64,000 nucleotides of DNA, taken from Aotearoamyces nothofagi (Eukaryota; Ascomycota; Leotiomycetes; Leotiales; Tympanidaceae). Shown here piece by piece: positions 1-64,000 of this stretch (positions are counted from its first letter, which is position 1; each line of letters opens with the position of its first letter). The notes below the pieces were generated by a model, which was not told the origin of the DNA, did no database searches, and saw nothing but the letters and a program-made list of their open reading frames with translations. The position numbers and the translations under genes are program-made. The stretch is taken from positions 992,001-1,056,000 of the forward strand of contig JADDTR010000002.1 in NCBI GenBank assembly GCA_015345905.1, written 5' to 3'.

Positions 1-111
1 AAGGATTGTCTCGATTCCGCCCAAGATTAAATATCTGATAGCCGGCCCTATCCTCAGTCACGATCTTCCCATTCCACCCCAAATAATGGAGACGAGTATA
101 GATTGAGGCTG

Positions 112-2915
112 ATGGCTCCGCCGTCCCTGAATTATCCTCCACAGCCGATTGAGATTGACCCATCTTACCAAAGGCCGTCAGGTCCTTACTCGCCGTGGGA
201 GTCAAACACATCATTCTCCTATGGCCAGAACCCACCGAGGACCGTTCAAGCTCTCCTAGACCCTTTCGTTTCTCAGTCTGGTGATCAGGATCCATTAATC
301 AACTGGTATAAGGGTAACGATGGTCCTTGGGTTCCCAGAGGAACTGTACCAGAGGTTTCAGCAGAGGAGAGAGCACCCCAAAGGAACCACTCCACAGGTA
401 CCCATACCCCAGGAGCCTTTCTTGGAAGCCATTGCAGGGAAGGGATTCCATCTGAAAATGGGAGTATCCCATTTGGACCTACTCATTCGGACTCAGGATA
501 TGGCTCTATCCAGATGGAGAATGCTTCAGTCCGGAGCAACGATGTGCTAAATCAAAGCCTGGATGATCAAAATCATCGTAATCGTGCCCTTGACGTGCAA
601 CAGGTAAACCATGGAGCGAATATATCTGCAAATCACGAAATGGGGACAGCTATGGAGAGGATCTCAATAACAGGATCCATGACATTGCGCTGTCAGGATT
701 GCCAAAAACCGGTCAAGACCAATTCTGAACTGAAGTAATACCTCCAAATTAAGTACAAGCGAAAAAGCTAAGCATGACAGAAAACACAAATTGCGTCACA
801 CAAAACCTTTCACTTGCAAGCATCTTGGATGTCCTAGAACCGAGGGCTTTAGTACCCCAAATGATCTCGACAGGCATACCAGAAGCAAGCACCCTGAAGA
901 TCAACTTCGAATGAAGTCATATCGCTGCCTCGTTCCTCGGTGTAAATCCAAGGACAAGGTTTGGCCCCGGCTAGACAACTTTCGAAGTCATCTCAAGCGG
1001 GTTCATCAGATACAGGACGCTGAATTAGATGATCATGCAGACTTGTAAGTCGCCATTTGTACAGGATCCCTAGCCTTTACTGACACTGAGACAAAGGGAC
1101 GATTTGGAATCACAAGTTAGACCGCCACCAAAACGCAAACTAGATACTGAGCCAGTATGGTCTCTCCAGAATAGGACACCGCACGTTCAGGAAGTACAAG
1201 ACTTAAGACATAGTCCATTTAGGCAGGATCACCAGATTGGATGGAACCCCAACTTTCAAATGTCAATGAACCATTTGGCTACTGGAATAGATAGCCATGC
1301 CACTATGGCAGGGCTCGCACCAGTTGGACCCTGTGAGCCTGAGAGAGAGCCGCCACATGAAGGCCTCAGAGGATTGGATTTTGCCAAAAGGACGCTGGAA
1401 GTGGATGATAATGATGGGAGCCTAAGAGAAAGTGACGGACTTGATCCAGCTAGGCAGATTGATAGCCCCGTGATCTCATCTACCATGGCTTCCGAACATT
1501 CTTCAGCAGCTAATGTTCAACCCGAAGAAATGCGGATAGGTAAGCCTACTACAAAGTCTAAGGCTCACGCGGAAGGTCCTAGTTTTGAAGAATCTCTTAC
1601 TGCCGGACTTTCTCATTCTACGATTAGAGATTCTGTAAGATCCGATCTAGGAGCCAAGAGCTTGCACTGCAATGGCCTGAATAATATGGAGACTAACAGG
1701 GGAACCCCGAGGTGCATTGGCTGTTACGAGTCGTCTATGCCAAGTCCGATAACTCTCCCCCTTGGCCCTATCGACCAGTCTTTCTCCTTTGGCAACTTAT
1801 CGGCTTTCGGACTCGACTTCAAGTCTTCTAATGTCCAGCTCTGCGATTTAGTTAAAATTCTCGATGTCGCCGGATATGTGGTACGGAAACGCGACCAATT
1901 ATCTACAGACAACAATCATCTGAAGGAACGGAGATCAGGAAAAATCAACAAAAGGCGTGAGAATAAGATACCGTGTTCACAGTGTTCGAAATTCAGTGGA
2001 CGTCCTTGCGAGATGAAGTATGCAACAACCCTAGCCACCTAGGAGCTTCACTAATCTAGCAACAGAAAGCACATGAAACGGCATCAGCGGCCCTATGGCT
2101 GTACATTCCCCAAGTGTACAAAGGCATTTGGAAGTAAAAATGATTGGAAGCGTCATGAGAACTCGCAACACTACCAGCATGGCATCTGGCGGTGTGATCA
2201 CCTAGTCGATGACCAGAAATGCTCGAACGTTTCTAATGACCTTGAGTCTTTAAAAGTACATCTTATTGAGGACCACGAGATCGACGAACAAGATCTAGTC
2301 ATACATACGACTGATTCACAGCACACAGGTCCATATGTCCAGGGCATATTCTGGTGTGGATTTTGCAAGACAACCATTAATTTGGGCCAACACGGCAACG
2401 ATGCCAGGAACGCGCGCTTCAACCATATTGATGACCACTTTATGGGCCGTGGTAAACCTAAACAGTCAATCACGGAATGGTCACCAGAAAATCTCCAGGA
2501 ACAAGCTCTACCATCAACCGGGACATCATCCAAAAGTGCCAACGATGATAAATCTGAGCATATTGAGGCATCTGGATCTAGCAGGGACTGTTACAGCTCT
2601 CCTGAAGATGATTTTGGAAATTCTCAAATAGAATTCGATCCTATTTCTCGAAAGATTTGTAGTGATGACCACCTGAACTCCAAGTCAAAAAGGCAACGTC
2701 GGAAGCCCAAGGGCGAGCTGAGAATATTCTGCGTTAGTATTTTGGGCCTACTAACCATTGAAAGAATTGGGATGCTAACCGTGATGCAGTGTGAATGTAA
2801 GCAGCACTACAATCCTAAGACCGATGCAGCATGCAGTTACGACGATCATCGTTTTTGCGACCGGTGTCCAAAAGGCATGATCTCTGCGAATGGACGACAG
2901 GAGCAAATGCTATGA
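112..2915 (+). CDS. C2H2 zinc-finger protein with two finger clusters and a C-terminal Cys knuckle (5' end possibly outside the window)
   Basis: I assemble five exons: 112-734, 781-1044, 1097-2017, 2066-2732 and 2790-2915 (about 866 aa). Each join keeps frame and rebuilds a finger; for example joins 1 and 3 complete a C-x2-C...H-x3-H finger. The first cluster (about residues 195-290) has three C2H2 fingers. The second (about 590-690) includes the motif FGSKNDWKRH followed by WRC. The tail (about 825-866) carries CEC, C, C-x2-C spacing like a small zinc knuckle. The middle is Ser/Pro-rich and polar. The exon 3 acceptor could be GAG at 1090 or, better placed after the branch site TACTGAC, AAG at 1096. 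The frame is open upstream of ATG 112 to a stop at 28-30 and looks coding, so an earlier exon may lie off the left edge. It is probably a nuclear DNA-binding regulator, with target unknown. The second cluster resembles the neighbour at 5517. Confidence 0.7.
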
Positions 2916-3570
2916 TGAATTTCCATTTTTGAAGTTTCTATATAAAGAATGCCTATAGAGACAATCCTTGTATAATACTCCTTTTTAACGCCGGTGGAAG
3001 TATGGCGGCACTTTCGTTCAATAGGCGCTGGAAGTCTCTTGGATGGTGTATGGGTGGAGTTCTATATACTGGGGAGCTACTGGCCAACTATTTTGCATAT
3101 CAAGAATGAATATCAAGATCCACACGATAGCCAACTACTGTACACTTCTATAACGGGGCACGTTTTACCCACGTGAGTGAGTAGAGAAGAAGAAACAATC
3201 CGCCCCATCTCGGTTTCAAGTAGAGCAGTCGAACAGATGTAAGCGGCGCCATAGAGGGGCCACATAGCAAAAGCCTCAGCCGCAGCTGAAAAAGATCAAC
3301 TCAGGATATGTGTCCAAAGTTGGAAGCTGCCTTGAATCTGCGATGGTGCCCGTGGTGCCTAGCCGGCTGCTGGATAACAAACATGATATCAGAAGTCGGT
3401 TGGAAAGGCACGAAAGGGTATGTGTCCCAGTGATCAGCACTAACTGAAGCGCCGATTGACGCCTGCCTCTTCTAGCATCGTGCAACGAGCAGCAAGGCAT
3501 GCTTGCCAACAGCAAACAGCAACAGCCAAGCTGCTCGAACACGTCGTGATTGCATATGCGTGTATGTCTG

Positions 3571-3608
3571 TATATATATATATATATATATGAATCAATC
3601 AATCAATC
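3571..3608. repeat. TA dinucleotide run followed by AATC tetranucleotides
   Basis: About ten TA units at 3571-3591 are followed directly by four AATC-type units. This is an ordinary microsatellite in non-coding DNA. Confidence 0.9.
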
Positions 3609-3780
3609 ATGCTTGCTATCCCGCGAGTTCGTAGAGTCTAGGAGGCACCTGCACTGAGCAAGCAAGTCGGGGGAGGCGGAGCCACCCGCATATCCGCAGC
3701 CAGTGAGGCTGTACTGAGGTTAACGAGTCAGTTATATGTCAAGGTCCTTAGAGTGAAGTGGAGTGGAGTTTATGGAGTTT

Positions 3781-3810
3781 ACTGTACTGTACCGTACTGT
3801 ACCGTACCGT
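3781..3810. repeat. ACTGT/ACCGT pentamer run
   Basis: Six pentamers alternate between ACTGT and ACCGT. It lies in the intergenic region and overlaps no supported gene. Confidence 0.85.
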
Positions 3811-4474
3811 AATCCTGCGTGTCCTATAATCTGTAACTGCGTAGGGACGGAGGTTTCGCTTTTAGCGATCTCGCTCATGAACATGGCCTGTGGCCTGCGG
3901 CCTGGGGCACCTCGCATACAGTACAGCCTACCGTGCCTCCTACCACTCTACTTTACCTGCCTTCCCTCCCTACCTACCTTCAATACCTTATACTCGCTAC
4001 TTCGTAGACTGTACGAAGATCCTTCAGCGCCATAGCACTCATGTATCGACAACGCCATTTTCCTTCTCCACGCCGTGCAAGCTGCTGAACTCCGGGGTGC
4101 CTCTACACGCTGTCTGCTCTGAAAAGCTATGTTCTACGGTGTTGGCTTTGTAGCCGCTGTGGAAGCACACTCGGTCTAGAACAAGGCCAATTACGACGGC
4201 TTGATTGCAAGGTGCCATTTGCGCTGGGGGCCTGGGGGCCAGCTTTCCCGCTTCTACAAAGTGTGCACATATTGGAGACTTCAGCTTCGGGCATCACAAA
4301 GAACGCCCTACCAGTTCACAACCCTGCCCTACGAGGGGCTCGCGACGTTATGGGCGGCCTGATGGCGTAGCCAGTAGTGCTGTATCGAAGCTTCGAAGGT
4401 CACTGCCGCACCATGTCCAGGGGACGGATATGCAAGAAACTTCATTTTTAGTCACCGGGCGGCGATGCTTTAGA

Positions 4475-4506
4475 GTCCTGGCGTCCTGGCGTCCTGGCGT
4501 CCTGGT
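4475..4506. repeat. 8-bp tandem repeat GTCCTGGC, four copies
   Basis: Three exact copies and one with a single change (GTCCTGGT) lie head to tail in non-coding DNA. Confidence 0.85.
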
Positions 4507-5516
4507 GTCCACGGCGTCCTGCAAGCCGACGCTGTGATACTGGTGCAGAAGAAGTGCCACGAGTGCCTAAAGTGGCACCTGTCTGCCTCGCCGAAGATGC
4601 AACATCCAGCGGTCCCTGCGTACGCAATTGGAGCAACAGCCGAACAGCTTCCACCGCTCCCTGAAAAGGATCCAACAAGCGATGTCAAGGTGATCCCCTT
4701 TGCTGACGGCACGCCCAGGATTAGCCACCCACCCGCTCGCCCACTCACTTATGGAGCACGCAGAGCACGCCGAGCACGCAGCGCACTGGCTCCCTCACTA
4801 TTGATCGGCATGGAGTCTGCAGACCGCAGACAGTAGACCGCAGACATTGGCAGGCCGTGGTATTTGTAAACTCGTGCATTGCCCTGTGCTTTGCCTTGAG
4901 GAGAGGCGCAGCCAGCAAGCTGACAAGCCCCTCTCACATATTCATATTCTCCGTACTCGCCCATTACCAGACACTGCAGGGGCCTGCATCATGCAGGCCG
5001 GTGAGTGGTTCGGGCTGCAGGGACGTAGCAATCATCAAGTATCAGCTATTACTACTACACACAAGCGTCAACTCCTCGACTTGAGGCTCTTACGGCACGG
5101 CCCAGGAATTTGACGTGGATTCCTTATGGTCGGTGATTGGGGGCTTTGCTTTATTTATTATCTTGTTGCTCCTCTCTCTGTTTCCTTTGCTGCGCCTTCT
5201 ACTATTACTACTCATTCTATTGCTTCGCCTCAAGTCCTAGGTCTGATACATAATCAGTGATCTCATATTTATACTCTATAGGACTGAATTGCATGGTTAC
5301 ATTCAGTTCCTCGAGCTAACCAAATCCTATATTTTGCCCTACCCTTCTCAGCTCGCTGCTATATTACTTCTCCTCGACTTTCCCTACACTCCCCATCACA
5401 CTTCTGTTGCCAGTTGCTCAGGGCTTTCGGAATTTAACACAGCAATAGCGACACAAGATCGAGTGTTTCGCTTCATCGAGATCTAAACCGTCACAGGTTG
5501 CGCCACACTAAACAAA

Positions 5517-7157
5517 ATGGCCTATCAAACCCCATACTGGGATGCCCCCGGAATGCCTTTTGCTTACCATACGATGAACTCTCAAATCTACGTGTCTGAA
5601 GAACTACCAGTGGAGACCGGACAACAATGGGATGCTAATATCGATCCGTTCTTGCGTAGCACTAATCACTTGGTGTTCCAAGGGTTGAACACACAACCCA
5701 TGGAGCGGTTTCTGAATCAGTCTGAGAAGGCCTTGTTTACTGTTGGTCACACTCACCTATATCAGCCACAATCGTACCAACTGGATTTTAACAAGCCATA
5801 TGAAGCTACGGCTCCTATTCCATATATGTGCGAGCAACGAAGATGCTCACCATCATCTCCTTCCGGAGAAAGCCCATCCGACTGTAGTAGCGACTTGTGT
5901 CCACCATTCGAAAATGAGCGTTTCCAGGACCAGTGCCAGCAACAGTATGATGGATACTCACTCTCACGATCTCTTTCTGGAAATAGCCAGAGCCTTCCGG
6001 ACCTGGTCTGGCCTCGCAGAGTTCAGGTCCAGGAACCGATTGTGCACATTGGACATATAAATCTAAGCGACGTCCAAGGTATCCCAGATCCTCAGGAAGT
6101 AACATTCCAAGAAGATGAGGGTTATATGGATCTTGATACCAAGGTAGACGTTGCTAATGAAGTTGGGACACGAAACGACAAGGCTAATAGTTTCATCCGC
6201 CATTCTTGTCAGTCGATGGATGAAGGGCTTGGGCAGTCTCTTAAAGGCGATGGCTCACCAGAGCCTGGATTTATTGTGAAGCCAGAGGTCACAGTTACCG
6301 ATCAGGAAGATGATGAAGTCGATACCGAGGTTGATCCAGAGGATGTTCCAGTCCCAGAAGTTGATGAAGACGATACGGAGTACAATCCGAAAGCACCAAG
6401 CAAGCGTCGGCGCACATCAAGACCATCTTCCACTTCCCTAGCTGTCAAAAAGGCGAAGGTGAACAAGAATACAAAGAGTAGCAAGGCTCACCATCAATGC
6501 AAGTTTTGCAAATATACTGCAAAAGACAACACTTCTCTCGTCAAGCACATTACTAGTGCTCACACCCGCGTATATACATGTGCCTTTGGCTTTGCCGGTT
6601 GTCCCAGTACATTTGGGAGCAAGAACGAATGGAAGAGACATGTTTCATCCCAGCATCTTAGCCTGTACTTCTGGCGTTGTGAGCAAGGCGGATGTGGTGA
6701 TGGTCACTCGCACTCCTCGAAGAATTCAGTCCCAAAGTGCAGCGAGTTTAATCGCAAAGATCTGTTCACTCAGCATCTTCGTCGCATGCATGCTCCACAT
6801 GCAGTCAAGCGTCAGAACCAAAAGGTTCTGGAATGGGAGGATAAAGTCAAGGATTTACAGACGACTTGTAGGAAGGTTAGACGCGATCCACCAACCAAAA
6901 CAAGATGCCCCGTCGATGCATGCGGAACTATTTTTGACGGTCTTACAAGCTGGGATGATCGCATGGAGCATGTTGGGAAGCATTTGGAGAAGGCTGGTAC
7001 TTCCAATGCATCAAAGGAGGTCATCGATCAGGGCAACGATGAGTTCACTATTGACTGGGCCTTGAGAGAGAGGATTATTGAGAGAAAGCTCAATGGAGGA
7101 TACCAACTTTGCTATGGCGAGGTGGGGGATGTTGATGCAGATGGAGAGGCTGAATGA
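5517..7157 (+). CDS. C2H2 zinc-finger protein, likely transcription regulator
   Basis: A single open exon of 546 aa starts at an ATG in good context (aacaaaATGG). Residues 1-320 are polar with an acidic stretch (about 265-290) and a basic, nuclear-signal-like stretch (KRRR, then KKAK, about 295-315). Residues about 323-430 carry C2H2-type fingers: C-x2-C...H-x4-H, then C-x4-C...H-x4-H containing FGSKNEWKRH and a WRC finger. A last Cys pair (CPVDAC, about 467-472) with two histidines follows. The same FGSKN(D/E)WKRH core occurs in the second cluster of the gene at 112-2915, so the two are related neighbours on one strand. The fungal family is recognisable but not functionally characterised to my knowledge. 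DNA binding is inferred. Confidence 0.8.
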   Translation: MAYQTPYWDAPGMPFAYHTMNSQIYVSEELPVETGQQWDANIDPFLRSTNHLVFQGLNTQPMERFLNQSEKALFTVGHTHLYQPQSYQLDFNKPYEATAPIPYMCEQRRCSPSSPSGESPSDCSSDLCPPFENERFQDQCQQQYDGYSLSRSLSGNSQSLPDLVWPRRVQVQEPIVHIGHINLSDVQGIPDPQEVTFQEDEGYMDLDTKVDVANEVGTRNDKANSFIRHSCQSMDEGLGQSLKGDGSPEPGFIVKPEVTVTDQEDDEVDTEVDPEDVPVPEVDEDDTEYNPKAPSKRRRTSRPSSTSLAVKKAKVNKNTKSSKAHHQCKFCKYTAKDNTSLVKHITSAHTRVYTCAFGFAGCPSTFGSKNEWKRHVSSQHLSLYFWRCEQGGCGDGHSHSSKNSVPKCSEFNRKDLFTQHLRRMHAPHAVKRQNQKVLEWEDKVKDLQTTCRKVRRDPPTKTRCPVDACGTIFDGLTSWDDRMEHVGKHLEKAGTSNASKEVIDQGNDEFTIDWALRERIIERKLNGGYQLCYGEVGDVDADGEAE

Positions 7158-7669
7158 TTGAATGACTAAAAAGGAAAATGTGTTACAACTATGATTCCGT
7201 TTGTCTTTTACGATCCGGCGTTAGTCTGCTGGAGAGCTGGGAATATTATTTAGATACCACAGTTTACGAGTTTCATTGGAAGGATGCAGACACCTATCAC
7301 AGCAATGGTTATAAGTGGTGAGTTTTAACGAATTTACGGCTTCATATAGCGTGTTGTATTTATGAAGATGAATAGATTATTGCTTGGAGGCTTCCACATC
7401 TATTTACTCTTCCATGACTTGTGCCTATTCCTTGACTTATAAGTTATGTAGTCTACGAAGAAAGAGCAAGAACTCTATTAGCTATCTATAATATCTCCTC
7501 CTAATGTGGTCGGGGTTGTACTATATACATAAGTATTTGAATTAATAAAAGAGTGCAGGACAGGTGATAAGACACACAAACGCTCTTGTCAATGACTACC
7601 AGAAAGATTTTATTCGTTTACAGCCACTCACTATTTCCAAAAAATCCTATTACCTTTGTCCTTGCCAGC
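7158..7669. other. AT-rich gap between convergent genes
   Basis: This 0.5-kb stretch lies between the stop codons of two converging genes. It is AT-rich and presumably holds both 3' untranslated regions. I see no gene or structured RNA in it. Confidence 0.6.
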
Positions 7670-10227
7670 CTACAAAGGCGGTGCATCCGGGTCTTCCATA
7701 CACTGATCGAGCCTCATGATGGTCTTGCCCGTGCTCTTGGCAATCTCGATAAACTGAGGCAAGTACGCTACCGTCGTGGAGTACAGGTAATGCATCACAA
7801 CCAGATTACCACCCTTGTCGACATCGGACTGGAAATTGGTGACCTGGTTCTCGGGCGTGGAGCTCAAGGCCCACAGCCAGTCCTGGCAATCGATACTCCA
7901 CTCGACGAACGTCGAACCGGGGACCAGGGCGGCGAGACGCTGGCGGACTCGTGCGCCCTCGGTGCCAAAAGGAGGGCGGAAGTACTTTGACGTTATGCCG
8001 AGCTGTGACTGGACGGCGTCGATGTCGTTGGAGAGCTCCCAGTCAATGGCAGCGAGGGATGGCAGGCCTTCCATGGGCGGGTGGGTGAAGGAGTGGTAGG
8101 CGATCTGATGGCCGAGGGAGTGCATTTCCTTGTAGACGTTTGTGAGGTTTGTGGATTGGTCGACGAGGGCGGCGCCAACGGTGAAGAAGGTGACTTTTAT
8201 GTCAGCAGAGCGCACGGAAGAGATGACTTGTTGAGCAAGGGTTGGGTCGCCATCGTCGATGGCGAAGGCGAAGGAGTTAGGACGTGTGCAGGAGAAGATT
8301 AGGGGGGATGTGGGAAGTTTCGAGGGCACCAGGAAGCCGGACGGGACAGTTTTGACGAGTTCGATCTTGCTGAATATACTAGCTGTGCTGCTGTAGAAAC
8401 CTTTAAGGGCTATGCCTACAGTCTGGGTTTTGTTGATTTCAAAATGGCTCATTGGGATGTAGACATCGGTCTTGGCGGTGTTGCTATAGCGTGATGCTTC
8501 GACCGAGTCCCACGTGAAGGGGAATGGGTTGATATCTTGGTTACAGGTTGGGTTGTGTTGTTGCAATGCGACGGTAAAAGCGTTACTTCCAGTAAAAGCT
8601 ATATGAAGATAGCTAGTGTCATCGGCAGAGAAATCTGAACAGCTGTCTGAAAGCTGAGAATACCACGAGAGATCGGAGTTGCCCTTCATGTTGATAGTCA
8701 TCTTGTTTGAAGCGAGAGTGTATGTTGTGGTATCATCTCCACCATGATAAAAACCAAGGTTGTTAGTGTCTGCATCTCCAAATGTATCTATTACAAAAGC
8801 TGTTGGTCCTGTAGTAGCTGGGATTGTCGATGAAGGCTCTACCACAGCTACAGTTGTTGGAATAGGATAGACTGAGGCAGTGCTTCCACAATAGAATTGT
8901 ATTGGACCAAAAGTAACTGCCTGTGTGAAACCAGAAAACAGTAACGCTATAAGGTGATCAGTATCCAGCCCAGAGAACTTGGTGAAAGGTAGCGAGTATT
9001 GTTTCTCAGTGCCATCAAAGGTCCATCCAAGATCTGTAGATGTGACATCATATACCGTAGGATTGTCGCTTGAGCATGCTGTACTTGTCTGCAGTTCAAC
9101 AGTAAGAACCACTCCAGCCGGAGCCTTGATTGTGAAAGCAATGCCTCCATATTTGTCTGTAGCTTTCACGCATCCAAACATGGTAAACCAATATGATGAA
9201 GAATCAACTGGAGTGAGGGTTACATGATTGTCAGCCACAATAACAGAAGTACTAGTATCAGCTCTATTCGCAACAGCCTCCATAGTTCCATCGTCGGACG
9301 ACGGTTGGTACAAGGCATTATAGAACAGGAACGTCAATCGAGATTGTGATGCAAAATCATCGATTAGTAAGTTTGTGCAAGTGCCACTCACAGCTGAACT
9401 AGTCGAAATTGATGTTATTGGCGTCGTAGAAGTTTTGACGCTGCCAGAAGTTGTCGTAGTAAGCTTAGAAGTCGAAGAAAGCTGGGTGCTGGAAGTTTTG
9501 CTAGTGGTTGATGAAGTAGATGCAGCTTCTGAGCTTGATTTGCTACTAGATGTAGATGAAGATTTGGTGCTTGAGCCGAGAACTAGTGATGAGGTAGTTT
9601 TAGATGTCGTAGTCCCTGCAACAGTACTCGAGCTCTCGGTAGAAGCGCCATCATTGGCACATACGAATTCAATTGTGCCGATCTCCCATGCTCCAGCAGT
9701 TAAAGACTCAAATACCAAAGATCCGATAGCATTCAGATTCGCTCCGGTAAAAGAGCTCAGCGAAATAGTGATTGTGTTGGCACTGCCGGTCGTCAGGGTG
9801 GTTGGTGTATAGTAATAGCTCGAGTATGTCGTTGAAGTGCATGATGTCATGGTCTGTAATTCCAGCGAGTAAGAGCCACCAGACGGGCCTTTGATAGAGA
9901 AGGTGATGGCATTGTATTGGTTCGTGGTTGCTGTTTGGCAGCCGAATGTCTCGTAGAAATAGCTGGACGTTGTGGCTGTAAATGTGATGTCCTTGTTCGC
10001 AGTATCGGCTTTGATATTGGTGGTTGTGCCATCATCTAGAGAACTATTAGAATTTTATGATATATAGAGCCGGGAAACATACCACTAGTGTATTCTCCTA
10101 AGGAATTGGTGTTTGTTGAGAACTCAGAAAAGTCGTCAATCAGAAGGTTACTTGAGCAGGCAGCACGAGCGACACCGCTGAAAGCAGCGGCGAGCAACGC
10201 CAGACTCGAAAAGATTGCGGTCTTCAT
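7670..10227 (-). CDS. Secreted CE4 polysaccharide deacetylase with three N-terminal repeat domains
   Basis: Two exons, 10227-10083 and 10035-7670 (836 aa), are joined over a 47-bp intron (GTATGT...CTCTAG). Residues 1-22 form a signal peptide ending at AHA-like ARA|AC. Three related beta-rich modules follow, two beginning C-x2-NLLIDDF and the third FVIDTF. A Ser/Thr-rich, probably O-glycosylated linker separates the first two. The last 200 residues are a NodB domain: motif 1 FAIDDGD, motif 2 HSFTH (the two metal-binding histidines), motif 3 RPPFG, motif 4 DCQDW and motif 5 VVMHY. CE4 enzymes remove acetyl groups from chitin and related polymers; all key residues appear present, so activity is expected. 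The enzyme probably acts on the cell wall or outside the cell. The repeats may bind polysaccharide, but that is inference from position only. Confidence 0.88.
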
Positions 10228-13200
10228 AGCGAACACCCAATATATAACATAGGATCGAAGTAATATTCAACAAATGGTCATCGACACGACGAAACGCAAC
10301 GACTAAATAAATTGCAGAGGAAGACTGGGGAGCAGAACTATTTGTCCATGCCGTTACCGATAAGATATAAAAGACGGCATAATGAGAGGAAGATATAGTG
10401 AACTTATTCTTGGTCGGACATCATCTATATCATGCATGTCTTGTGGTGCATTATAAAGTATGGTGTCACAATGCAGTGCTGCATCCGAATTATTGATGAG
10501 CTGAACTTTGTCTGCTGTACCTCGACTCGCAGGCACATATATAAGGAAGATCCAGGTCACGGGAAATCTAGATAGCTGCACGAAGCTCCAAACGCTATAT
10601 GACATTCGATTATTTTATGCTTAAAATGGAAGAAGACACAAGACTCTAAGTGCGGTGTAGAACGCCATCTCAGGGGATTTGACAGGCTGGGCTTCTTGGC
10701 GTTCGTGTCGGGCAAGGATCTGTATGATGCGGAAGAAAAGAAATCCTAATGACGATGATGAGTCGACAACAACCAGCAGCAGCCGGAATCACCGCAGGCT
10801 GGAGATCCGGTTGTTTTGTTTCTCGTACACTTACTGAGTATACTGCATATTGCACAACACGGTTTTGATAGGGAGATTTAGACCTGAAATGGCACCAGAA
10901 CAGCTAGAAGCAAAGCGTTAAGATGTATGACCGTCTAAGAAAGGGGTTGAGGTAACAGAGCCAAAAGTAGAGCTTTAGGGTCCTCTGTCGGGACTGAAAG
11001 CAAATGCCAACCTATAGAATAGGAAAGCAAGCCTAGAATAAGTATGCCCGACAACGCACTCATGTCGCCTGGCGGTGCTTAATGCAGTGGTCGCGAGACT
11101 CACCCAATTGTCAGCGGATTCTTCCTACGGACGATCAGTAAGTGGCGAGAGTCAACGGTCATGCCAATACTTGGTGCTACATACCATCGGAAGGCAAAAC
11201 TTGAATAAATAAGAATATAATACCCAAGCGACAGCTGGCAGCTGTGGACTGAATTGAGGCCTGGTGTACGAAAGCCGGCGATAATCGTCAAGCATCTCTC
11301 GTCAGCTTATGCCGGGAGGTTCCTAGCGAAGGCAGCATGTCAGAAAAGGCTCTCCAGAAATCAAGACCTGATGAAAAAGGCAAATATATGCTGTATAGAT
11401 TCGAAATGTCTCCAAGTAAGGAAAGAAAATGGATGCAGCAGAGATGTCGAATGAAGGCTCAGAGGTGTGTGATTTATATCATTTAATCAAGCGATGTCGA
11501 CTTCCACAGTGTATCATCATTGACTCGATTCGCATTCTGTATGCTTCCTGGATACAATAACTTCACGTTGCTCAATGTTTATTATATAGAGTCTATATTC
11601 TTCATTCTCTTCTATGCTATCTACAACACATACTGTCTTGGGATGCTTGAGAGCATCAGAGGTAGCTCTGTTTCCTAAAGCAGGATGTGGGGAAGAAGAG
11701 CAGCTTGATGATATTTCTGCGGCATATGAGCGCATCTGCCCTCCTAACTAGAAGTGGCACTTGGGCTTCTACCGGGACTTCCTTAACTGGGTTGTTGGTT
11801 GTCAACTCGATATCACGTGTGGCAGCTCGGCGAGCAACGATGATGGTGGCCCATATACCTCATGGGAACTAGTGCTCTGCGCTCTTGTCATCAACCCGTT
11901 GTCGTCATTTAGTAGCACGCCGCGCCTTGCCAATCTTTATTCTACCAAATATACCAGTCACTGCAGTGATCGATTGGGTCGGGATGCCAAAACCGAACTT
12001 TATGGGTCGTTCTCCCCTGTGGTGAGGAATATGGGCCGACACCTTAACTTCCGACTCTTGGGCTGGCGTGCTTTGGCCGCAAGACCTACGAGCTGTAGTA
12101 GTATATATGCGCGAACTGGGTCAAGAATCCGGGGGATTGCCAGCAAGTAATAAGGGAGGTCGTGGGGACGTCTACAGTATAATGGAAGCCCCAGTTACAG
12201 ACAGATGCCCGCCGAGTGGGACCCTCTCGCCGTGATCACACGAGTGCTTTGTTTTAGTGATCCCCCTCCAAGACGATGCTCGCTATCCACTTCAATGGTT
12301 GCATTCAATGGTTACAGTTATCAAGTTGAGGACAAATGAGGGCAATCGAGGACTCCGGCAGCCTGCCGCCGGGTATCTGACGGTTATTTTCTGACTTGGA
12401 GGTTATGGTGCGTTGGGGGGTTTAGAAGACGTTCACGACACTGAATGAATGGCCTTGGATGTTTGTCTTCGGGTTCGTTTTTCTAGGGTCCAGGCACTGT
12501 TGGGGGTTTGAGGTCCGCTATTCAATCACTAACTACACGGCATAGCCACACTAACTACACTAACATCACTAACATCACTAATATCGGCAGCACCGCTGCG
12601 CGCTCCGGTCGCTCCAGCGAGACTTTCCAACGCCCCAGCGAGACTTTCCAGCGCTCCAGCGTCGCCTCTCCGGCACTGCCAGCTAACCCGCCGTGCCCGC
12701 CTACAGGTAACCCACCCGCCTACACCGCCTGGCCGGCCCCGCCGCCGCTTGGGCGGGTTGACGTGGGTCCGCTCCCCACTCCGGTTTCTGCTCTGTCTCT
12801 GCCATCTACAGTCCTTCCTCTCCTCCTCCCAAAGATATATATTTATATATATTCTTCAAAACCTCTCGTCGTCTTTACCAGACCTCGTTCTATCATTTAC
12901 CACGCCTCTCAGTCTCGCCTTTCCACTCTCTCTTGCCGTTGCTCATCCAAATATCCACCCTCACTTACCCAACGCAGTTGCCGCATCGCCGCTTTCTGCC
13001 TAGGTTCATAGTCCAGCTCAACACAGCACCGCTGGCCGGAAGTCATACAGTTGTGCCTGCCTCGACTACCGACACCCAGCACTTTTGGTTCTACGCCCTG
13101 GATATGGAATATACGTAGGCCTTATCCTGTGGTTTATAAATCGAACTTCCTTATAACCGTGGCTTGGACCCCCAACCCATTCCGCCCAAACCCATCTGAC

Positions 13201-13270
13201 GAACTCGGCTCCCACGAGCGGTTACTTACATTCATTCGAAGTCTGGGCACCTGTGCTCTTGTTCGCCCAT
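10228..13270. other. 3-kb divergent intergenic region
   Basis: This lies between the 5' ends of the CE4 gene (minus) and the VPS62-family gene (plus). No open frame is convincing. Near 12541-12573 there is a short CACTAACAT-type repeat, and at about 12615-12660 an 18-bp element containing GCGAGACTTTCCA occurs twice. A pyrimidine-rich stretch at 12780-13000 looks like a fungal promoter/leader. Faint coding-like sequence on the minus strand near 11517-11880 could not be assigned. Confidence 0.55.
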
Positions 13271-14757
13271 ATGTACATCAAAATACAATCTATACTTGCC
13301 ATTGGCGTACTGGTGGGCTCGGACCTTGTGCAAGGCTCAGGTAACAAAGATGAGACGGATCCAAGACGACGGTCCAGCGACAGCAGGCCAGAGGACTTTG
13401 CTAGACATCACAGGATTTTGAAGGATATACCACAATATGTTTTGGACTATGCGCCGCTCGTTCACTTGTTTCCAGGCGAAAGATACTGGCCGAGTGATAT
13501 TGACCAGCATTTGCTACATACAACACCATATTTGAGCTACTCTCCAGTACCCGAGGAGGAACAGAACCGTACTCTCGATAATCTAGGCGAACTCAACAAG
13601 GATGACAATATATATCTACAGAGCAAAGACAATATTGAGGATAATCCAACTTGGTTAGCCAGCGAGTATGGCATACCAGTTCTTCCGAAGAATAATATAC
13701 TGGCACCGCCTATATCAACGAGATCTACGTCTATACGAGGAGTTAAAGTGAATACAGTAACAGAGGACATCAGCGGTCCAGGTGGCAGGAGTGAAGCGCC
13801 TGCAGTTCTCATCGTGGCAGAAAAAGAAGACGGGATTGTCGATGCATTTTGGTTTTACTTTTACAGCTATAACCGTGGAAACTCGGTGTTCCGTGTAAGA
13901 TTTGGAAACCACGTCGGTGATTGGGAACATTCCATGGTTCGGTTTGTCGATGGTGTCCCAGAAAGCGTATTCTTAAGTGAGCATGCAAGCGGACAAGCAT
14001 TCACCTACGAGGCCATGGAAAAGCTAGGCGATAGGGTAAGATACATCTTCCACCTTTTATACAAGCACAGCTAACAGGTCCGTTCGTTATTAAGCCTGTG
14101 ATATATTCTGCCGTCGGAACTCATGCAATGTATGCTCGACCTGGTATCCAACCATACGTCCTACCATTCGCCATCCTCAAAGACATAACAGGGAGAGGTC
14201 CTCTCTGGGACCCAGCTCAAAATATATATGCCTATCACTACAATACCTCGCAGGCGAATGGAGCTGACAGAATCCAATGGGGAGATTCAGTCTTCCGTGG
14301 AGATCCAGAAGGTCTCTACACTGTATCAAGTCTAACTCCCAAAGCTCCACTCTCCTGGATCTACTTCCGCGGCGCATGGGGTGACAAAGAATACCTAGAG
14401 AGCGACTCTCGACAATATCGCGCTCCTATCGTAGGTGAAAAGCACTACAGTTCCGGACCGGTCGGACCACGCTTCAAGGCCTTAGGTCGGCGGACCGTAT
14501 GTCCAGAAAAATCAAAATGCATAATTAAAGGAACGATCCTCGCAAGGCATTGGTTCTTGACCGGCTTGGCGGACTGGGCACTCACATGTGTGGTGTTATG
14601 GCTCATCATGAGCGTGCTATTTATCGCATGGGCTATATGGCGGAGAGCATGTGTGTTAATTTTGAGAAAGCAGATTGAGGATGCTGAGGCAGCTAAGGTG
14701 CCAAACGAAGAGACGAGACTGCTTGCAAGTGTTCATCATCCACAGTTGATACGTTGA
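13271..14757 (+). CDS. vps62: VPS62-family (vacuolar protein sorting-associated) protein
   Basis: Exon 1 is 13271-14035 and exon 2 probably 14095-14757, giving about 475 aa. The start is the ATG after an in-frame GTG; it opens a signal-peptide-like stretch. The body carries the family hallmarks: GNHVGDWEHSMVRF, then PVIYSAVGTHAMYA, LWDP, and WIYFRGAWGD. The C-terminus has a membrane segment (about residues 400-435) and a short basic/acidic tail. Yeast VPS62 is linked to cytoplasm-to-vacuole sorting; its biochemical role is unclear. The intron acceptor is ambiguous: CAG at 14070 keeps frame but gives a 35-bp intron and eight extra residues, while AAG at 14094 gives 59 bp with a branch site CTAAC and the family-like junction R-PVIYSA. 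I prefer the latter. Confidence 0.82.
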
Positions 14758-15077
14758 GATGACGGAATTAACGAGCTAAGGAGTGTCCGGAGGAGACTAG
14801 CTATAGTGAATGAATTATAAAACCCTCCTTTCAGTGATTAATGGCAAGATCTTGATCGTGTACACTATAGGGCAAGTAGTATTTCGCTACTTCTATGCTC
14901 CTCTTTCCAGTAATTACCACATCCGCAGATGACGACTTTTATTACAAACTTGAACTTTACGTATTCTAGAATTTGCCTTGATACTGAAAATATTGCTGTA
15001 GCTGTTTTAGCATTACTCCTAAAGCCCTGGGTATATTTTATGTGTCCACATATGCCACGCAATCGCCGATTCCGGGC
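14758..15077. other. Short gap between convergent genes
   Basis: This 320-bp AT-rich stretch lies between the stop codons of the VPS62-family gene and the TFIIIC-subunit gene. I see nothing beyond likely 3' untranslated sequence. Confidence 0.6.
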
Positions 15078-16622
15078 TTAAACATAAGTCGTAGGAGTAC
15101 CGTCAGGCTCGCCCGATGCATCCTCATCTTCATATTCATCTTCGTCATCAATTTCCTCGTCTTCGTCGTCATCGTCGTCGTCTAGATTCCCATCAGTCCC
15201 TGTCTTCTCCAAGTCGTCCCACCTCTCAGGCGTCGGAGTGGACAGCACACTCTGGGTCTCGCTGAGGAGTCCGTCGCCGGATGGTTCTGCATGAGGAAGC
15301 GTATCGAGCTTCCACTTCACGCGCCGTCTCCTTCGGAAGATTTTTCTCTTGCCCTCGCCATCCGCGCCGTCTATTCCATCAGCCTCTACACCAATATCCT
15401 TCCTCTTCCTCCCCCGTTTCTTTGCGTCACCCAACTCTTCAACTCGCCTAGTTGAATCCGCATATGCTTTGTCCTCATGATCCATCTGTCGTAGTCGAAT
15501 CAGCGCAATTTCAGCATCCTTTCCACCATCACTTGCCAACTTTCTTAGCTCGTCCCTCTCCCTAGCTCTCGCTTTATTCATATTCGCCCTCCAACCCGTA
15601 TTTGTCTGTCTTTTCTGTGCTATAACAGTGACCTCATCCGTCTCGCCCTTAGAACTCTTAACAGCCATCAATTGCTCTAGAAACTTTGCCTGATCTTTTC
15701 GTACGGTGCTTGCGGCATGGCCCACGCTCTCAGTCAGCCGGCTCGAAAATGTGCTCCCTCTTCCCTGTCCGTGCCCGCGACCCCTCGTCGACATCGCGTT
15801 CTCAACTAGAGCTGTTTGATCGCCGTGGACATGAGGCCTCGGAACCATGGTCAGAGAAGTCGAGGTTAGGCGCACGGAGCTGGCAGCTAGGAGATCGACG
15901 TCATCGGGAAGGGTGCGTACAGCTGGCAATGGACGGTCTGGATCGTGCGTTGTAAACAGCAGTTCGGTGCCAATGTTGCTAGCCCAGCGACAAGAAAAGA
16001 TGTGACCTTTATAGGATACGATGGGGTTCTCGGTATGCAGATCAAGGATTTGGATCTTCTCCGGCTCGACTGGTTTTGATTCTGGTTCAGCTTCTGGATC
16101 AACATCTGCCTCTGGCGTACGATCTTTTGTGGCAGTCCGCTCTCGAGCATGACCCTCATCATCTGGGTCTCCTTCGGCATCTTCCTCGTTCTCGACAGCA
16201 GGGGTGGAATTGTCAAGGGTGGTATTCGCTTTTGGAAGGGAGATCGTAGGCGGACGGCCAAGCTGTCTTTTGTGTCTACCAAGACCTGGATTCATCCATC
16301 TGGACTTGTATGCCGATCCACCTCTGCCACCGCGCCTTCTCGCCATGGGTGTTTTTTGTCGAGCGGACGTCAAAGAGGGTATGGGCAAATCGAGAGTAAC
16401 ATAAAACGTCTATACAAGGCGCATGTTAGAATAAGCCAAAGATGGTGGTACCTCCGGAGAACATACCTCTGTTTCAGTCGTAGAATACTCATATTCCCAT
16501 TCGTTTGATTCCTCCGCTGCATTTACGTTGGTGCTGATGGGCAATGGCATGGAGAGCGACTGTTCTAGTAGGGCACCTTGCCGTGGTTCTGATGTGCTAG
16601 GCACATCAGTGGTAGACGCCAT
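15078..16622 (-). CDS. TFIIIC triple-barrel subunit (Tfc7/Sfc7/GTF3C6-like)
   Basis: Two exons, 16622-16467 and 16409-15078 (495 aa), are joined over a 57-bp intron (GTATGT...TATAG). The join gives EWEYEYSTTETETFYVTLDL, the typical first strand set of the TFIIIC subunit-6 triple barrel. The second part of the barrel is at about residues 150-190 (IQILDLHTENP, YKGHIFSCRW, ELLFT). Between and after lie low-complexity acidic and Arg/Gly-rich stretches, a Lys/Arg-rich region, and an Asp/Glu run near the C-terminus. TFIIIC binds internal promoters of tRNA genes and recruits TFIIIB and RNA polymerase III. The protein is longer than the human homologue because of the disordered tail. The ATG chosen is the first in frame; upstream in-frame codons lack one. 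Confidence 0.75.
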
Positions 16623-16965
16623 TAGGGTCTGTGATCGGGATGAAAATACTTCTGATAGAGTTGTAGACGAGTCATCTGCATCTAAGTTGAGTATTGTGTG
16701 GTAATGGTTTAGTTGTTTTCTAGACAATGGTGCCTACTATCTATCTTATCAAGCTACGCTATCGCGATAGACGCGACTTGAATCGCGACTTTTTTGTACC
16801 TCTTATCGGCTCCAAGTCAGATAGATGGCCAAAGATATCTTACAGTATAACATAAAATTCATTGATTTAGAGATGAAGGTATTATAGTGGTATCAATAGT
16901 TTTCTTATCTCATAATTTTAATTTTTAGGTATCAATAATAGTTACAGAGGTACAAGTAAACGCCC
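16623..16965. other. AT-rich gap between two minus-strand genes
   Basis: This 343-bp stretch must hold the promoter of the TFIIIC-subunit gene and the 3' end of the Prp2 gene. The part at 16850-16950 is very AT-rich. No other feature is visible. Confidence 0.55.
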
Positions 16966-19900
16966 TCATATCTTGCTCCGGTCCTTGGGCATTTTTCTTT
17001 CCTCTAACGCCTCTAAATCCTTCTTCTTATGGAAATGCGGTGCAGCTTCATTCAACCACTCAGGCTTAATAGGTAAACAACTCCTCATATATTCCTTTGT
17101 CGTTTGAACAAGTTCATAATAGACCACCATCTTAACTGGTGGGTTCGAGTCCATCAAGACGGATGATGGATGAATATATACTGTATTGTTGTTCTTGACA
17201 GTCCTATAGCTGTCGCCACCTCGTTGTAGCCTAGCAGCGTTTGGAAAGAAGCCAGCAGTGATAGCCTTCTGTATCGGAACTAGATCCGCTGCGCCGACGG
17301 TAGACATGGTTACTTCGACCCGTTCACAGAGCTTTGCTAGCTGATCACGAACGTCTCTCGCTCGAGTGAGGGATCGCTGTTGAAGGAAGTTCTCCTTGGC
17401 CCAGACAAAACTGAAGTCGCTATCTACCCACTGATTCCAGATGTTGAGTAAGGTAAGATGATCACCTCCTTCCTTGACAGTAAAACGAGCTCTTGCGCTG
17501 TCCGCATGAATCTTTTTATCCTTCGGTCGGAAGAACAATGCGGATGCTTCACTAAGCATAGCCACGATAGATAGGACCTCTTCAACGCAGCCAAGCTTAT
17601 CTGCAGCAAGGATTGCCTTTGCAAGCATGGGATCCGTTGGAAATTCTGCCATTTGTCTCCCAAGCTTTGTCAATTCGCCCTGATGGTTCAAAGCTTGTAA
17701 GGCGAAAAGCTGGTTCAGAGCTCCAATCAAGGTTTCTGTGGGTGGTGGGTCCATGAATTCAAATTCTAGAAGGTCGTTGATGCCAAGAGACTTAAGAAGT
17801 AGCACGATACTATTGAGATTCGTTCTTTGGATCTCAGGAGTAGTACTCTCGTCCATCTCGTTCATGAAAGCCCACTTCGTGTATAATCGGAAACACTTTC
17901 CCGGACCAACACGACCAGCTCGACCACTTCTCTGGTTTGCTGAAGCGCGAGAACACGGCACAGCTACAAGCTTTGACATTCCCGTAGCAGGGTTATAAAT
18001 GTTTTCCTTGACAAATCCAGGGTCGATGACAAACACAATTCCATCGATAGTTAAACTGGTCTCAGCGATATTGGTCGCTAAAACTACTTTTCGTGCCCCA
18101 TCAGGTGTAGGCTCAAAAATCTTACTCTGTAACTCAGATGGCAAATTCGCATAAATAGGACAAATGACAAGCTCTGGTACTCGACTGCCAAGTTTCCTTG
18201 ATATCTCGGTGATGTTCTGTTCTGCGGCTTCAATTTCGTCCTGTCCCGTGAGGAAAACAAGGATGTCGCCCTTTCCTTGAGTGGTATGTATCTGGAAGAC
18301 TGTCGTTATTGCTGCAGCGAGGTAGTTTGCCTCTGGTTGCGGGGTATAATGTATGTCGACAGGGTATCGTCGACCCGGAATATTGAAGATTGGTGCATCA
18401 TCAAAATAGTCGGCGAACTTCTTAGCATTCATTGTAGCAGAAGAAATCAGCAGTTTCATTTCAGGTCTCTCCCGAGCCAGATCTTTGACCAATGCCAGCA
18501 AAATGTCGGTATGGACTGTCCGTTCGTGAGCCTCATCGATCATGAGAGCTGAATATCCACCAAGATCCGGCTCGGTCATAAATTCTCGTAGCAACATACC
18601 ATCGGTCATATACTTAAGAACAGTCTTGTCGCTAGTCGAATCTTCAAATCGAATGGAATATCCGACTTCATTGCCGACCTTGACACCCATTTCGTCTGCT
18701 ACTCGAGCAGCTACACTCATAGCTGCGACTCGACGTGGCTGTGTACATCCAACTTTGAGACCGCCTTTTGTATATCCGGCTTCATGTAGATACTGTGGCA
18801 GTTGAGTGGTTTTTCCACTGCCAGTTTCTCCAACAATAACCAAAATTTGATGATCCTGTAGCGCCGCTAGGAATTCCTCCCTGTATGCATAGATAGGCAA
18901 ACTCTTCCGAGTCTCTTCCATCGAAAGAGCTTTCTTCTCCGCGGCTTTGAGCTGCTCTGACAGGAACCTTTCTTCCTTACTCATGCCCTTTCCTTCACCA
19001 GGGAGTCTAGAGTCCATAACCCACTTGATCCCCTGCTCTTCATCTAAGACGTAATCATACTCTCCCTCGTCCACTCTTTCTGTACTTTTAATTTGTGCCT
19101 TCGCTTTGGCAGTCTGCTCCCTCTCCCATTCATCATGTTCCGTGACAAATTTCTCCTGGCCATATTCGTCACGATCTACATAACGCTTGTACATAGCTTC
19201 TTCCTTGCGCTTCCGATCAATTTTGCCCTTCTCTGTAATGTAATCTTCCGGCATAGAATATCCATCCAGGTGGTCATCGATTCGTAATCGCTCTTCAGCA
19301 ATACGGAGAACTTCTCTGTTCTTTGCAAATTCCGACTTCTCCTTCTCTGACAATCTAGCACCACTCCGTAGCTCCTCTGTTTCCTCCGTGACCTGTTTCC
19401 TTAGAAGCGCGAGACGTTCAGTCTCACGCTTCTTAAGGTACTCTTGCCGCGATCTTTCCCTGAGATCTGGAAGCGCTGCGCTTCGAGCTGCCGCATCCTC
19501 AGCAAGTAGCCTCCTTTGTGCGAGGATCTTGCCATCCTTTGTTGACGATCGATCCTCCACAAGCTTTTTCGTCTTGTCATCATCTTTCGACCTCAAACGT
19601 TTTGCAAACGCTTCCCGCTCCTCAATGTCCTTCTTCCGTTCTAGCTCTTCCCTCTCGCCATCAGAAAGATCTGCCTCATTGGTTTCATGGCCGGTCTTGA
19701 TACGCTTCGACGCAGATTCCCTAAATTCCGGTTCTTCTTCTGACACGTGCTCTTCGTCGCCCCATCTATCCTCAAAGTCTACACCGCCAGCATCTCTACG
19801 GTGTATCGTTTTTGATCTGCTCTCTTTTTCGCGACGGGGGGATCGTTCTCGACTTCGGTCGCGGTGTTCCTTTTCTCGTCTTGAAGGGGATAGTCTCTCG

Positions 19901-19995
19901 TGATGACGCCGCTTCTCTTTCTTCTTCTCTACGACCTTAGGTGGGCCAAGGTCTTCCTCTTCCATAGGCAGAAGAGCATACTTCTTAGCACCCAT
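16966..19995 (-). CDS. prp2: Pre-mRNA splicing DEAH-box ATPase Prp2 (DHX16/Cdc28)
   Basis: An intronless 1009-aa frame. Residues 1-350 are charged and RS/RE-rich, as in DHX16. The helicase core has motif I GETGSGKT (389-396), TQPRR (Ia), DEAH (487-490), SAT (about 519-521) and motif VI QRSGRAGR. A winged-helix/ratchet, OB-fold C-terminal part follows, ending YMRSCLPIKPEWLNE.APHF and a basic KMPKD tail that matches the Prp2/DHX16 branch rather than Prp16, Prp22 or Prp43. Prp2 uses ATP to remodel the activated spliceosome before the first transesterification. Length is normal for filamentous fungi. The start MGAKKYALLPMEEED is conserved-looking. Confidence 0.93.
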   Translation of the reverse strand: MGAKKYALLPMEEEDLGPPKVVEKKKEKRRHHERLSPSRREKEHRDRSRERSPRREKESRSKTIHRRDAGGVDFEDRWGDEEHVSEEEPEFRESASKRIKTGHETNEADLSDGEREELERKKDIEEREAFAKRLRSKDDDKTKKLVEDRSSTKDGKILAQRRLLAEDAAARSAALPDLRERSRQEYLKKRETERLALLRKQVTEETEELRSGARLSEKEKSEFAKNREVLRIAEERLRIDDHLDGYSMPEDYITEKGKIDRKRKEEAMYKRYVDRDEYGQEKFVTEHDEWEREQTAKAKAQIKSTERVDEGEYDYVLDEEQGIKWVMDSRLPGEGKGMSKEERFLSEQLKAAEKKALSMEETRKSLPIYAYREEFLAALQDHQILVIVGETGSGKTTQLPQYLHEAGYTKGGLKVGCTQPRRVAAMSVAARVADEMGVKVGNEVGYSIRFEDSTSDKTVLKYMTDGMLLREFMTEPDLGGYSALMIDEAHERTVHTDILLALVKDLARERPEMKLLISSATMNAKKFADYFDDAPIFNIPGRRYPVDIHYTPQPEANYLAAAITTVFQIHTTQGKGDILVFLTGQDEIEAAEQNITEISRKLGSRVPELVICPIYANLPSELQSKIFEPTPDGARKVVLATNIAETSLTIDGIVFVIDPGFVKENIYNPATGMSKLVAVPCSRASANQRSGRAGRVGPGKCFRLYTKWAFMNEMDESTTPEIQRTNLNSIVLLLKSLGINDLLEFEFMDPPPTETLIGALNQLFALQALNHQGELTKLGRQMAEFPTDPMLAKAILAADKLGCVEEVLSIVAMLSEASALFFRPKDKKIHADSARARFTVKEGGDHLTLLNIWNQWVDSDFSFVWAKENFLQQRSLTRARDVRDQLAKLCERVEVTMSTVGAADLVPIQKAITAGFFPNAARLQRGGDSYRTVKNNNTVYIHPSSVLMDSNPPVKMVVYYELVQTTKEYMRSCLPIKPEWLNEAAPHFHKKKDLEALEERKMPKDRSKI

Positions 19996-20404
19996 GCTTG
20001 CGGCGTGATTCTATAGATACGCAGATAGAAGCCTCGCCACAATTGCAACGTAGAACTTAGGCCTGTACCAATACTGTCAGATGATGGTCAGAACTCCACG
20101 AGATATTACTCACTTGACGCTGGAATTTATGAAGCCTGGATGGCTCCGTAGGTAAGCTAGGCTGTTGATTGAACCAATTTTAGTGTTTGCATTGTTTGCC
20201 TCAGAGCCTCGCTTTCAATTTGGCCGATCCAGACACGTTGATAACTTCGATACAAGCCAAGGACTAAGGGCCAATTGACATTACATGATTTTTCTATTCT
20301 TCCTTTCGAATTCACATTGCAGATGATACGATAGCGCCCAATTCTCCTTGGATTCTCTCCATTCTCATCTTGGACGCCGAGTGTCGTTATTATAAGGCGC
20401 AAAG
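19996..20404. other. Divergent promoter region of prp2 and scj1
   Basis: This 409-bp gap separates two genes transcribed away from each other, so both promoters probably lie here. No strong core element is evident. Confidence 0.55.
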
Positions 20405-21783
20405 ATGTGGATTCTACCAATAGCCTTGCTGCTATTGTGTATTTTACAGCTTGCTGCTTGTGCTGAGGATTATTATAAAGTATGTTACATTCGCATATAC
20501 TTATGCAGCCCATTATTACTATAGCGCCATATTCAATGCTTATTACGTCCAGCTCCTTGGTGTTGATAGACAAGCCTCTGAAAAAGAAATCAAACGTGCA
20601 TACCGTACTCTCAGCAAAAAATATCACCCAGATAAGAACCCGTAAGCTTCTTACCTAATACTATACTGGCTCACCGTTTAACGGCCTTTTTCCCAGTGGC
20701 GATGATTCTGCAAAGCAAATGTTCGTTCATATTGGTTTAGCTTATGAAGCCCTCTCCGATGCCGAGCTTCGGAGAATTTACGACCAATATGGACACGAAG
20801 GACTAGAGCAACATCAGCGTTCCGGTGGCCAGCAACAACATCACGACCCGTTTGACCTGTTCTCGCGCTTCTTTGGTGGTGGCGGACACTTTGGACACCA
20901 ATCTGGGCAACGACGAGGCCCTGACATGGAAGTTCGAGTTGCCATAGCCCTCCGAGATTTTTACAATGGCCAGCAAACCGAATTTCAACTCGAGAAGCAA
21001 CAAATTTGCGACGAGTGTGAAGGCACTGGTTCAGCTGATGGACAGGTTGAAAGTTGCGGGGCGTGTGGTGGACACGGTATGGTGATTAAGAAGCACATGC
21101 TTGCACCAGGAATTTTCCAGCAAATACAAGCGCAATGCGATGCCTGTGGCGGGCAAGGGAAAACAATCAAGCACAAATGCCCCGTATGTTCTGGCTCAAG
21201 GGTTGTACGAAAAGTCAACACGTTTAGCTTGCACGTGGAAAGAGGCGCACCAAAGGGCCAATCAATTAATTATGAAAACGATGCGGATGAAAGCCCAGAT
21301 TGGGTTGCTGGCGATTTACATGTTACTCTTGTGGAAAAGGAGCCAGGATTAGACGTCGATAATGAGCTACAGGTTGATGGGACATTTTTTAGGAGAAGAG
21401 GAGACCATCTGTATTGGAAGGAGTTGCTCTCGTTACGGGAAGCATGGATGGGTGGCTGGACACGGAATGTTACACATCTTGATGGGCACATTGTTCATCT
21501 TGCAAGACCGCGAGGCCAAGTGGTACAACCCGGACAAGTCGAGACGGTTACGGGAGAAGGGATGCCGATATGGCACGAGGATGGAGACAGCGTGTACCAC
21601 CAGACGCAATTTGGAGATCTTTTAGTTGAATATGAGGTCATCATACCGGACGAAATGGAAAAGGGGATGGAGAAAGATTTCTGGGCGTTATTCGAAAAGT
21701 GGCGGAAGAAGAATGGAGTTGATCTACAGAAGGACTCGGGGAGACCTGCGACGCCGGTTGGCGCAGGTAAGGATGAGTTGTGA
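20405..21783 (+). CDS. scj1: ER luminal DnaJ-type co-chaperone Scj1, with KDEL
   Basis: Three exons, 20405-20479, 20553-20641 and 20697-21783 (416 aa), have introns of 73 and 55 bp. The first small exon encodes a signal peptide ([12 protein letters not shown]...) ending near CAEDYY. The J domain follows (residues about 21-90) with HPD at 50-52, then a Gly/Phe-rich stretch (FGGGGHFG). The zinc region has [24 protein letters not shown] and a degenerate fourth unit CPVCSGSR. The substrate-binding C-terminal domain leads to a final KDEL, the ER retrieval signal. Scj1 stimulates the Hsp70 Kar2/BiP in folding and ER quality control. The KDEL and signal peptide settle the location. It diverges from prp2 over 0.4 kb. 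Confidence 0.93.
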
Positions 21784-21918
21784 TGGATGTATGAGTGTGT
21801 AATACCAGGCAATAGATGAGGCCAATCAGCACCGGTTTAGAAAACATGTTTAATGTTCAATTATCTATAAAATCCTCCATGACGCTCAATTCCGCACAAC
21901 CAACCTTGCCAACTGCCA

Positions 21919-22620
21919 TTATGTTGACTTCTTCTTCTTTCCCTTCAAAGAAGGATCAAGTTTCTCCCAATCCTCCTTATCAGTATACTTTTCAAGCATG
22001 GGCGCCCGTCCCAGCAGCCTCGCCACAGCCGCAAACGCAGCCTGCACTTTCCACGGCACCCACCATCTCAACGGGCCCAGAAGCCCTGCTCTTGGGAACC
22101 ACACCATGGCGCTTGCAGAGATATGTCTGGCGTGTCTATCAGCATGCGACCTTTCTAGTAATTTCCAGGCCTAACAGTATGCGAGGAGCGAAGGCAAAGA
22201 GCTTACTGAATCAGCATAATCCGGAACGGATCTAGCTTCGCCTTCCCCTCGTGCACGTCGTTCAGATACAGGATTAAATTCTGGAAAAAGGCCTTGTCCA
22301 TCGCCTCGGGCGCACCTTCTGGAGTAGCCCAGACCAGCATAACTGTGTCCTCGGTAGTATCATCAGGGTCCGGCCAGAACGTATGCGGAACCAGGGGTCG
22401 GATCTCGTAAGGCCCGTCGGAGGGAGTGAAGACTCGGTCGATGGCATCGAAACCGGTAGTTGTCCCCAGAGAGCCTTGGAGGGTCACGAAGGTCTCGGAT
22501 TGGTTGAAATGGAGATGGTAGGGAGGCACGAAGGGATGGGATTTCCCGAGACGGGTTAGGGGGTGAGAGGCGCGGAAGGTGGTGCGGATGAGAACGCTGG
22601 AGAGGAGGTGATTAGAACTG
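21919..22620 (-). CDS. Small cupin-domain protein (5' end unresolved)
   Basis: The cupin part is open from about 22655 to 22207 and continues in a second exon, from 22135 or 22126, to 21919; both acceptors keep frame. It shows a perfect cupin motif 1, HLHFNQSETFVTLQG (H-x-H-x4-E-x6-G), and a motif-2-like stretch PLVPHTFW. The C-terminal 60 residues contain Trp-rich amphipathic sequence and a Lys-rich end (KGKKKKST). No in-frame ATG exists in the first exon. The only nearby ATG (22659) is in another frame and stops within 16 codons. A further 5' exon is therefore likely, or the gene has lost its start. Substrate and reaction are unknown. It converges with scj1. Confidence 0.6.
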
Positions 22621-24157
22621 AGGTGTAGAAGAAGGTAGAAAAGAAAAGAGGCTGGACATTATCCAGATCAAAAAGCCGCTGGAAATAAATGAAGTTCTTC
22701 TTCCAGTTAGAGTTTCCTATTCAAATAAAGGTGACTCCTCGAATATACTGCCAAGCTATCACTCTGGTCATCCCGAATACCTCGAGCTATAATATGAAAA
22801 ATACGGCCTACGAGGCATTTCGAGATACATCTGGCTTGAGAAATTCAAGCATCATGGAATCATCATGGAGGTGGTAAGGACCTGCTATAACAGGCTCATT
22901 CAGAGGTTTTAGAGGCTGAGACATGTTGAAGAGACTTGTAGATCATATGCTCTTAAACAACGAGAAGAGGTGTGATGATAAGAAAGACGGGCAAGCAAGC
23001 AAGCTATATATTTATTTCCCCGGCAGAGCTACAGCGCTGCACTCCATGCAATGTGCCTCAGATAGAAACCGCTGCACCTTTTGCCAACAGATATCTTCGC
23101 TCGATTGGGCAGTGCTCCCCGTCAAGTGGTAAGCCGCTGCTTTAGAATGCTGAGGGTGCTGATTAGAGCAGCACTCACGTCGTGGAATACGTTCCATGAT
23201 TGGACACAAAACACGATCTCCTAAAACGCATGTCCAATCCAGCGCTGGCGTTGTAAGCTTCAGAGAATCAGGAGACAGTAAGCACTTGAATCAAAAATCA
23301 TGCAGCAAAATGAGAGAATGCACGCCTCGAAAAGAACTCGTTATAGTTGAAGATGATGTTTGTTATTCATGCTCGAGATTCCTCTTCTAAGGAACCTTCG
23401 CTAAGTATATTAAGCGACCAATGCTTAGGGAGCCAATGGTCTTCCTTCTCTAATAATATAGAAGGGCGTTAAAAGAAAGGGAAACTAGACAAAAATGGCA
23501 AAAAAAATACAATTGGAGCGGCAGGTGATCTATTTGACTTGTTAGTGATGGAACATGATGAATGTTGTTGATTTAAGACTTACCGAAACCTGGACTTTTC
23601 GCAATATTGATGCAAAGCGAACACTCTACCACTGAGTTACAGCCCCGGATTGTTGAAGAGAAATGCGTTATTTCGCTACTTATGGATACTATGCGATTAG
23701 CAGTTTAGGCGAGTGAATAACCAAGGTCTTGCCCCAAATAGGATGGTTCACTCGGCAAACTACGGGCACCGCTAAAGAAATTCATTGTTGACGTCATATG
23801 AAGGCAGGTGTCTGATTATTGTAACTACTTCTAAAGTAACTACTAAAGGCTATGCCACTCTTCCTCCTTGAAATTTGGTATCATGAAAGGCCCCTGCGCC
23901 ATGCTCATAAGCAACGCAGAACCATCAAGCAGTGAAAACATTATTATCATTTGCGCCATGTCGCAAGTGTGGGAAATCATATTATGTTTCGAAACAGTGT
24001 TACCCGGTGAAGGCCAGAGAGAGAACTTCTAGGTGTTGTTTATGGGAGACGAGGGAGATGAGGCGTGCCACGTGTGAATTTCATCTTATGAGCACCATCG
24101 TAAGGGCAAGTTAATATTGTTGATGAAATAGAACAACGGCCTCGACCCGGAGCTGCC
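22621..24157. other. Intergenic region
   Basis: It should contain the missing 5' exon and promoter of the cupin gene, and the 3' end of the MARVEL gene. Short open frames show no recognisable domain. A tRNA-like relic at about 23583-23646 is listed separately. Sequence near 23400-23520 is AT-rich. Confidence 0.5.
23583..23646 (-). pseudogene. tRNA-Ala-like relic (pseudogene or tRNA-derived fragment)
   Basis: Read on the minus strand, the 5' half matches a tRNA-Ala: acceptor strand GGGGCTG, an A-box-like TAACTCAGTGGTAGAG, and an anticodon arm TTCGC...GCGAA with TGC in the loop. The loop is seven bases longer than normal, which could be a tiny intron. The T arm (CCAGG TTTCGGT AAGTC) does not pair, and no 3' acceptor strand complementary to GGGGCTG follows. 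I therefore call it a relic. A SINE head is the alternative, but no body or A-tail is visible. Confidence 0.45.
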
Positions 24158-24858
24158 TTAGTGGCGGCGGTACCACTTGCCCCGAGCAGTACGGGTGTTA
24201 GTGCCGATTCCATCACCAGCAACAGCGTGACGGCCTGTATTACGGCGATGGTTTCTGAGGTACCAAAGACCCTATGAGAATGTCAGTGTTCGGGATCCAT
24301 TCGACAAATTCTAGGCTCAGTTGGTTTGAACTTACAAGAAGGGCACTGGCAAGCCAGAAGATTGCAGACAGGAAAGTGAAGGCAATATCAGCCTTCCACT
24401 TCTGGCAAGTACCTTTCTGAGTGATGTCGCCCCAGTGAAAGACACTGCCACAGTGGAGAGGTCCAATAAACTTTACAATAGCATATTAGCTTCTCAATAC
24501 GTTCGGTTCATGGAGTTGAACATACATCAACTAAAAGACCGAAAGCAACGATCCAAGCGACGAAAAGAAGGAGATCAACAGGCCAGTGGATGAAGGTGCC
24601 AGTGAAGGGTATCAGCCATAGTAGAGCAAGCAAGATTGACAGGCCAGCAATGACTTCAGTGTAGATGAAGCGCTTTTTGGTCCAGTTGCTCTGGGTGTGT
24701 CGAACGCTATGGAGGTATTGGCCAGTCAGGCCAGCAACAACGACAGCGAATACAAACTTCGACGATCAGTATTGAATGGTGAAGCTGGGATTTTGGTCTT
24801 TACTTACTTCTCCAATGCGGAGCGGGATGCTCACAAGTCTATCTCCAATAGCAACCAT
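24158..24858 (-). CDS. MARVEL-domain four-helix membrane protein
   Basis: Four exons, 24858-24808, 24756-24526, 24470-24336 and 24271-24158, give 176 aa. All joins are phase 0. Donors are GTAAGT, GTATGT and GTAAGT; the acceptors of introns 1 and 2 are AAG and of intron 3 TAG. Four hydrophobic segments are visible: FVFAVVVAGLTG, VIAGLSILLALLWLI, VDLLLFVAWIVAFGLL and FTFLSAIFWLASALL, with a Cys pair in the loop between the third and fourth (HCGS, GTCQ). The C-terminus is basic. This pattern fits small fungal MARVEL proteins, which sit in the plasma membrane or endomembranes; their roles are mostly unknown. No single long open frame exists because the exons are short. Confidence 0.8.
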
Positions 24859-26352
24859 TCTGGCGGTAGTATTTGTTGCAGCTGGGTCTCGGTAGGCGCG
24901 AGTTGTGGGTTGTGAGTTGTATTGCTGTAGCTGTAGCTGTAGCTGTTGTATAAAGACTAGAGAGTGAAGCTGAAGGGGATTGCGGGGTTTTGTAGAGGAG
25001 GTCGAGCTAAGAGATTCTGCTTGGGGTGACTCCGAGCAAACGGAGTGAATCAACCACTCACCTTTATATTCACCGAAGGTGCGACGTCAGGTTCTGGTTT
25101 CTGCAGACAGCCGTCGCGCCATCGAATGCTGCCAAGGACGAAAAGATGGGCACCGCAGGTTTACTCCACGAGACAGGATTCGACAGTTGTCCCAGCTCTC
25201 TGCCACACGCCACATCGACTCTGTTCGCCCGGTAATGTGAAGTCATCCCACGATATCTGCCTTGCTCGCGCCCATGTTCACGGCCATGCCCATGCCCGTG
25301 CCCATGCAGTCTTGGAAGTCGATCCCCGCATAAGCAGGGCCTGTGTGGCGCAAAGAGGCCATGTGTGGCTGCCGGCATATTGTGAAACATCACAACTGGT
25401 GTTGCTGCACTCTGCATTGGCATCGAGAGGCGGAAAGTCGTGGGTGATCTGGCAGGTTTTGCCACGATTTGGCAGCCATGCATGCGGTGGGGCGACAGCG
25501 AAGACTTGCAGCTTCTTCCGGCCAGCGACGGACTGACGGGCCGCCCAAGGCCATTGCACTCTCGGCGGTGAAGAGACGCCGTACTACTGGCTGCCCGGAA
25601 ACACTTCCAACCAGGAGAAGTAACCACATGATCAAAACTCATCTTGCGCATGGCCAATGGCAGGCGGATCAGACTGGCCAGTGAGATCATGGCCCATTCG
25701 TTTGGCCTCAGGATCTATTTGGTGCTTTTGCAGTTCCAGGGGTGCTTAGAAAGAAATTCAATAAATCAACGAAAACCAGAATAATCATGGTTACATTACA
25801 GACTTACAGTGATTGGATCTTGATTTTCCTAAAAGGGTGTTGGTTTGATATAATCTAGCCCCTATAATCAAATCGGATCATTCATCGCTCTAGTAACTTA
25901 ATTGAAATCTTGCCTAGTTCTTGTACTCGAGTACAAGGTAGCATATATAGATTCCGACCTCTTATAATAACAACAACAACAATAATAATAAAATAATAAA
26001 ATTAAATAAAATTAGATAATAGTCATATATTATCAATCAGCATAGTAGTTAGATGTTCCCGTTCATATCTCACGGATAACATCAGCTTAAGATATAACAA
26101 CATATAAAACCAAGAAGCATAGACAGGCCCGTAAAGGAGTGCTGTCTTTCAGCCGAGATGGCACGTGACTTAATGTGACAGTCGACGACCTACGGGTGCT
26201 CAAATCTACATGGTGCTGATAAATTCGCTTGTCCCAATCAACCAATCAGCCGCGGCCTAATCGGAATCGCTTCCCCAGACCCGGACAATCGAGGAAGCTT
26301 GAAGCTTGAAGCCCGACGTCCACAGCAGTCATTGCGCCTCTCCACCGCGACA
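24859..26352. other. Divergent intergenic region
   Basis: This is the region between the 5' ends of the MARVEL and nuo24 genes. GC-rich sequence at 25100-25700 gives overlapping frames on both strands (one with a His-Gly repeat) that I judge spurious. The part at 25740-26110 is AT-rich, with AAC and AAT runs (25969-26015) and an 18-bp palindrome at 25920-25937. Confidence 0.55.
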
Positions 26353-27358
26353 ATGGCATCCAAACTCACCCCTTTCGTCTTCCGGGCTGCATCGCGGCGA
26401 TGTATAGCTCCACGGCAACAGTGGCGGGCCCTTTCTGCCACCACACGAGCTGCCAGCGGCGCTCTTGCAGTCGTAAGTCCAACATGCTCTCCACGCCGAA
26501 ACACCCCGCGACCTCTACCAGCCATTGACAGACAAATCTAGCACCGGGATACACCCGAGAACAATGCCAGCATCCCTTTCAAGTTCACAGAGCAGAATAA
26601 CAAGCTCGTCGACGAGATCCTCAAGCGCTATCCTCCACAGTACAAAAAGGCGGCCGTGATGCCCATACTCGACCTCGGCCAACGACAACACGGATTCACA
26701 AGTCTCAGCGTCATGAATGAGGTTGCACGGATATTAGAGATGCCGCCAATGCGTGTTTACGAGGTCGCCACATTCTACACCATGTACAATCGGAATCCAG
26801 TAGGAAAGTACCACTTGCAGGTCTGCACAACAGTACGTCTCAATCCGGACAGGGGGGCAAGCATAAAACTGACTTGATGCACAGACACCGTGCCAACTGG
26901 GCGGCTGCGGCAGCGACTCAATTGTCAAGGCAATCGAATCCCACCTCGGCGTCCACAACGGCGAGACCACCAAAGACGGCCTCTTCACATACGTCGAAGT
27001 CGAATGTCTAGGCGCCTGCGTAAACGCACCCATGGTCCAGATCAACGACGACTACTACGAGGACCTAACCCCCGAGAGCGTCGTCGGCCTGCTCAAGGCC
27101 CTACAAGCCAGCGAAGTCCAGACCACCTCGTCGAGTCCACACGTCGAGGCCGGGAAGGGCGCAGTGACGGGAGACGACAAGAACGTCAAGAGCGGAGCCG
27201 ATGTCGGCAAGGATTCCGGCAAGTTATATGAGAGAGGAGGTGCTAAGATACCGGCGCCGGGGCCGTTGAGTGGGCGGGCGTCTTGCGAGAACAGTGCTGG
27301 ATTAACGTCGCTCACGAGCGAGAAATGGGGGCCAGAAGTCTTCCGTAAGGATTTGTAG
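26353..27358 (+). CDS. nuo24: Mitochondrial complex I 24-kDa subunit (NDUFV2/NUO-24)
   Basis: Three exons, 26353-26472, 26542-26832 and 26885-27358, give 294 aa. Residues 1-35 form an Arg-rich mitochondrial presequence. The thioredoxin-like ferredoxin domain has [20 protein letters not shown] and VATFYTMYN. The four [2Fe-2S] cysteines (cluster N1a) are C135, C140, C178 and C182, in CTTTPC and ECLGAC. The second intron (52 bp) falls between the first two of them. The C-terminal 70 residues are a fungal-type extension ending [11 protein letters not shown]. The subunit belongs to the peripheral NADH-dehydrogenase module beside the FMN-binding 51-kDa subunit. Confidence 0.95.
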
Positions 27359-27822
27359 GCGTTGGAGACGGTAGCTGAATCACGTATATATATATATATC
27401 CCGTATGAAATCATACATCCACATGCTGTTCGTCTATGAAGTGAAATTGCAGTACTAATGGGCGTGATCCTCACCGGCCCACGGGAAGCAAGCGTTGAGA
27501 CTCCGTCCCGTCATCACATAGAACGAGGACAATGGCCCCTCAAAACCGAAAGGTTTTACGAATGTTACTATAGAACTTCGCAGCTCCCTAGACGTTGGTA
27601 AAAAGCGCCAAGCCTTGAATCATCAGTTAAAAACAATATCATCGCATTCTCATCATTAATTAGCTGTATCAGAAGCTCTATCTCATTCTCGTAAATTCGT
27701 ATCCGCATCTCAAAACGAGAACTTCTTAAATCGCCGTCCGTCCATCATAAATCATAATCTCAATAACCTTAAATCATCAAGGGAAAGAAATGAAGCAAAA
27801 ACAAAAATAAATCGTAATCATA
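27359..27822. other. Gap between convergent genes
   Basis: This is 464 bp between nuo24 and the DUF3824-like gene. It contains a short TA run at 27386-27398 and otherwise AT-rich sequence, presumably 3' ends of both transcripts. Confidence 0.6.
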
Positions 27823-30813
27823 TCATCTCGTCCTCGGTCCATGACCATGCGACGGGACATCGTCCTCTTCAAAAATACCCCGTAACATATCCTTCCAAGT
27901 TGCTCTCCCTTCCAGCATATCTCCAAACTGGCCTGCCAGACGCTCCACCATTTCAACTTCCCTGTCTCGCTCAATCGGACGACCATCCTTATCAAAACGA
28001 TCAGGCAAGACTTCAACATCACTAGATACGACGGGGCTCGGCGATCTTGAAGGGTTACGGAGACGACGACGCTGGACACTTGGCGTATTTGGACGGTCTG
28101 ATGAGGGATCGGAGTTACGGCGAGCACGCTTTCTGGTTTTCTCGAGACGGCGCGAGGAGCTGGGTGAAAGGGGAGCAAAGGAGACGGACTTGTTAGGGGT
28201 TTCCGCCAAAGGTGAGTCCTTGCCGGAGGAAAGAGGAGAGAGAGAATGCGTGGTTAGACGGTCTAGGAGAATTCATTAGTATTGTGTTGAGATAAGATAT
28301 TAAAGGCTCGAGGAAGGAGCCTGACGTGACGCACCCTCCTCATCTACAATGCCATGTATGTCTCTTTGAGAAGGAGCTTGTGGGACATGGGACTGGGGCG
28401 TTTTTAGACTCACATTCTCGCCCTCTCTTGCTCCTCTGGGTGCAGGATTAACATATGGATCATGCGTTCTTGGGTCGACAGGATAATCTGCAGGGTTATA
28501 GGGAGCTTGATGGTCGTTTCCAGGTGCTGCTGTGGTGGTCGTATGCTGAGCATACCCAGCAGCTGGTGGAGGTGGAGGGGGGAAGTGATTGGCTTCAGGA
28601 TAAAATGCACCGCCAGAAGCACGTGGCGGAGATGGAGAATAGCCGTCGTCATAAGAATCGTTGGCGTAGTCGTTGTCTGCTGCGTCTTCCTCATAGCCTG
28701 GGAAAGAATTAGTAAAGCAGTTTGGATTTGCGAACACGATAATGGATAAATAAAGATAGACTCAAATCAAGGCATCGGAGCCGCCAATCGCTTGAATAAC
28801 GACGTTCTGATAGATGACTGAGAAGGGAATCTAGAGGTAAGATGTTCAGTGCTGGGGGTCCTCACGTCTTCGTTCTTCTCGCTCTGCCTCCTTCCTCTCC
28901 TTTCTCTTCTTGTACTCATTGATACCAATGGCAGCTGCGCCGGTAGCCAATGCACCTCCTGCCAGATCCCGGATTCGACTGTGGCTACGACTATGGGTAC
29001 GGTCACGACGGTGGGAACGACTCCGAGAGCGTGCTTCACGTGTAGCGTACGCACCTACGGGTGCAGCATCAATAGCTGGATCATAGCCAGGTGCGTACGG
29101 AGCTCTATGTTGCGTGTACACAGGGTTTGCTCCGTACTCGACCATACCCTGCTCTGGATCAACACCAGGGTCAGAGTAAGCAGACCTGGCTCTTGATCGA
29201 CTTCTTGACTTGGACTTCTGTATATCTGCGAGCTTTGCAGCGTCCTTCTTAGCCTTCCGCGACTCATACAGGCCAGCAAGGGCGGCACCAGCAAGCCCAG
29301 TAGCTGCAATAGTACCACCACTGCGAATGCGAGAATGTGGCCTCTCTCCCTTACGGCTGCGCGACCTGTTACGGATGGCTTCGGCAATGCCAGCCACGGC
29401 AGCTGCACCGCCGCCTACCTTTGCGATTGTGTCCCTTCGATGCTTGGAGTCTTCATGTCGGCTAAGGCTGCGTGCAACAGCATCCTCCTCCTCATCAGCG
29501 GAATATCTTCGGCGACGAGACACACTACGAGTTCGACTTCTTCCTCTACCTAGCTCTTCTTTCCTGTCACTGTTGCGATTGGCGAGGTATTTGCCAGCGG
29601 CTGCGACAGCGATTGCGGCAGCAGCAACACCTAAGCCGGTCTTCAATTTCGAGTGAGAATGGCGGCTCGATGAGCGTGATCTAGACCGGTCATCTCTTCG
29701 ATAGCGGCTTCGTGCGCGGGTAACAAGCTGTGCGCCTATGGCGCCCAAAGCCGCTCCACTTGCGATCTGGGCTCCTTTGTGGTCCGGTTTGCCCACCTTG
29801 TCTCGATGGTCTGCAAGGATAGCAGCTGCTCCTGCACCAGCCAGTGCGCCTTCGGCCAGGTGGAGTTTGTGGTGCGGACTATGGCTTCGAGATCTGACTT
29901 TCCGCACCCTGCGTACGATCACCTCTGAGCCATCACTGTAGTCATCATCGCTGACTGAATCTCTTGGGCGGATCTCTCGTCGATCATATCGGGAATCATA
30001 CAACTCCTCATCCTTAACCTTTCCATTGTCTCGAACCTCACGGCGATAATAGTAAGCGTCTTCTTCCCGCCGCGGTTCTGGAGGAGCTACTTCTCTTCTT
30101 TCCTCCTCTCTCCGCACGACTTGGTAATCCCGCTCCTCTCGTGGGATGACTATGGGTGCTGGAGGAGGAGCGGCCTCCACAATAATCTGCTGGGGCTCCG
30201 GAGCTCGTTGGCGGATGACGATCGGCAAAGGCGATGGATCTGGGCGAGTGTAATACTCCGTCTCGCGCTGGTATCGTTCAAGCTCGTATGGTGGATCATC
30301 TCTCGGGCGTCTGTCCTCGTCTCTTACAAGCCGCCTCTCAACACTAACATCAACATCCCGGTCTCGCTCCCACGGCCTATCTCGCTCTCTCTCCCATGGC
30401 CGAGCAGATTGTGGCAGTTCAAGTTCGCGCGAACGCGGGCGCTCCCGTTCGTAGACGATAGTGCGTGTACGCTCGCGATCTCGCTCTGGATCACGGAAAG
30501 GCTCTCTTTCGTACTCTCTTATGTCAACAGACGACCGAGGCCTCTGAGGCACTCGGATGGGATCTCTGTCAATGCGGTCTACTCGTTCAACACGACGATC
30601 GATCTCAAGGCCTCTCGGACCAACATCAAGCCGCTCGGAGCGAATGGAACGGCGGTCGTCGTCAAACTCCTCTACACCTCGGCGGCCAATATGGTAACGC
30701 TGAACTGTTTTGTAACCTCCCGGCCGTGAGGAACGGCCGAAATTGGATCTGTCGTCGTCTGAAGAATAGTCGTCGCGATACCGCGACTCTCGAGTCCGTA
30801 TGATTTCCGGCAT
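27823..30813 (-). CDS. Large RS-rich DUF3824-like protein with six Gly/Ala-rich hydrophobic segments
   Basis: Three exons, 30813-28866, 28697-28335 and 28262-27823, give 916 aa. The introns are 168 and 72 bp; the second has a perfect ATACTAATG branch site. Residues 1-300 are extremely Arg/Asp/Glu-rich. From 319 to 634 six Gly/Ala-rich hydrophobic stretches of about 17 residues (at about 319, 347, 391, 464, 499 and 617) alternate with Arg-Ser linkers (RSRSRS, SRSRSS). The DUF3824-type part follows (YSPSPPRASGGAFYPEANHFPPPPP, YNPADYP). The C-terminal exon has NKSVSFAPLSP, then VEVLPDRFDKDGRPI and WKDMLRGIF. Function is unknown. The repeated Gly zippers suggest membrane insertion or self-association, and the RS linkers suggest regulation by phosphorylation; both are inference. 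I use the first in-frame ATG; the frame extends 17 codons further without one. Confidence 0.75.
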
Positions 30814-31212
30814 TCCGGATTGTTGGAGCGCCTGTCGCGAGGCGTCCGGCAGCTCACCCAGCACTCTTTAGTAGCGATAGATACTGCCTGAGTGCAGGAC
30901 TTGTGGATGGTTTCAGATGGCGCTGTAGCTGTCGCTGTAGCTGTGGCTGTGGCTGTGGCAGGGTAGCAGGGCGGGGTGGTGATGCAAATATGGAGGAGGA
31001 AGTAAAAGGGAGAGAGATCTGGCCTGGCAGCGGAGAGCCTTGCGCCTGAAGTGCGTCACAAAGGCCTTGTCCGGATTGTTACGCACCTGCCGTCTGTTAG
31101 GCCTGTTAGGCCTGTTAAGACTGGTCTGCTAGGGTGTCGGAGCGGGTTTTGCGGGCTGGCGCTTGCGATTTAAGGAGCCGGACGGCGTAGCTTAGGTACG
31201 CGGGCAGGGACG

Positions 31213-31248
31213 TTAGGGAGCTTAGGGAGTTTAGGGAGCCTAGGGAGC
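31213..31248. repeat. 9-bp tandem repeat TTAGGGAGC, four copies
   Basis: There are four head-to-tail units, two exact, one ending in T and one starting with C. It contains the telomere word TTAGGG, but the 9-bp period differs from a telomere. Confidence 0.85.
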
Positions 31249-31815
31249 CTCGGGCGCTGTTTCCAGGCTCGAGTTGGCGTGGCGGGCGGACTTGGGCACG
31301 TCAGCGGTTCAGCGCAGCCTTATGGTCGCTAAGGGAGCCGAGCCGGCACGGCGGCAGCAGCTGTGCCAGGGCAGTAGGGCAGTAGGGCAGTACAGCAAGG
31401 ACAGCAGCAGGCAAGTACAGCAGCAGCCCACAACCCAGGCACTGCCAGTCAGTACGAGGCTGTCTGCGACTCTGTCGTACTCTGTACCGGACTCTGGGAG
31501 CGTCGGCAGTGGAGGTTATTCTTCTTCTCTATTCTTCTTCTCTATTGTTCTTGCGGCGGTTGGGGATGCAAGCACAGCAGGGTGGTATGCCTGGGGATGC
31601 GCGAGGCGGGAGGCGGGAGGACGGAGCAATAGAAGCAGAAGGAGGTGCCGCGCATCCAAAGTCTGATTCGTGTACGGGAATGGTTGATTCGCTCGCAGGC
31701 AGGCAGACACTGTGCGATGCACTCGTGGGCGCGTCTCTGGGTCGAGGCTGTGCTTGCTTTGTTGAGTGCAGGATCGAGTCACGAAGCAAGACCGGCTGAA
31801 TCAACGATTGAGCGG

Positions 31816-31871
31816 GTTGATTGAATTGAATTGGATTGAATTGAATTGGATTGAATCGAATCGAATTGAAT
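31816..31871. repeat. TTGAA/TTGGA pentamer tract
   Basis: About eleven pentamers of TTGAA, TTGGA or TCGAA follow one another in non-coding DNA. Confidence 0.85.
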
Positions 31872-32115
31872 GGGAGGGAAGAGGGCCCGGGGTGAAAGGA
31901 AAGGCACGCAGGAGCGGCGGCCACCAAGCGGCCGAGTCAGTCCACGCAGTGGGGTATCGACTACCAAGAGCACTTGCTTACTGGCCTCGAGGACAGTGGG
32001 TGGGCGGTCAGTAGGTGGTGGGTGATGTGATGATGTTGCTGGTGGTTATGCTGTTGCTGTTGCTGCGGACAAGATGATGTTGCGAGAGTGCTCGTATGCG
32101 CCCGGAGCGAACGAA

Positions 32116-32222
32116 GAGTGAGTGAGTGAGTGAGTGTGAGTGAGTGAGTGAGTGAGTGAGTGAGTGAGTGAGTGAGTGAGTGAGTGAGTGAGTGAGTGAG
32201 TGAGTGAGTGAGTGCGTGAGTG
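32116..32222. repeat. GAGT tetranucleotide microsatellite, about 107 bp
   Basis: About 26 GAGT units are interrupted once by a GTGAGT near 32135 and degrade at the right end (GAGTGCGTGAG). It is the longest microsatellite in the window. Confidence 0.95.
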
Positions 32223-32270
32223 GATGTGCCAGTGTGCTTCCGTACCTTCCCACAGGTTCCAGCAGGTGCC

Positions 32271-32295
32271 AGGCCAGGCCAGGCCAGGCCAGGCC
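32271..32295. repeat. AGGCC pentamer, five copies
   Basis: Five exact AGGCC units lie head to tail. Confidence 0.9.
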
Positions 32296-32651
32296 GTCCC
32301 TACTCGGCAGTGCTCGCGAACCCGCGAGATGTGGGACAGAGCGGGCGGGTGGTAAGGTTGGCTGCCAGTCCAGGGAGGGAGGGAGAGCGGGCGGGCGAGA
32401 TGCAGGGCAGGACGGGAATAGATGGTGAATAGGCTATGAAGTGAATATGAAGTGAACGGCGGCAATTCCGATTGCACCCTTCGGCAGGATGGCTGGTAGC
32501 AAGAATGGAAAGAAGGGAAAAGAACGGGCAGCAGTGGGCAAGAATGGAAAGAATGGCAATAGTGGCAAGAAATGGGCAGGAATGATGCACAGCATGCCAG
32601 GTCCTGTTTCTCGCATCTTCGCTGGGGAGCTGGCAGGGAGGGAGCCCGCTG

Positions 32652-32773
32652 GACACGCGCTGGACTCGTACACGCCGGACTCTTACACGCTGGACTCTTA
32701 CACGCTGGACTCACTCACGCTGGACTCTTACGACTCACACACGCTGGACTCACACACGCTGGACTCACATACG
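32652..32773. repeat. 15-bp minisatellite around CACGCTGGACTC
   Basis: Seven to eight imperfect copies of a 15-bp unit (TACACGCTGGACTCT) occur, with variants ACTCACGCTGG and a shortened copy TACGACTCACAC. They create long open frames in several phases without resembling a protein. Confidence 0.88.
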
Positions 32774-32920
32774 AGGACCCCACCAGCCAGCTGGTGGGAG
32801 GGGAGCAGGCAGGCACTGGCAGGCAGAGGCCGATGACGTACTTCGGTGCCTCGATCCGAGAACCCCTCACTGCACACCTGCCTCTCTCTCCGTCCCTCCC
32901 CCCCTGCACTCCCTCACGCC

Positions 32921-32957
32921 TCCCTCTCCCTCTCCCTCTCCCTCTCCCTCTCCCTCG
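32921..32957. repeat. CCCTCT hexamer tract
   Basis: Six consecutive pyrimidine hexamers form a polypurine/polypyrimidine run in the same gene-free block. Confidence 0.85.
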
Positions 32958-33339
32958 CCCTCGCACGCACGCCGACTGCGACTGCGACTGCGACCACACG
33001 GCCGACGGACGGCACTGACGCTGGCGCTGGCGCTGGCACCGACACTCCCACTCCCGTGCAACTTCACCGGCACGCGGACAGCAGACGGCAGACGGACCAC
33101 ACCGGAGCCGCAGTACAGTAAGCAAGTCAGCAATCTATATCTTCCCGTACAGAACAGTAGCAACGGAAGCGTAATATCATTCCTCCGCCCGCTCTACTCT
33201 GGATCACAGTGCCGGCACACCCTTCACCACATATATCGCTGTCGCTATTCTTATTGAGTATTGGCCATCATGGCCACTCCTCTCCGGCTGCCTCTTCTTG
33301 CCCGCAGACAAATATCTCCACAGTTGCAGCATAGAATGG

Positions 33340-33376
33340 GCAGGCTGGCAGGCTGGCAGGCTGGCAAGCTGGCAAG
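33340..33376. repeat. 9-bp GGCAGGCTG repeat
   Basis: Four copies of a 9-bp unit, the last changed to GGCAAGCTG, lie in non-coding DNA. Confidence 0.85.
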
Positions 33377-34243
33377 CCCTGTGCCTTCTCAGCCCTCCAC
33401 CTCCCCCCTCCCCCCTCGGGACCTCCCGTCCAGATCCTACACGGCTCCGGCTACGGCTCCGGCTACGGCTACGGTCACCCACATACGCAGCCCCCACATT
33501 GCTGTCCCTCCCCCCCTCCTCTTCCTCTTCCTTCACCATCACTGCCATCCCCGGGCACTACTCTTAGTACTCTACACTGTGTAGCTTCTTTCCTTGCACG
33601 CACACAGTTAACACTATACACTTACACATACAGTACACAGCTACAGGACATGCATGCCCTTCGTTGTCTTATGGCCAGATGACCCACGCGCACAATGATT
33701 CCGACTTGGATCGTGAACCTTAACAGAGCCTCTGCCTCTGCCTCTGCCACGGTTCGTTTGCAACCAGGGAATCCTCCATGTATCCATACTTGTCGAGTTG
33801 GCTCGGCCTGGACGGTAGACAGACCGTCTTGGCTGCCGCCGCCAGGATGTCTCATTACGCTCCGTGCATCTTGGCTTACTACCGCCCTACTGCCCTTTCC
33901 AGACGCCGAGTACGTTAGGAGGAAGGGGAGGAGGCGTCTTGTCACCAGATCAGACGCCCGCACCATTACCCAATCCTATATTGGCCGCCTCGAGGAATTC
34001 CATTTCTTTTTGTTACTTGTCATCATTTTTGTGTGGTGCTCTATGCGCAGTACTAATCCTACAAACGAATCTTACATCCATCGAGGCAACCGCCTTTGTG
34101 ACCCAACGCAGATGTGCACACACACCTCCCATGCCTGCCAAGCTGCGACTGTCTACAACCAACAGGACTGCTGAACGACACCCCGGAAGAGTTGGAGGAG
34201 CCCAGCTCTTGTAGAACCGTGTCAGCGAGGGCGCAGGAAACCC

Positions 34244-36414
34244 TTAGCGGCTTGCCTCTCCCGGGGTAATCTTGTACACGACTGCGGCCACAAATCGGGC
34301 AGCTTCTGCCTTGGAGTATGGCTCTCTGCCGCTGCCCAGGAGCCTGTCAAGAAAGTCCTCTCTGACCTCTGCGAAACGCACTGCAAGGCAAGCACTGCCA
34401 CCCGCAATCTGGATCTCGGCACGTGCCCAGTCCCTATCGCCCATGAGCCATTCACAACACTCCAAGACGTGGCCGAGCGATACCTCGTCTTGTCCACCGC
34501 TCCCCGCGTATATACTGCCTGTAATGTCATCGTGCAGCTTCAGCAATGCCCTGTGACGGACTGCTCTGAACATATCGTCAGCTAACCCTCGACCACCAGG
34601 CGAGGCCTGGAATCTGGCAAGGGAGTGAAAGCCAGAGGCCATTAGGCAACTTACTCGTGATTGTCGCATTCTCTCAACTGTCTCACCAGCTCGGTTTCAC
34701 CACGCTCGGCGATCCAGCTTTCCAGTTCGGTATCGTTCAACTCGTTATATACTCCGGCAGCTCTCTTTTCCTCTAAGTAAGCCTTTATTGCAGGGAGCTG
34801 CATATGATGCTCCATTGTGGCGAAGACCTTCTTCTCCTTTGCGATCCTAGCCTCGACTTTGGCCTTTCGATCTATCTTGGGTTCAACACTCCCCTGGTCC
34901 TCTGTGGTAGTAACCTTCTTGGTCTTTCTCTTCTTCTTTTTAGACTTAGACTTGGTCTTTGTAGCCAGAGAATTATCATCCGAAATGGACCGGGGAGAGA
35001 AGAGAGGAGATACCGCGGAAATCTGTGCACAGCCCGCGCCCTGCCCCGTTGTAATGGTGATATCTGCGCCTGACTGCTCAAGAGGCTCTTGCTTGTTGAG
35101 AGAGATCTCCGTTCTCGCATTTCCTCCGCTGCCAGGTTGTTCTGAATCTTTCTTTGAACCACATTCAGCAGCATCCCTGGCAATATCGTGTGGATCCAAT
35201 GAGCCCATACTTGCTGTAAGCTGGTTGATTTCTTCCTGTAGTCCTTCAAGCATGCTGGCCTGCTGAGCATTGACTAGGTTCTCATTCCCATTCTCGGCCA
35301 CGCCTTCTTCTCCCTCGCCTTCTCCTTCTTCATCCCCACCTTCTTCTTCTTCGTCGTCTTCACTGTCGAGGTTACCTTCGGAGTCATCGTACTCATCCAT
35401 AGCATCGTCCATCTCGAGCTGCGTGATTTTACCTGCTTCCACTTCTGCCTTCCTCTCCATATAAAACAAGGCTCGATGGTTTCGAAACCGAGCTTCGTCC
35501 ATATACTGCCTGCACCATTGCTCCTTGTCCTTATTGTTGTTAACAACGCACATTCCGTAGAAACTTTTCCAACCTTTCGTCTCGAACTCCTTGATATTCT
35601 GATCATCTGTTTCAATGAAACCAATGATCTGATCACGAGTCGTGTACTTGGATGTTGTTGCCATTTCGCGTTCCCGCTCATAGCTGACTCTGCCAGTCGC
35701 CGCAACTGCTGCCTCACCTAGTTTTGTGTCAGTGAGACCAGCTAAGAGTACATAGGGGTACGTGATTACTCACGTCTGTCGAGATCTTCCATCATTGCCT
35801 GCCAGGCCTCAACAAGCTTTCCATTGTTGCAGACCAAGAATCGGTTTGCATATTCCGGTGATATAGAACAACCCTTCTTTTTGCAATGCTCCACCAACGT
35901 GATTGTTAATGGGTCCCATACCCTGTACCGCGACATTAGCTTGTGCTCAGTGTATAGCAACTTATCCGCTGTGAGCCTCTTCAGCTTAGATGCGTGTCAG
36001 ATAGATAGAGAGAAGTTTGTGCTACATATAGGATGAGCTCCTGTCCCTCTTAGGCTGACGCTTAACTGTTTCGTCAAGGAAGAAAAGTGATGTTGAACAT
36101 AAAACACCATGAACTCACATCTTTGGAATACTACCACCAGATACCTTTGGAGCAGCGCGCGCCGCTACGCAGGTCATGCATCCACAATTAGTCGTCTTCT
36201 TGTGTATCTTGTGCTTGTTATAATCCTTCTCCTCTCTAGTTCGCTGGCCGCTTTTCTCTGCCTCCAACAGCTTGATGGTTGCAAACACCATCTCCGCGTC
36301 AGTTGGCAAATGCCGGATGAAATTAGCTCTACCAAACATGGCTGGGTTTGCAACTGTTGGTGTCGAGCTCGAGCCTGAGTTTGAGTTGGGTCCTGCCGTG
36401 GAGCTTGAAGGCAT
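34244..36414 (-). CDS. Unrecognised fungal protein with a Cys cluster, acidic stretch and Lys-rich stretch
   Basis: Exons 35984-35774, 35717-34655 and 34565-34244 join cleanly (56- and 89-bp introns, phases kept). The first exon starts at ATG 36414. Its end is uncertain: a GTATCT donor at 36144 with an AAG acceptor at 35985 keeps frame and gives 621 aa, while a stronger-looking GTGAGT at 36118 lacks a good in-phase partner. Visible parts: FGRANFIRHLPTDAEM near the start, CGCMTC (C-x-C-x2-C), then KLMSRYRVWDPLTITLVEHCKKKGC and MMEDLDRR. An acidic run (about residues 240-275) and a basic run SKSKKKKRKTKK follow. The last exon has CCEWLMGDRDWARAEIQIAGG. I do not recognise a family. The composition suggests a nuclear or nucleolar protein, which is inference only. 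Confidence 0.65.
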
Positions 36415-36677
36415 GTATGTGGAGCTTGTACCAAGGCTTGTTCATTGGCGGATGAGGTGAGTGGTCGAGCCGGCTCGCCTCTGCAATGCACGAGTGAATT
36501 AACTACGCCGATTTGCTGAAGAGGACGCTCTTGGAGAGGGAGAGAGAGAGAGAGAGAATTAGACAAGATCATCTCTTGGGCAGATACTTATTTAAACTAT
36601 GATTTCTTTGTCTCAAACAAGGTTCACATATTTTAAGTCTTGAATACAATATATTGATACACATCTCCAAGTTCGGA

Positions 36678-37593
36678 TTAGAGCTTCGTCACCCTACTCA
36701 GCTGCTCATTTCTCCTCGTACTCTCCTTCTGCAGAATCTCTGGATGCCTGTGTACACTTGGCATCATGCCCAAGCCAATACTCCGCCGTATAGCCTTCGC
36801 AATGCGTCTCTGGTTCACGGGTCTCAGGCCGGTTTCGTGTGAATGCTTGATCCGTCCCATTGGCGTCATGTATTCAGACATTATCGAGAAGTTCTGTATA
36901 AAAGAAGTTACATGTATTAGCACACGACACGCCTGAGAAGATAAGCCTCCAGTGCACATCTCAAGATGCATCAGTGAGAAGGAAGTCGACAGAGACCACG
37001 CACCTTGTACTCCTCAATTGGATCCAGAGCCAGCACGTCAAAGACGTCCATCTCCGGCCTGCCCCTCTTCTTCCACTTCTCCATCTCCACGGGGCTCAGG
37101 TCATGCGGGGCATACACGTCGCCGGCCTTCCAGCGCCGCGAGATCTGCTTGGTCAGGTCCGTCGCCAGCTTATGCCTGGTCAGCTCCTCGCTCGTGCTCA
37201 TGCCCGGGCCCTGCTGCCTCTGCGCCGCGGCGGCGCGCCTCGCCTCGCGGTCCTGCTGGTGCCGCACGAGGTTCAGCAGGCGCGAGTTGGCCTCCGACCC
37301 CGACCCGGACGCCGGCGCGTGCCCGAGCGACGGCCGCGGCCGCGCTGGGAGCGAGATCCGCTCCGCCGCTGCTCGCGGGCTGGTCCCGATGGACAGGAGC
37401 TCGGACGGGCCGTTGGATGGGGTATCTGGGGCGCCGTGTGAGCTTTGGGCTGGATTCGAGACATCCGGACGGTGTGGGAAGAGCACAAACCTGAGAGGAC
37501 TCGAGCCGCCGTCGAGAACGCAGCTCTACTACAGCACGAGCCCCGCTGCCTCAGCACCTTTGCGGCATTGACGCATTGCAACCGTGGTGGCAT
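36678..37593 (-). CDS. rsm18: Mitochondrial small-subunit ribosomal protein bS18m
   Basis: Three exons, 37593-37491, 37449-37004 and 36893-36678, give 254 aa. The introns are 41 bp (GTTTGT...ATCCAG, short but in phase) and 110 bp. Residues 1-35 form an Arg-rich presequence (MPPRLQCVNAAKVLRQRG). The middle is a fungal extension with an Arg/Ala-rich helix. The S18 domain is mostly in the last exon: DPIEEYK-NFSIMSEYMTPMGRIKHS, TGLRPVNQRRIAKAIRRSIGLG and PSVHRHPE. Bacterial S18 contacts S6 on the platform of the small subunit; bS18m does the same in mitochondria. It is divergent from imp3 across about 0.3 kb. Confidence 0.9.
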
Positions 37594-37929
37594 CTTGAAC
37601 AAAAAGATTCCCTTTCCGCTTCCGCAAGCCTTCGATCTGCTTAAGCACCAGACGTCGTTCCGTCGCTCCCAAAATCCAAACCCCGTTCCACGTCGGGTAC
37701 GCTAGCGTGCTAGCGCCCAAACCTTAGCGAACGAACTCGAGGCCGGTGGCGAGGCTATGTGGCGGGGGGGGAAATAAAAAAAAAATCGCCCTGGCCCGGA
37801 TCATCAGTTCCGCCGCGCCGCGATAAGTTTTTGGATCGAAAGCGCTGCTCGACGCCTTGGCGAGACGGGGCAGGAGAAAAGAGAAAACAAGAGACATCGA
37901 CGAGACAGGCAGATATCCCGACGAGAAAG

Positions 37930-38623
37930 ATGGTGCGCAAACTCAAGCACCACGAGCAGAAGCTCCTGCGGAAGGTCGACCTTACGACGTATGCGTCCGA
38001 TAACAACCATCGCGAGGCCGCCATCGTGAGACGCTACGCCATCCAGAAACCGTCGGACTACCAGAAATATAACAAACTCTGCGGGGTTCGTCTCTCCCTC
38101 TCCCTCTCTCCCCCTCTGTCTATCCAAGCATATGAATCCCGCCGCGGGATCGAGGCCCGCCTCCCCCTCTCCATCCACTGCCCCATCTCAAGAATCCGAA
38201 GCTGACCCCCCCCTCCCCCGTGTCCAGTCCCTCCGCCAGCTCGCGCACAAGCTCGCGGCCCTCCCGCCCGACGACGCCGTGCGGCGGCGGCACGAGAAGC
38301 TGCTCCTGGACAAGCTGTACGACATGGCCATCCTGGCGACGGCGTCCAAGCTGTCGGCCGTCGAGAACTCGGTCACCGTGTCGGCCTTCGCGCGCCGCCG
38401 CCTGCCCGTCGTCATGACGCGCCTGCGCATGGCCGAGACGGTGCAGGCCGCCATCAGGATCGTCGAGCAGGGCCACGTGAGGGTCGGCACCGAGACCGTC
38501 ACCGACACGGCCTACCTGGTCACGAGGGGCATGGAGGACTTCGTTACCTGGGTGGACAGCAGCAAGATCAAGAGGAACATCTTGAAATACAGAGAGAAGC
38601 TGGATGATTTCGATCTGCTGTAG
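37930..38623 (+). CDS. imp3: U3 snoRNP protein IMP3
   Basis: Two exons, 37930-38085 and 38228-38623 (142-bp intron), give 183 aa, the same length as yeast Imp3. The N-terminus is [18 protein letters not shown] and the first exon ends KYNKLCG. An S4-like RNA-binding domain follows ([35 protein letters not shown]). The tail is [22 protein letters not shown]3 helps U3 snoRNA pair with the pre-rRNA in the small-subunit processome of the nucleolus. Exon 2 is notably GC-rich compared with neighbours. The donor is GTTCGT, a weaker form. Confidence 0.93.
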
Positions 38624-38976
38624 AGGCTGGCATCTTGGGATAGGAAGAGGAGAAGCTTGGCTTTTGCATAGCGATGGCGTCCTGGGTCAATACTGGCAAT
38701 TGATATATATATTTTTCTGCATTCCAATTGGCAAGTACCTCGTTATAATTACTCCTCCCTGACCGATCTGCTTAATGACGTGACGTATTATGATGCCTGT
38801 TTTACTATTCTCGAGATTGCGGGTTTGAGAATCGTCACATAGGCTCCTTAGATAGTATTTGGTGTTGCATCACATTTAGGCTAGTCTTCACCGAGACAAA
38901 GTGCTTAATGGCCGAGTATATCGAATATATCGAGCATAACTCTACCTCGACTTGTGTAGTGTACAAATTATACAAA
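38624..38976. other. Gap between convergent genes
   Basis: This is 353 bp between imp3 and the PPR gene. It contains a short TA run at 38703-38712 and nothing else I can support. Confidence 0.6.
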
Positions 38977-41417
38977 TTATGCCTTTACATCTCGTACGAT
39001 CTTGAAGAGTTGGTAGCCCTCTTTTGTAGTCAACTGCCCAACTTTCTCCAACTGAGCCCATATTTCTGGGTAGCGTTCCCTAGCCCAATCTTCCACGATG
39101 TCCTTCCTATTCTGACCAGGCACTGCATTGTAGAATGTTCCAAGCCTATTAATATTAGCATTTCGGGCATAATCGGCAGAGAAGATACTCACGTCATCAT
39201 GTCAGGCCCAAATCCGACATCCGCTTGCATGCCTTCAATGAGAGCTTGGACTTCTTCAACAAGGGCCTGACCAGCCAATGCCCCCACATATGCCGAAAAT
39301 ACGTTCGGTGTTACTTCGATTTCCATGTGTCTCATCCTATTCCAGATCTCTTTTGCAGGCTTGTCACCAAATGGTTTAGCCTCACACGCCCGAAAAACGA
39401 TCGCAATACTATTATATGTAGGTCCTTCCTTCGAATTCGTGATATCAGTCCAAAAATCAAGCGCCTTATATGGATCCTCGCAAGCGGTATATGCAAGCAT
39501 AAGAGCATTGTAGATCTTCGTAGATGGTTCAATAGATGAATCCATTTTCATCATGTTGTACACCATATCCAGACTCTCCGCATCCTCACACTTAGCAATG
39601 CCCTCAAGACACTGCACGTAGGTGTCGGCCGTTGGGCGCTTATCCTGACGGATATGCTGCCGCATATGGCCAAAGACGTGGCAACCCATATCAGAACGTT
39701 TTCTATCGAAGAATTCTTTCATCAATCTTGTTCGCATCTCAGTGTCCGTCTCATCAAATATTTGTCTAAGAATGGTATAGGCATCCCATGCACGTGTTGT
39801 GCTATTTTGTCGGTCCAAACAGAATGACAGGAAGGCATCGCGGGTCCGGGCCCGCTCAGATTTCGTGTGATGAAAAGTATGAGCTTGTAGAATGTTGACA
39901 ACTTCATGGAGTTCATCTCGATTCAAATATATGAGGGATAGCGCAGATACAGTATCAGCCTCGAGACGAGCCTTCCTCTCCTCAAGATCGGCTGCAATAG
40001 ACACTATCCTATCATAGTTCGGAGATGGCGCGGAGCACAGGGCCCGGATATACTTATTGATCACTGGGAGATCTTCCCAATCCGTCACTTCCTCCGCTTG
40101 CAAAGATGAATATGCAGCTTGTGCACCTGAGAGATCCCCAGCATGAATGCGATAGTCCATCTGCATGATAAAAGTCTTTGCATTCGGCCGAACGCCTGAT
40201 TTATGTGCAAGAGTGAGATATCGTTCAGCAAGATAGGCATCATTCCTTGACATAGCCAGATCCACAAGACCATTAAAAGTCTCAATATCTGGCCGTTTTG
40301 TCGGGTCATTTTCATTGTGGCGCACCATAACTTCCATCATACGTTCAACCTCTTCTACACCCTTACCCAAGCCACCCGATGCCCATTGAAAGATGACATC
40401 CCACGTTTGTTTGTCCGGATTTGTCTCCACGAGTTCACGGAAGATTGTATTGCACCAGTCAAGCTCGTTGTTTCGTATAGAGAACCGCAGGATTTCGAAC
40501 ATGGTTCGAGGATTTGGCCTGTATACCTTGACATGGCTGTTCCTAGTAAATTCCTTATTATACCAAGACTTTGTAGCTTCAACATCATCCTTCAAGGCAT
40601 AGAAGGTTGCCATAGTCTCATGAAAGGTAGCCTGGTATGGCACCCCCAACTCCTCTGCAACATGAGCGGCACTGGTGAGCTCGGACTCGTTCAATTCTCG
40701 CGCAAAACCCTTGAGGACCAGGTTCCAGAGCTTGATTCCAGTTTTCCTTTGGTGCCTGTCAAGGCTTCCTCCATTGTCATTCCAGAAATCGGTAGCAATA
40801 TCTTTCGCCTCCAGTGAATTGCCAGTTTCGGTCAGCACCGTCACAAGCTGCTTGATGTCGGCATACGCTGCAAGATCATCTTGGCGAGAAGCAGACTTTC
40901 GCTGCTTCAGTTCGGCAAAGAGCTCACGGGCAAATTCTGCGTGGGTGTGCCTCTCATCCGCAGGCATTTTCAGCAGAGCTTCAAATGCAGCCTCGAGGTT
41001 CTCCACGCTCAACCCAAACCCCTCCTCGCCCGTATTCGTGTCTCGTAAAAATCTAAAAGTTCGCAAAGCATGCTGTGCCTGTATGTTGTTTACGGCTTCC
41101 TTCTCCCGGAGTTTGTAGGCAAAGAATGTATTGAATGCATTGGCTAGATCATCCGCTTTAGGAGGCCGTGCCTTGATCTTCTCCATCAAAAACAAGTCCA
41201 GCATCTTGCTGAGGCCCGGATCAAGATCTGTCTCCTTAACTTCCCGCGGTGGCTTGTGCGAGAAGCCGAACAGACTTCTCCTTGCAGGAACTTGTATAAG
41301 CAGTGCTGCCTCATATTGCCGACGTATCGCTGGGCCCGGCCGGCGTGGACAGCGGAAAACAAAGCCTTCGTTGGACAGGAGTCTGCGGAACAGGGTGCGG
41401 GTTAGATGAGACCGCAT
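38977..41417 (-). CDS. Mitochondrial pentatricopeptide-repeat (PPR) protein, CYA-5-like
   Basis: Two exons, 41417-39193 and 39145-38977, give 797 aa over a 47-bp intron (GTGAGT...TTAATAG). The N-terminus is an Arg-rich presequence (MRSHLTRTLFRRLLS). It is followed by a RRSLFGFSHKPPRE block and long helical repeats with PPR character, such as PDIETFNGLVDLAMSR, PTADTYVQCLEGIAKC and PSTKIYNALMLAYTAC. Fungal PPR proteins bind organellar mRNAs and control their stability or translation. The layout recalls the Neurospora CYA-5 type needed for COX1 expression; that name rests on memory of the family and is not proven. Confidence 0.8.
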
Positions 41418-42017
41418 TGTGGCAAGCAGACGCTATATACAACTACAAAGAACTGGGAGCGGTCAGTCACATTGCACCCATATCAAATTGACCCGTACCA
41501 GCACATACAGGACATGGCCGGCGCGACAGACAGCGAGCTCTGGAGGTTGGAGATGTTTGTGCCATCGGAGCTCGAGAAGCTTCAGAAGGCTCGGTTATTC
41601 CCGTTCAGGCAACGACCTAGCCGCATTTGGGTCTGTGGCTGCAGACATTAACCTACACTGACTGTTTGATTGACGTCGCCCTCCTCGAACTCTATTCCAC
41701 TCGAAAATGTTCGATCAACAGCCTCATAAATGCATCGTACACCGCTGAGGTACGCGTTGGGTGGGTTTGGGAGCCTCCGGCAGGAATAGGGCCGAGCTTT
41801 CCCCGTTCACCAAATTTCGTCGCAATGTGAGGAGACTTTCGGGCGTTCACACCACGTCCGTCTCATAGCGTGGGCCTTATTTCGCAACATTATCGGCGTC
41901 TAAGGTGTAAAGTTTCTGCCGTCATGCGATGCATTTGGATTGGCATTGGGTATTTCATCATGGCCATCGCCACGTCAGATTCCAACATGCAAACTTCCAT
42001 AACTTCACAACAACGCA
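41418..42017. other. Divergent promoter region
   Basis: This 0.6-kb stretch lies between the 5' ends of the PPR gene (minus) and the carrier gene (plus). Open frames are short and featureless. Confidence 0.55.
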
Positions 42018-43335
42018 ATGGGCAGAACTGGTGCGCTGTATCCGCGAGGCCTCGAGGTCCCAATGGCGCAGTATGTTGTCAACGTCTCTGGCCGCTCGTC
42101 AACGACGATTCTGGACCAGATGGGCAACCCTCCGTTTTGCGCTGAGCCTACATCGAAGAAGCTTCCCTTACGGGAGCGTATTCATCACATCACATGGGCA
42201 TCCTACACATTAACGATGAGGTTAGTGACATCCCACTAGTTGATCATCTTCTCAATAGTAACATCGATGTAGTACTGGTGGTATCGCACTTTTGATGGCT
42301 GAGACTCCTCATCGCTTCAACGGCCTTACCACAATTGGAACTATCGTGTTTATTCTCGATCTCGTACTCTTTGTCGCCATCACGACAGGAATTACCGCGA
42401 GATTCGTGATGTTTCCGGGCACATTTTGGGGTTCGCTTCAACATCCCACGGAAACACTGTTCTTCCCGACTTTCTTTCTATCCATCGCCACCATCATCTC
42501 CAATATGGAGCAATATGCCGTCCCGCATGTTGGTGAATGGCTCGTCGTTGTTCTTAGAATCCTTTTCTGGATATACACTGCCATCACCTTTTTAGTCGCT
42601 GTCTTCCAATTCCACCTTCTCTTCACCGGCAAGCCATTGACTCTCCAGTCGATGACGCCAGCGTGGATCTTACCTATATTTCCGGTTATGCTGTCCGGAA
42701 CCATAGCAGCAATACTCTCGGATAGCCAGCCTGTGCATCACGCCCTTCCAATGCTGGTAGCCGGTCTCACCTTCCAAGGCCTGGGAATGCTGGTCTCCTG
42801 CTTCATGTACGCCAACTACATAGGTCGCCTCATGGGCCATGGTCTCCCATCAGCAGGAAAGAGACCCGGAATGTTTATTGCCGTCGGTCCACCAAGTTTC
42901 ACGGCTCTTGCACTCATAGTGATGAGCTCCGACGCCAGTCGAATCTTCCCATCTTACGCCGGCATGACTTCCATCACGACACCCTCAATAATCCCCGATG
43001 TCCTCCGAATACTTGCGGTAGCCGCAGCAATCTTCATGTGGTCGTTATCACTATTTTTTTTCACAGTCAGTCTTATTGCCGTCTTAGACGGGCTCAGGGA
43101 AGAGTGGCTGAACTTCCATCTCTCATGGTGGAGCTTCGTCTTCCCGAACGTCGGTTTTACGATTGCAGTAATCGACATCGGAGACGCATTCAGCAGCGAA
43201 CCAATAAAATGGGTCGCAAGCATTATGACGATCTTGTTAGTAGCAATGTGGCTATTCGTTGGCTCTTGCCACATACGAGCCGTGCGGAATAAACAGATAA
43301 TGTGGCCCGGAAAGGATGAGGACCGTGATGATTGA
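42018..43335 (+). CDS. TDT/SLAC1-type membrane carrier (Mae1-like C4-dicarboxylate or anion transporter)
   Basis: Two exons, 42018-42220 and 42273-43335, give 421 aa. The join (GTTAGT...GATGTAG) creates TWASYTLTMS-TGGIALL, the family's first membrane segment with its conserved Thr-Gly-Gly. About ten hydrophobic helices follow. Family landmarks include FPGTFWGSLQHPTETLFFPTF, LSIATI, and the closing SEPIKWVASIMTILLVAMWL. The N-terminal 65 residues are cytosolic and variable. Mae1 imports malate and other C4 acids, whereas Ssu1 exports sulfite; the HPTE-type motif favours the Mae1 side, but the substrate cannot be fixed from sequence alone. An alternative start is ATG 42063. Confidence 0.83.
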
Positions 43336-44048
43336 TTTGCTTTTGGTGGTGCGGTGCATATAAAAAAAGATACCCGGTATCAGCATTTAGACTTTAGAAT
43401 ACTGTACACAAGCTAGAATAGACATTAGATTAGACGGAAAAGTTTGGAAGGAAAAGATTAATTAGACTATATAGATTATAGAAATCTCAACTTTAGGCTT
43501 TTCCCACGATTGGCTGGCCACTCAAAAAATATCTTACTATGGAGTCTCTGTGTATGTTGTATTATTGTTCCTTAACTTCGTAGCCAAACTAGTCGTCTTG
43601 TATTCCCCAACCGCAGTAGCGACTAGCTAGCCTTGAATACGACCTACAGATCCCACTACGGATTTTTAGCAGACACAAACGTCAGATGCGGAGTGCCATC
43701 ACGTGACACCGACACCCCTCCTCGAAAACGCGGGGTAGAGAGAGATCCAGACCCAGCTGATACGCACCACCAGCAAATAATCCGCAGCACAGCAAAGAAG
43801 GCCCTCGCATCCCCATTCGCAGACCCAGATACGGGCCGTCGCGCTCCCCCAAGTAAGCAATGACGACAGAAGACTCCAGGGATACGCCCTCCTCACCGTG
43901 ACATCACTGCAGGGCGAGCCCGCTCGCCCCCCCCCAGATAACGCGTGCGGTGCCCCGTGGCTCTCCATCACTGCTCTGGACGGCAAGGCAGAGAGGTGAG
44001 GATAGACCTAAACACCATTTCTCGACTTCACATCGCTTCTTTCCGAAA
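43336..44048. other. Intergenic region
   Basis: This 0.7-kb stretch lies between two plus-strand genes. The left part is AT-rich (3' end) and the right part GC-rich (promoter of the small gene). No further gene is visible. Confidence 0.55.
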
Positions 44049-44508
44049 ATGCCAGACGAGCAGGAGAACAAGAGCGCTAGCAGTGAAGGTGGCGGTGGTG
44101 GAGTGGGCGGCGAGAGAACGGATGCTGGCGCTGGCTCTGATGTATGCGCTTTTCCCCCTCTCCCCCTTTCTTCCCCTCCCTCTCCCTCCCTCACCCAGCA
44201 AGCAAGCACAAGCAAGTGACCGGCTCCCAAGTCCAACCCCGCGCCCCAGACAGACACAGCAGCAGCAGCCTCCGAGCCGGCATATATGCGCACGAAGCCC
44301 GGGAACCCGCCACGGGTTGCGGCGCAGCTGAGGGAGACGTAAGTTCGTGTTTTTCCCCGTTACTCCCTTTTCGTGGCTGTCGGGGAGGATCGAGAAGGGA
44401 GGGAGAGAGAATAGACGAATGCTGATGATATTCTGTCATTCAAGGTTGGCAGAGGGGAATCCAAAGCTGTATGAGAAAGTAGCGAAAGACCCTCGGTTCA
44501 GCACTTGA
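44049..44508 (+). CDS. 81-aa protein of unknown function, three small exons
   Basis: Exons 44049-44141, 44250-44338 and 44445-44508 (246 coding bases) keep frame across introns of 108 and 106 bp: GTATGC...CCCCAG and GTAAGT...TCAAG. The first part is Gly/Ser/Glu-rich and disordered. The last 45 residues look ordered: PAYMRTKPGNPPRVAAQL, then RETLAEGNPKLYEKVAKD, ending PRFST and a stop. I do not recognise it. The coincidence of splice signals, frame and a compact amphipathic C-terminal helix supports a real gene. AAG at 44231 is an alternative acceptor for exon 2, also in frame. No long open frame marks it. Confidence 0.6.
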
Positions 44509-45128
44509 ACATCGGGGCAGCCTCCTGAGAAATTGCCGATGCGAGCTTGAATTTCTGTTTTGCTGGATGTTAATATTTGACTCTGTTTAACTAGTATCGA
44601 GAACTATACACTCAAAGCTCAATATGCTGAATCAAGGTTACTATGCCAAGTCAAAACACCATGCCATCAATAATTACTCATTGTATCTGTCTCTCCCGTT
44701 CGGAAGGCCCTTCAGAACTTCTAACTTTATACATCACACAATCCACATATTGCTGCTCCTCCAGCCTTCGCAGGAGAGACTATCTAAACGCTGTTTCGTT
44801 GAGTTGTATCAATAGGTCATGCGTTCCTTGTGGGACCACGCCTCCTTAAAACACCAATCCGTTCCAAATCAAACAAAGCACCGAAGACGCTCCACCGATA
44901 CGGTTAATATCCGAAAGTGACCATCTCCAAGCTATAAACTCATTTTTTTTCCAGATTCATTCCAACCAAGCTGGCTTGAGCCGGCCGGCAAGCTTTGACT
45001 TTTCGCCAGCCTATTCCATCTTTGAGACATACGCCACGCTGAGAATTCGCTCAATATACAAACGTCAAAAAACAAATGAAATAGAACTCTAGACAGGGAA
45101 TGAATAAGAGACTGATAAGCCCTCCATT
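44509..45128. other. Gap between convergent genes
   Basis: This 0.6-kb AT-rich stretch lies between the small gene and VAC7. No supported feature. Confidence 0.6.
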
Positions 45129-47978
45129 CTACACAATATGAATCTCCTCATTACCATGGCCATGGCCATGCCCATCCCCTTCATCTGAATCACTCCCTTG
45201 ATTTGGTTTTACCTTTGTTTTGGCGTCTACACTTACGCTCCTGACCCGTTGACTGAGCGGGAGTTGATACTTCAGCGTGCCGCGCACGATGAGCTCAAAT
45301 TCATATTTCAAGACTTGCTCCCAGCGTTCACTACCACCTGCTTCGGTTAAATTACCAGGCTTATCAAGGCGTAGTTGGGCAGTCGAAATTGAATGCGTGT
45401 GCGTAAACGGCGAGCCATCAAACTGAAGAGGACTATCAGGTTCTTGGATGCGTCCCAGAAGCAAAAGTGGCATTTCATCGGGATCATCATCGTCCGGTGG
45501 TGGATCAGCTGGGTCGTCATCTCGCGCTCGTAGATGGCTTCGTCGAGGTATAAGGCGTCTCCACATGCTTCGCCTGGCTTGTGGGCGCTTCCACCATTCA
45601 GTATCGGTGCCTGCATGCTTCGACTTCGCAAAGATATCTATGCTCATCGAGTCTATGGTGACAACCATAACATTTGGATTCCTAGCCAAGACTTCCATAT
45701 CCAACATTAGCTCTTGCGGGCTAGCAAGGACCTTCTTTAGTGCCAAAACCTTTACCTCTGTTAGAGGCTGTGTGGTCGCAAACATGAAGCCAATGGCGCC
45801 CGATATGACCAATAGCAACATAATGGTAAAGACCAGACATCCAGCAAAGCGTGTTAAGAATGTCTGGTTCTGACGAGATGATTGATGTTCAAGTTGACGC
45901 ATGGATGAAGGTGGACGCCGATGACGTCCCGATCTATTTGAACGTACAGTTGATGGCATTAAAGGCGTTCTCTCGTCGTCCGCTCCAGCTCCATCATCTA
46001 TATCGTAGCCAGATGATATCGGCGAGCTCTTCTTACCATTGCCAAATCTGCCATTGGATGCCCTGGGACTTGTAAGTTGAGAGGATTGCCGAGATGTGTT
46101 TCCAGTAAGTTTTGATTTTGCTGCATTTGGAAAAGGAGATTCGTTATCAAAGAGCGAGGGATGGCCGTTGCCACCATTACGGCCCCATCTACCAATGTGA
46201 TGATGATGTGTTGTACCTCTACCAGTTCCCATATTACTCCGTACGGTGCTTTTCCCATCATCTTCTCCAGCCCCAGCTTCTTGGCCATTGCTTGCGTATG
46301 AGTTTGCAAACTTCATGCTCTTCTTCATAGCAACACTGTGCCCATTATCCATAACTCCATGTATTGAGCGCGAATTGCCCCTATCTGCCTGACTCACCAT
46401 GGAAGTTGCACTCGGTGTCCTCGAGTGAAATCGTCTGGGCCGATCGCTTGCTTCTGGTGGATTAGATTCGTATACGAAGGTCTCCTCCGAATCTGAAGAA
46501 TTGGCTTCGTCGACGGCACTAGCGATTTTCGCTTCAAAGATATCTGCTTTCGAGGAAGCTGGACGCGGTTGACTGATTAGCATTGAACCTACATTAAGAA
46601 TACTAAGACTAGACCGACGAGAAACACTAGTTTTCTGAGGACTTGTACCACCCCCGTAGCGATGAGTCGCATAAGGCCCAGCGCTGCGAGGCCTCATAGC
46701 TGACATAAAGGAAAGTGCATCCGAAACAGATCTTGCTGGATGACAATGATGGCTTTTTGGTTTGAATGAAGTTGGTGGCTTACCAGTGCCAGAAGTGACC
46801 GAAGGTGCTTTTCTTGTCGCCTTCTTTTTCTCTTTCTTTGGCCTTATAGTTTCAGAGCTTGGTTTAGCGCGGATACTCCCATTGACGCCGGGCCCTCCCG
46901 CACCTCCACCAACAGCCACTTGTGGTATAGAGCTGACAGTCTCTGTCTCGACAGTCATGTTCTTCGTAGATCCTTCGCCGGCTGGTTTGCCACGCCCTGC
47001 ACCCGCAGGAGTGCTGTATGACTTAGAAGTGGGAACTGTATTAGGACGTAATGATGAAACAGGTGCAACCGATGTTGAACGCATTTTGATCTCGCCTTTC
47101 TTTTCACCACTCTCACTTCCACTTTCGTGAGCTCCTGTATTCGGCTTGGATTTCAATGTCTTGCTGAAAGCTTGATCCATTGGGCTGTCCTGTTCCATCA
47201 ACAATTTCGGCACATCATCTCCATTTTCTTTGGGCCCCTCGAGACCTTGCCCTGGCGTACTTGGCTGGCTGATCTCTTGGACAGTTTCCAATGTCGAACT
47301 CCCACCACTAACACCACGGGCAGGCGTTTTCATTCCTGGAAGAGCCAATGAATCTTCTCCCTCAGTTTCGACGGTGGGTTGGGTCCCGTCTGGAGAGGGT
47401 GGGAGGGCAGACTTTGGGGCATTTATCAATGGCACGTCCGGTTCGACTTTACGTGGCCCACCGAGGGTCTTGTTTATAGGCGGAGGTGACCTTAATCTCG
47501 GCGATATAGGCCACCTTGGAACATCCTTAATTTCTGTTGTGGCAGCGTGCTTTTGCGGTGCTGGCGTTTTAATGTTCTGGTCAGACGATGTCGGCTGAAG
47601 CTGAGGTATATTTGCTGCAGACAATGCTCTCTGCACGGCAGCAGCAGATGGTGGATTGGTGTTGACGGCACTCGATGATCGCGAAGGGCTTGGGTCCTGG
47701 CTGCTACTCTTTCCAGGCCGGCCTGTACGTGTTGATATGACCGGCTTCACCGATGGCCTGACTGGTGATGACTCTCGTGATGGCTTGGGTGAATTGGCCG
47801 CAGATATCGTCTGTGAGCTGTAGAGCTTCTTCGCAGTTGGGACGGAGGAGGTAGAAGGTTTGCGATCAAGCTTTGGTGTCGAAATAGATGTTTGCGGGTC
47901 GGGTGTACCGCTGTCTGCCCCCGCTGGCTCTGCCATTTCAGGACCGCCAGTGACGGAGTGGAATGGCCTGTCCTCCAT
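45129..47978 (-). CDS. vac7: VAC7, regulator of PI(3,5)P2 synthesis at the vacuole
   Basis: An intronless frame of 949 aa from ATG 47978; the open frame runs 21 codons further up from a TTG, which I reject. Residues 1-650 are low-complexity Ser/Pro/Thr-rich, with the family block TFVYESNPPE and RPRRFHSRTPSATSM. One transmembrane helix lies at about 715-738 (CLVFTIMLLLVISGAIGFMF). The C-terminal luminal domain has PNVMVVTIDSMSIDIFAKS, then LRLDKPGNLTEAGG and FELIVRGTLKYQLPLS, typical of Vac7. The tail holds an HGHGHGH run. Vac7 works with Vac14 and Fig4 to activate the Fab1 kinase, controlling vacuole size and stress-induced PI(3,5)P2. Confidence 0.88.
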   Translation of the reverse strand: MEDRPFHSVTGGPEMAEPAGADSGTPDPQTSISTPKLDRKPSTSSVPTAKKLYSSQTISAANSPKPSRESSPVRPSVKPVISTRTGRPGKSSSQDPSPSRSSSAVNTNPPSAAAVQRALSAANIPQLQPTSSDQNIKTPAPQKHAATTEIKDVPRWPISPRLRSPPPINKTLGGPRKVEPDVPLINAPKSALPPSPDGTQPTVETEGEDSLALPGMKTPARGVSGGSSTLETVQEISQPSTPGQGLEGPKENGDDVPKLLMEQDSPMDQAFSKTLKSKPNTGAHESGSESGEKKGEIKMRSTSVAPVSSLRPNTVPTSKSYSTPAGAGRGKPAGEGSTKNMTVETETVSSIPQVAVGGGAGGPGVNGSIRAKPSSETIRPKKEKKKATRKAPSVTSGTGKPPTSFKPKSHHCHPARSVSDALSFMSAMRPRSAGPYATHRYGGGTSPQKTSVSRRSSLSILNVGSMLISQPRPASSKADIFEAKIASAVDEANSSDSEETFVYESNPPEASDRPRRFHSRTPSATSMVSQADRGNSRSIHGVMDNGHSVAMKKSMKFANSYASNGQEAGAGEDDGKSTVRSNMGTGRGTTHHHHIGRWGRNGGNGHPSLFDNESPFPNAAKSKLTGNTSRQSSQLTSPRASNGRFGNGKKSSPISSGYDIDDGAGADDERTPLMPSTVRSNRSGRHRRPPSSMRQLEHQSSRQNQTFLTRFAGCLVFTIMLLLVISGAIGFMFATTQPLTEVKVLALKKVLASPQELMLDMEVLARNPNVMVVTIDSMSIDIFAKSKHAGTDTEWWKRPQARRSMWRRLIPRRSHLRARDDDPADPPPDDDDPDEMPLLLLGRIQEPDSPLQFDGSPFTHTHSISTAQLRLDKPGNLTEAGGSERWEQVLKYEFELIVRGTLKYQLPLSQRVRSVSVDAKTKVKPNQGSDSDEGDGHGHGHGNEEIHIV

Positions 47979-50900
47979 TGTGCCTGCTGTATCAACCAGA
48001 CACGGCCTGAGTGAAGCTGTGATTAGTTCAGAGCGACGCAACTTTTAGAGATGGAAGGCCGTGGCCAGCTAGTCCCTGGCAGTCGCTGCCACGAGACCGA
48101 AGTGGAATGTACCCTTGTGGCTGACGTGCGGGTTCGAGGGAGACCATGCGCTAGTGTCTGTGGATGTAATGGCTGGGAGCAGTGGAGCGGCGGCGGCACT
48201 GTAGACACTGTAAGACACTGTAGGACGAGGAGGACAACGCTGACGGCGAGGCGGAAGTGGTAGTGACAGACGCTGGCCATGCGGAAGGGGACGTCATGGG
48301 CGGTGTCATTGGGAGAGTCGCTGTCAAAGGCGCCGTTTCCAGTGCGGTGCGGTGCGGCGCGGTGCTGTGCTGTGCTGTGCTGTGTACTATGCTATACTGT
48401 ACGGGACCGGGTAGCCGTTGTGAAGCGAAGGCGATGCGTGCCTGGCCTGGCACCCGGATGGCTTTCCAGACGGCCGGCCGAGGGCAGCACGCAAACTGGC
48501 AACGGGCGACTGCCCTAAACCAACTGGTGATGGCAACTGGCGACTCAACTGGCGACTCAACTGGCGACTCAACTGGCGGTATGGCAGCATCTTCGGCCTG
48601 CCCAACGGATTTATTTGCCAACGATGCAGTGTTGAATTTGAGGGATGCCCTTTCGGGGATGACTGGGGATGGGAATTGTCGAGTGCAATGCTGCCAACCT
48701 ACGAGTTACTACTGTATTTACATGCTGTTACACTGCACTATCCAGATTCCAGGCGAACAGCAGCACGTCGGACTCAGCTTCTCGCAGGCAATACGGTAGA
48801 GATGGGGGATACTGGATGCGCCTGGAGCAGTTGACTGTCTCAAAGGCCTTCCCTCAGACAGATACTGGTACAGACACAGACACACCGACACACCGACACA
48901 CTGACACACAGACATACAGACAGGCACAGACGACACCACCACGGATGCGCTGTAGCGTACCCGTCGGAGCACCGAGGGAAGGCCTCCCCCCTGCGGATAG
49001 ATGTCCAGGACAGTGGGTGTGCACAGTAAGTAAAGCTTGTACGGCAATGTAGGTGTGTATACAGACAGACAGACAGACCTTGGCACAGTAAGTATATGCT
49101 AACCAGTAGCTACAGCGACGTACGCTACGAGTCTTCCCGCACGACCCGTAAGGCTGTCCAGCATTCACCGTCACCGTCACCGTCACAGCACTACTCGACC
49201 CGTCCGTCCAGGGCGTTCTCGCGATTTATCTGGCATACCTCGCACACCAGAGCCGGTGCCATCAGCTATCACTATCTGCACCCGCCGCAGCTTCGTACCG
49301 TACCGTACTTACAGTATAAAATACGATAGATACAGCATACAACCATCGAACACCGCCGAAGACAAAAACACGATGGCGACCATAGCTGCAGACACTTCAA
49401 CAATCAGCGACTGGCTCGCCCGTCTTTGACGTCCAGCGCTGCTACAGCGTCCTATGCCGTGCATCTTGCATCTTGCATTGCATTTTCTAGTCATACGACA
49501 CCCCTAGTCACCGCCACGCCTGCACAAAATCTTGATATTTGGTGTTTTGTGCCGCGTACACAATGTACAGGACTCCGTACAGCACGAATCCTTCCTGATA
49601 CACTGTCTGGTAGGCGTAGCTACCCTTGCAGACGTGGGCTGAAGAGCGTTGGCGAGCCACAGTTGGCCGGCAACCTGGTTCGCCCCAAGGTTCATCTCAA
49701 TCTAATCATCCAGGACTCGAGCAAATCTACCCCAGCTTTGCAGATCCGTCACAGCCGTGAAGTTACAGTATACACTACGGAGTACTTGGCTGCTGTATAA
49801 TTTTTTATCCTCCTCCCTTCTTTCCTTTTCTCTTTTTTTCTTCCTCAGAACCCACATGCGTATCCACTGCGGCGAAAAGCTGCCGGACCAGAACAGCGCA
49901 TAATTGCCCCACACTCATGCAAGGGAGATGGTTTGTTGTCGTCGCCTTTGTCGCTACGGGGGATCGAAGCCCGACAAGCTCCTTGTGGCATGCGCCGGCG
50001 AATCCAGTACACTGGCACGACTGGCACGGCTGGAAGGGGCACGTTGCGTCTTGCAGGTACCCGAAACTTCCGCGATTGGAGCCACACGGCAAGATATCGC
50101 ACTCTAATACAGGTATAGTAATCGCCCCCATGCCGCGCAGAGAACAGCCTACTCAGTGAGACACTGATGTGCTTGACGCATTTGAAGAAATCGAGCCATA
50201 CTTCCAAGTCATTGCTGAAAATATACTCGGCTTGTGGGGGGGGAGCAGCTGAATGAAAAGATGCGAGATAGGTAGGTAGGTAGGCAGTTCCTATTCTTTT
50301 TGACGACCGTTTTGCACAATCTACTCCTATCCTCCCCCCGAATAATCGTACCTCCATTGCTAGCGATCCGAGCACAACAGAGGCATGATTATTCAGGCCC
50401 GGATAGTAGATGAGGGAGGCAGAATCACCAACGTATCTTTCTATTTCCTTTTTTTAGTTCTAGATTTTGAAACAGAAAGCGGTAAATAACAACTGGTCGT
50501 GCAGTTACTCTCTTTCCTCACCGCCAATTCTATATCATTTCATAGGCGTATTCCTAGGCCGAGCACGTCCTTTCCTAAGACATCTGAGAATCTATCGACA
50601 CTCCATGGAACCATTCTCTAGGTATTTATTAGACCCATGGCGCAAACACAGAGCCGAGCTAGCTTCAAAAGACGCATAATCCGAGTCAACAATTCTGTAG
50701 CTCTTGAGCAGAGCAGAAAGCCAGACTCTCCAGGAAAGGAACGCTTACGGCACGGTGTAGCGGACTAGCTAAATCCAAGTGGAGGATATGAAAAATTCAT
50801 GGTGTCAAAATCGATGATAACGGAATGCTGCAGACAGCTCCTAGGAGATCGGCGGCGAGAGCTGAGGTGTTGCTTACTTGGGGCGGGAAGATTGTAGACC

Positions 50901-51173
50901 CTGTCTTTGTGAAGGGCGTTCGTTATGCAGTGGATGCTACTATGAGAGATAGATGTTCGTAGACATGCAACAAGCCGAGACGATTTATTAACATGTCAAT
51001 GAAACTATTTTATGCTCTTGTAGCGTTGAGTATATGCTAGTGCTCGCCTACGAGCTATACTGCCTAATCATTTTTGCGTTCTCTATGTTCTATTATACCC
51101 CAAGAACAAGAGAACAAGATATCCTTCCAACTCCTAACACCTTGCTAAACAGTAGCGCCATACTTCTCAGCCT
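47979..51173. other. 3.2-kb intergenic region rich in simple repeats
   Basis: The left half (48050-49330) contains several microsatellites, including TGTGC units at 48362-48384, a 12-bp minisatellite, CACACCGA-type units near 48875-48905 and ACAG units at 49055-49078. The right half (49800-51100) has mixed composition with small frames on both strands. I find no gene with a recognisable domain or a consistent exon chain. Confidence 0.55.
48535..48578. repeat. 12-bp minisatellite AACTGGCGACTC
   Basis: Three exact copies and a partial fourth lie head to tail, about 0.55 kb upstream of the VAC7 start. Confidence 0.9.
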
Positions 51174-52433
<1,260 letters not shown>

Positions 52434-52734
52434 CTTGTATAATCGAACGAAGTCAAGAGAATAGCACTCGATATATGGAATATCCACGGCGTTGATGTAT
52501 GGAATGCCCACGGAGTTGAAGGTCTTCAAGTTTCTCCCCACCTTGCGAACTTTTTGCTCGATACACTTTCTTATCGGCTTATCTAGAAAGACGCTAAGGA
52601 TTTACAGCCTGGTAGCCTAGTAACGTGACATACTTTTTGCGACTTTGCGAACCGACCTAGAATCAGAAGTACACGAACGAACTCGAAAGTAGTACTGTTA
52701 TCATCTCTGGGCCTGATTGAGGCCTGTCGCGAAG

Positions 52735-55693
52735 ATGTCTGGACGACGCGACTTTCTCAGCCAACCGGCGCCTGAGAACTATGTTGCTGGTCTCGGTCGA
52801 GGAGCTACTGGTTTCACCACTAGATCAGATCTCGGTCCTGCGCGAGAAGGGCCAAGTGAGGATCAGATCAAGGAAGCTCTCGCAAAGCGTGCTGCTCAGT
52901 TAGGTGCTGCGGCTCCCACAGCTTACGGTGCGCCGGAGAAAAAGGAGGAGGACGATGATGACGAGCGCTTTCAAGACCCCGAGAATGAAGTTGGTCTCTT
53001 CGCAGGCGGCACATATGACAGAGATGATGATGAGGCGGATAGGATATACCAGGAGGTAGATGAGAAGATGGACAGGCGGCGGAAGATACGCAGGTTGGTC
53101 TCCCCTTACCCCAGTTTTCCCTCGCGTGCCTTTAAAGCAGATTGTTTATCACATATCCTGTCTTTAGTTGAACAGATTACCGACATTATACCTACAGGGA
53201 AGCACGAGAGAAAGCAGAACGCGAAGAATATGAGCGAAACAACCCCAAAATTCAACAACAATTTGCAGATCTGAAACGAGCCCTGGGAACTGTCAGTGAT
53301 GAGGACTGGGCAAATTTACCAGAAGTTGGAGATCTTACTGGCAAGAACCGAAGAAGCAAGCAGGCGTTGCGGAACAAGTTCTATGCAGTGCCTGATAGTG
53401 TTCTTGCTGGAGCAAGAGACCAGGCGCAGCTAGGGACGACAGTTATGGATGATGGGAGTGCAACTAATGGAGATGCGCCAGATGGTACAATGACGAATTT
53501 TGCTGATATTGGTGCTGCAAGAGACAAGGTCCTGCAAGTCCGTCTAGACCAAGCATCACAAGGGACTGGGACAGACTCGGTAGCTGGAAGTGCAACAAAT
53601 ATTGACCCCAAGGGCTACCTTACTAGTTTAGCTAAGTCGCAGATCAACGAGGGAGAAGCACAAGTGGGTGACATCAAGCGAGTGCGAGTATTGTTGGAAT
53701 CTGTCATCCGAACGAATCCCAAGCATGCGCCAGGCTGGATCGCTGCTGCCCGTCTCGAAGAACTTGCTGGAAAGATTGTGGCAGCCAGGAACGTCATCGC
53801 GCGAGGCTGTGAGCATTGTCCGAAGAGTGAAGATGCTTGGTTGGAAAATATCAGGTTAAATGACAACCACAACGCAAAGATTATTGCAGCAAACGCTATC
53901 AAGAACAACGATCACTCGGTTCGACTCTGGATTGAGGCTATGAAACTAGAATCAGAGCCTCGAGCGAAGAAGCGGGTCATTAGACATGCGCTTGATCATA
54001 TCCCGCAATCAGTCTTGCTATGGAAGGAAGCTGTCAACCTTGAAGAAGATCCGGATGATGCTCGGCTACTTCTTGCAAAAGCTACCGAAATTATTCCTCT
54101 CTCTGTTGAATTATGGCTGGCACTCGCTCGTCTAGAAACTGCCGAGAATGCTCAAAAGGTCCTTAACAAGGCTCGTAAAGCAATCCCAACGTCATATGAG
54201 ATTTGGATTGCAGCTGCGCGGCTACAAGAACAGCAAGAGCAGGCGGGTATTCCAAGTAAAGTCAATGTCATGAAGCGTGCAGTTCAAGCTCTTGCAAAAG
54301 AGTCAGCGATGTTGAAGCGGGAAGAATGGATCACAGAGGCAGAGAAGTGTGAAGATGAGGGTGCAGTCTTAACGGCCGGCAATATTATTCGGGAAACACT
54401 TGGCTGGGGTCTTGATGAGGACGACGACCGAAAGGATATTTGGATGGAAGATGCGAAATCAAGTATTGGCAGAGGCAAGTATGAGACTGCGCGCGCCATT
54501 TATGCGTATGCTCTACGAGTATTTGTCAATAGCCGAACTCTATGGCTTGCTGCTGCTGATCTTGAGAAGAACCATGGCACAAAAGAGGCTTTATGGCAAC
54601 TTCTTGAGAAGGCCGTAGAAGCATGCCCCCAGAGCGAGGTGCTATGGATGATGCTTGCGAAAGAGAAATGGCAAGCTGGCGAGATTGATAATGCACGACG
54701 AGTGCTTGGCAAAGCCTTCAACCAAAACCCCAACAACGAAGATATCTGGCTTGCAGCTGTCAAACTAGAGGCCGAGAATAATCAGCCTGAGCAAGCCCGA
54801 GAATTGCTCAAGACTGCAAGACAAGAAGCTCCAACAGATCGTGTATGGATGAAGAGCGTGGCCTTTGAGCGCCAACTTGGCAATGTTGAAGCAGCGCTTG
54901 ACCTTGTAAACCAAGCTCTGCAGCTGTTTCCAGCTGCATCCAAACTATGGATGATGAAGGGACAAATCTATGAAGGCGAAGGCAAACTCCCTCAAGCTCG
55001 TGAGGCATACAGTACTGGTACCAAAGCCTGTCCACGATCTGTTCCTCTCTGGCTGCTATTCTCCCGCCTAGAGGAAAGGGCCGGTGTTGTAGTCAAAGCA
55101 CGGAGTGTTCTCGATCGTGCTCGTCTGGCTGTTCCAAAATCGCCGGAACTCTGGACCGAATCTGTACGCGTCGAGCGACGAGCGAATAATATCAGCCAAG
55201 CAAAGGTCCTCATGGCGAAAGCATTACAAGAAGTACCGAACAGTGGCCTACTCTGGAGCGAATCGATCTGGCATCTGGAGCCTCGAACACAACGTAAACC
55301 TCGCAGTTTGGAAGCTATCAAGAAGGTTGATAATGACCCAATTTTGTTCGTGACTGTTGCAAGGATATTCTGGGGCGAGCGAAAACTTGAAAAGGCACAG
55401 AACTGGTTTGAGAAGGCTATCTTGCTGGATAGCGACTTGGGTGATACTTGGGCTTGGTATTATAAGTTCTTGATGCAACATGGAACAGATGTAAGCTCAA
55501 AAATCTGACTGGTATATGAATGATGATGGTTACTAATTATGGTGCAAAGGAAAAACGAGCAGACGTGATTTCGAAGGCAATTTTGAGCGAGCCAAGGCAT
55601 GGAGAAATATGGCAGAGTATTGCGAAAGACCCGAAGAATGCGGCAAAGCGCACAGAAGAGATTCTCAAAATGGTGGTAGGAAAATTGGATTAG
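52735..55693 (+). CDS. prp6: U5/tri-snRNP splicing factor Prp6 (Prp1)
   Basis: Three exons, 52735-53093, 53198-55490 and 55550-55693, give 931 aa. The first exon holds the PRP1 N-terminal domain (MSGRRDFLSQPAPENYVAGLGRG). Intron 1 is 104 bp. The long exon 2 encodes HAT/TPR-like helical repeats from about residue 280 to the end, with recurrent W and A/LE positions (ELWLALARLE, YEIWIAAARL, TLWLAAADLE). The last exon adds EKRADVISKAILSEPRHGEIW and ends KMVVGKLD; its acceptor is AAG with an ACTAAT branch site. Prp6 bridges U5 with U4/U6 in the tri-snRNP. Together with prp2 at 17-20 kb it is the second spliceosome gene in the window. Confidence 0.94.
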
Positions 55694-56054
55694 GCTGGAG
55701 GCATTGGTGTAAGATATTGTGCATTTACGGAGCAACAGGCAGGTCCTTCGAAATCTCTATTAGATCAAATATCATAATAATGGACTTGTCATAAAGCAAT
55801 CCTCCCGTCTTTGACTTGCTTAATCCAAGCAGTCGTGATTGTTGGATGTGGTGATCTCGGTCCGCATGCGGCGATGCTCTTTGATGAAAATCGCAACAAA
55901 GGGGCCAAGTCACATCGCTACAAATTTCACGAGAAGCTCTCGTTATGATCAAAGAACCCAATACGATATGCTTCCTTCGAACATCGTCTTTAATAACTGG
56001 CTTCGCGAATTCTTGATCCCTCTCTGAACCGGTACGCGCAAAGATCAGTAAATA
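55694..56054. other. Short intergenic region
   Basis: This is 361 bp between two plus-strand genes. It presumably contains the prp6 3' end and the promoter of the next gene. Nothing else is visible. Confidence 0.6.
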
Positions 56055-59000
56055 ATGGCGGCTCCCTTTTCGCTAGGAAAGGTCAAAAGGACCACTCTAG
56101 CAAAGAAATACGGTATCCCAGAAGGGGTCGAATATCTCGAAGAGAGAGGAAAGAGCGGCATCACTCCTCTGGCGCGATACCGACCAGGCGATACTCTCCC
56201 GTCGGTAGCACAGTTCAATGAGCGCCAGAGGCTGGAGCACGGCCAGCGAGGACGCTTTCACGGATTCACAGCCAACGAGCTTCAAGCACTGGGCTCCCTC
56301 GCGCCGTTTGAGCAAGCCCGGCCGTCCAATCTGGACATTCCAATACACCCGTTGTTCCAGCTGGACAATTGGGAGACGAGGGAGGCGATGCCGAAGCACC
56401 TGGCTATGTGGCAGCTGGGCAAGGGAAGAGGAGGCTACTGGGAGGTATGCGTCGGGAGAGATGCTGATGGCGCTTGCTGACTCCGTCGAAGGCACGAAAC
56501 CCCCTGGTGTGGGAAGTACTGAAGCCTTGCCTACAGCTGGCATCGCATTTCATCAGTAACAGCCACTTCTGGATCTGGTGCGTACATGTGCCTCTATATA
56601 AGCACGATGGTCTTCCCCCCCCAAAAAAAACTGATAGATCTCCGCAGGTGGGACGCGTTAGTGAACGGCGATTACAGGAGGCTGCCCCCCATGGAGGGCT
56701 TCAGGAACCTCGCGAGCTTCCATCTCCGGCGGCCCGAGGAAGCAGAGGCAGATAGAGAGCGCACGCAGCAGCACTTCTTGGCCCTGTCGAGCCAAATCAC
56801 CTGGAGATTTTTCCACGGCAGAAGCGACCCGGTGAGCGGCCTGGATCGGCAGGTAGACGCCTGGGTCTTCGCGTCGACGCACGTCGACTGGTATACGCAC
56901 AACTCGCTCGTGTGCCTCAACTACAACATGCTTGAGCCGCTCATGCGGGGAGACTTAACGGTTCGTGTAGGCCGCGCCGAGTAGTTGTGGCTTCAGATAC
57001 TTACGATTTATAGCCGGCAGAGGTACTGTCAACTCGGTTTCGTGTTGCGAACGTGATTATTCATGAGACAACAGTAGGTGATTCCACTTCGGCAGATGCT
57101 GTGTAGTCTATAACAAGTTATAACAACCATCCGCAAAGCGTTGTCAGAAGACTAAAGTAGGGAGGTCCAGCTAATGTATATCGACAGCACGCTCTGTGGG
57201 ACATTGTAAAAAAGGATTTGCCGGAGCTCGATCTGGAGCCATATTTTGAGAACGAGCCCGTGGCCGAACTAGGACATTCCATGGCGAACGCGGTATGCCT
57301 GCTCTTCCTCCTGCGTCTTGCCCGCTTCTGTCCTCTGCCCGCATACTGACAGCTTCTTTGCAGATGTACGGCGGCATGATCAGGGCCATGGAGGAAACGG
57401 ACAATGCGTATCCGGTTGTTGGCTACTTCGTAAGGGCATGGCCCCTGGAGCGGGACTCGGTGGGGTATATGCCGACTCTTTACGTCGACGATGCCATGCA
57501 GGCCGAGACGTGCTACCCCGTGCCCATACAATACTTTGAGAACCTCTTCCAGAGGGACTTCTGGAACTATTATGTCCCGAGAGCGCAAGGCCAGTGTCTG
57601 ATACCGGCGGACTCGGTGGTTGTCGGAAAGACTCTTCTGGCAGACCCAGCGCAGGCCACCGACGTCGAGAATGCAAGCATAAAGCTGGATCTTGTCGATA
57701 TGTACCCAAGCATGCCCCAGGACGTACTCGAGTTCTCCATCATCGAGAACAGGAAGCGGAGGCACACTGCCAAGGTCCAGGCGGCATACTACGCAACGGT
57801 CGTGGAATTGAGCAATCTCGAGGCTCGAATGTTCGACGACATGGTCCAGGACGTCTGGAGACCGGCGGGCGGTCCTCGGACTCCCGCCGCTCGTCCTCCG
57901 GCTATAATGTCGCTTGGGCAATCAAGAGCAGCTACTACTACATATGATGATGATCACGGCTATTTCGATGATGATGATGATGATGGAGAAGAGGATTCTG
58001 AAGGCTGGACGTGTCCTGATCAGCCGTATGACGAAGCGGTCCCTCCTCCACGTCCCAGGAGGTACAAGGACATCCACGACCTCCTCAGTCGCAACCGTCT
58101 CATCCTGGCTCTCGATTCCATGATCACTCCCATGCCCGAGCACACCCTGCTGTATCACGTCAACTGCCTGGACGAGATGTGGATCACGCGCGAAGAGTGG
58201 CGAGAGTATCTCAGGTACGCCAGCATAGTGCTGCGCGAAGATTTCCAGTAAGCAAGCCCCCCCCCATCGCCGCCTCTATGCCTGCGTCTCTGACTCTAGG
58301 AGGTGGACTCACTCCAGGCCTGGCCAGATCACCAGCTGCACATATGGATGGGACAGCGGACCCGCCGCTGCTCCCAGGCCCGCGCCGCCCGCAGGCCAAG
58401 CCGTCGACGCGTTCCACCTGCGTGCCTTTCGAGCATTCTGGGAAAGGGAAGACCACCCCTTCCAGAGCAGCGCCTTCGGCGACGTAGACGCGGAGCTGAT
58501 CCGCGAGTGGTTCAATCTCGACCACGGCGAAAAGTACGGCCAGCTTAGCAGGGAGGATTTCGCCGTGTTTATGAGCATGTCCAAGGATTACTGCATGTGA
58601 GTTTCTCCCCCCCCCCTTCCGTGTCGAGACGTCCTTCCCTGCTACCAAGATGTGCTGACATGAGAAGATGGGGTCCCCCGGGAGTCGTAAGGAGGCCGGT
58701 GAAGAGAGCCGAGGAGGAGGGTGATGCCCTACCCGCCTTTCTAGACCCCGCGCGATGGGACAACCAGTCCAAGATGGGATCGGGAACGCCGACAACAGAT
58801 GCCTCGTCTGCGGGTCTGTCGGACGAGAACGGCGCCTCGGACAGCGGCTCAGGCATCGGTGGCTCCGCCGTCGTCGTTGGCGCCGAGCGTGGTGCTGGCT
58901 CCGGCAGGGCCACCGCCAGCACCGCCCTTCTCGACACCGCCATCCCCAGTTCCAGTCTCGGTCCCAGGCCCGGCCCAGCCGCCAGCCCCGGCAGCTCCTC

Positions 59001-59250
59001 CGAGGATAGTTTCGGCATGCTACTCGACCCTCCCGAGCCGCCAGACGCAGCCGCACCCGAACCATCTAGCCGAAACAGAGATGGCAGCAGATCGAGATGG
59101 AGTTGGAGGGACAAGGCTAAGGGCATCGCGAAGAGGGTCGGAACGAGCATCGTCAGGGGCCGGGCAGCAGACGCTCTTCTCGGGCAGGGGAAGCGGAGGG
59201 AGAAGAATCTCGACGCGGTGACGGATCTGATGAGTAGGTTTGGCGTGTAG
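56055..59250 (+). CDS. Unrecognised 905-aa protein with an HExxH (HETTH) zincin-like motif
   Basis: Eight exons: 56055-56444, 56492-56577, 56648-56960, 57014-57073, 57188-57292, 57364-58247, 58300-58596 and 58668-59250. All phases agree and the coding sum is 2718 bases. Exon 4 ends ANVIIHETT and exon 5 opens HALWDIV, so HETTH (280-284) is built by splicing. A candidate third zinc ligand follows in NEPVAELGHSMAN (E306 or E310). The N-terminal part is mixed alpha/beta and Trp-rich (FWIWWDALVNGDYRRL, WYTHNSLVCLNYNMLEPL). Residues about 535-560 hold an acidic run. Two later blocks look folded (LLYHVNCLDEMWITREEW; LIREWFNLDHGEKYGQLS). The last 190 residues are Ser/Gly/Pro-rich with a basic end. 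There is no signal peptide. A soluble metallopeptidase-like protein is my inference. The exon 7 start region is the least certain. Confidence 0.68.
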
Positions 59251-59288
59251 GATATATTGATGAGTAGGTTTGGCGTGTAGGATATATT
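59229..59288. repeat. Exact 30-bp tandem duplication at the gene's 3' end
   Basis: The unit starting GATGAGTAGGTTTGGCGTGT occurs twice, at 59229-59258 and 59259-59288. The first copy includes the last codons (MSRFGV) and the stop of the HETTH gene; the second is untranslated. Confidence 0.95.
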
Positions 59289-59546
59289 ATATAGTAGTGT
59301 CTATAGGGAGGGGGGGGGGCTTGGAGAGTCCTCGGACGATACGATCGAAAATAAACAAGACGATGGAGCTTATGAAAGACTGGACAATGGAGCCACGGCG
59401 ATTTCTTTGATATTCGCGCACATCGCACACGTGCTAATCAATACAACATAGACGAGGGAGGTTCTAATTCATCAATGCGCCGACATACAAGTCCATCCTA
59501 TCCATTTGAAACGCCGGCACGACATATACATTTCCCTCGACGACAT

Positions 59547-61020
59547 CTAGAAAAAACGGGTCAGAAGGGCGTCTCGGAAGTCGTGCGAGTAGCCAATCGT
59601 GCTGCCACATTGGCTTTCCGCCCTCTTATCCTCTGCTTTGGGGAGCCACTCTGTGATCTTGGCGACTCTGTTTTCGTTCTGCGCTCCGGTTAGCCATGGA
59701 TACTCCAAGGGGATAAGCTGAGGCCCACCGAAGGATGCGTAGATAGCCACTCCGGCGGCGCTCCTTGCTGTGCTGTATCATGATAGAGGTCAGCAACCAG
59801 GCACGCGTCTGTCACGAATGGACAAATGCCAACTTACATTGCTCCATGCGCTTCCATAACCCGACAGCTGCATGTGGATCATAGCAGCTTTGCGCCATAA
59901 GTAGCAAGCCAATATAATCCGCTTCGCTCTCCTGCTCTCGACTGCCGGGCCTCATGACTCCCAGGTCTAATAGCAAGCTGCCCAAGTAATGGCCGAGACC
60001 AAGCGTTAAGCCGGTGGCGTCGAGATATTGAAAGAGCCAGATGATCGGCTGCAACATAACCATAGAGCTCATTCGCTCGGCCGAGTGCTGTGCAAGATTA
60101 TGTGCAATCTCGTGGCCGAGAACAGCCGCCAGTCCGTCATCGCCGCGGCAGATAGGTAGAATACCACTGTAGACAAACACTTTTCCACCAGGCAATACGA
60201 ACGCATTTGCGGTCCCTAATATATCCCAAAACTGTCAGTATTGCCTTCCAAAGAATGGTGGATAGGATACCACCCCACCCGGATCCTCAATGACTCTAAC
60301 TTCCCACCCTACATTGTTCCCATGCGTGCCTGTGCCCAAATCGCCTCCGTCAATCAACCGTGCCAACACCCTCTCCACCATCCTGACCCTCGGATCGCCC
60401 GGTGGTAAGATCTTTCCCTGTTGTGCTTCCTGCGCCAGAATCTGTCTGTACGCAATCTCGCCCTGCTTCTCCGCGCTCTCTTCCGAGAAGCAATCTGCAG
60501 GATTCAGAGCGCACGTCAGCCAGTGCCTTTCCCAAAGCGGCCTTCAGCCAGACTCCAAAGTCCAACAGGCCTTCTCTGCCCCAGGGCGGAGATCTCGGGC
60601 GCCCGGAATATACGTACTGAATCGTTTACGCCCCGAGACGGGGACCTCTTCGATGTGTGTGAAATAAAAGACTACGCCGCCACCTGCAGCGGCTATGATA
60701 ATCAGTTGAAAGGACGGCGTTCGGACCGTACGTCTGAGCTGCTCGGGCGTTACGAGAGGCCGCGCATTGCGGTAACGATGCTGGGACTCCCGAGTCGAAG
60801 CGGAAAACGGCCGCCAATGCTGTCGGGGCTTGACACGCGGTATACGGGGAATATGAGCAGTAGGTTTTTGGCCGAGGGCTCGAACAGGATAGCGGAAAGC
60901 TCGAAGGAGTGCTTGCTGGGCGACGGATGGGCGAGGCTGACGGATAGGCATCAAGGACCTGAACATGGGCGAGACCGCTTGGAGGCTGGCAGGACGTGCG
61001 AATAGTCCCATCTTAGACAT
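59547..61020 (-). CDS. oma1: Mitochondrial inner-membrane metalloprotease Oma1
   Basis: Five exons, 61020-60618, 60494-60279, 60215-59838, 59772-59729 and 59678-59547, give 390 aa with introns of 123, 63, 65 and 50 bp. A long Arg-rich presequence precedes a membrane segment (FQLIIIAAAGGGVVFYF, about residues 100-118). Exon joins rebuild GRKRFNCFSEES and VIEDPGTANAFVLPGGK. The M48 site is HEIAH (241-245) with ESEAD (302-306) giving the third ligand. Exon 4 encodes WLSTHPS and the last exon ends with DCGS-like QCGS. Oma1 cleaves the Mgm1/OPA1 type of substrate and responds to loss of membrane potential. It converges with the HETTH gene. Confidence 0.92.
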
Positions 61021-61869
61021 ACTTGTGTATGTTCGTCCCCAAGGGGACTATTTTCGATGTCCTCAAAGTGAGCAGGGTGTGGCGGATGGAAAATTGATGT
61101 CTGGCCGGAGAGACGTCGACAGGTCGATTGAAGCTGGGCACGCTGAGATAGGAAGAACCGCGATTAGATAACATGGTCCATCGCGAGGCTACGATTGTCC
61201 TCTGTCGTTACGTAGAGGAACTTCCTTCTCTAACTATGCCCATGAGTCTTTGAATGATTCTCGATTGATTCAAATCTCAGAGTCTACAGGCTTATAGGTC
61301 TTGGTCGAGTAAAGATTCTGTGCAATTATTGGACTAGAAATTTGTTGACGATATTTATCTTCTATAGAGTACAGACTAGCAATCATTATCAATGTATAGT
61401 ACTAGTAACTTAAACTTGAAGTTCATTACAACCAGCGACTATATAATCCATGGCCCCATCTCAGAAGTACAATGAGCCGTTCTCCAAAGACCAAGATTAA
61501 GACTGCATTTCACGACAGTTCACTTTTCTATAATTCAAGAGGCCCACGTTTTCCTGCTGTCATTGTCGGCCCTCAAATCCCCAAACGGAAGGCTTTGAAC
61601 ATGTGATAGGATGCTGTTATAATATTTTGAGATATTCTGGTATATATAGGTACAAAATAGGGGAGAGCTATGAAGCAATGCCGTACTGCCAATCTACGCA
61701 TATCTTTCCGCTCAAATCATACTAACAAATGTCCAACACTTCCAGAAGACTCGCACCAGACACCGCCGCTTATCCAAATAATATCATTTTCGTCCCTTGT
61801 ATACGTCCCACGCTCTTACAAATCTGTATTGGCAACTGCCAGCTTAACATTTCGACCGAAACTGCAATT
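61021..61869. other. Intergenic region
   Basis: This is 0.85 kb between two minus-strand genes, AT-rich in its second half. It holds the oma1 promoter and the 3' end of the next gene. No other feature is seen. Confidence 0.55.
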
Positions 61870-64000
61870 TTAGATACTCTGTCGAATCTGGGCAACATCA
61901 TTGCCTTCGGGCTCGTCGACGTGAATATGGAATTTCCCCTTATTGCCTGCATATAGTGCTGAAGGCTGCTTGCTGCAGTACTCGGAGGGTTGGCTGCTGG
62001 CATCGCTTGCATTGCCGTCGCTATCATCATCCTCATCCTCATTAATGGAGAGGGCTTTATGTTCCTGGCCAGAGTCTTCATCTTCTGGTATTTCATCCTC
62101 AACGCCTTCCCAGACGTCATCTTCGGGCTGCTGACCGTGGCCGAAATCTGACATATACTCATCTACGCCATGATCATATTCACCGATCTCATCTGTGGCA
62201 CTGCCAAGATCATCTTTATCATCGGAGTCAGTCTCCGCGGCGCTACGAGGCCGAAAATATTCCATATACGGCGCATTACTATGCGGGGTTGCATATGCGA
62301 AAGGCGTAGTACCGCGCTTCTGGTCTGCAGGTTCGTCAATGAGATAGGGGCTTGGAGGCCCAATACTCCAGCATGGAGTGTCACGTTGTCGGCTCGGAGA
62401 CTTTGATGTGCGCTGCCTCTTGGCAGCAACAAGCACCGACCGGCGTGTTGGCGATGACTGGGCAGAGTGGCTGTATATGTCGTGATCGAGGGACGTGATA
62501 CGGCGCTTGCCTTGTAACGGGGTCACTTTTACGGGTGTCATCGACGGCATCGAAATCGTTCGTGTATGTAGAGGACTAGACTGACAGCGTTCCATAAGTA
62601 TTGAGACTGGTCTACCGTGAGCCACTGATGCTGGTGTTGTTGACAGAATTGGAGACGTTATATCCGATTCAGAATTGCTTGGTAGCGAATATTGCAAGTG
62701 ATCGTTGCTTTGCGGTACTTGACGAATACTCAAGGAGTGCTGGGAGGTAAATGAAGAAACAGTGCTTGGTGCCGGGTCGAGCCTCGCATCCCATTCCCAA
62801 CAGGGCTCCTTTGCATCCCCTTCTTTGACTTCTAGATTAGGCTGAGCAGAGCCCATTGCAAGGGGTGCAACGGGATCTGTGGCATCCGTTGATGGCAGGA
62901 TATCCACACGAGGAAGTTCTCTAAGCTTTTGCCACGTCCACCCACCGTGATCATCAACTGTTTGCTGGACGTAGCTATCCCTCTGAGTGACATACAGACG
63001 CTTAGAACCAGCTGCGCGCATAGCTACGCTTGAAGTTAGGAACATCGCAGTCCAGAGAGCTGGAGTCACCATCTCTGATGGGTCCAGGAATCGCAGTCTT
63101 GAGTCTTTATGTAGCTTCCGTAGAGGGATCCAGGGGGCCTGAAGGCCATGGTAGCCTTGCAGGTTATTTGGTATCTGTGCGCTTTGCATGATAGATGAAC
63201 CAGTGGAAATAACCTGAGCAAGGTCGCCGAAAGCAGTCATCATGGCTGCCTGAACCTCACGAGCTGATGGGCCTCTGACAGCGATTTTTCGAACGAGACC
63301 TCTACTTCGGAGCCGCTGCTCGATTTTACTGCCTGGCCCACATGCTCTTGCAACTAGCCACTCATCTGACTCTTCGTCTTGGTCATGTATGTCTTCCCAG
63401 CTCCTCTCCGCGTTGGTGCTGCTAAGGGCCACTTGGGCCTTGGCCATCGTGCTGTACTGCGTTTGCGTCCAGTCATCAATGATCATGCTACTGCTTCTAG
63501 GTCGCTGGCTGGCAAATTCAGTAAGTGATGACCATATACCTTTCAGATCGCTGCCGAAGGGGAGAAACACCACTTGGATCTCCCATGGATTAGAATAAGA
63601 CGGCAAAGCCGATGCATGTAGGTTTATAACCTGGGATTCGAGGCTGTCTAGGCGGGAAGAGAATTCAGCACGACTAATAGCAGCAGAAATCATGGCAGAT
63701 GAGGTTTGCGAAGCCACAGAGCTGCCACCGTCATCCAAGTGCCGGGTACCACGGTGGAGACTACCTGCGCTGCTGGCGTCGTTTAAGGCAGCTTGGATTT
63801 TCTCTAGTTCTTCGACTCTGTTTTCAATCTCGATGGCCCGGTCTTCGTGAAGATCCCACCGATCATTAACCTCGTCAGCCCCTACATAGGAGTACGAAGC
63901 ATTTTCAAGAAGATCAAGCCGTCTCGCATGGTTTTGGACATCATCAATCAACGTCGGGTGAATAGCAAGATGTCGGTGGATAGCTTGTAGATGAGGTAGA
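61870..64000 (-). CDS. Unrecognised coiled-coil/acidic protein, 5' end outside the window
   Basis: The frame is open from the window's right edge to a stop at 61870 (about 710 codons present). The first visible residues read HLQAIHRHLAIHPTLIDD, so the true start lies further right. Residues in the N-terminal 120 are helical and heptad-like (RRLDLLENA, IEIENRVEELEKIQAAL), suggesting a coiled coil. A mixed domain follows (PWEIQVVFLPFGSDLKGIW, then WLVARACGPGSKIEQRLRS and LDPSEMVTPALWTAMF). The second half is Ser/Pro-rich with RRSVLVAAKRQR, a possible nuclear signal. The C-terminal 120 residues are very acidic. I do not recognise a family. It looks like a fungal nuclear protein, which is inference from composition. 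Confidence 0.7.
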   Translation of the reverse strand, partial: LPHLQAIHRHLAIHPTLIDDVQNHARRLDLLENASYSYVGADEVNDRWDLHEDRAIEIENRVEELEKIQAALNDASSAGSLHRGTRHLDDGGSSVASQTSSAMISAAISRAEFSSRLDSLESQVINLHASALPSYSNPWEIQVVFLPFGSDLKGIWSSLTEFASQRPRSSSMIIDDWTQTQYSTMAKAQVALSSTNAERSWEDIHDQDEESDEWLVARACGPGSKIEQRLRSRGLVRKIAVRGPSAREVQAAMMTAFGDLAQVISTGSSIMQSAQIPNNLQGYHGLQAPWIPLRKLHKDSRLRFLDPSEMVTPALWTAMFLTSSVAMRAAGSKRLYVTQRDSYVQQTVDDHGGWTWQKLRELPRVDILPSTDATDPVAPLAMGSAQPNLEVKEGDAKEPCWEWDARLDPAPSTVSSFTSQHSLSIRQVPQSNDHLQYSLPSNSESDITSPILSTTPASVAHGRPVSILMERCQSSPLHTRTISMPSMTPVKVTPLQGKRRITSLDHDIYSHSAQSSPTRRSVLVAAKRQRTSKSPSRQRDTPCWSIGPPSPYLIDEPADQKRGTTPFAYATPHSNAPYMEYFRPRSAAETDSDDKDDLGSATDEIGEYDHGVDEYMSDFGHGQQPEDDVWEGVEDEIPEDEDSGQEHKALSINEDEDDDSDGNASDASSQPSEYCSKQPSALYAGNKGKFHIHVDEPEGNDVAQIRQSI

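What the first reader, a model, noticed from the sequence alone, without database searches (positions are those of the whole stretch)
56055..59250. Candidate new fungal zincin: 905-aa protein whose HETTH motif is split by an intron
Seen: hand splicing of eight exons gives ...VIIHETT|HALWDIV... with acidic residues 22-26 positions later (NEPVAELGHSMAN), the usual distance for a third zinc ligand. Established: HExxH plus a downstream Glu defines gluzincin-type metallopeptidases. Inference: this is an uncharacterised, cytosolic metallopeptidase-like family. The flanking N-terminal and C-terminal regions match nothing I know. It sits tail to tail with the M48 protease Oma1, probably by chance.
Basis: partly seen in the sequence, partly recalled or inferred. 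Interest (0 to 1): 0.72.

Follow-up and report, generated by a model that had tools for sequence, protein, structure and literature searches.

The report
Uncharacterised fungal zinc-peptidase-like family
A fungal gene encodes a probable zinc-dependent protein-cutting enzyme that matches none of the family libraries searched here and has six relatives in the same genome, five of which keep the active-site signature while the sixth is broken within it.

Summary
Eight exons at 56055-59250 give a 905-aa protein (906 with a neighbouring acceptor) in which HETT|HALWDIV spans the exon 4/5 junction. The strongest new evidence is six relatives in the same genome. Both motif histidines are kept in 7 of 7 loci and the glutamate of HExxH in 6 of 7; the exception, L025, has a stop there. 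In 5 of 7 loci the same phase-0 intron splits HExx|H, which supports the splicing without RNA data. Downstream, E300 and E310 are kept in 7 of 7 and E306 in 6 of 7 (Asp in L027). Pfam, NCBIfam, PADLOC, PHROGs and PDB gave no significant match, and four scans of viral or prokaryotic collections found no relative. Best reading: a multigene family of intracellular zincin-type metallopeptidases, gluzincin-like, not filed under any existing family. Catalysis, zinc binding, fold and location are inferred; no usable structure model could be made. New here are the multigene family, the conserved intron in the motif and a correction to the third-ligand proposal. It is a new family-level member of a well-known superfamily, of moderate interest.

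The parts
56055..56444 (+). exon 1, aa 1-130, N-terminal domain
   Evidence: relatives align over it
56492..56577 (+). exon 2, aa 131-158
56648..56960 (+). exon 3, region before the active-site helix
   Evidence: the preceding phase-2 intron, in the first Trp codon of a Trp-Trp pair, recurs in L022, L023, L024, L025 and L026
57014..57073 (+). exon 4, aa 264-283, ending in HETT
57062..57073 (+). codons of H280 E281 T282 T283, first part of HExxH
57074..57187 (+). intron 4, phase 0, splitting HExx|H; same position in L022, L023, L024, L026
57188..57292 (+). exon 5, aa 284-318, starting with H284
57236..57238 (+). codon of E300 (EP motif), 7 of 7 loci
57254..57256 (+). codon of E306, candidate third zinc ligand, 6 of 7 loci, Asp in L027
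57266..57268 (+). codon of E310 (ELG), candidate ligand or second-shell residue, 7 of 7 loci
57364..58247 (+). exon 6, from aa 319, with the FWNYYV segment similar in relatives
   Evidence: single-sequence model mean pLDDT 32.4
57943..58005 (+). acidic linker (YDDDHGYFDDDDDDGEEDSEG), also acidic in L022
   Evidence: sequence; alignments
58300..58596 (+). exon 7; with the end of exon 6 forms a C-terminal module shared with L022
   Evidence: tblastn on six loci: window-L022 E 1e-8, L022-L024 E 2e-6; whole-genome search with this module finds only L022, at E 0.069
58668..59250 (+). exon 8 (58665 is an alternative first base), low-complexity C-terminal tail and stop codon
59228..59287 (+). exact 30-bp tandem duplication spanning the stop codon

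Best explanation
The gene encodes an intracellular zincin-type metallopeptidase of the gluzincin kind. H280 and H284 hold a zinc ion, a glutamate in the following conserved segment (E306 or E310) gives the third bond, and E281 activates the water that attacks the peptide bond. It belongs to a divergent multigene family of this fungus: at least seven loci, at least one of them broken. The N-terminal domain, the segment after the active site and the C-terminal module, flanked by acidic and low-complexity stretches, probably choose substrates or partners. Shown: gene structure by sequence and comparison, homology, conservation of the site, no match in the searched libraries. Inferred: zinc, fold, peptidase activity, location, role of the flanking domains.
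For: Single HExxH exactly where stated. Both histidines in 7 of 7 and the catalytic glutamate in 6 of 7 loci; the exception is an in-frame stop in a copy whose N-terminal part was not found. Identity to the window core is 27-40% for the five relatives in A1; of 181 columns with six letters, 22 are invariant and include both H, E300, E306 and E310. HExxH, a loop of variable length (EP lies 13-22 residues after the second H) and an ExxxE site follow in the order usual for gluzincins (the order is recalled). In the window protein NEPVA at 305-309 fits the NEXXT/A and EXXA sites listed for M1 and M48 in PMC7804941 (passages read). Conservation as the way to tell real from chance HExxH is argued in PMC3650047 (passages read). 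The distant relative L027 scores E 2e-12 (search space set to 10000) against the family profile; the best of 2000 shuffles reaches E 5.5.
Against: No structure or assay. No library match supports the fold; the only peptidase-like Pfam hit is M50B at E 0.074 for one of six members. NExxA is not a family feature: N305 is kept in 2 of 7 loci and A309 in 3 of 7 (read). E306 is Asp in L027. L027 links to the others by profile and by two weak hits (E 2.6e-4; 0.024), but a search from L027 itself finds none of them. The loci come from one genome, so breadth is unknown. Relatives' gene models were made by alignment to the window protein and lean towards its exon pattern; whole open frames were not established for L023, L024 and L026.
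Confidence: 0.72

Rival explanations
1. Zinc-binding zincin-fold protein that no longer cuts peptides and works as a scaffold or binding protein, the divergent flanking domains doing the work.
For: Large regions outside the motif align between the window protein and L022; the spacing between HExxH and EP varies.
Against: The catalytic Glu of HExxH is kept in 6 of 7 loci, the exception being a stop codon; a mere binding protein would be expected to tolerate its loss (inference).
Confidence: 0.15
2. A diverged branch of a known family (such as M48, M3, M1, WLM/SprT or M35) too distant for the searches used.
For: NEPVAE in the window protein resembles M1/M4/M48 sites; hmmscan with single sequences is less sensitive than profile-profile search, which was not run against known families; L027 has His 5 and 9 residues after its second motif His (read), near the Wss1 pattern HEXXHXXXXXH of PMC7804941.
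Against: No Pfam or NCBIfam match beyond chance-level hits; no metzincin, aspzincin, SprT, M48 or M1-spacing pattern in the window protein; blastp against the 139-aa M48 exon next door gives no match better than E 2.1.
Confidence: 0.12
3. The HExxH is a chance motif in an unrelated protein, or the junction is wrong.
For: The motif alone is expected 0.039 times by composition and exists only after splicing.
Against: Motif intact in 6 of 7 loci and same intron in 5 of 7; in L025 and L027 the motif region is read without an intron.
Confidence: 0.01

Closest known systems
Gluzincins of clan MA (M1, M4, M48; motif lists in PMC7804941, passages read)
   Same: HExxH, then NEPVA with E306 22 residues after the second His in the window protein, and a further acidic residue four on
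   Different: No profile match; N305 and A309 not kept in the family; variable spacing; extra N- and C-terminal modules; fold not shown
M48 peptidase next door on the minus strand (Oma1 by recall)
   Same: HExxH
   Different: blastp best E 2.1, outside the motif; no Pfam M48 match in the window protein; adjacency looks like chance
An06g01580 of Aspergillus niger, a metallopeptidase with HEXXH that the authors of PMC7804941 could not assign to a clan or family (passage)
   Same: Fungal HEXXH protein outside assigned families, placed with the gluzincins by those authors
Wss1/SprT-like proteases (M80 and kin)
   Same: HExxH proteins of the cell interior (recalled); L027 carries basic clusters and extra His residues after the motif
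   Different: No HExxH-x4-20-H pattern in the window protein; no Pfam match

Membership tests
Zincin tribe | HExxH conserved in homologues | tested here: met
   6 of 7 loci intact, the seventh has a stop at E
Zincin tribe | zincin fold | not testable with these tools
Gluzincins | Glu as third ligand downstream | tested here: inconclusive
   E300 and E310 7 of 7, E306 6 of 7; which one binds is unknown
M1 | HExxH-x18-E spacing | tested here: not met
   regex on the window protein; no Pfam match
Metzincins | HExxHxxGxx[HD] | tested here: not met
   regex on the window protein
M35 aspzincins | HExxH plus GTxDxxYG-like site | tested here: not met
   regex on the window protein, (motif recalled); no Pfam match
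M48 | Pfam M48 match and ExEAD-type site | tested here: not met
   blastp to the neighbour's exon
SprT / Wss1 | third His 5-21 residues after HExxH | tested here: not met
   regex on the window protein; L027 does have such His residues (same call), so the branch of L027 is not excluded by this feature
M3 | HExxH plus ExxS site and further residues | not tested
   only the absence of a Pfam match

The most novel reading that the evidence does not exclude
A fungus-specific, fast-diverging family of intracellular or nuclear proteases with a birth-and-death pattern (at least seven loci, at least one broken, relatives at 27-40% identity), whose distant member L027 carries basic clusters and, by eye, a SAP-like stretch. 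It might cut chromatin-bound or foreign proteins, as DNA-protein-crosslink proteases or conflict systems do.
Probability: 0.1. Interest if true: 0.65.

Novelty: new member of a known kind. Interest (0 to 1): 0.42.

Why it matters
If the zincin reading is right, this genome holds a multigene family of intracellular metallopeptidases that gave no Pfam or NCBIfam match here, so surveys based on those libraries would miss it. The intron splitting the active-site motif also means that a gene finder which misses one 60-nt exon loses the motif, which may be one reason such a family stays unannotated (inference).

Tried and rejected
Pfam at E up to 10: 0 families for the 905-aa protein and for the L027 frame; for the six core sequences of A1 only M50B 0.074 and SH3 0.088, one member each. 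NCBIfam, PADLOC and PHROGs were given the A1 cores only, not full-length proteins or L027: best E 0.18, none, and 0.22. PDB: nothing for residues 1-717 of 905; three hits for the profile at E 1.3, 1.3 and 1.7, the third aligning over the HExxH region with a chain named bacteriophage virulence determinant; taken as chance and not pursued. Relatives elsewhere: viral contigs with the window core and with L027 and genome contigs with A2 and A3 gave none; 1, 0, 94 and 153 stretches matched a pattern but none was confirmed. These collections are viral and prokaryotic, so absence from other fungi cannot be concluded. Own genome with PF13933 gave nothing, but its 14 controls did not ring either, so that test is void. 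The C-terminal module (224 aa) finds elsewhere in the genome only L022, at E 0.069.

AlphaFold of exon 6 alone gave mean pLDDT 32.4 and was not used. An origin from the neighbouring M48 gene was rejected. Five literature searches (17, 8, 0, 15 of 26, and 2 papers listed) showed no paper that by title or start of abstract describes this family; two papers were read in passages only (PMC3650047; PMC7804941).

Full report
Observation. The region 56055-59250 was read and spliced by script. Eight exons with GT-AG introns of 47-114 nt give a 905-aa protein with one stop at the end. The last acceptor is ambiguous: 58668 (905 aa) and 58665 (906 aa) both follow AG; the third in-frame position tried, 58671, does not. 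Retaining the motif intron meets a stop after 10 codons.

Relatives. A search with residues 1-488 found five further loci: C5:407-409 kb (L022), C22:264-266 kb (L023), C2:1286-1287 kb (L024), C5:1047-1048 kb (L025) and C27:152-154 kb (L026). A search with the L023 core added a distant one at C5:336.7 kb (E 2.6e-4; also E 0.024 from the L026 core), here L027. A profile of the six others gives it E 2e-12 with the search space set to 10000, the best of 2000 shuffles reaching 5.5. Against this, a search of the genome with the first 360 residues of the L027 frame found only itself. Searches with the L024 and L026 cores added no further locus. Seven loci is a lower bound, since the tool scores only its best candidates.

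Conservation. In alignment A1 the five relatives have 40, 31, 36, 35 and 27% identity to the window core. Of 181 columns with six letters 22 are invariant, among them both histidines, the Ala after the second, the Glu and Pro of EP (E300), E306, E310 and S314. L027 keeps HEIGH, EP and ELG but has Asp for E306. So first H 7 of 7, E281 6 of 7, second H 7 of 7, E300 7 of 7, E306 6 of 7, E310 7 of 7. The exception at E281 is L025, with a stop codon there; alignment also did not find its N-terminal part, so it is probably a pseudogene. Whole open frames were not established for L023, L024 and L026; the counts concern the motif region.

Shared intron. In L022, L023, L024 and L026 an intron with GT and AG ends lies at the same phase-0 place, HExx|H (85, 51, 90, 59 nt). 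With the window gene this is 5 of 7; L025 and L027 read through the motif without an intron. A phase-2 intron in the first codon of a Trp-Trp pair is shared by the window gene and the five relatives; with a 250-nt limit on introns the L026 model differed there. These models were aligned to the window protein and may lean to its exons; frames on both sides and the splice signals agree, and read-through was tested only for the window intron.

Architecture. The window protein and L022 align over residues 13-751. A C-terminal module links them (tblastn on six loci, E 1e-8) and L022 with L024 (E 2e-6), though a whole-genome search with it finds only L022, weakly (E 0.069). Hydropathy gives no 19-residue stretch above 1.1 in the window protein. 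Five N-termini were scored: four have no 9-residue stretch above 0.94 in the first 35 residues, and L026 has one of 2.4. The N-termini were chosen by eye from the frames, so cytosolic or nuclear location is likely but not shown. L027 has basic clusters KKRKR and KRQKK and, by eye only, a SAP-like stretch; Pfam finds no SAP domain there.

What it is. In the window protein HExxH is followed by NEPVA, which fits the patterns given for M1 and, in part, M48 in a fungal degradome paper (PMC7804941, passages). N305 is kept in only 2 of 7 loci and A309 in 3 of 7 (read), so this likeness is not a family feature. Metzincin, aspzincin, SprT, M48 and M1-spacing patterns are absent from the window protein; L027 has extra His residues after its motif, so an SprT- or Wss1-like site in that branch is not excluded. 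Libraries give no family. The best account is a gluzincin-like metallopeptidase family of its own. By analogy with thermolysin (recalled), E306 would be the ligand and E310 the residue that orients H280; the Asp in L027 instead favours E310, or an Asp ligand in that branch. This stays open.

Limits. No fungal sequence collection was available; breadth, orthology and true novelty are untested. Zinc, fold and activity are inferred.

Verdict.

Noticed in passing
window 59228-59287: Exact 30-bp tandem duplication that spans the stop codon of the gene, so the last residues and the stop are repeated just downstream.
   Followed up: partly
window 58665-58668: Two AG acceptors three bases apart for the last intron (905 or 906 aa).
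   Followed up: no
L025 (G000:C5:1046000-1051500), about 1485-2182 +: A relative with an in-frame stop at the catalytic Glu and no N-terminal part found by alignment; probably a pseudogene. It also lacks the motif intron.
   Followed up: partly
L027 2686-5097 +: 803-codon open frame, distant relative with HEIGH; C-terminal half has basic clusters and a SAP-like stretch by eye, no Pfam match.
   Followed up: partly
window 59812-60234 -: Exon of an M48 peptidase (PF01435, E 7.5e-26), tail to tail with the gene; best blastp between the two E 2.1.
   Followed up: yes
window 53172-55508 +: PRP1/HAT-repeat splicing factor gene upstream on the same strand.
   Followed up: no
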